Positions 1 through 26,924 of a stretch of DNA of 26,924 nucleotides are shown in pieces; position 1 is the first letter of the stretch, and every line of letters starts with the position of its first letter. Origin of the DNA: a virus. The notes under the pieces were generated by a model that searched no databases, was not told the DNA's origin, and saw nothing but the letters and a program-made list of their open reading frames with translations. The stretch is from positions 1 through 26,924 of the IMG/VR virus record IMGVR_UViG_3300000117_000189. The stretch is one strand, 5' to 3'. The position numbers were made by a program, and so were the translations under genes.

Positions 1-8
1 ACTCACAC
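1..8. repeat. Left copy of 8-bp terminal direct repeat (possible cos overhang)
   Basis: ACTCACAC forms the first 8 bases and recurs as the last 8 biological bases (26901-26908), immediately before an adapter. Filling in a 5' cohesive overhang during library end-repair would produce exactly this arrangement. The overlap is far shorter than an assembler k-mer overlap would be. The physical-end reading is inference; the identity is seen directly. Confidence 0.55.
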
Positions 9-45
9 TCATGATCTTTGCATTGGTCTCAAGTAGATTTCTTAC

Positions 46-88
46 AATTTTAAAATTTATGTGGAGTTTATGTGGAGTTTATGTGGAG
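46..88. repeat. AT palindrome followed by three 11-bp direct repeats
   Basis: A perfect 12-bp palindrome, AATTTTAAAATT (46-57), is followed by three head-to-tail copies of TTTATGTGGAG at 56-66, 67-77 and 78-88. On the minus strand the unit reads CTCCACATAAA. The block lies just past the stop of the last early gene and within 90 bases of the probable genome end. Such clusters are typical binding arrays for an origin protein or terminase; which one applies here is unknown. Nothing else was recognised in bases 9-94. Confidence 0.7.
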
Positions 89-94
89 TTCTTG

Positions 95-559
95 TTAAAT
101 CATTTCGAAAACTTCTAACCAAATTCCACTTTGGGCCCCATACATTTTAATTATATTTAGATCATAAGCTTGGGCATCATCTTTGAAGTATCCAACCCAT
201 TGCATCGCATCAAGTAGGCCTTTAGCTAAGTTGTCGCAGTCGGGTCTTTTAGTGCAAGGAATGTATCCCTTTTCTTTGTTTGCTTTGGTTTCGTTTTTAG
301 TAAAAGGAAAGATCCAATAGACTTTAATCTTGCAAGCTCCCTGAAAAGGTCTGATCGGTCGATCTTGCATCAGCAATGCTCTAAGCTCAAGTTGTGTCTT
401 TTTATGCTTTGAGCTTTTTCCGATGAATGCTTTTCCATCTTTGCTTTTGAATATTCTGTTTCCTGCTTGATGCGTGTTCCGTGGAGGTATGCAGGGAATA
501 AAGCAATGATGCTTTCTCGTTATATTAAAGCTTATGAAGTCTAGTGCATTTGTACGCAT
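95..559 (-). CDS. rusA: RusA-like Holliday junction resolvase
   Basis: The 154-residue product matches the RusA endonuclease family, dimeric enzymes that cut four-way DNA junctions and in phages resolve recombination or replication branches before packaging. An early PCIPPRNTHQ stretch (residues 22-31) fits the family start. The acidic active-site block is PDCDNLAKGLLDAM (107-120), followed by YFKDDAQ (124-130). Asp107, Asp109 and Asp127/128 are the likely metal ligands. The gene is the last of the early operon and overlaps the helicase-loader gene by 19 bases. The first ATG is used because the next methionine (residue 64) would remove the N-terminal family motif. The family call is firm; the role in this phage is inferred. 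Confidence 0.9.
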   Translation of the reverse strand: MRTNALDFISFNITRKHHCFIPCIPPRNTHQAGNRIFKSKDGKAFIGKSSKHKKTQLELRALLMQDRPIRPFQGACKIKVYWIFPFTKNETKANKEKGYIPCTKRPDCDNLAKGLLDAMQWVGYFKDDAQAYDLNIIKMYGAQSGIWLEVFEMI

Positions 560-1137
560 TGTGAGCTTTCTACCAATCGTCGTGCGATTGCGGTTCCTGT
601 TTCTTGTTTATTGAATCTTTCAACTAATTCATCAATAGAATAGTTGCTTGTGTAGATTGTAGGCTTTTGCCTGTCCATTCTTTCCCTTACTAATTCAAAG
701 ATTGCCGATTCTGCCGTTGGTGTTCCCCTCTCCTTGCCTATATCGTCGAACAGGAGCAAATGAGCCCTAGTGCATTCATCCATAAGGAAACGCTCGTTCA
801 AGAGCCTTCTCGCCAATGATTCAGCCCCTATGGCATTGCTTGTAATATGAAAGACGCTGAACATTCTTTTTAATACCAACCAACTTAGTCGAGTCTTTCC
901 TACTCCTGTATTGCCATACAGAAATAAATTCAATTTACGATTAGGGTCTTCTGCCCATTGTTTTGCTTTGTCTACTGCCTTTGAGTCAAGCCTGGATGTA
1001 TCAGTATTTGACAACCCTTTGGGAATTAGCTTTTCGAAATGAATTGATCTGCTTTTGATCTTTTCTTTTTTCTCTTGCTCGAGGCGTTGTGCATATTCTT
1101 CATCGCTCACAATATTTATTGATTCTAAGAAGTTCAT
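541..1137 (-). CDS. dnaC: DnaC/IstB-like AAA+ helicase loader
   Basis: This 198-residue ATPase has a Walker A motif GNTGVGKT (75-82), a Walker B motif LLLFDDIGKE (127-136), a sensor-like TSNYS (163-167) and a paired arginine, RR (186-187), near the C-terminus. This is the layout of DnaC/IstB-type loaders, which place a hexameric replicative helicase on the origin. No phage helicase gene is visible, so it probably recruits the host DnaB (inference). The start overlaps the stop of the upstream initiator gene as ATGA, so the two are probably translationally coupled. Confidence 0.9.
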   Translation of the reverse strand: MNFLESINIVSDEEYAQRLEQEKKEKIKSRSIHFEKLIPKGLSNTDTSRLDSKAVDKAKQWAEDPNRKLNLFLYGNTGVGKTRLSWLVLKRMFSVFHITSNAIGAESLARRLLNERFLMDECTRAHLLLFDDIGKERGTPTAESAIFELVRERMDRQKPTIYTSNYSIDELVERFNKQETGTAIARRLVESSQCVQMH

Positions 1138-1847
1138 TTAAGTTCCCACTCCTTTCTTGTTGGCTTGATTTGCGAATCCCATCCACCCTCAAGGATCTTG
1201 ATAAATGAATCTTCACGCATTACATAATCGAAAGACGCGACCCACTTTCTTTCATTGTCTCCTGTCATAAATGGAATCTTCTGCACTTTCTCAAATACTT
1301 GTTTGATGTCTTCATCTGAGAAGGTCTTCTGAATTTTTGCAATCAAGGTTTTTCTTTTTGAACTTACTGCCTGAACTTTTGGCAACTTTCCTTGATTGGT
1401 ATCATTCCAAATATCAACTATATTATTTGTATTTCTTTTCTTATCTTCTCTTATCTTATCTAGTAACTCAATTGAAACGATCGAAGGGTTACTTGGTATT
1501 TGTTTGAATTTTTTTAGCTTCCTAAATTTAGCCACTCGCCTTCCGCCAACTGCTCTTGCTTTTGCTGAACTTCCATTGTGCAAAAGAAAGTTTGGGATAA
1601 TTATTTGATTGCCTTCTTCTGTAAGCCAATTGACTTCAGTCAAAGCCTTGCCAAAGCCTTCCATAGTTATTCCATCAATCATTGAAAGGTCACCAATCAT
1701 TTGCCCATCTTCTGAATTTTGGTCTGCCCAAATCCAAAAGTTGACCAAGTGACCAACCGCTTCCACATTCTTAATTTGTAGCAATCTGCAAAGTTGAAAG
1801 ACTTCAACTTTTGTTGCCAGGTTATGTTCTACTTTTATCCATGCCAT
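1134..1847 (-). CDS. DnaD-like replication initiator / replisome organizer
   Basis: The 237-residue protein has an N-terminal winged-helix-like segment (about 1-95), a basic linker (100-150) and a C-terminal helical block containing KWVASFDYVM (202-211). This follows the plan of phage replication initiators that bind the origin and recruit a DnaC-type loader, and the loader gene follows directly through an ATGA overlap. A clear Shine-Dalgarno AGGAGA (1856-1861) precedes the ATG at good spacing. No exact family is named with certainty. Context and domain plan give a fairly confident replication role; origin binding is inferred. Confidence 0.7.
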   Translation of the reverse strand: MAWIKVEHNLATKVEVFQLCRLLQIKNVEAVGHLVNFWIWADQNSEDGQMIGDLSMIDGITMEGFGKALTEVNWLTEEGNQIIIPNFLLHNGSSAKARAVGGRRVAKFRKLKKFKQIPSNPSIVSIELLDKIREDKKRNTNNIVDIWNDTNQGKLPKVQAVSSKRKTLIAKIQKTFSDEDIKQVFEKVQKIPFMTGDNERKWVASFDYVMREDSFIKILEGGWDSQIKPTRKEWELK

Positions 1848-1867
1848 TTTTATTTTCTCCTGTTTTT

Positions 1868-2323
1868 TTAGTCTCCCATATATCGCCCTTGGTTATATCC
1901 ATAAGGGTCATGAGGTTTGTTCTTTTTATATTCTTCTTGATCTTTCCTTATCTTTTCCATGCGTGCTTCTGCTATTGGGGAAGGTGTTACTTTAGGAAAC
2001 CTCCACTCATAAAAAGGGTCAAATCCCTCCTTCATTGGATCCATCTCAAAACCCATACAAGTTGCAACTTCTTCTTTTTCTTCCGAGCTTAAAAAAGAAG
2101 GGTTGATGCCTCGGTCAATGAATGCATCTTCGTTGACTCTTACCTGCTTTGGCAGTTCTTTATTCCACAAGGTTGCAATCATCAAAGGACATTTGATTCG
2201 TGCATAATTCCAAGCGTTTATCTGTGCCAAGCGTATGCAAGGAATGCTTGATGGGAACCGCTTGACTAGGTCAAGCGATTCCAAAAAAGCTTCCTGTTTA
2301 TTTTCAGAAAGAGACTTCTTCAT
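1868..2323 (-). CDS. Hypothetical early protein
   Basis: About 151 residues, not recognised. It has a helical, hydrophilic N-terminal half with a conserved-looking INAWNYARIK segment and a Pro/Tyr/Lys-rich C-terminus. It lies between the annealing-type protein and the replication initiator, so a DNA replication or recombination accessory is plausible but unproven. The start is uncertain. This ATG overlaps the upstream gene by 20 bases and has a weak GAG ahead of it. The frame stays open to an upstream ATG at 2374, which would add 17 residues and overlap by 71 bases. Confidence 0.6.
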   Translation of the reverse strand: MKKSLSENKQEAFLESLDLVKRFPSSIPCIRLAQINAWNYARIKCPLMIATLWNKELPKQVRVNEDAFIDRGINPSFLSSEEKEEVATCMGFEMDPMKEGFDPFYEWRFPKVTPSPIAEARMEKIRKDQEEYKKNKPHDPYGYNQGRYMGD

Positions 2324-2921
2324 CAAGCTCAGGGTCGGTTGGTTCGTGTTCTGCAACTTCATTAATTGACTCATTGCCTATTGATTCGTCAAGTGCTTTC
2401 CTGAAAGCAACAGAATCTTGGTAGGCTTCATTTGCTTCGAAGTTTTCTTGATACCAGGATAAGCTTCGTGATTCTAATTCTCCAAGAGTCTTTCCCTTGT
2501 TCTTTCCAATTGGAATAATAGCACTTTGCCAATCACCACTTGAAACGCTCGTATTGCTCGCAGGAGTCGCTTTTGTCTTCTGCATAGCTTGAGCCCTTTG
2601 CACTTCATCTGCCGAGGCGTAAGAGTCATCTATGCCAATGCCAAGGCAGGCCAAAGCCCGACCGATTGCAGAAGTTTCTGCGTTTTCTACAAAACTTGTA
2701 GAATTTACAAAACTTGTCGCATCGTCTCTGAACTCATGAGCGAGTCCACTAGCAAGCGTTGTTTCACCTTCTTTGATTATAGCTTTGACTACGCAAAAGC
2801 CTTCTCGAAAGTCGAACTCTAAAAGCTCGGTTTCTATGTTGGCTTTGAAGTTCTGCCTGAAGTGCAAAACCTTCTGATTTACAGGAATGTAATCATTCCC
2901 TTTGATGTTTATTTTTTTCAT
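2304..2921 (-). CDS. ssDNA-binding/annealing-type recombination protein
   Basis: The 205-residue protein has the sequence pattern of phage single-strand annealing proteins (ERF/Rad52-like), notably ENAETSAIGRALACLGIGID (residues 79-98) and a beta-rich N-terminal half. A second segment, IPIGKNKGKTLGELE (about 136-150), resembles the small C-terminal domain of exonuclease X-like proteins. The C-terminus is strongly acidic and ends DPELDEEVSF, like the SSB tail that recruits partner proteins. It likely binds ssDNA and anneals strands during replication or recombination. An AACAGAAA motif instead of a Shine-Dalgarno site precedes the ATG. The assignment rests on motif recall, not on a search. Confidence 0.6.
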   Translation of the reverse strand: MKKINIKGNDYIPVNQKVLHFRQNFKANIETELLEFDFREGFCVVKAIIKEGETTLASGLAHEFRDDATSFVNSTSFVENAETSAIGRALACLGIGIDDSYASADEVQRAQAMQKTKATPASNTSVSSGDWQSAIIPIGKNKGKTLGELESRSLSWYQENFEANEAYQDSVAFRKALDESIGNESINEVAEHEPTDPELDEEVSF

Positions 2922-2939
2922 GTTTTTTCTGTTAGTTGT

Positions 2940-3008
2940 TTATAGTTCATCCCGAATAATCCATAGGATAAATAAAAGTTGTATTGCGTATGCTATTCCT
3001 AATATCAT
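2940..3008 (-). CDS. Hidden 22-residue single-span membrane peptide (early region)
   Basis: A short open frame begins MILGIAYAIQLLFI and ends RDEL before TAA. It is one hydrophobic helix of about 18 residues with a charged end, enough to span a membrane once. Its ATG overlaps the stop of the upstream gene as ATGA, the coupling used by many genes here, and it fills a gap of over 80 bases in a genome with almost none. Function is unknown: an early inner-membrane effector such as a superinfection-exclusion peptide is possible. The alternative is that the frame is open by chance. Confidence 0.45.
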   Translation of the reverse strand: MILGIAYAIQLLFILWIIRDEL

Positions 3009-3277
3009 GACTTTTCGAATATTGTTTCCGACTTGTTCCAATGGAATTTCTCGAGTTGATCTAAGGCATAAGCCCTTGAGCTAAATATTAAATTAACATC
3101 CTTCACAAAATGAGTTGCTCCTTTGGCGGTTCGTATCTCCCAACAAGGTTCCTCAAAAGTAGCGTATTTTTTCACCTCAAAGCTTTTCACTACTCCTTTA
3201 TTCAATGCATTTCGATGAATGTAATAGACTTCAGAGTCCAGGGGATGGGGAAGCGTTTCTTTTAAGTAAATGCTCAT
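3005..3277 (-). CDS. Hypothetical early protein, 90 residues
   Basis: Not recognised. The protein looks like a small soluble alpha/beta fold with several aromatic residues (YYIHR, CWEIR, KFHWNK). Its ATG overlaps the stop of the winged-helix gene as ATGA and its own stop overlaps the start of a 22-residue membrane peptide, so the three are probably translated as a coupled set. No catalytic motif is visible. Confidence 0.7.
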   Translation of the reverse strand: MSIYLKETLPHPLDSEVYYIHRNALNKGVVKSFEVKKYATFEEPCWEIRTAKGATHFVKDVNLIFSSRAYALDQLEKFHWNKSETIFEKS

Positions 3278-3543
3278 CTTTTAACCCTCCTTACTTTTCG
3301 CCCTGTGATCGGACATTTGATTGGAGTTCCCTCCTTTAAGATTCCGAGCCTTAAAAGCTCTGTAATCCTGGGTCGAACTGCGTTCATATCCTCAAGCCCA
3401 AGCAGGTTCTTGACCTGCCTATCTGTGACAAGCCTCTTTATGCTTGTTACAATCTTAAGGATCGATCCTTGGCGTTCACCAAGGCTTTCTTGTAACTCTC
3501 TAAATGAGAGCTTTGAATGTATATGAATTTTTTTCTTTTTCAT
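3274..3543 (-). CDS. Small winged-helix DNA-binding protein
   Basis: The 89-residue basic protein contains a helix-turn-helix-like segment, RLVTDRQVKNLLGLEDMNAV (37-56), followed by RPRITELLRLGILKEG and a C-terminal PITGRKVRRVKR wing or tail. This is typical of small phage winged-helix proteins and suggests a transcription regulator or DNA-architecture role. It could be the protein that acts on the inverted repeat at the early promoter (inference, untested). The ATG follows an AACAGAAA motif and not a Shine-Dalgarno site. The stop overlaps the next gene as ATGA. Confidence 0.7.
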   Translation of the reverse strand: MKKKKIHIHSKLSFRELQESLGERQGSILKIVTSIKRLVTDRQVKNLLGLEDMNAVRPRITELLRLGILKEGTPIKCPITGRKVRRVKR

Positions 3544-3557
3544 GTTTTTCTGTTTTT

Positions 3558-3761
3558 TTATTTGTTAGCGTTTGAAAATATTTCTGCAATGTAATCCTTT
3601 ATAAATTCAAAGGAAAAGCTTTTCCCTTCTTTATTACATAAGGTAAAAACTTCTTCAGGAATGAAAGCACCATGGCGGTCAAAATAACCATGGTGAAAAG
3701 TGAAGGAACCATTCCAAGAAATGAACTCTTGATCGTTGTTTGGGTTTTGAAAGTAAATCAT
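3558..3761 (-). CDS. Hypothetical protein coupled to the methyltransferase
   Basis: 67 residues, not recognised. The sequence has many aromatic residues (SWNGSFTFHHGYF) and appears globular, with no membrane segment. Its ATG overlaps the methyltransferase stop as ATGA, so it probably needs translation of that gene. It could be a small accessory to the methyltransferase, but position is the only support. Confidence 0.65.
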   Translation of the reverse strand: MIYFQNPNNDQEFISWNGSFTFHHGYFDRHGAFIPEEVFTLCNKEGKSFSFEFIKDYIAEIFSNANK

Positions 3762-4291
3762 ACTTCATTCCCCCAACTATCCCAACCCTCTGCTGTTTCT
3801 CTTGCAAAAAGTTCTATTCTTGGTAAATCTCCAACTAAATCTGTAATTAATTTTTTAAATACATCAGGCTTTTTTGAATGTCTTTCTATTGGATGAATTT
3901 GTAATTGTCTTATATTAGATCTTAATCTGCTTATCTTTCCTTTAGTTGCTAATATACAAATTTCTGGATTAGCTCTTGTCCATCTACCTAAACCCATAAA
4001 AAAACTATCTGATTTTTTATTTTTCTTAACCCAAACAAAAGCAGTTGTTTTATATTCAAATCCCCAACCATTTAGAACTTTCATAAATTCATTAAGTTTA
4101 GGTAAAGTAACCCACATAAATAATATGCAATTTTTATCAGCTATATCTTTTACTGGTAATTCGCAAATATCTTTTAAAGTCATTGTTGGATAATGATCTA
4201 TTGCCGAACTATTCATCATCCGTTGATAACTCCATGCAGGATCTGCATAGATAATATTATATTTTTTATCTGGAAAAGGAGAGTAAATCAT
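3758..4291 (-). CDS. MT-A70-type N6-adenine DNA methyltransferase
   Basis: The 177-residue protein begins with YNIIYADPAWSY (11-22), the DPPW-type catalytic motif in a DPAW form. It continues with LFMWVTLPKL, YKTTAFVWVKKNK and LGRWTRANPEICILATKGK, all typical of compact phage MT-A70 enzymes that methylate adenine at N6. It probably marks phage DNA against host restriction or times gene expression. The gene is clearly AT-richer than its neighbours: three 60-base lines within it contain 15, 18 and 18 G+C, against 20, 24 and 26 in sampled lines elsewhere. That fits recent acquisition. No Shine-Dalgarno site is seen; the leader is A/T only. Confidence 0.9.
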   Translation of the reverse strand: MIYSPFPDKKYNIIYADPAWSYQRMMNSSAIDHYPTMTLKDICELPVKDIADKNCILFMWVTLPKLNEFMKVLNGWGFEYKTTAFVWVKKNKKSDSFFMGLGRWTRANPEICILATKGKISRLRSNIRQLQIHPIERHSKKPDVFKKLITDLVGDLPRIELFARETAEGWDSWGNEV

Positions 4292-4301
4292 AATTTAATT
4301 T

Positions 4302-4472
4302 TTAAATATTTTCTATGGCTGTTTCTAAAACCTCCATGATGCTGTCTACATCTTGGCGGTCACTTGAGGTAAGCAATAGGTCATTTATTCTTTGTTGAAG
4401 CTTGTAGAACTCATTTGAGTCTCCTACTTGAATGGCTTGAGAGGCTTCTGCGATTAATTGTAGTATTGTCAT
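4302..4472 (-). CDS. Small hypothetical acidic helical protein, 56 residues
   Basis: An open frame starting MTILQLIAEASQAIQ ends in EVLETAIENI and TAA. The product is acidic and almost entirely helical, with heptad-like leucine/isoleucine spacing, so a small coiled-coil dimer is likely. The ATG sits directly behind AACAGAAA. Its leader (CAACACCAA then AACAGAAA) is nearly the same as that of the next gene upstream, which supports expression. No function recognised. Confidence 0.6.
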   Translation of the reverse strand: MTILQLIAEASQAIQVGDSNEFYKLQQRINDLLLTSSDRQDVDSIMEVLETAIENI

Positions 4473-4534
4473 TTTCTGTTTTTGTTTTGGTGTTGATTTG
4501 GGGTTTGAAGTTATCGCCCCCCGTTTTGGTCTAG

Positions 4535-4783
4535 TTAAGATTGTGACATTTTAAAAAGCTTGAAAGGAAGGATGCTCACAAGGTCACTTGCAGTCCTGAT
4601 CTTTTGTTGAACTCTTTTGAGCCTAAAGCAGTTGCGTTTGTCTTCTTGTGTTCTGAGGTCTTGGCAAATTTCATCTTTTTGCAACCAAAGCTTTTCTTCA
4701 TATTGTGCGAGTGCTTGTTCCATAATGTGTAATTCATTATCTGTTAATTTTAAGGTTGTTTTGTTTTCGCTTGAGTTATTCAT
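4535..4783 (-). CDS. First early gene: hypothetical 82-residue helical protein
   Basis: Not recognised. A charged helical protein with a long central helix (about residues 15-70) rich in Glu, Lys and Gln, and three Arg/Lys clusters near the C-terminus. It is the promoter-proximal gene of the early operon: transcription from the promoter at 4821-4849 would start about 30 bases before its ATG. First early genes of phages often encode host-takeover factors, but nothing in the sequence shows that here. An AACAGAAA motif abuts the ATG. Confidence 0.65.
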   Translation of the reverse strand: MNNSSENKTTLKLTDNELHIMEQALAQYEEKLWLQKDEICQDLRTQEDKRNCFRLKRVQQKIRTASDLVSILPFKLFKMSQS

Positions 4784-4815
4784 TTTCTGTTTTGGTTGGT
4801 GTTGTTGTTAATATG

Positions 4816-4838
4816 ATGTAACCATAAAAGCGTTACAT
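4816..4838. promoter_or_regulatory. Inverted repeat over the early promoter (candidate operator)
   Basis: ATGTAAC, 9 bases, then GTTACAT: a perfect 7-bp dyad covering the -10 box of the early promoter. Binding of a dimeric regulator here would block RNA polymerase. The dyad is seen directly; the operator role is inference. Confidence 0.55.
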
Positions 4839-4849
4839 GACCAAGTCAA
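4821..4849 (-). promoter_or_regulatory. Sigma70-like early promoter
   Basis: On the minus strand, -35 TTGACT (4849-4844) and -10 TATGGT (4826-4821) are separated by exactly 17 bases. It lies in the longest clear gap between the late and early blocks and points at the early operon. The predicted start is near 4814, giving a leader of about 30 bases. The rest of 4784-4877 is A/T-rich with no gene. Confidence 0.6.
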
Positions 4850-4877
4850 ACAAAAATGACAAAAAATAAAAAAAAAT

Positions 4878-5030
4878 TTATTTGCCCTTATTTTTGACTA
4901 AATAAAAAACCTTCAAGCTTATATAAACAAGGGTCATCAAGCCGATAGCAAGTCCGACTAAGGCGTTCACTTCTGAAACAATCCAGGAGGTTCCAAAACC
5001 TGCGGTACTTATAAAAGGCGTTTTATCCAT
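4878..5030 (-). CDS. Small holin-like membrane protein, 50 residues
   Basis: Starts MDKTPFISTAGFG, then has one clear hydrophobic helix, ALVGLAIGLMTLVYISLKVF (about residues 23-42), and a basic tail, YLVKNKGK. This fits small single-span class II-type phage holins, which open the inner membrane at lysis. An ATG at 5072 in the same frame would add 14 residues. The 5030 start is preferred because it overlaps the end of the 25-residue membrane peptide gene by 8 bases, in the tight packing seen all along this cassette. It is the last late gene before the early promoter. Confidence 0.6.
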   Translation of the reverse strand: MDKTPFISTAGFGTSWIVSEVNALVGLAIGLMTLVYISLKVFYLVKNKGK

Positions 5031-5100
5031 CACGATATAAATAGTCGAGGAATAATAAAACCACAATAACAAAAGAAAAAATGAAAATTAAATCATTCAT
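5023..5100 (-). CDS. Hidden 25-residue single-span membrane peptide
   Basis: A frame starting MNDLIFIFSFVIVVLL and ending DYLYRDG, with an uninterrupted hydrophobic core of about 16 residues and charged ends. Its ATG overlaps the stop of the upstream membrane protein as ATGA, and its end overlaps the next holin-like ATG by 8 bases. Both junctions point to translational coupling. It could be a pinholin, a holin regulator or an unusual lysis peptide. Too short for homology; the packing and composition are the evidence. Confidence 0.55.
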   Translation of the reverse strand: MNDLIFIFSFVIVVLLFLDYLYRDG

Positions 5101-5561
5101 CTTTTGCCCGATGGTGTGAAGTAAAAACCTGTGACCATTGGAGCAAGAACGACAACAAAATAATAAGCTAACGCTCCCGATGTGATTTCCAAAGTGGTTT
5201 GCTCTTTTGGAAAAGTGACGAGTCCAAATAAGATTTCGATGTTTCCTTCTCCTCCGATGTTTTGAGGGGCAATGATTGTGGCCTCGGGAAACAGGATTGA
5301 AAGAATGATGACGGCGGAGAGTGTTGACATGATGATGACAGCCAGGAGCCTCCTAGTAACACGAGTGAAAAGACCGCCCTCACCTGAATTGATTTGTTTC
5401 TGAAATAAAAGTGCTTGTTCATTGTTTCTACATTCCCTTGCGAGTTCCAATTCGTATTTGTTTTGCCTTGCATCTGTGATCGCTCCAAAGACTCCTTTCA
5501 AAACTGAACCAAGCATTGCAGAACCACCGCTTGTCAAAAACATTGTCAGGATCTCAATCAT
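5097..5561 (-). CDS. Multi-span membrane protein, likely holin or lysis-associated
   Basis: The 154-residue protein has a short hydrophobic N-terminus (about 1-28, Gly/Ala-rich), a charged cytoplasmic-looking helix (30-60), a strong membrane span in LLAVIIMSTLSAVIILSILF (71-90) and another in ALAYYFVVVLAPMVTGFYF (130-148). Proteins of this plan follow the tail genes of many environmental phages and are usually called holin-like. The gene overlaps both neighbours by ATGA. The membrane location is solid; the lysis role is inferred. Confidence 0.65.
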   Translation of the reverse strand: MIEILTMFLTSGGSAMLGSVLKGVFGAITDARQNKYELELARECRNNEQALLFQKQINSGEGGLFTRVTRRLLAVIIMSTLSAVIILSILFPEATIIAPQNIGGEGNIEILFGLVTFPKEQTTLEITSGALAYYFVVVLAPMVTGFYFTPSGKR

Positions 5562-5680
5562 TGCATGAAAACAAAGACAAGTTCGAGCATCTTAAACATG
5601 GTGTCAATAATTAGTTCACGCTCTAAAAAGAAAAAGAAAAGAGCAATGATCCAACGCCATTCATTTTGGCAATGTTGCAT
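5558..5680 (-). CDS. Hidden 40-residue hydrophobic peptide
   Basis: A frame starting MQHCQNEWRW, then IIALFFFFLE, an amphipathic middle (RELIIDTMFK) and a second hydrophobic end (MLELVFVFMQ). It overlaps the preceding gene by 20 bases and the next gene by ATGA, exactly filling what would otherwise be a 99-base gap. Tryptophan/arginine at the membrane edge and a run of four phenylalanines suggest membrane insertion. Function unknown; possibly an antiholin or membrane-disrupting peptide of the lysis cassette. Confidence 0.55.
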   Translation of the reverse strand: MQHCQNEWRWIIALFFFFLERELIIDTMFKMLELVFVFMQ

Positions 5681-6020
5681 CCATTCTTTGTCGAACTAAA
5701 TCAAGCTCTTTTTCCAAATACTTGAGCCGCTCAAATTGTTGATGGTCTGAAGTGATTGGTTTATCTTGCATTTCTACCAAATGGTCCAGGTCTGCTTTTG
5801 CTTGTTCTGCAAATTTCTCAAGATGCATCATTCGTGCGGATAAGTCTCCGAGCAATGTTGATTCATGCTGAACAGAAGTCATTTGCATTTCCATGGAACT
5901 CATTCTGTTAGTGAGTTCACTCCAACACCAAATTGCGGAACCTGTAATTGCAATTACTTTCGCAACAAAAGTAAGGTTCGCTTTAACTTGCGTATTTTCG
6001 CCCAACTCGGGCACGCTCAT
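5661..6020 (-). CDS. Membrane-anchored coiled-coil protein (spanin- or holin-like)
   Basis: The 119-residue protein has one N-terminal membrane span (about 16-35, LTFVAKVIAITGSAIWCW) followed by a long polar helical region (40-115) with coiled-coil spacing. This topology, a short inner-membrane anchor with a long helix, fits an i-spanin or a phage lysis accessory. No partner lipoprotein gene was found. It opens the group of five consecutive membrane-protein genes at the end of the late operon. The role is inferred from topology and position. Confidence 0.55.
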   Translation of the reverse strand: MSVPELGENTQVKANLTFVAKVIAITGSAIWCWSELTNRMSSMEMQMTSVQHESTLLGDLSARMMHLEKFAEQAKADLDHLVEMQDKPITSDHQQFERLKYLEKELDLVRQRMDATLPK

Positions 6021-6021
6021 T

Positions 6022-6357
6022 TTAGGTAATGGTCAAGCTTGAGGAAGTCACGACATCAGAATCACCAACTGCATTGGAGGCAGAAACGCCATAGTAGTAG
6101 GTTCCTGCTGTTTGCTCGTCGTAGGTGATGGTGAAGGTTTCTCCTGTAGTAGCCGAGCTTCCTGTGTTTGTGCTTGTAAGTTGAATGCTTGGTGCTGATC
6201 CTGTGGTATATTCAGCAACTGACCAAGAGCCTGAAACAAGTTCAATTTTTGCAATTTGAGTAGAACTTGAATCCAAAGGCGTTGAGGTTCCTTTGTAAAT
6301 TTTGAACTCGGTTTCGTTGTCCGCGTTGTCCTGAAATGATATTTGTACTATTGCCAT
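6022..6357 (-). CDS. Fibronectin type III-like single-domain protein
   Basis: The 111 residues look like a fibronectin type III domain from its second strand on: FQDNADNETEFKIYKG near the start and TYYYGVSASNAVGDSDVVTS at the end, the family's classic F/G-strand ending. The usual first strand (a PxxPTNLTAT-type peptide) is missing. A matching peptide forms the very end of the upstream fibre protein, in the same frame but with three stops between. It could be a separate virion-decorating domain or the product of gene fission. Likely tail-associated and binding to carbohydrate or host surface (inference). Confidence 0.65.
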   Translation of the reverse strand: MAIVQISFQDNADNETEFKIYKGTSTPLDSSSTQIAKIELVSGSWSVAEYTTGSAPSIQLTSTNTGSSATTGETFTITYDEQTAGTYYYGVSASNAVGDSDVVTSSSLTIT

Positions 6358-6396
6358 ATTCGCATTCGATTAAATTTGTTAGTTTGTGTCAAGTTT

Positions 6397-8466
6397 TTAT
6401 ATTGTTGCCGAAACATTTGTTGGTCGGTTTGGTCTTGTTTCGCAACTTGACCCGCTCGTCAATTGAGTTGCAAAAGATTCATTGAAAGGATTCAAATTTG
6501 CTGAACCTGTCCCGCTCGGCGTTATATCTTTAAGGATTCCTGCTTCCGCTAAAAGTTCAGCTTGTGAGTAGTTTTGAGGGTTTAAGGTATTCATGTAAAG
6601 CGGATGAGTTGAAGCAAACGACCAACGAATGCCGTCTTGAATATTTGCGTATTCGTTCCCATTTGAGTCAAGTCTATAAGATTTAAAAAGATAGATTTCG
6701 TCAGTCGTTAAAGTGCAGTCGGAGTTTAAAATTTTCTTGTACCAATAACCGAGATAAAGTGCAAACTCTCCTTGTTCTTGATTGCTAAAAACATAATTTA
6801 AAGAGCTGTCTTGGATTGCTGTATCCAAGGTTCTTTGTTGGTAAGCTCCATTTAACGAAGTCACATCTGTAATTCCTGAAACTTGAAGGTCCGCTTCCTC
6901 TACTGCTCTTGCTTGTAAATCAAGATCATATTGGTACAGGTCTACAAATTCCCACTTGATTCCGCGATCAATTTCGTACGCCCATCCCCATGAACCTGTA
7001 TTTTGATTTGCTCCTGTGGTATATGGTGTGACTCTAGGGAATGCAGGGTCTTCGACTCTTATAGGATAGCTGTTAGGCGAAATGCCTATTGTTCGCAGAA
7101 TCGATCCTGCAGGATAGAATTTCGGGTCGTCACCTCGTAAATAATATTGTTGTAATAAAATAATTGTTTCACCATATCCATTGAACTGCGTGACATCAAA
7201 AAACGGATCTAGGTTATATGAAACCTCGACCGCATTCACAAGGCTCGGAGGCAATGCAAATTTTTCCGCAGTAACTAAGCTTGGAACATCGGGCAGGCTG
7301 ACATTTGTCGGCAAGAATTTAATTGACCCTAAAGTGCCTGGAATTGTCGTTTCGTAAAAGCTGAAATTTTCTTCAGTAAAGCCAATACCTGAAGTCTGAT
7401 AAATGCTTTGATTTGTGTTCCTGAAATATAAGTTCCACGAAATTGTTGTTGCTGTTACAGCAGAAGCATAGATACGCTCAATTCCTCCTGTTGCGTGAGT
7501 CTGACAATTTGAACCTGAACATTCATAGACAGGGGCATTATTCTCAAGGGTCGATCCATCCCACACAAATGTTTTGTCATTCAATACTGCAAAATCTTGC
7601 GTCCCTTCAAATACATAAGCCTGCGGGACATGAACTTGAGTTCCGTTCCATGTCCAGGGCAAAAGATAATCGCTGAAAATTGTTCCTGTTGGTGCATTTG
7701 GGGAGGATGTTATTGTCAAATGTGATGGAAGATTTGACAGCCTTCCAACGCTCAAATTGCTTGGCTCAAGTGGATTAGTTAAAGCACTTAAATTTGAAGG
7801 GCTTGCAGGAGAATTATCAACAGAAATATTTGAAGGGTTGGCAGGAATTGTGCCTTGCAGTTCAACAACAACGATTCCGCTTGGTGCTGTTGGTCTTGCT
7901 AGTGCCGTCAAGTTTGTTGGTGCTTCAGGACTTCCACCCAAAAGAATATTTGAAGGGCTCTGTGGCGTTGTTTCAGCATCAACAAAACTTGGAGCGGTTG
8001 GAGCTAATACTTCTGAAACATTGACAAGACTCGGCTCGAGTGGATCGAGCAAAGTTATTTCCTGGAAAGTGCTGAATCGATTTCGTAAATTAATTGACCC
8101 TTGAAAAATTGTTTTTGTTGTTCCGTTTTTTACATCTTGAATCTCCACAATTGCTTTTCGTTCCTCGACTCCATCAAGGAAGGTTTGCAATTCTGATGTT
8201 TGGAAATCAACAAGAGAAGAAAAGCTCAAGCCGTTATAATTTAAAGTCTGCAATGAAATCAAATTTGTTGTGCCATCCGTAATCAAAAATTGTATCGAGT
8301 GCTGTTCTCGGTCTGCTAAAAGCTCGCCAAGTTCATTGACCAAGTGAATATCAAGCTTTACAACATCGCCAAAAAATACAGGATCAATCGCTTTTTGCCC
8401 AGTAGTTAAATAACCATTACGAAGGCTTGATGATGGATTTGCATCTTTGTCAATGTAAAGTTTCAT
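6397..8466 (-). CDS. Large tail fibre/receptor-binding protein with 12-residue repeats
   Basis: The 689-residue protein has a beta-rich N-terminal domain (1-135) resembling its upstream neighbour and the baseplate-attachment domain of BppU-type proteins. A Pro-Ser-Asn repeat stalk follows (about 141-268), then a large C-terminal region (270-680) with WTWNGTQVHVPQAYVF and a few scattered Cys (for example ECSGSNCQ, 316-322). It ends in RPNRPTNVSATI, like the first strand of a fibronectin type III domain. Location after the tape measure and domain plan suggest the host-recognition fibre. Its start overlaps the upstream stop as ATGA. The exact receptor is unknown. Confidence 0.65.
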   Translation of the reverse strand: MKLYIDKDANPSSSLRNGYLTTGQKAIDPVFFGDVVKLDIHLVNELGELLADREQHSIQFLITDGTTNLISLQTLNYNGLSFSSLVDFQTSELQTFLDGVEERKAIVEIQDVKNGTTKTIFQGSINLRNRFSTFQEITLLDPLEPSLVNVSEVLAPTAPSFVDAETTPQSPSNILLGGSPEAPTNLTALARPTAPSGIVVVELQGTIPANPSNISVDNSPASPSNLSALTNPLEPSNLSVGRLSNLPSHLTITSSPNAPTGTIFSDYLLPWTWNGTQVHVPQAYVFEGTQDFAVLNDKTFVWDGSTLENNAPVYECSGSNCQTHATGGIERIYASAVTATTISWNLYFRNTNQSIYQTSGIGFTEENFSFYETTIPGTLGSIKFLPTNVSLPDVPSLVTAEKFALPPSLVNAVEVSYNLDPFFDVTQFNGYGETIILLQQYYLRGDDPKFYPAGSILRTIGISPNSYPIRVEDPAFPRVTPYTTGANQNTGSWGWAYEIDRGIKWEFVDLYQYDLDLQARAVEEADLQVSGITDVTSLNGAYQQRTLDTAIQDSSLNYVFSNQEQGEFALYLGYWYKKILNSDCTLTTDEIYLFKSYRLDSNGNEYANIQDGIRWSFASTHPLYMNTLNPQNYSQAELLAEAGILKDITPSGTGSANLNPFNESFATQLTSGSSCETRPNRPTNVSATI
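7663..8046 (-). repeat. Tandem 12-residue PxxPSN repeats in the fibre protein
   Basis: About nine imperfect units, for example PQSPSNILLGGS, PEAPTNLTALAR and PASPSNLSALTN. They form a stalk-like stretch between the attachment domain and the C-terminal region, and share the consensus of the repeats in the neck fusion gene at 16261-16734. Confidence 0.75.
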
Positions 8467-8909
8467 ATTACTTGTGCGGTCACGGCGGTTGGATAACTTG
8501 GTAAGAGTGGACTCGAAATGTAACTATCAAGCAACCGAATTGGTGCTTGAAGCAAGACTTCACTTTCCAAAGATGCCTCAAATGAAACCTCAAGGGCTAA
8601 ATTTCCGCTTGCTTGCATGACTTCATTTCTAGCCAAATCCAAAACAAAAGAATATGTTCCGTTATCTTCTGCTCTCTGTTGTGCCTGTGTAAATAATTGC
8701 CTTGTTGATATGATGCCCACACTCATTTTGATGCGTGCATCGGGTCGGCTTAAAATTGCAGGCTTCGTTCCTTCTTTATTATAAAGGGTTACATCAATAT
8801 TGACTTGATCGCCTTTTACAAATTCAAAGTTGCTCGGGATCCTTCTTTGAGAGTTTGCTTCAATCAATGAATCTGTTGCGATTGCGTCCGTGTTGATATT
8901 AATGTTCAT
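8463..8909 (-). CDS. Baseplate/fibre attachment protein (BppU-like), paralogue of next gene
   Basis: 148 residues, beta-rich. The segment FVKGDQVNIDVTLYNKEGTK (30-49) lines up with FFGDVVKLDIHLVNELGE in the downstream fibre protein, and the LLQAPIRLLDSY segment matches its IFQGSINLRNRF. The two N-terminal domains therefore look like duplicates. It probably sits at the tail tip as a structural adaptor that holds the fibre. It overlaps the fibre gene by ATGA. The BppU comparison is from pattern only. Confidence 0.55.
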   Translation of the reverse strand: MNININTDAIATDSLIEANSQRRIPSNFEFVKGDQVNIDVTLYNKEGTKPAILSRPDARIKMSVGIISTRQLFTQAQQRAEDNGTYSFVLDLARNEVMQASGNLALEVSFEASLESEVLLQAPIRLLDSYISSPLLPSYPTAVTAQVI

Positions 8910-9082
8910 TTCTTATAAGGGAATTTTTTGTTTAGCATTTCTTGCCGTTTCTTGCAACCCCCGCATTGAGGTATCCCAAAAAAGTCGGTTGCTTTTTTTA
9001 TTGTATCGCCGAACCCTCTTGAAACTTCTTCTTGAGCTTTTTTCCTTTCTTCTAAAACAATCTTTTTTTGTTCTTCGTTCAT
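8906..9082 (-). CDS. Small CGGC-motif protein, 58 residues
   Basis: Starts MNEEQKKIVLEERKKAQEEV, then has a charged helix and ends IPQCGGCKKRQEMLNKKFPY plus KK. The CGGC pair followed by KKRQEMLN is a pattern seen in small phage proteins next to tail genes; two cysteines suit a metal site or disulfide. The start at 9082 is chosen because it makes an ATGA overlap with the upstream stop. An upstream ATG at 9190 would give an Arg/Cys-rich extension lying wholly inside another gene. Function unknown. Confidence 0.65.
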   Translation of the reverse strand: MNEEQKKIVLEERKKAQEEVSRGFGDTIKKATDFFGIPQCGGCKKRQEMLNKKFPYKK

Positions 9083-9864
9083 GAGTTTGTGACAATATAA
9101 AGGGCAAGTGATGCTGTTCCTGCAAAACTTGTGTCGGCAAAAACATATCCTGCAATAATTCCACCTAAGTCGGTGTCTCCGCATTCGCATTCATTTGCAT
9201 TTCCTCCGCTTTGCAGTCTGCCACCTAATTGCCTTCTCAATAATATTCTAGCGGTTGAACCAAGACCGCCATCTGTTCCGCTATTTGTTACAGCACCATT
9301 TGTATCAAACTCGCTCCATACTCTTCTCGTGGATGCATAAAACTCGCCACAATTTTCTATGGCATATCCAATCCTTGAAGTTTCTCCAATGAATCTGTTG
9401 AAGTAAATATAATCTTGGCAATAAGATCTTTTACAAGGTTTTCCTGCTCGAGCTATTCCATCGTTTGAAGGATCCCAAAAAGTGTCGTTTTCATGTTTGA
9501 AATCCGAATAAGTTTCTTCAGAATGTAAATAGTATTTTGTGTTTGGATATGGGTCTGCTTGACTTCCTACCCAATTTGAAGCCGTTGCAATAACTTGAGA
9601 AAAAGTATGAGTTCCGAAGTTTGCAGACCCTAGCCACCAGGTGCTGACTTGAATGCTTGAAGGAACGCTGACTTGACAGCATGGCAAATTATAAGAAACA
9701 GGCAACGGCTGTCCTGTGTCACAATCAATGACTTGGTTGTCAGGTCTTGGACAGGAACCATTATCGAAACAAGGTTCTTGTTCGCACTCGCATGGATCTC
9801 CCTCGCAATTGTCGCAACAATTACCCCGCTCTTGATCGACTCTCCTTGTGAAAAATGTTGTCAT
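9079..9864 (-). CDS. Cysteine-rich distal tail protein (hypothetical)
   Basis: A 261-residue protein with 15 cysteines. Ten lie in residues 16-63, in tight patterns such as CCDNC, CECEQEPC and a CC pair at 62-63; the rest are at 144, 149, 172, 226 and 228. The remainder is aromatic- and Gly/Thr-rich like a tail-tip or fibre protein. So many cysteines in a phage virion protein suggest a disulfide knot or a metal-binding head. Its start shares TAATG with the upstream stop. Family not recognised. Confidence 0.6.
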   Translation of the reverse strand: MTTFFTRRVDQERGNCCDNCEGDPCECEQEPCFDNGSCPRPDNQVIDCDTGQPLPVSYNLPCCQVSVPSSIQVSTWWLGSANFGTHTFSQVIATASNWVGSQADPYPNTKYYLHSEETYSDFKHENDTFWDPSNDGIARAGKPCKRSYCQDYIYFNRFIGETSRIGYAIENCGEFYASTRRVWSEFDTNGAVTNSGTDGGLGSTARILLRRQLGGRLQSGGNANECECGDTDLGGIIAGYVFADTSFAGTASLALYIVTNS

Positions 9865-10217
9865 TAGATTAAAAGCACTTCGATAAATTCGTTATTGCCG
9901 TCTGCTAAATCTTCTTCGTCAGGAATTATGAGAAATTCCCTTTCCTTGATGATTCCTTCCTCACAAAGCTCGATCTTTTTTTTCATCAAAGTTTGTGTTG
10001 GTATTTCCGCAATTTTATCGTCAAATGATTCTTGTTTTTTTTCTTCTGAAGGTTGAGGAATCTTTATTGTAATTGTTTGAGTTCCTCGTACAATTTCCAA
10101 GTTGTCTCCATATTCAATCTCTAAGCTTTGCAATATATTGATTGCATCAATAAGCTCATTTGCTTTTTCTGTATGAAGCAAAGTCGGAGATCCACCTTTG
10201 ACAACTTTGGCAATCAT
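9864..10217 (-). CDS. Small tail-tip-associated hypothetical protein
   Basis: 117 residues. The N-terminus HTEKANELIDAINILQSLEI (16-35) is a helix of the type found at the start of small trimeric tail proteins. A beta segment follows (NLEIVRGTQTITIKIPQP), then a long acidic tail. It probably belongs to the tail-tip assembly given its neighbours. Overlaps the upstream gene by ATGA and abuts the next as TAATG. No specific family named. Confidence 0.6.
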   Translation of the reverse strand: MIAKVVKGGSPTLLHTEKANELIDAINILQSLEIEYGDNLEIVRGTQTITIKIPQPSEEKKQESFDDKIAEIPTQTLMKKKIELCEEGIIKEREFLIIPDEEDLADGNNEFIEVLLI

Positions 10218-11377
10218 CTAAACTCGCAACGAAATCTTTTCACTAAATAAAGATCTCCAAATAGTTGGGTTCTTGTTTCAGGGAATGGAACCATTTCTTT
10301 CCTTCCGATCTTTGCTTTGTAATCGTCAAATGTTGGATTTGTCAAAGTAGAAACATAGTTGACCTTGACCACGCCAATGCCAAACTTTGCAATCATTTCT
10401 GACATGTCTGTTCCAATATATCTTACGAAGTCGGGAGTAATTATATATTTAACATAGGCGCTAAAATTTGCAGGCTCCAAATATCCGTTTCTGCCGTAAG
10501 TTCCTAAAGCTTCTTTTGTAAGATCAGGTGACAAATCAGTTTTTAATTGTATGCCTTTTTCGTTTTTCCAATTTTCAGAGGTCACTTTGTTTTCTTCAGA
10601 ATATTGTTCAAGCTTGATTGAAAGCTGTTTTTCTAAATCTAAAAAGACTTGAAATTTTTCTCTTAATGGATTGTAGGCTGAATAAGGCATCGGTTCTCCG
10701 AATTTGTATTTCGCATCACGCCTTTCTAGTTCTGCTTTCATCCTTGCTAAAAGCTCGGGGCTAATATTTGGGTTGTCTTTTGGCACTTCGTGATCAGGCA
10801 AATCTCCAATTTCTCCACTTGTTGAACCCTTCGAAGTTGAGTTTGTTTCAATTGTTTCAGTCACTTCAACAGGAACCAATAAGCTGAAGGCTTCTCGCAA
10901 TGTCATGTCTTTTCCGCCTCTATATTCTGAAAGCGTTCTCGGTTCTCTTTCCTCATAACCGCCAAGAACCGTTCTCTCTATTCCGTTGATTCGTCTTGTA
11001 ACAAGTCGCCTGAAGGGTTTCCAATCAAGTCGGTAGTGTTCTTTATAAACGAAGTGGTCGGCTTTGAATGCAGGGAATGAAACCGATTCGTTTTGCTCCG
11101 TAACTTTTTTATAGTTGTTGAAATTAAAAGCGTAAATGTTTGTAAATCTAATTAAACCACCTTTCAGAGTCCTAACATTTGTTTGTTGTGCAAGATGACC
11201 GCCTCCATTATTTGGCAAAGTGGAACCCAAAACAGGGTCTGTGAAATATTCAGCACGAACTACAAAATCTTGATGTAGTAGATAAATATCATAGTTGTCA
11301 GGAATTGGGTAAGTGTACTTAGCAGTTCCAACCATCAATGGTTGCGTAAGTCCGTTTGGCGAATCGTAAGTAATCAT
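10214..11377 (-). CDS. Distal tail / baseplate protein candidate, 387 residues
   Basis: Not recognised with certainty. It follows the tape measure gene directly, where lambda-like phages place distal tail and hub proteins. The N-terminal half is beta-rich and aromatic (YDIYLLHQDFVVRAEYF, FTNIYAFNFNNYKK). The middle (about 175-215) is a low-complexity Thr/Ser/Gly linker, and the C-terminal part is mixed alpha/beta. A structural tail-tip role is inferred from position. No hydrolase motif was seen. Confidence 0.6.
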   Translation of the reverse strand: MITYDSPNGLTQPLMVGTAKYTYPIPDNYDIYLLHQDFVVRAEYFTDPVLGSTLPNNGGGHLAQQTNVRTLKGGLIRFTNIYAFNFNNYKKVTEQNESVSFPAFKADHFVYKEHYRLDWKPFRRLVTRRINGIERTVLGGYEEREPRTLSEYRGGKDMTLREAFSLLVPVEVTETIETNSTSKGSTSGEIGDLPDHEVPKDNPNISPELLARMKAELERRDAKYKFGEPMPYSAYNPLREKFQVFLDLEKQLSIKLEQYSEENKVTSENWKNEKGIQLKTDLSPDLTKEALGTYGRNGYLEPANFSAYVKYIITPDFVRYIGTDMSEMIAKFGIGVVKVNYVSTLTNPTFDDYKAKIGRKEMVPFPETRTQLFGDLYLVKRFRCEFR

Positions 11378-11383
11378 GATTTT

Positions 11384-14119
11384 TTATTGGTTAACAAATT
11401 TACCTTTTAGCGTTTCATCAATGCTTTCCAAAGTTTCTTGCTGTAATTCACTTTCCACTTTTATGACAGGAGAAAACTGACCCATTGAAGGCAAAGAAGG
11501 CGGGGCCACATTGACTTCAACTTTTGGCGGGGCCACATTGACTTTTAAATTTTCAGCAATGCGGTTTATTTTTTCGACGCTTGCTTCTGCTATTTTCTTC
11601 ATGGCTTCCGCATTTGCTTTTTGTTGCATTTCTCCTGCTTTCTTTACTCCTGCCTCTTGCTCTTTTCCAACTGCTTTAATCCGTGCTTCTTCTGCAAGAA
11701 TTTCTTTCAACCTGTCATTCAAAGCTTTCATCTGTGCCTTGTGCTGATCTTCAAGCTTTACCTTTTCGCCTGCAATTCCGTCAAGTGCTTCTTTGGCTTG
11801 GTCATCGATTACAAGTTTCATTTCTTGATTCTTCAATGCTTCAAGTCTTTTAAGTTCTCTTTGGCTCCAAGGGTCATCTTCGTCTTTAAGCTTTCTGATC
11901 TGTTCTTCCCATCGCAAAATCCTTCGTGCCGCGCGTATTCTTCTCCTGTCTGCCCTTGTTGTTTTTCTATCAATTTCTTTTTGGGCCCAAAGCATAACAT
12001 TGTCGGCTCTGATTCTTTCCGCTTGTGCATCCAATTCTTTTTGAGCGGCTTCCTTCAAAAGAAATGCTTTTTTCTCCACAAGTTCAATCCCTTTGGCTTC
12101 ATTCACTCCAAGCTTTTCGGCAATCTCTAAGGCTTGCTCCCTCATTTCAAGTTGCTTTTCTAATGCGTCTGCCAGGTCATTGTCCCCTTTTGCTCTAAGA
12201 TCCAGGACTGCAAGTTCATTTTCGATTGCTTTCTTGTTTTGTTTTCTTTGCTCTAAAAGTTCCTTTGCTCTTTGGATTTCCGCATCATCAAGCCCTGCTT
12301 TCTTTTCAGCTTTTGCATTGAGTTGACCCTCAATAAAGTCGATTTCTTTGCCAACTGCTAAACGATTTGAAACATGGTCCACGGCTTCTTGCAAAGATAT
12401 GTTTCCTTTTTCGTATAACCTTGTGACCATGTCCTCGAACTTGTGGCGTTCCCTTGTTTCATCTGCTAGTTTTTTGCCTCCTTTTTGCAAGGCTTCAAGC
12501 ATCTCTGTTTCTCTTTTAAGGTCGATTATATGTTGAGCCGTTCCATCAAATAAATGTTCCATCTGCACAAGTCTTGCGGTTTCTTCATCTGCAATCTTTT
12601 TTGCCAATTCTGCTTGTAGTTCTGCATTGTTTTTTAATCCTAATGCCACTTCAAGCTCTTGTGCTTGAATCTCGAGAAGGGCTTGTTTGCTTTTTTCTAG
12701 TTTTGTCGAATACTCAATGACTTTTAATTCACTATCACCTCGCTCTTTTACAAAATTAAGCATTGCTTCATAGTCTTCAACGGCTCGCTCTAGTTGCTTC
12801 TTATCCCATTGCATTCCGAAGCCTTGCAGTTTTTTTTGTTGTCCCAAAAGTTTTGCTTGTACCTCGACCGCATCTTCAAGTTGTTTCGTTAAAGGCAATT
12901 CTATGGTTGCTCCTGCTACTCCATTTAATTCCTTTTTTAGTTCTGCAACTTTGTTTTTTGCTTGTTCAACTTTTCCTTGTAATGCGGTGAAATTGTCTTG
13001 TAATTTTCCCACCGCAAGCTTTTCCATTTCTTTGATTTCTGCCGTTGTTTTACCAATTCTTTTTTGAAACAAATAAAGTGGTGCAAGGATTGCCGTTATT
13101 CCTGCAAGAAATAATACAAACGGATTTGCTAAAGCAACAGCATTCATGGAGGCTAAAGCTAATCGAAGTGCTTTTGTTGCTTTGGTGAAATCCCTCAATG
13201 CAACTGCCTTCATTGCCCCGAGGAACAATTTCATGGATCTTGCGTTACTGCCAATTACTAATCCAAGGCTTGATTGAGCAAGTGTCAAAGTTCCTGTTGC
13301 TACGCTCATTGCAAGAGTTTTTATTTTTCCTGCAAGTAGGATGCCTGTTAATACAACAATCTCGCTACCATAATCTTTGACAATTCCAATTGCACCTTGC
13401 AACAGCGAGTTTAATGTTTTGACTGCTCCTGAAATTGGTTTTGCTCCTGTGGCAAGCAATGTCTTAAAACTTCGTCCCATTTCTTCCAAAGCTCCTGAAG
13501 CATCTTGTAAAGCTTTGACATTGTCATTTCCTAGAATCACCCCGAGATCTTCCGCTTGTTTTCCAAATTTCTGCACATTTGCGGATCCATCTTTCATGAA
13601 TTGCAACATGGCTGAACCTGATCGCCCCATTAAATCCATTGCATTTTTTAATCTGATTGCAGGATCTTTTGTATTTTTTAACCCGTCCGAAACTTCCATT
13701 AAAATTTGCTCGGTACTTTTTAAAGCACCTGATGAATCTCGGATGGCAACCCCTAGTTGTGCAAATGTGTCAAGATATAGTTTAGAACCTATGTCTGCTT
13801 CTCCAATTGATCTTGATAGCTTTTCAAGAGCTTTGCTTGCCTGCTCAGAAGAAGAACCATTTTGCTCGGCGGCATATTGCATTTTTTGAAGAAATTCTGC
13901 CGTAACTCCGAGCCTCGAGGACAGGTCTCCAATTGATGCACCAAAGTCTATTGTGTCTTTGGTTGCTTTTACAAGAAGAGCACCACCTATAAGTCCTGCA
14001 AATTTTGATTTGAAGGTATCAGCAAATTTATTTGTTTGCGTCGATGCCTGTTGCAAGCCTTTCTGAAACCCTTTTGTATCGGCTCCAAATAAAACTTTAA
14101 CATGATTTGAAAATGCCAT
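11384..14119 (-). CDS. Tail tape measure protein
   Basis: 911 residues, the longest gene. The N-terminal part (1-230) is typical of tape measures, with SSRLGVTAEFLQKMQYAAEQ (68-87) and a MDLMGRSGSAML segment. Hydrophobic helices follow around 250-350 (IVVLTGILLAGKIK, FVLFLAGITAILAPLYLF), then a very long helical Lys/Glu/Gln-rich stretch to about 850. The C-terminus carries a short duplicated VNVAPP peptide. At about 0.15 nm per residue the tail would be near 137 nm, so a long non-contractile tail is expected. It sits in the lambda gene H position. Confidence 0.92.
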   Translation of the reverse strand: MAFSNHVKVLFGADTKGFQKGLQQASTQTNKFADTFKSKFAGLIGGALLVKATKDTIDFGASIGDLSSRLGVTAEFLQKMQYAAEQNGSSSEQASKALEKLSRSIGEADIGSKLYLDTFAQLGVAIRDSSGALKSTEQILMEVSDGLKNTKDPAIRLKNAMDLMGRSGSAMLQFMKDGSANVQKFGKQAEDLGVILGNDNVKALQDASGALEEMGRSFKTLLATGAKPISGAVKTLNSLLQGAIGIVKDYGSEIVVLTGILLAGKIKTLAMSVATGTLTLAQSSLGLVIGSNARSMKLFLGAMKAVALRDFTKATKALRLALASMNAVALANPFVLFLAGITAILAPLYLFQKRIGKTTAEIKEMEKLAVGKLQDNFTALQGKVEQAKNKVAELKKELNGVAGATIELPLTKQLEDAVEVQAKLLGQQKKLQGFGMQWDKKQLERAVEDYEAMLNFVKERGDSELKVIEYSTKLEKSKQALLEIQAQELEVALGLKNNAELQAELAKKIADEETARLVQMEHLFDGTAQHIIDLKRETEMLEALQKGGKKLADETRERHKFEDMVTRLYEKGNISLQEAVDHVSNRLAVGKEIDFIEGQLNAKAEKKAGLDDAEIQRAKELLEQRKQNKKAIENELAVLDLRAKGDNDLADALEKQLEMREQALEIAEKLGVNEAKGIELVEKKAFLLKEAAQKELDAQAERIRADNVMLWAQKEIDRKTTRADRRRIRAARRILRWEEQIRKLKDEDDPWSQRELKRLEALKNQEMKLVIDDQAKEALDGIAGEKVKLEDQHKAQMKALNDRLKEILAEEARIKAVGKEQEAGVKKAGEMQQKANAEAMKKIAEASVEKINRIAENLKVNVAPPKVEVNVAPPSLPSMGQFSPVIKVESELQQETLESIDETLKGKFVNQ

Positions 14120-14154
14120 TTCTTAAAAGTAGGCATTCAGCAAAATTAATCGAG

Positions 14155-14754
14155 TCAATTCTTTTGACTTCGTTTCTTTAATTCTTTCATCAACAATTCT
14201 GTTTCCATTGCTTGAATTGCTGTCATTCTGTTTAACTTTTCTCCATTTTGTAAAGCGTATCTTTCATGAATTGCTGTGTTAAGCTGAAAGATTTGCCGAA
14301 TGGGAATGTTTAAAATTTCTTCAATCCTCCATCCATATTCTTTTGCGTATAAATCAATCTGTTGAGTAAGGAATAAGCTGTGCTGTGGTGCATTCCCTTC
14401 TCCACCCTCTAATGTATCTGCATCAACGAAAGTCGATTCCAGGTAGGTCCTTAAGTCTGCAATTGCACTTTGAAATTTTACTTGAATTACTTTCTTGCAA
14501 AAAACATCTCGTTTTTTTGCATCTGTGGAAAAGTCCGATGAAAGAACCCAAAGAAAAACAGCAAGATCAGTTTGCGTGAAATTGCTGTTTTGCATGATTG
14601 GAGACTCTAACCCTTCAAGGATGAAATAATCCTTCAAGGTCATTTGTCTTATTTCAATTCCTCCAATTGTGGAGTTTAAATTTAACCAAGCTTCGAAGCG
14701 TTGGTTTTCTGCTTGCTCCTTCTTACGAAGGAACTCTTTTGGTAAGTCGATCAA
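14155..14754 (-). CDS. Tail assembly chaperone-like protein
   Basis: 199 residues, between the tail-tube candidate and the tape measure, where lambda G/GT lies. Segments IEIRQMTLKDYFILEGLESP (33-52), LAVFLWVLS and YGWRIEEILNIPIRQIFQLN are typical of helical phage tail chaperones that coat the tape measure during assembly. The start is TTG at 14754, overlapping the upstream TGA, because no suitable ATG exists before residue 38. No convincing programmed frameshift product was found: the -1 frame ends after about a dozen codons. Confidence 0.65.
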   Translation of the reverse strand: MIDLPKEFLRKKEQAENQRFEAWLNLNSTIGGIEIRQMTLKDYFILEGLESPIMQNSNFTQTDLAVFLWVLSSDFSTDAKKRDVFCKKVIQVKFQSAIADLRTYLESTFVDADTLEGGEGNAPQHSLFLTQQIDLYAKEYGWRIEEILNIPIRQIFQLNTAIHERYALQNGEKLNRMTAIQAMETELLMKELKKRSQKN

Positions 14755-15089
14755 TCGTTCAGTTTCTCACGAGCGGAAAAGCTTTGAGTCGCAAAACTTC
14801 CATTGCTTCGGGAAACTGAAGTTTCAGTCACTAAATAGTTTACACCTTCAAGTGCGAACTCTTGCCCTTGTGTCAAGTTTGGGTTTGATGAATCAACAAC
14901 GGCGGTTCCGCTTAACTCTTTTGGTCTTCCAACGAAGACTTGAGAAATGACTTGCCCGTCCGATCCTTCAAGTTCAATAACATTTGTTCCCTCGCTTACG
15001 CTAAAGTCTTGTAGCAAATAGTCGTTTCCGTCAATTGCGATTACTGCACCGCCAAAGGTGTATTGTGTTCCGTCTCTTGTAACTGCCAT
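14751..15089 (-). CDS. Small major tail (tube) protein candidate
   Basis: 112 residues, nearly all beta-strand-like, with alternating hydrophobic residues and FSVSEGTNVIELEGSDGQ (29-46). It lies between the tail terminator-like gene and the chaperone gene, exactly where lambda has its tube protein gene V. It is short for a tube protein but has the right composition. The assignment rests on synteny and fold-like pattern; a small structural accessory is the alternative. Confidence 0.5.
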   Translation of the reverse strand: MAVTRDGTQYTFGGAVIAIDGNDYLLQDFSVSEGTNVIELEGSDGQVISQVFVGRPKELSGTAVVDSSNPNLTQGQEFALEGVNYLVTETSVSRSNGSFATQSFSAREKLND

Positions 15090-15100
15090 AATTTTTAAAG

Positions 15101-15538
15101 TTAAGTTTTTGTGTGATCTAGTTTGAAAGTAATTTGAAACATCAAGGTTGTTTGGTCAAGATTGTTTTCTTCGTTTTGAATTGTTGATGATGCTTGAGGC
15201 TGAATGTCAAAGATTTCGTATTGGTTCGAAGTAAAGCCATTGACTCCGTTAATCATGTTTGCTCGCACCTTTCCGATTCGTTCATGATGCAGTAAATCAT
15301 TTTCTCGATAAGTCTGCACTTGTATCATTACTTGCCCTTCATGCAGGTCATATTCAAATTGATTATTCAAAACCTGTCTGCCTGTGTCAAGGATTCCTCC
15401 GTATTCAAAAGCAACTTGAATATTATTTTCTGCAAGTTCTACCATTCCAAAAGTCGGGTAAGCTTTTAAACCTTTAGAAACTAAAAAGGCTGAAACTTCA
15501 CCTTCTATATTTTTTTCGAATTGAAAGTTTTTGCTCAT
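15101..15538 (-). CDS. Tail terminator / completion-like protein
   Basis: 145 residues starting MSKNFQFEKNIEGEVSAFLV, with a helix-strand pattern, HEGQVMIQVQTYRENDLLHH in the middle and an acidic C-terminal third. Position after the FII-like neck gene and before the tail tube matches lambda Z/U, which cap and join the tail. This start is chosen over an upstream ATG at 15598 because it makes an ATGA overlap with the neck gene stop. Confidence 0.55.
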   Translation of the reverse strand: MSKNFQFEKNIEGEVSAFLVSKGLKAYPTFGMVELAENNIQVAFEYGGILDTGRQVLNNQFEYDLHEGQVMIQVQTYRENDLLHHERIGKVRANMINGVNGFTSNQYEIFDIQPQASSTIQNEENNLDQTTLMFQITFKLDHTKT

Positions 15539-17133
15539 ATTGTTGGCAATAATGTTTTGTAAGGATGCGTTACGGGAAGGTTTCCATCGATGCCCCACTT
15601 GTGAGCGAGGTAGCCTTCGATTTTTTGTCGGTCATTGCTATCTGTAAAAGCGATGACTTCTGCAAATTTGCCCACAAAGTTCTGAGTTTCACCTTCAGAA
15701 TGGCCCAGGTTGAAGGTATTAAGATTATCCACTCCTGTATTTCCTGAGTCAGTTAGTGTTCCATTCAGAAAAGCCGCTCCACTAGAACCATTTATTTTCG
15801 CAACAAGTAAGTGAAATGATCCTTTAGTTGTAGAACCAAAACCTACGAAGGTATTACCACCGCCTGATGTTTTACCAAAAATCTCAACATTTTCTCCGCC
15901 TGTTAAGGGTCTCTTTCTGATTGCACATCTATCTAATGAGCTAGTTGTTCCAGCCCATAAGAAATATTGATCTGTAAATACTGCATCGAGTTCTACTAGA
16001 AATGCCAAGAAAATTGGGTTCGATATGTTGTGCGAAAAGTTGCTATTTTCTAAGCAGTCATCATTAAAGTCTAGAACATTTAATGAATTTTGCGTTATTG
16101 TGTTGGTAGTCGGCCCTGTTTCCCCTGTGACGGGAGCTAGGTTTAAACCATTTCCGCTCTTGTCACTCCATTGAGTAACCTCCGACCCGCTCGAGGTAAT
16201 GGTTGAGCTATCGCTTGCATCCCACCATCCTTCGATTGCCGTGCTGTTTTCAGGACTCCAGGAAGCACCAACAGAAATGTTGCTTGGTGTGATTGGATTT
16301 CGTGCAAGCGTAAGATTGCCAGGGGCAAGTGGATTTTTATTAGTCGTAAGATTGCCAGGGGCAATTGGATTTTTATCAAGCGTAAGATTGCTTGGAGCAA
16401 GCGGTATGGAATCAAGCACAAGATTGCTTGGAGCAAGTGGCGTGGTTTCAAGGATAAGATTGCTTGGAATAAGCGGGCTCTTGTCAAGTACGAGATTGCT
16501 TGGAGCAAGTGGTGTGGTTTCAAGGACCACATTACTCGGAATAAGCGGTGTGGTATCAAGTGAAATGTTGCTTGGAGCAAGTGGAATCGATGATGCCGAA
16601 ACTAATAAATTGCTCGGAGCAAGTGGGTTTGAAATTGTAAAAAATTGTGATGGTATTCTTGGGCTTCGATCTAATAAAATGCCACTTGGTTCAATTGGGC
16701 TTCGATCAATTGTAATATTACTTGGCGGGTTTGATCGTCTGCCTGTTCCGATAAAAATAATAGTTGGAGCCAAGGGCTGTTGATTGTCTCCAATTTGTGC
16801 AGGCGTTGGGTCGATGTATCTAAAGCCTGCAATCTTTTCGACATTTAGCTCGATTGCATCTTCTCTTTTTTCTACTGAATCAATACGAAATCCTTGGTCA
16901 CGAATTATAATGGTTTCATTGACTTTCGGATCGGATCCTAAAAGCGAATATTCCGTCAAAGGAATTACAAGGTTTAAGCTTTGCTCTTCGTAATATCCTG
17001 AAAGCTCAAGGCTCTTGTTTGCTTCTGATTGTCCAACACTTGCAGGAATGGTTTCCCCCCTAAACAAAACATCCTCACCGAAGCTTTGAACTTCGGCAAG
17101 GAATGTTTGTGCGAGTGCGTCTCTCCACTCCAT
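15535..17133 (-). CDS. FII-like neck protein fused to repeats and a LamG-like domain
   Basis: 532 residues in three parts. Residues 1-105 resemble lambda FII-type head-tail joining proteins (ETIIIRDQGFRIDSVEKRED, 73-92). Residues 134-291 are thirteen 12-residue units of the PLAPSNLVLDKS type. Residues 292-532 form a concanavalin/LamG-like domain, with EGWWDASDSSTIT, VTQWSDKSGNG and a C-terminal KIEGYLAHKWGI motif common in surface proteins of marine bacteria. FII alone is about 117 residues. The virion neck therefore probably carries long adhesive whiskers (inference). A hairpin lies just upstream of the ATG. Confidence 0.7.
   Translation of the reverse strand: MEWRDALAQTFLAEVQSFGEDVLFRGETIPASVGQSEANKSLELSGYYEEQSLNLVIPLTEYSLLGSDPKVNETIIIRDQGFRIDSVEKREDAIELNVEKIAGFRYIDPTPAQIGDNQQPLAPTIIFIGTGRRSNPPSNITIDRSPIEPSGILLDRSPRIPSQFFTISNPLAPSNLLVSASSIPLAPSNISLDTTPLIPSNVVLETTPLAPSNLVLDKSPLIPSNLILETTPLAPSNLVLDSIPLAPSNLTLDKNPIAPGNLTTNKNPLAPGNLTLARNPITPSNISVGASWSPENSTAIEGWWDASDSSTITSSGSEVTQWSDKSGNGLNLAPVTGETGPTTNTITQNSLNVLDFNDDCLENSNFSHNISNPIFLAFLVELDAVFTDQYFLWAGTTSSLDRCAIRKRPLTGGENVEIFGKTSGGGNTFVGFGSTTKGSFHLLVAKINGSSGAAFLNGTLTDSGNTGVDNLNTFNLGHSEGETQNFVGKFAEVIAFTDSNDRQKIEGYLAHKWGIDGNLPVTHPYKTLLPTI
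16261..16734 (-). repeat. Thirteen tandem 36-bp (12-residue) repeats in the neck gene
   Basis: Consensus P-x-x-P-S-N-[LI]-x-[LV]-[DE]-[TKS]-[TSN]. The best-preserved central units are PLAPSNLVLDKS, PLIPSNLILETT and PLAPSNLTLDKN. Central units are nearly identical at DNA level and outer units have drifted, the usual sign of unequal exchange. A similar block occurs in the fibre gene at 7663-8046. Confidence 0.85.
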
Positions 17134-17140
17134 CAGCTTT

Positions 17141-17154
17141 GAGGCTTACGCCTC
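17141..17154 (-). other. 5-bp hairpin with GTAA tetraloop before the neck gene
   Basis: On the transcript, GAGGC-GTAA-GCCTC lies 7 bases before the neck ATG. The loop is of GNRA type and contains the stop codon of the preceding gene. The left arm begins with GGAGG, a Shine-Dalgarno core that the stem would hide. It could tie neck translation to termination on the gene before. Structure seen, role inferred. Confidence 0.4.
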
Positions 17155-18168
17155 CGCTTTTAGGTCGAGTGCGTCAATTCCGTATTTTACCCTTACAGAA
17201 TAAGATTGAGAAAGTGCTGTTCCTTGATCAGCTGAAACAGGATTTCCTTTAGAAAGTGTGAAGTTCTCGGGCTTGTCACTCAAGCTATTGATTTGAGCTT
17301 CTGCCTTGTGAATCACACCCCATAAGAATTTCCTGCCGTCATTTTGCTCGCTTGCGTCAAGATCGTGCAAGTCAGTTCTTTTGATTAAGATATAATCAGA
17401 GTCAGCATCAAGGTTTCCTTGAATTGCATCCGTTCCATTTATCTCAGTTTCTACCAAAGTAGAAACCAAGTTTGCAGAAGCATTGGAAATGCTTAAAGAA
17501 ACAAGTCCTTGAATGTGTCCGCTTGCTCCATTGAAAGCAGTTTGAACTTGGGACTGCGTGTAGGAAGCAATACCAACCGCAGGAACTTCAGGAACTTCGT
17601 CAGTTCCACCTGCCAAGTCTGTTGACCCTGTGGTAGCTAATGCACCTGCAAGATTGGTAAAAGTAATTTCAATGTTGTCCTTAACCGAAGCCCCTGCAAG
17701 AGCGTACAAGTTTGCAATGTCTGCTTGAGTCTTGGTTCCAATTACATCGTCAAGATCAATTGTTAAAACTCCATTTGCAAAGCTCATGTTGTCGGCAACT
17801 TGACTTTCATTAATCAAAACAGAAAAGCCTGTATCCCCTGCAACTTCTGCCTTGTAGGTGATTCCATCGATTGCAACTTCGTCAAAAGTTGCAGGAACCG
17901 CAGGAGTTGAAGCAATTGATTGAACTGCCATTGTGATTGCATCAGCGTTGGAACTAAATTCAATTCCTGATGCGTTTGGATCTTCCACAATTTCAATGCT
18001 TGGCGGACTTGCTAAAAGTCCTCCCGCATTTGCGGTGAAGGTCAATCCGTCATGCGTTACTGAGCCAAAGGTTTCAACCTCTGAAACAACTTCTTGGAGG
18101 TCACCGCTTCCATTCGTAGAAATAAATTTCGCAGAAGGAAAGATGCCTGTTGTGTTTATGGTAGCCAT
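17146..18168 (-). CDS. Virion protein next to the capsid gene (decoration or head protein)
   Basis: 340 residues, Thr/Ser/Ala/Asn-rich and beta-strand-like, directly downstream of the major capsid gene with one base between the two. Segments FDEVAIDGITYKAEVAGDTG (about 95-114) and an earlier VTHDGLTFTANAGG look like two versions of the same strand pair, suggesting an internal duplication. The C-terminus SYSVRVKYGIDALDLKAEA is well ordered. Lambda has D/FI/FII around this spot, so a capsid decoration, portal-adaptor or abundant head protein is plausible. No family named. Confidence 0.55.
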   Translation of the reverse strand: MATINTTGIFPSAKFISTNGSGDLQEVVSEVETFGSVTHDGLTFTANAGGLLASPPSIEIVEDPNASGIEFSSNADAITMAVQSIASTPAVPATFDEVAIDGITYKAEVAGDTGFSVLINESQVADNMSFANGVLTIDLDDVIGTKTQADIANLYALAGASVKDNIEITFTNLAGALATTGSTDLAGGTDEVPEVPAVGIASYTQSQVQTAFNGASGHIQGLVSLSISNASANLVSTLVETEINGTDAIQGNLDADSDYILIKRTDLHDLDASEQNDGRKFLWGVIHKAEAQINSLSDKPENFTLSKGNPVSADQGTALSQSYSVRVKYGIDALDLKAEA

Positions 18169-18169
18169 T

Positions 18170-19054
18170 TTAGTTTTGAGCTAAAACTGCAACTTGTGTT
18201 CCCTTGGCAACTGCTACGCCATACATCGTAGTAAAGGCTCCGTAGTGAATGCCTTTGCTTGCATCATAGAATCTACGATAAGCACATTGGAGACCAAGTC
18301 CATCAATGGTGAAAGGAGTAAACTCTTCGAGAGTAGCAGACCCGCTTGTGTCGGGCATCCTGTTGACAACAACTATGGCATCACTTGAGCAAGCGATTGA
18401 ATGCGGGTCTCCTGTCGCAAGAGTACCATGTGCATTTGTTACTGAAGTCTTCATGCCAAAGAGTTGATTGAACCTTCCGCTTTCAAGAACAGAATTGCCA
18501 AAGGTCTCAATCGAGTTTGGTAGAAGATTGTTGCTTGCTTGAGCCCCGAGAAGAAGGTGGCGATTCATGCTCGCACCATTGTCATCAAGTGTCCCGTGCA
18601 ATCCTTGAATGTCACTTATGGCAACCGAAGTATTGGCAACCGAAGTAACATTTCCTGCAGGAATATCTCCTGCGGTAACTGCTGAATCAACGGAAGTGTA
18701 AAGCAACTTTATTAAGTAGCGACCAAACTCGTTGGCGTTTTGGCTTGCGTAGTTTTGCAAGCTCAAAGGTGACTTATTCAAGTGATTGTCATTGAGATGG
18801 AAAGGTTTGATTCTTTCTTCAACGCTAACCGAAACGGTTGTGACATCAGAATCTGAGTCACCTGTGTAACCTGTTGCAGATGCATAATCTCTTGCGGTGT
18901 CGTCAGTATTGACAACAGGAACTTTGACGGTTGCGGCTCGACCTACAACATCATTGGAAATGTCAAGGGTAAGCTCGTTGAGTGGGGCAAGCATATTTTG
19001 CAACACGCTAACCGCTGTGGAAATTGTAATTTCGGATGATATATTATTTGCCAT
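18170..19054 (-). CDS. Major capsid protein
   Basis: 294 residues. The length, the N-terminus ANNISSEITISTAVSVLQNM, the VGRAATVKVPVV strand and the EFGRYLIKLLYTSVDSAV helix fit HK97-fold coat proteins of small siphoviruses. So does the C-terminal run of Gly/Tyr-rich strands (GIHYGAFTTMYGVAVAKG). It follows the protease-scaffold gene, the standard order. No cleaved N-terminal scaffold domain is visible, consistent with scaffold supplied by the upstream gene. The call rests on position plus sequence pattern. Confidence 0.8.
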   Translation of the reverse strand: MANNISSEITISTAVSVLQNMLAPLNELTLDISNDVVGRAATVKVPVVNTDDTARDYASATGYTGDSDSDVTTVSVSVEERIKPFHLNDNHLNKSPLSLQNYASQNANEFGRYLIKLLYTSVDSAVTAGDIPAGNVTSVANTSVAISDIQGLHGTLDDNGASMNRHLLLGAQASNNLLPNSIETFGNSVLESGRFNQLFGMKTSVTNAHGTLATGDPHSIACSSDAIVVVNRMPDTSGSATLEEFTPFTIDGLGLQCAYRRFYDASKGIHYGAFTTMYGVAVAKGTQVAVLAQN

Positions 19055-19065
19055 GATTTAACTCT

Positions 19066-19968
19066 TTAGTTGTTTAGATTCCAAGTTTGCATGAGTTTCC
19101 CCATATTTTGTTTGATTAATTGATTTTTTTCTGACCATGAGGAACACGCTTGAAGTTGTTCTTCAAAAGTTTTTTGCTCGATTTCAGTTGGAGCGTCAAC
19201 AGGATCGCTTCCCATTTCATCGATAAATTTTGCGTATTTAATTTGCCACTTTTCAGCTTCCTCTTTTTTGCTTTCCAACTTTTCAGAAAGTTCTTTGTTT
19301 TCTTCCTCAAGTTCCGAATGCTTTTTTGCAAGGATCTCAAAATTTTCTTGAGTTGTTTTTAACTCCAACGCCAAGGATTCTTTCGCTTCAATGGTTTCCG
19401 AAAATTGCTTTTGCATTTCATCTTGCTTGGCTTCAGCAAATAAACCTGTCGGATTACTCGCAGGACTTGCGACAATAGAAAACGCAGAAACTTCTTTTGC
19501 ACGAGCGAAGACTTCCACATCAGATTCCGAATCTTTATCAAATTGCTTTGCTTCTCCATCTTCATAGTAAATTAATTCCGCTTGAAACTCGGCAGAAACG
19601 CCAAAGGCTTCAGGTGCTTTGTCTGCAAGTTCGAATAGCATTTCGAAATCTTTTGGGTTATTGTCCCGCCATGCTTTTAAAGCGGTAAAGTCTCCAAGCA
19701 GTTTTGTATATTGCTCATCTTGTTCTTTTCTAAAGTTTGACCATAAGCCGATTGAATCAAGTGCATCATTCTCGGGAGAATGCGTATAATAAGCCTTGAT
19801 CTGTTTGCCATCGACTGCTGATAGAAAAGAATCAATGCTTGCGTCATCAATGCTCAAGTTGTGTCCTTTTGCTTCAGGAGTTGAAATCAAGCTCACCCCT
19901 TTAATCATGGAATTTTCTCGATCAATGTTTCCTTCTGCAAGTTTTGCTTCTTCAAAATTTATAATCAT
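19066..19968 (-). CDS. Capsid maturation protease fused to scaffold
   Basis: 300 residues. The first 175 resemble the serine prohead protease family: KAYYTHSPEN places a likely catalytic His63, FGVSAEFQ a likely nucleophile Ser125, and VSAFSIVASPASNPTGLF (160-177) is the family's C-terminal signature. Residues 183-245 are a strong coiled coil that would act as internal scaffold, and about 50 more residues follow. This is the C/Nu3-type arrangement in one chain. The gene follows a strong hairpin terminator, so its level may differ from that of the portal. Confidence 0.8.
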   Translation of the reverse strand: MIINFEEAKLAEGNIDRENSMIKGVSLISTPEAKGHNLSIDDASIDSFLSAVDGKQIKAYYTHSPENDALDSIGLWSNFRKEQDEQYTKLLGDFTALKAWRDNNPKDFEMLFELADKAPEAFGVSAEFQAELIYYEDGEAKQFDKDSESDVEVFARAKEVSAFSIVASPASNPTGLFAEAKQDEMQKQFSETIEAKESLALELKTTQENFEILAKKHSELEEENKELSEKLESKKEEAEKWQIKYAKFIDEMGSDPVDAPTEIEQKTFEEQLQACSSWSEKNQLIKQNMGKLMQTWNLNN

Positions 19969-20003
19969 TCCCGAAAACTGAAGGAAGTTTTTTCACAACG
20001 CAA

Positions 20004-20045
20004 GAAAAAAAAAAGAGCCTGCCCTACACCAAAAGGACAGACTCT
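20004..20045 (-). terminator. Strong intrinsic terminator or attenuator after the portal gene
   Basis: On the transcript, AGAGTCTGTCC (20045-20035) pairs fully with GGGCAGGCTCT (20024-20014): 11 bp, two of them G-U, with a 10-base loop. A run of ten T follows at once (20014-20005). It begins 19 bases past the portal stop and ends about 36 bases before the protease ATG, within the late operon. Confidence 0.85.
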
Positions 20046-20064
20046 AAAACAGAAAGTTTTTAAA

Positions 20065-21879
20065 TTATTTGCCTTCGTCTATTTGTGCAAGCTTTTTGGT
20101 AGCCCATTCGACTCCTGAAGTGCCACCCCATGCGTCCCACATTATTCCGCCACACCCTTCGGAATAAGGAACATCTTTATGTTGTTGATGTCTTTTAAAA
20201 GATGCCATTCGTGCAATTGTATCCCTCGAGATTTTTTCTCTCCTGGCAAGTTGTCCTGCTCTTGTCCATCCAACTTGAGTTCCGCAAGTGCTTCCGTTTT
20301 CTTCCTTCCACTTGATTGCTTTTTTTGCGTTGTTGGATGCTGACTCAGGATAATCGTTGTAAGTTTCGGCAAGCTCCAAAGATTCAAGTTCTTCTTGTGA
20401 TTCTTCGGCTTGCCTTTCGTCTTCAGACTTTGGAGGCAAACCCACTAAGGCACGAACTTCGTCTTGGGTCATGTTTTCCAAAATCTTTGTTGCAACGAGT
20501 GGAGAAAGTTGACCCATGGCATCTGCAACAGGATCCACTTTAACGCTTGGGTTTGTGTTTTCTTTCACAAGGTTTTGATCTTCTCCAATCTTTACAATTT
20601 CTTCTTTAAAGTCTAAGCCATTATTTGCAAAAATTGTTGATTTACTTGCAAGCCCTTTCTCTATCAATAAAGCATCCGTTTGGGCATCCTGCCTCCTGTC
20701 AAGTGTTGGTGACCTGGTCCATTGAAACGAAACTTCTTCCCTGTCTTCATTTGGTAAAATTTCTTCGTTGCTTTCAAATTTATAAGTTCTCCACCTTGCA
20801 AGCCTTCGCAAAAATGTATCTTCAAGCATTTCCCGAATCTGTTTAAATCTATGATTTGTCACTTCCCTTGTTGCTTTGGAAGAACTGAAGGAAGCGTTTG
20901 ACCAACCCACCAAATTTTCCATAGTGATTCCAACGCTTGAGCAAGCAAAAGAAATTAGTTGACGCATGAATGCATCAACTCCGTCAATTGCTCCACCTTG
21001 AATAGTCTGCACGCTTTCGCCATTTTCTAAAAGAAGCAATGACCCCGAATAAAGCTTTTTATAACTTGAACGCATTTGATCGCCCTCATACTCGTTGCCA
21101 TCCCATCTTGCCGAATAAGGTTGGTTGCTTGTTATAAATCCTGTTAGGGCTGAACTGACCTTCACCTTGGCCGTGTAAGCTGTTTGCACTTCGTGAATGT
21201 CCTGCAAGGTCTTGGTTGCAGACGCAAGCATTGGAGTTCCCCTTTGCTGTCCGATTCTCAAATTATTTGAAATGTGAATGATGTTGCTTGCAGGAACATA
21301 ACTTGCGTTTGACTCGTCAACCATGCCGTCTTTCATCTGACAAATTCGATATGCTTGAGCTGTGCCAAATCGATTGGAAACTATTCCTGCCGATTCATTT
21401 TCTCTCATCTGTGTTTTGTCCATCGAGCTTGCCACCCGCTCACTAGGTATTAATTGAATCGATCCTGTTTTTGTAAGCAAAATAAAAACTTCTCCTGCAA
21501 GTAAAAGGTCTGAAATGATATGTTGCAAAACCTTCTGCATTCCGAAGCCTGTGACCTCGCAGTTTTTGAAATACTTTTTAAAAAGATTATTTCTTGCTTC
21601 GTCGTAAATTTCTACACCTGTTGTGCTTTGAAAAGAACATTGTCCAAGATTGGAAACAAATACTTGTACGATACTCCGTGCAATTGGATTATTTCTTTCA
21701 AGGTCCCTTAATGTACTTAACATTTCGAGGCGATTGCCTCGTTGAAGAACTTTGTCCTCACTCTCTAAAATTGAAGACCTGTCAAGTGCGTCATTCTGCT
21801 TTCGCCAACTTGGTCGGCTTGCTGAATAGCCAAATTGAATTTCGTTTCCTCTGCTGTCTAGTAATGTTTGCGATCGCAT
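20065..21879 (-). CDS. Lambda-type portal protein with extra C-terminal domain
   Basis: 604 residues. The main part (about 1-480) matches lambda-family portals, the dodecameric DNA gate at the head vertex: LRDLERNNPIARSIVQVFVS (57-76), an IQLIPSERV segment, HISNNLRIGQQRGTPML, and NHRFKQIREMLEDTFLRRLA. Residues 513-604 form a separate compact domain, AKKAIKWKEENG, VGWTRAGQLARREKISRDTI and IMWDAWGGTSGVEWA, rich in Lys/Arg/Trp. Lambda gpB is 533 residues and lacks it. The start has the best Shine-Dalgarno in the window (AAGGAGG, 21893-21887). Confidence 0.9.
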   Translation of the reverse strand: MRSQTLLDSRGNEIQFGYSASRPSWRKQNDALDRSSILESEDKVLQRGNRLEMLSTLRDLERNNPIARSIVQVFVSNLGQCSFQSTTGVEIYDEARNNLFKKYFKNCEVTGFGMQKVLQHIISDLLLAGEVFILLTKTGSIQLIPSERVASSMDKTQMRENESAGIVSNRFGTAQAYRICQMKDGMVDESNASYVPASNIIHISNNLRIGQQRGTPMLASATKTLQDIHEVQTAYTAKVKVSSALTGFITSNQPYSARWDGNEYEGDQMRSSYKKLYSGSLLLLENGESVQTIQGGAIDGVDAFMRQLISFACSSVGITMENLVGWSNASFSSSKATREVTNHRFKQIREMLEDTFLRRLARWRTYKFESNEEILPNEDREEVSFQWTRSPTLDRRQDAQTDALLIEKGLASKSTIFANNGLDFKEEIVKIGEDQNLVKENTNPSVKVDPVADAMGQLSPLVATKILENMTQDEVRALVGLPPKSEDERQAEESQEELESLELAETYNDYPESASNNAKKAIKWKEENGSTCGTQVGWTRAGQLARREKISRDTIARMASFKRHQQHKDVPYSEGCGGIMWDAWGGTSGVEWATKKLAQIDEGK

Positions 21880-22130
21880 ACAATTGCCTCCTTAAATGGA
21901 AAGTTGTTTTCGATTCCTTGAATCCTCGAATTGATTATTTCATATTCCTTTGTGGCAACTTCAAGTTCCTGCCTGATTTCTTCTTGTGATCTAAAGGCTT
22001 TGCTTTGTCCTGCCGAACTGAAACTTGTCATGCCCAAGCTTTCCAAGCGTTCAAGTGTTTTCTCTAGTCGCTCAATCCTTTTTTGCAGGAAGTCAAGCTG
22101 TTGTTCGTCTGATCTGTATTTTGTACTCAT
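21858..22130 (-). CDS. gpW-like head-tail joining protein
   Basis: 90 residues. A charged N-terminal helix is followed by LGMTSFSSAGQSKAFRSQEE (32-51) and a second helix, as in gpW-family proteins. These are small head-completion proteins that bind under the portal. The order terminase, W, portal is that of lambda. It overlaps the portal gene by 22 bases and the upstream gene by ATGA. The final residues (NFPFKEAIVCDRKHY) extend beyond the usual W length. Confidence 0.7.
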   Translation of the reverse strand: MSTKYRSDEQQLDFLQKRIERLEKTLERLESLGMTSFSSAGQSKAFRSQEEIRQELEVATKEYEIINSRIQGIENNFPFKEAIVCDRKHY

Positions 22131-22969
22131 TTGAAAAGTAATGGATAATATTTGGGCATAAATTCTTTTAAATCATCAATAAACCCTTTTTCCATAGAAT
22201 CAAGGAAAAGCTTTTTTCGTCTGCCGATTGAATCGTTTAATTTCCATTGAAGCCTGCCCCTTCCTGCAACTTTCATTCCCTTAGATTCAATGACCAAGGA
22301 ATAATCATTTTTGCTTGTTGAGTTATTTACCATTATTGAATGCCTCACAAGTTTCTGAACCGCTTTTGACCTCATCAAGCTTGCTCCTTTTGGTTGTCTC
22401 GGAAACCTCACTTTTCCTTCTTTTGCCATCCAATAAAACACGCCTGCGGTCAATCCTTTCCGAGCAATAATTTTGTCAGCTTTTCTTTCTTGTCCGAATA
22501 TATATTTTGCCCACTCGCCCGAGTTGATTCTGTCCTTTTTCTTTATTGCTTTCAGTCTGCCTTTTTTCTTTCCTGTTTTATAAATTTCTCGTTTTGCTGT
22601 TTGCTTAATTGGGTAACCAATCCAACTTTGGTTTGGTTTTGGAAGTTTATAATATTGCCCGCCAAATTTTCCCTTCCCTGCTTTGATCGGTCTTCCCACA
22701 TGCTTTTTTTTGCCGTCCGTATGCATCGTGACAAGTCTTCCACCTTTTTGCCCTTTGTACCTTTTGCCTTCGGGAATTGTTCTTTTGACAATTGCCTTTG
22801 TTGTTGCAATTGGTGTTTGCTTGATCGCTCCCACGAAGACATGACCAAGCTCTGCCTTTATTGTTTTTTCCCTACTCTTGCCCGAGATTTTTGCTAGTCG
22901 ATTAATTACAGCATCAAATCCTTTTTTGTCGATTTCCATCTTAAAGGTATCTGCTGAAAGTTTTGACAT
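22127..22969 (-). CDS. Basic virion-morphogenesis protein (gp10-like candidate)
   Basis: 280 residues and very Lys/Arg-rich. The first 60 residues, with GFDAVINRLAKISGKSREKT (18-37) and the helix after it, resemble the helical start of HK97 gp10-type neck proteins. The segment RKGLTAGVFYWMAKEGKVRF in the middle and YYPLLFK at the end look conserved in environmental phages. Its place between terminase and gpW is unusual for a neck protein. It could bind DNA or portal during packaging. TAATG couples it to the terminase gene. Confidence 0.5.
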   Translation of the reverse strand: MSKLSADTFKMEIDKKGFDAVINRLAKISGKSREKTIKAELGHVFVGAIKQTPIATTKAIVKRTIPEGKRYKGQKGGRLVTMHTDGKKKHVGRPIKAGKGKFGGQYYKLPKPNQSWIGYPIKQTAKREIYKTGKKKGRLKAIKKKDRINSGEWAKYIFGQERKADKIIARKGLTAGVFYWMAKEGKVRFPRQPKGASLMRSKAVQKLVRHSIMVNNSTSKNDYSLVIESKGMKVAGRGRLQWKLNDSIGRRKKLFLDSMEKGFIDDLKEFMPKYYPLLFK

Positions 22970-24762
22970 TACATTTCCTCGGGTTCGTGTTGTTCGCTTA
23001 ATGGCTTTCTTTTGAAATCTTTTGGACGATCAACTTTGCTTCCTGTTTTAGTCTTTCGGAAAAAGTAACCCATTGCAAGTCCGTAGTTTAAGCAGTCAAA
23101 CCAATGGTTTTCACGATCTACTTGTTTAAACTCAAACTGCCTTCTTCCGCTTCGGTCTCTTATTTCAATTTCTACTTCTGCCAGGAGATGCCGATAGAGT
23201 AAAGCATCTGCATTTCTGTAAATGCTAAGTCCCGCAATTGATTGATTTCTCATCTGCACCAGCATCCTTTTAAAATGGGAATTGTTTATGTCAAAGCGTG
23301 TTATTGTTCCGACCTTGGCTTCGTCTTTGTTTCCATCAATTGGGTTGACTTGCACAAGGTTTAATTGCCCCTGCATCTTTTGTTGTCCTCGGATGGCAAA
23401 CCATCTCGAGCCTAGTCTTTTGACATTACTTAAAACAAAGCCTGTGTTGTATGCAGAATCCACGCCTGCAAAGTCGCATTGGTATCTTTTGTATAGGTCA
23501 TCTAATTCATCAAAATTGTCAGCCCTTCCATTGTCTACAATGTGGCAAATTCCGTTTGTATCATGTGCTGTAATCATCCAATAAAACTCGTATTTTTGAA
23601 CATCACAAGTAAGGATCATTATTGAGTTTGGAGGTATTTCTCCTTTGCTAAATTCTGACTCTAGTTCTTTCATTTTTATTATGTCAGGCGTGTCCTCTGT
23701 TTCATGCCTCCAAGGCAACGCTTGAAAAGAGTTTCTAAAGTCTTGCAATTCATTTGTGCCCTTTGCTTCAAGAAACATTCGAGCAGAATCTTTGATGCTT
23801 ATGTAAGAAGAATAAAGCGAGTTAAGATGGTAACCTTGATGCGATTCATCAGCGAGCGGGTTTGTGCTTTCCCACTTGGCAAGGTCATGACTAACCATTT
23901 TGTTTTTGCTTGCTGTATCAGAAACAGAGAAACCACAATAAGGGCAAACAAGCTTTGCTGAATCTGCTGTGGCGTTAATGTCCAGGTCTCCGCCTGCTGT
24001 AACTTTTTCCCATTGAACAGAAAATTTTTCTTCGTCTTTTGCAAATCCAATTTCTGCAAGTTCATTGCAATTTAAACAAGGGACCCGATATGTTTTGAAA
24101 GTGCTTTGCTTCAGGTGGTGGTAAATTGTTTCTGCTCCATCATCAATAGTTGGCGTGCTTGCCAAAACAAAAAGCTTGGATGACCCATAAGCCTTGATCC
24201 TGTTACTTGCTAGTTGAATTGCTCCTGCTTCTTTTTTGTTTCTTACTTCTGCCTTGTCGCACTCATCAAAGCAAACAACCGCACAAGGGAAAGAAGCTAA
24301 TTTACCTGCTGATCCTGCTCCGCCCAAATGTACATTGCAAGATTTCAAATTATAGGTGAGGATTGAAAAGTTGTCAGGGTTATCAGGCAAAATCTTTGAA
24401 ACTTCTTTGGAAGCTCGCATCATTGGTTGAATCCGTTCTTTGCTGATCTGTCTTGCTGATCCATCGCTCGGCATAAGATACAAAACAGGTTTCGGGTTTT
24501 TGGTTACCACATACAAAAGACCGATATGCATCAAGGTTGTCTTTCCTGTTTGTGAGGCAAAGCAAATTGTCAGCTTGTCGGTTTGCTTGTTTCCAAATTG
24601 ATCCAACGGCTCGCATATATATTTATTAAATCCTGCTTTGAAGTAACCCGCATAAGGGGAAACCTCTTTCGGGATATAAATATTTTTTTCTGCCCAATCA
24701 GTGACGGATTGATTTTCTGTTGGTTGAAATACGGAAAGTGCGTGGTCAAGTAATGCGGACAT
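22969..24762 (-). CDS. terL: Terminase large subunit (GpA family)
   Basis: 597 residues from this start. ATPase: Walker A in FASQTGKTTL (Lys about residue 74) and Walker B VVCFDECDK (162-170), with LYLMPSDGSARQISKERIQP between them. Two CxxC pairs (CLNC and CPYC) form a probable zinc ribbon. Nuclease: TCDVQ and GVDSAYNTG supply acidic residues. GpA-family enzymes cut concatemers, usually at cos sites, and pump DNA into the head. The ATG at 24762 follows AACAGAAA directly. An ATG at 24807 would add 15 residues but overlaps the small subunit by 62 bases instead of 17. Confidence 0.95.
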   Translation of the reverse strand: MSALLDHALSVFQPTENQSVTDWAEKNIYIPKEVSPYAGYFKAGFNKYICEPLDQFGNKQTDKLTICFASQTGKTTLMHIGLLYVVTKNPKPVLYLMPSDGSARQISKERIQPMMRASKEVSKILPDNPDNFSILTYNLKSCNVHLGGAGSAGKLASFPCAVVCFDECDKAEVRNKKEAGAIQLASNRIKAYGSSKLFVLASTPTIDDGAETIYHHLKQSTFKTYRVPCLNCNELAEIGFAKDEEKFSVQWEKVTAGGDLDINATADSAKLVCPYCGFSVSDTASKNKMVSHDLAKWESTNPLADESHQGYHLNSLYSSYISIKDSARMFLEAKGTNELQDFRNSFQALPWRHETEDTPDIIKMKELESEFSKGEIPPNSIMILTCDVQKYEFYWMITAHDTNGICHIVDNGRADNFDELDDLYKRYQCDFAGVDSAYNTGFVLSNVKRLGSRWFAIRGQQKMQGQLNLVQVNPIDGNKDEAKVGTITRFDINNSHFKRMLVQMRNQSIAGLSIYRNADALLYRHLLAEVEIEIRDRSGRRQFEFKQVDRENHWFDCLNYGLAMGYFFRKTKTGSKVDRPKDFKRKPLSEQHEPEEM

Positions 24763-25378
24763 TTTCTGTTTGTTTATTTTTTTTAAAGTTTTTCTGCAGG
24801 TCTTCAAATACTTGATTCATTTCTTTTTCTAGTATTGCTTCTGCACGGCTCGGGTCGTTTGGGTTTAGAGCGTTGCATAAGTTCTCGGGCATTTGCTCTA
24901 GTGCTTTTTTTAAAGGATACAAAACTTGGAGCAAAACTTTTTGAGCTTCGTCCGCATCAACTAATTTTCCCTCTCGCTCCAGGACATTAAGTTTTTCAAT
25001 TCTGTTTTTTAGAGCTATATTTTCTGCCTGCCCTTCCATCAACTGCCCTTTTAAATCAATGAGGTCTTGAGCGTGAAAAGTCTTTCCTCCGATTTCAATT
25101 TTTCCCGATCCTTGCTTGGCCAATCCTGCCCTTACTTGCAACCACTCTTTGGCTTCTTCTGTTTGCTCGGGCATCCCGAGTTTTTTGTATTTAAAAAAAG
25201 CACTTCGTGAAATGTCCAAAACCTCCCACTTTTCCTGTCCTCTGTTTTGCTCGAGGGTTTTTCGTTCTGTTGCAGTTAATGTTTTTCCTGCCCTTACCTT
25301 CTCAACAATGTTCTTAAAATCTGCATCTAGTGCTTTCCGGACAAGTTCCTGCTTCAAACCGTCTTGGTTTTCGCTCAT
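24746..25378 (-). CDS. terS: Terminase small subunit (Nu1-like candidate)
   Basis: 210 residues. A DNA-binding-like segment, LDISRSAFFKYKKLGMPEQT (54-73), is followed by AKEWLQVRAGLA, the pattern of Nu1-type small terminase winged helices. A coiled-coil region (about 105-140) and an acidic/basic C-terminus follow. It should recognise the packaging site and recruit the large subunit. Directly upstream of terL and overlapping it by 17 bases, as in lambda. Confidence 0.75.
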   Translation of the reverse strand: MSENQDGLKQELVRKALDADFKNIVEKVRAGKTLTATERKTLEQNRGQEKWEVLDISRSAFFKYKKLGMPEQTEEAKEWLQVRAGLAKQGSGKIEIGGKTFHAQDLIDLKGQLMEGQAENIALKNRIEKLNVLEREGKLVDADEAQKVLLQVLYPLKKALEQMPENLCNALNPNDPSRAEAILEKEMNQVFEDLQKNFKKNKQTENVRIT

Positions 25379-25392
25379 TTTTTATCCTAGAT

Positions 25393-26178
25393 TTATTGGA
25401 GCACATCGGTCGGAGTTGCACCGCCCTCTTTTGTCTGGTTGACAAATGTGTCACTCGTGTCACTTGATGCGCGTTTTTTTCCAAGATACATTTTTGCCCC
25501 TTTTCTGTCAATCTCACTGAAAGGCAGAACAGGCACTTGCAGGCGTGCTTTTGCTCTAGGATTTAAAAAGTAAATGTATCTTAGTTGATAACCTTGCAAC
25601 TGAGTTGCCCCTATTTTTTTTAGAAATGGCAATGCTGAACCACTTCCGGTTTTTCCATATCTCGCTTTAACATTGTTTTTTCCTTGAGAGTTTTTGCCTC
25701 CAAAACCCGGATTAAAAACAATACTGCAAACGACTTCACCATCGGGCATTCTCCACATAGATGTGTTTTTTTTAATATCTGTTAAAACAAAACCGCTTGC
25801 TCGGTAAATAGTGCCGTCACCACATTGTGCTGCATCAGAATAGCTAACAACCCAAGAGATGTGAGGATAAGTTTTTTTAATTATACGCATTGCAACTGAT
25901 ATGGCCCTTGATTCTGAATTGCGTGGCAACCAATCTGCAAAGGCCATTCTGTGCAGTTCAATCCACTCGTTCCACCCTGCATCTTTGAAAAGGTTTCTGC
26001 TTGCGTGCTTGTTAACACTTGGCCCGAACTGCATTACTCCTCCACACTTGCCATTTAAAAAAACGCCAAAATGCACTTGGCTTCGTGGGTCTACTTTTCC
26101 AGAGTAATGTATTGATTTGCAAATACGGTTTCCATCTTGGGCTTTAATTGGTTTTACAATAATTGATTTAGCATTCAT
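25393..26178 (-). CDS. mom: Mom-like adenine modification protein
   Basis: 261 residues. It shows the pattern of phage Mom-family proteins, GNAT-fold relatives that convert adenine in DNA to a carbamoyl-type base and so block restriction. Segments: VHFGVFLNGKCGGVMQFGPS (35-54), EWIELHRMAFADWLPRNSES (71-90), VSYSDAAQCGDGTIYRASGF (111-130), KKNTSMWRMPDG and, after residue 190, QGYQLRYIYFLNP. In Mu, mom is a late gene; here it is second in the late operon and coupled by ATGA to a ParB-domain gene. No Com-like activator was found. The basic C-terminal tail is extra. Confidence 0.85.
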   Translation of the reverse strand: MNAKSIIVKPIKAQDGNRICKSIHYSGKVDPRSQVHFGVFLNGKCGGVMQFGPSVNKHASRNLFKDAGWNEWIELHRMAFADWLPRNSESRAISVAMRIIKKTYPHISWVVSYSDAAQCGDGTIYRASGFVLTDIKKNTSMWRMPDGEVVCSIVFNPGFGGKNSQGKNNVKARYGKTGSGSALPFLKKIGATQLQGYQLRYIYFLNPRAKARLQVPVLPFSEIDRKGAKMYLGKKRASSDTSDTFVNQTKEGGATPTDVLQ

Positions 26179-26816
26179 GGATTTTGCCGGTTAAAAAACT
26201 GACAAACAAAAGCAAGTGCGTTGCCGTTACTGTTTTCATTGATAGTTGATGAGCCATGCCCCATCTCCTTTGCTTTTCTGATTGATGCGTCAACCTCTTC
26301 GATTTGCTCATCATGCAGGGTAAATGTTTTTTGCTGAAACGGTGATTTGTCCCCACTATCTAGTTCTGGCAACCCCACTTCGTTGACTTCGTACTGATGG
26401 AACTGACTCATTAGCCTTTCTAATTCTGCCGAATCAAAGCCGGTGAGGTCTAGGTCGTTTTCTCCTGTGTCCAATTCCTCGAGCAAATCTTTTAAAGTTG
26501 TTGAATCAAGCTCGCTTAGTTCTGCAATTCTATTGTCTGCAATCATGTCGGACCATTCTTCAGCTTCTGATTCGTAATTTTGAACATCGACAGGAACAGA
26601 ATCAAAGCCTGCCTTGATTGCACTTTCAAGCCTGCCGTGCCCTTTGACTATGAAACCACTCCGTTCGCTCACCACAATAGGAGAACGGAAACCTGTGGAC
26701 TTCAAAATCTTAGCTAAAAGCTCAATCTGTTTTGGCGAATGCGTGTTTGGGTTTCTTGGATGTTTCACCAAGTCTGCAACCTTTACGAGTTTTTTGTAAG
26801 CACAATTAATTTTCAT
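26175..26816 (-). CDS. ParB/sulfiredoxin-domain protein
   Basis: 213 residues. ParB-type N-terminal domain: HPRNPNTHSPKQIELLAKIL (18-37), GFRSPIVV, then GFIVKGHGRLESAIKAGF (54-71), the nucleotide-binding box, and SDMIADNRIAELSELD. In many phages this domain is fused to a DNA methylase. Here the methylase is absent and only the short C-terminal segment ENSNGNALAFVCQFF typical of these proteins remains. It is the first gene of the late operon and is coupled to mom. It may be a DNA-binding or NTP-using partner in modification, or act near the packaging site (both inferred). No Shine-Dalgarno site precedes the ATG. Confidence 0.8.
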   Translation of the reverse strand: MKINCAYKKLVKVADLVKHPRNPNTHSPKQIELLAKILKSTGFRSPIVVSERSGFIVKGHGRLESAIKAGFDSVPVDVQNYESEAEEWSDMIADNRIAELSELDSTTLKDLLEELDTGENDLDLTGFDSAELERLMSQFHQYEVNEVGLPELDSGDKSPFQQKTFTLHDEQIEEVDASIRKAKEMGHGSSTINENSNGNALAFVCQFFNRQNP

Positions 26817-26900
26817 GCTCGCAAGCTTGGCAATAGATTAAGATCGGTCAAGGAATAAGTCTACAAAACGAAAAATTTTGGGAAATGTACAAATATCGCG
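26817..26900. other. Non-coding leader between genome end and first late gene
   Basis: 84 A/T-rich bases with no convincing gene. On the minus strand a TTGACC (26853-26848) could be a -35 box but has no good -10 box at 17 bases. In lambda the equivalent place holds the terminase binding sites. No repeat array was seen here. Confidence 0.4.
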
Positions 26901-26908
26901 ACTCACAC
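26901..26908. repeat. Right copy of 8-bp terminal direct repeat
   Basis: ACTCACAC, the last biological bases before the adapter, identical to bases 1-8. If the ends are joined, the octamer sits between two 6-bp palindromes, TCGCGA and TCATGA, that share or nearly touch its ends. This is suggestive of a cleavage site with dyad elements. Confidence 0.55.
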
Positions 26909-26924
26909 AGATCGGAAGAGCGTC
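26909..26924. other. Illumina TruSeq adapter sequence (artefact)
   Basis: AGATCGGAAGAGCGTC is the start of the standard TruSeq read-2-side adapter. It is not phage DNA and should be trimmed. Its presence means that inserts ended exactly at 26908. Confidence 0.97.

Follow-up and report, generated by a model that had tools for sequence, protein, structure and literature searches.

Gene organization of the neck locus

The window analyzed here is the whole of a linear IMG/VR virus record of 26,924 bp. Its structural genes follow the order lambda-family portal, capsid protein, 340-aa protein, fusion gene, U-like gene, tube-like gene and tape measure, and those bearing on the neck are the following:

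21858..22130, minus strand: 90-aa candidate gpW-like (adaptor) protein, suggested by its position adjoining the portal gene and its coiled-coil-like sequence
20065..21879, minus strand: lambda-family portal protein (Pfam Phage_portal_2, E 2e-39)
18170..19054, minus strand: major capsid protein (phrog_283, E 8e-6)
17146..18168, minus strand: 340-aa protein between the capsid and fusion genes
15535..17133, minus strand: stopper-stalk-LamG fusion gene, 532 aa from the ATG, from frame and translation
15101..15538, minus strand: putative tail-terminator (U-like) gene, assigned by gene order, not by sequence; its ATG overlaps the fusion stop
14751..15089, minus strand: tail tube protein candidate, from gene order; highly conserved across the lineage

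The same succession of head-tail joining, terminator U and tube genes is annotated in the Roseobacter phages CRP-811, CRP-821 and CRP-406. These CRP phages (L018/L027/L028) share the neck gene order with the window, and CRP-811 also the portal family, and they have no stalk. Profile comparison of the U-like protein with the Roseobacter phage U proteins was not significant. The tube protein retrieved matches from the same lineage only, and searches of bacterial genomes with the major capsid protein and the terminase gave no match.

Two further features of the neighboring genes were observed. The C-terminal part of the portal protein, about 110 aa, extends past the lambda-family portal domain (phrog_2859-type, 'SASNNAKKAIKWKEENG...GGIMWDAWGG'). 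The 340-aa protein has a counterpart of 229-230 aa in the related contigs L009, L010, L023 and L024 and no match in L019 and L020, where the stopper is bare; a role as an accessory of the head or of the whisker is possible.

A single intact frame encodes the fusion protein

The preliminary description had reported one uninterrupted 532-residue frame at 15535-17133 without naming the strand. This frame was confirmed and lies on the minus strand (17133..15535); on the plus strand, many stop codons interrupt the corresponding frame. At 15538, the TGA stop and the start codon of the following gene overlap in the sequence ATGA, and GC content is even along the gene, at about 42-43%. An assembly or frameshift artefact is unlikely, because fused orthologues occur in independent contigs (see below). 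The protein divides as follows:

16819..17133, minus strand: stopper / FII-type head-tail joining domain, residues 1-105, from the AlphaFold2 fold and orthologues at the locus
16738..16818, minus strand: linker, residues 106-132, of low confidence in the model
16264..16737, minus strand: stalk of thirteen 12-aa repeats (x-P-L-A-P-S-N-L-x-L-D-x), residues 133-290, from lag-12 identity and a tandem-repeat finder
15538..16263, minus strand: LamG / concanavalin-A-like tip, residues 291-532, from phrog_10356 and fold match
15578..16231, minus strand: exchanged tip module, DNA 86-88% identical over about 650 bp to contigs L003-L006

The N-terminal domain has a predicted stopper fold

The N-terminal domain was modeled with AlphaFold2 from four sequences (pLDDT 70, moderate; pTM 0.61), giving a predicted small beta-barrel with an N-terminal helix, as in stoppers. 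Foldseek against the PDB placed the stopper from the marine siphophage R4C (8gtf_M, E 3.7e-3) and lambda gpFII (8k37_M, E 4.6e-3) first, followed by 2pp6 (Gifsy-2), XkdH and the Chi neck protein, and a BFVD fold search gave the same picture. With VIA-align, 8gtf_M scored Z 8.4 (80 aligned, 3.2 A) and 8k37_M Z 7.7 (85 aligned, 4.5 A), and the range 7.7-8.4 took in 2pp6, the R4C stopper, the SaPI1, T4 and XM1 neck proteins, XkdH, SPP1 gp16 and lambda gpFII; a Z of about 8 is near background for this program and weak if taken alone. The support for the stopper fold is nevertheless strong, since the top 13 rows of the fold lists are nearly all phage neck or head-tail joining proteins and come from different phages. 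A BppU match was absent from these lists, but a BppU-like domain may nonetheless be present.

Sequence searches were far less informative. The best family match was phrog_2551 'minor tail protein', at a weak E of only 0.0029; none of the Pfam neck families was matched; hhalign of the domain family against the known head-tail joining/Hc1 family of Roseobacter phages was not significant; and a single-sequence search of IMG/VR with the domain alone found no close relatives. Because sequence profiles do not align significantly, the FII assignment rests on fold and gene position, which together support residues 1-105 as a stopper (FII-type) domain. The FII-like character proposed earlier for the first 105 residues is thus borne out by the predicted fold (residues 1-109, with stopper/FII proteins as top PDB matches) and by gene order, and the check suggested in the preliminary description, comparison with FII and neck folds, returned a neck match.

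Stopper-like barrels also occur at the other end of the particle, which raises the question of whether residues 1-105 serve in a baseplate or as a tail-side adaptor, with whiskers on the tail instead of the neck. The same small beta-barrel is found in tail proteins (3gs9, the monocin tip 9j1k_L and the 80alpha baseplate 6v8i), and both phrog_2551 and phrog_12452 carry the label 'tail'. Yet the best fold matches are stoppers and FII, the terminator and tube genes directly follow the gene, with the tip genes far away, and a free-standing orthologue of 106 aa is the sole gene between the capsid and U-like genes in L019 and L020. We therefore regard a tail location as improbable and continue with the neck.

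The stalk consists of thirteen repeats

Residues 133-290 contain exactly 13 units of 12 residues, the number counted in the preliminary description, with one spacing of 14 residues and the consensus [NST]-P-L-[AI]-P-S-N-[LI]-x-L-[DE]-x. Identity at lag 12 was found at 72 positions, against a maximum of 31 among 2000 shuffles, and a 36-bp period at 16305-16584 was detected independently by the tandem-repeat finder. The stalk fell below pLDDT 50 in the monomer model, and its sequence had no match in the PDB. Relatives of these repeats are present in a second protein of the window:

6397..8466, minus strand: 689-aa tail-side protein (tblastn, 40% identity, E 3e-17, to stalk residues 163-285)

The tip is LamG-like

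The C-terminal part (residues 291-532; about 240 aa) matches phrog_10356 'virion structural protein' with an E of 5e-23. We call it LamG-like only, because Laminin_G_3 (PF13385) scored 19.3 bits, under the curated Pfam cut-off of 27.6. The predicted fold is a jelly-roll beta-sandwich that aligns with many concanavalin-A/LamG members at Z 13-15.6 over about 190-215 residues, the best match being the tailspike of cyanophage Pan3, with AbnA domain 4 also among the matches. The motifs by which a LamG-like end had been recognized beforehand (GWWDAS, QWSDKSGNG, EGYLAHKWG) are all present, in keeping with this fold. Matches to clostridial neurotoxin binding domains reflect the shared concanavalin-A-like fold only, and a toxin role was rejected. 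A LamG-domain gene of Pseudanabaena phage Pam2 (ON014754.1 57607-58305) is annotated as 'botulinum neurotoxin type A', most likely a misannotation at the level of the fold.

The fusion recurs with different tips

A search with the full-length fusion retrieved only LamG relatives; orthologues of the fusion were reached via capsid protein relatives in other IMG/VR contigs. The search of virome contigs proposed in the preliminary description thereby yielded the N-terminal domain and stalk at the same locus in seven other viral contigs, in five distinct versions:

L009: N-domain, stalk of similar units, LamG; 492 aa
L010/L011, a near-identical pair: N-domain, short stalk, SASA carbohydrate esterase, LamG; 678 aa
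L012: N-domain, stalk and the start of SASA, cut by the contig end
L022: N-domain, stalk, SASA, LamG; 715 aa
L023/L024: N-domain, stalk, LamG; 444 aa

The SASA esterase was identified by Pfam in two relatives (E 5e-21 and 2.5e-21), with the GQSN and WYQGESN motifs intact. N-domain orthologues at the locus are 26-52% identical, and some are free-standing proteins of 106 aa. As bare versions occur in L019 and L020, the domain is an independent protein and its extension optional. The U-like proteins of these two contigs (174 and 246 aa) are extended at the C-terminus, and the extension contains two units of the stalk's P-x-x-P-[SGT]-N type. Judged from sequence, stalk-type repeats can thus sit on either of two neighboring ring proteins, since the fusion carries them on the stopper and L019/L020 on the U-like protein.

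Other genes at these loci deserve mention. A metallophosphoesterase-like gene (244 aa, 'FATDLHGD...') stands between the U-like and tube genes of three contigs, an odd site for an enzyme gene:

L019: 6241-6975
L020: 8579-9313
L022: 12518-13252

In Synechococcus phage S-CBS1 (L017), a 'major tropism determinant' and a 'fibre protein' are annotated among the neck genes (7610-8671 and 9485-10093), a hint that adhesins are encoded at the neck locus there.

Tips are exchanged between unrelated phages

The tip DNA of the window is 86-88% identical to that of L003-L006, podovirus-like contigs unrelated to the window whose LamG proteins carry other N-termini; besides the tip, the window and these contigs have no match at the DNA level. 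In the tip tree the window clusters with L003-L006 (clade support 100/99), and the tip of L009, from the window's own lineage, has only 35% protein identity to it. Because such similar tip DNA occurs in contigs sharing no other DNA match, we read the alignments as horizontal exchange of tips between phages, in the manner of receptor-binding modules, and they suggest trade between siphovirus-like and podovirus-like phages. Two small genes (5097-5561 and 5661-6020, minus strand) are also common to the window and the same podovirus-like contigs (43% with L003/L004, 70% with L004), hinting at a shared host or gene pool.

A tip resembling that of other phages, on a gene whose remainder has no such match, would also be expected if the extension were an assembly chimaera joining two genes or phages. 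We give this explanation very little credence: the identical domain order is found in several other independent contigs, the junction falls inside an in-frame repeat array, the ATGA overlap with the next gene is intact, and the GC content does not change along the gene.

A proposed stopper-borne neck whisker

Taken together, the fused frame, its folds, the gene order and the recurrence of the fusion make it probable that the protein is a subunit of the stopper (head-closure) ring in the neck of a lambda-like siphovirus, bearing a C-terminal adhesion whisker with swappable glycan-binding or glycan-editing tips. The preliminary description, which had gone as far as a ring of stalked, sugar-binding whiskers at the neck, was right in its observations and largely right in their interpretation. 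Beyond it, the sequences compared here add conservation across the lineage, tips that vary and include an esterase, stalk-type repeats on the terminator-like protein in two relatives, and the horizontal exchange of tips.

By analogy with solved stoppers, which are hexamers between adaptor and terminator (PMC10276861; PMC10721106), we infer six copies of the protein between the adaptor and the tail-terminator ring. Since the C-terminal loop of lambda gpFII touches the adjacent gpU subunit (PMC10721106), the extension would plausibly emerge at the stopper-terminator seam. From each copy, the Pro/Asn/Leu-rich stalk of thirteen repeats would project sideways and hold out the LamG-like domain, so that six stalks, singly or as trimers, would surround the neck with the tips at their ends. 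The tip most likely binds host or environmental glycans, and the contact would be of low affinity and multivalent, complementing the receptor-binding proteins at the tail tip. The SASA-type esterase inserted before LamG in relatives may deacetylate surface sugars. On this model, the viruses of this small lineage, which are uncultured tailed viruses infecting bacteria, probably grip their host or environment from the neck as well as from the tail tip.

The stopper ring subunit is essential in model phages. A bolder proposal, which we hold as possible but tentative, is that the stopper ring doubles as an adhesion organelle, with six whiskers covalently joined to the DNA gatekeeper, tips (LamG, or SASA esterase plus LamG) swapped between unrelated phages and the whisker able to hop to the adjacent terminator ring. 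If this were true, contact at the neck could couple mechanically to the gatekeeper.

To our knowledge, the neck whiskers and collars described so far are distinct proteins, and how they are anchored and what they do is unclear. The anchor here is an identifiable ring subunit, which makes the stoichiometry and geometry of the whisker predictable and testable. This suggests that phage receptor-binding modules should be sought in neck-ring proteins too, where labels of 'head-tail joining' or 'hypothetical' conceal them.

Comparison with known systems

Residues 1-105 resemble lambda gpFII, the R4C stopper and SPP1 gp16 in size, in predicted fold (N-terminal helix and beta-barrel) and in the position of the gene before terminator U. 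Known stoppers end at about 100-117 residues and have neither stalk nor adhesin, whereas the fusion has both, and sequence similarity to them is not detectable. Neck whiskers as such are already known; the new element is their direct fusion to the stopper, of which we found no description in the open-access papers searched.

The tip has homologues elsewhere. The LamG protein CPKG_00053 of the cultured cyanophage KBS-S-2A (phrog_10356 'virion structural protein') is 32-33% identical to it but is encoded by a free-standing gene of 253 aa, unfused to a stopper. That gene immediately precedes those for head closure Hc1, neck and terminator, so the window's lineage is not alone in encoding a LamG protein at the neck locus. 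The closest solved fold, the tailspike of cyanopodophage Pan3 (PDB 9vyh; Z 15.6, 3.9 A, 211 aligned), has 10% identity to the tip, and there the domain is part of a tailspike.

The lactococcal neck passage structure (NPS) of TP901-1 and the 936 phages likewise combines a conserved neck anchor and a long stalk with tips that bind carbohydrate and vary between phages; among these tips, one class resembles the CBM of carbohydrate esterases (PMC6669499, PMC10747895). The fusion family shares with it the conserved anchor and the interchangeable carbohydrate-active tips. NPS, however, is a protein separate from the stopper; its N-terminal collar domain is BppU-like, its stalk is helical and trimeric, and it is modeled as six trimers. 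In the fusion the anchor is the stopper-like domain itself, in one frame with a stalk of 12-aa repeats and the tip. The neck fibres of Anabaena phage A-1(L) (gp82-gp81-gp80) also project from the neck and end in a carbohydrate-binding module; they differ from the proposed whiskers in that a 15-mer ring bears five fibres, each trimeric and built of several proteins that separate genes encode (PMC10966104).

Both systems bear on whether the whisker contacts the host at all. In A-1(L), the CBM of the neck fibre failed to bind the host (PMC10966104), and a CBM at the neck is therefore not necessarily an adhesin for host cells; NPS is non-essential in TP901-1 (PMC6669499) and binds the host weakly in isolation (PMC6669499, PMC10747895); and two sister phages of the window have the stopper without LamG. 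The whisker could accordingly be real and yet shield or stabilize the neck, or tether particles to environmental polysaccharide or mucus, like fibritin-like or non-binding neck fibres. We consider this rather unlikely, as the trading of tips with unrelated phages, and the occurrence of a SASA esterase at the same position, look like selection on contact with surface glycans. With NPS as the functional parallel and A-1(L) as the warning, an auxiliary, multivalent glycan contact is by analogy the most likely role of the stopper-borne whisker.
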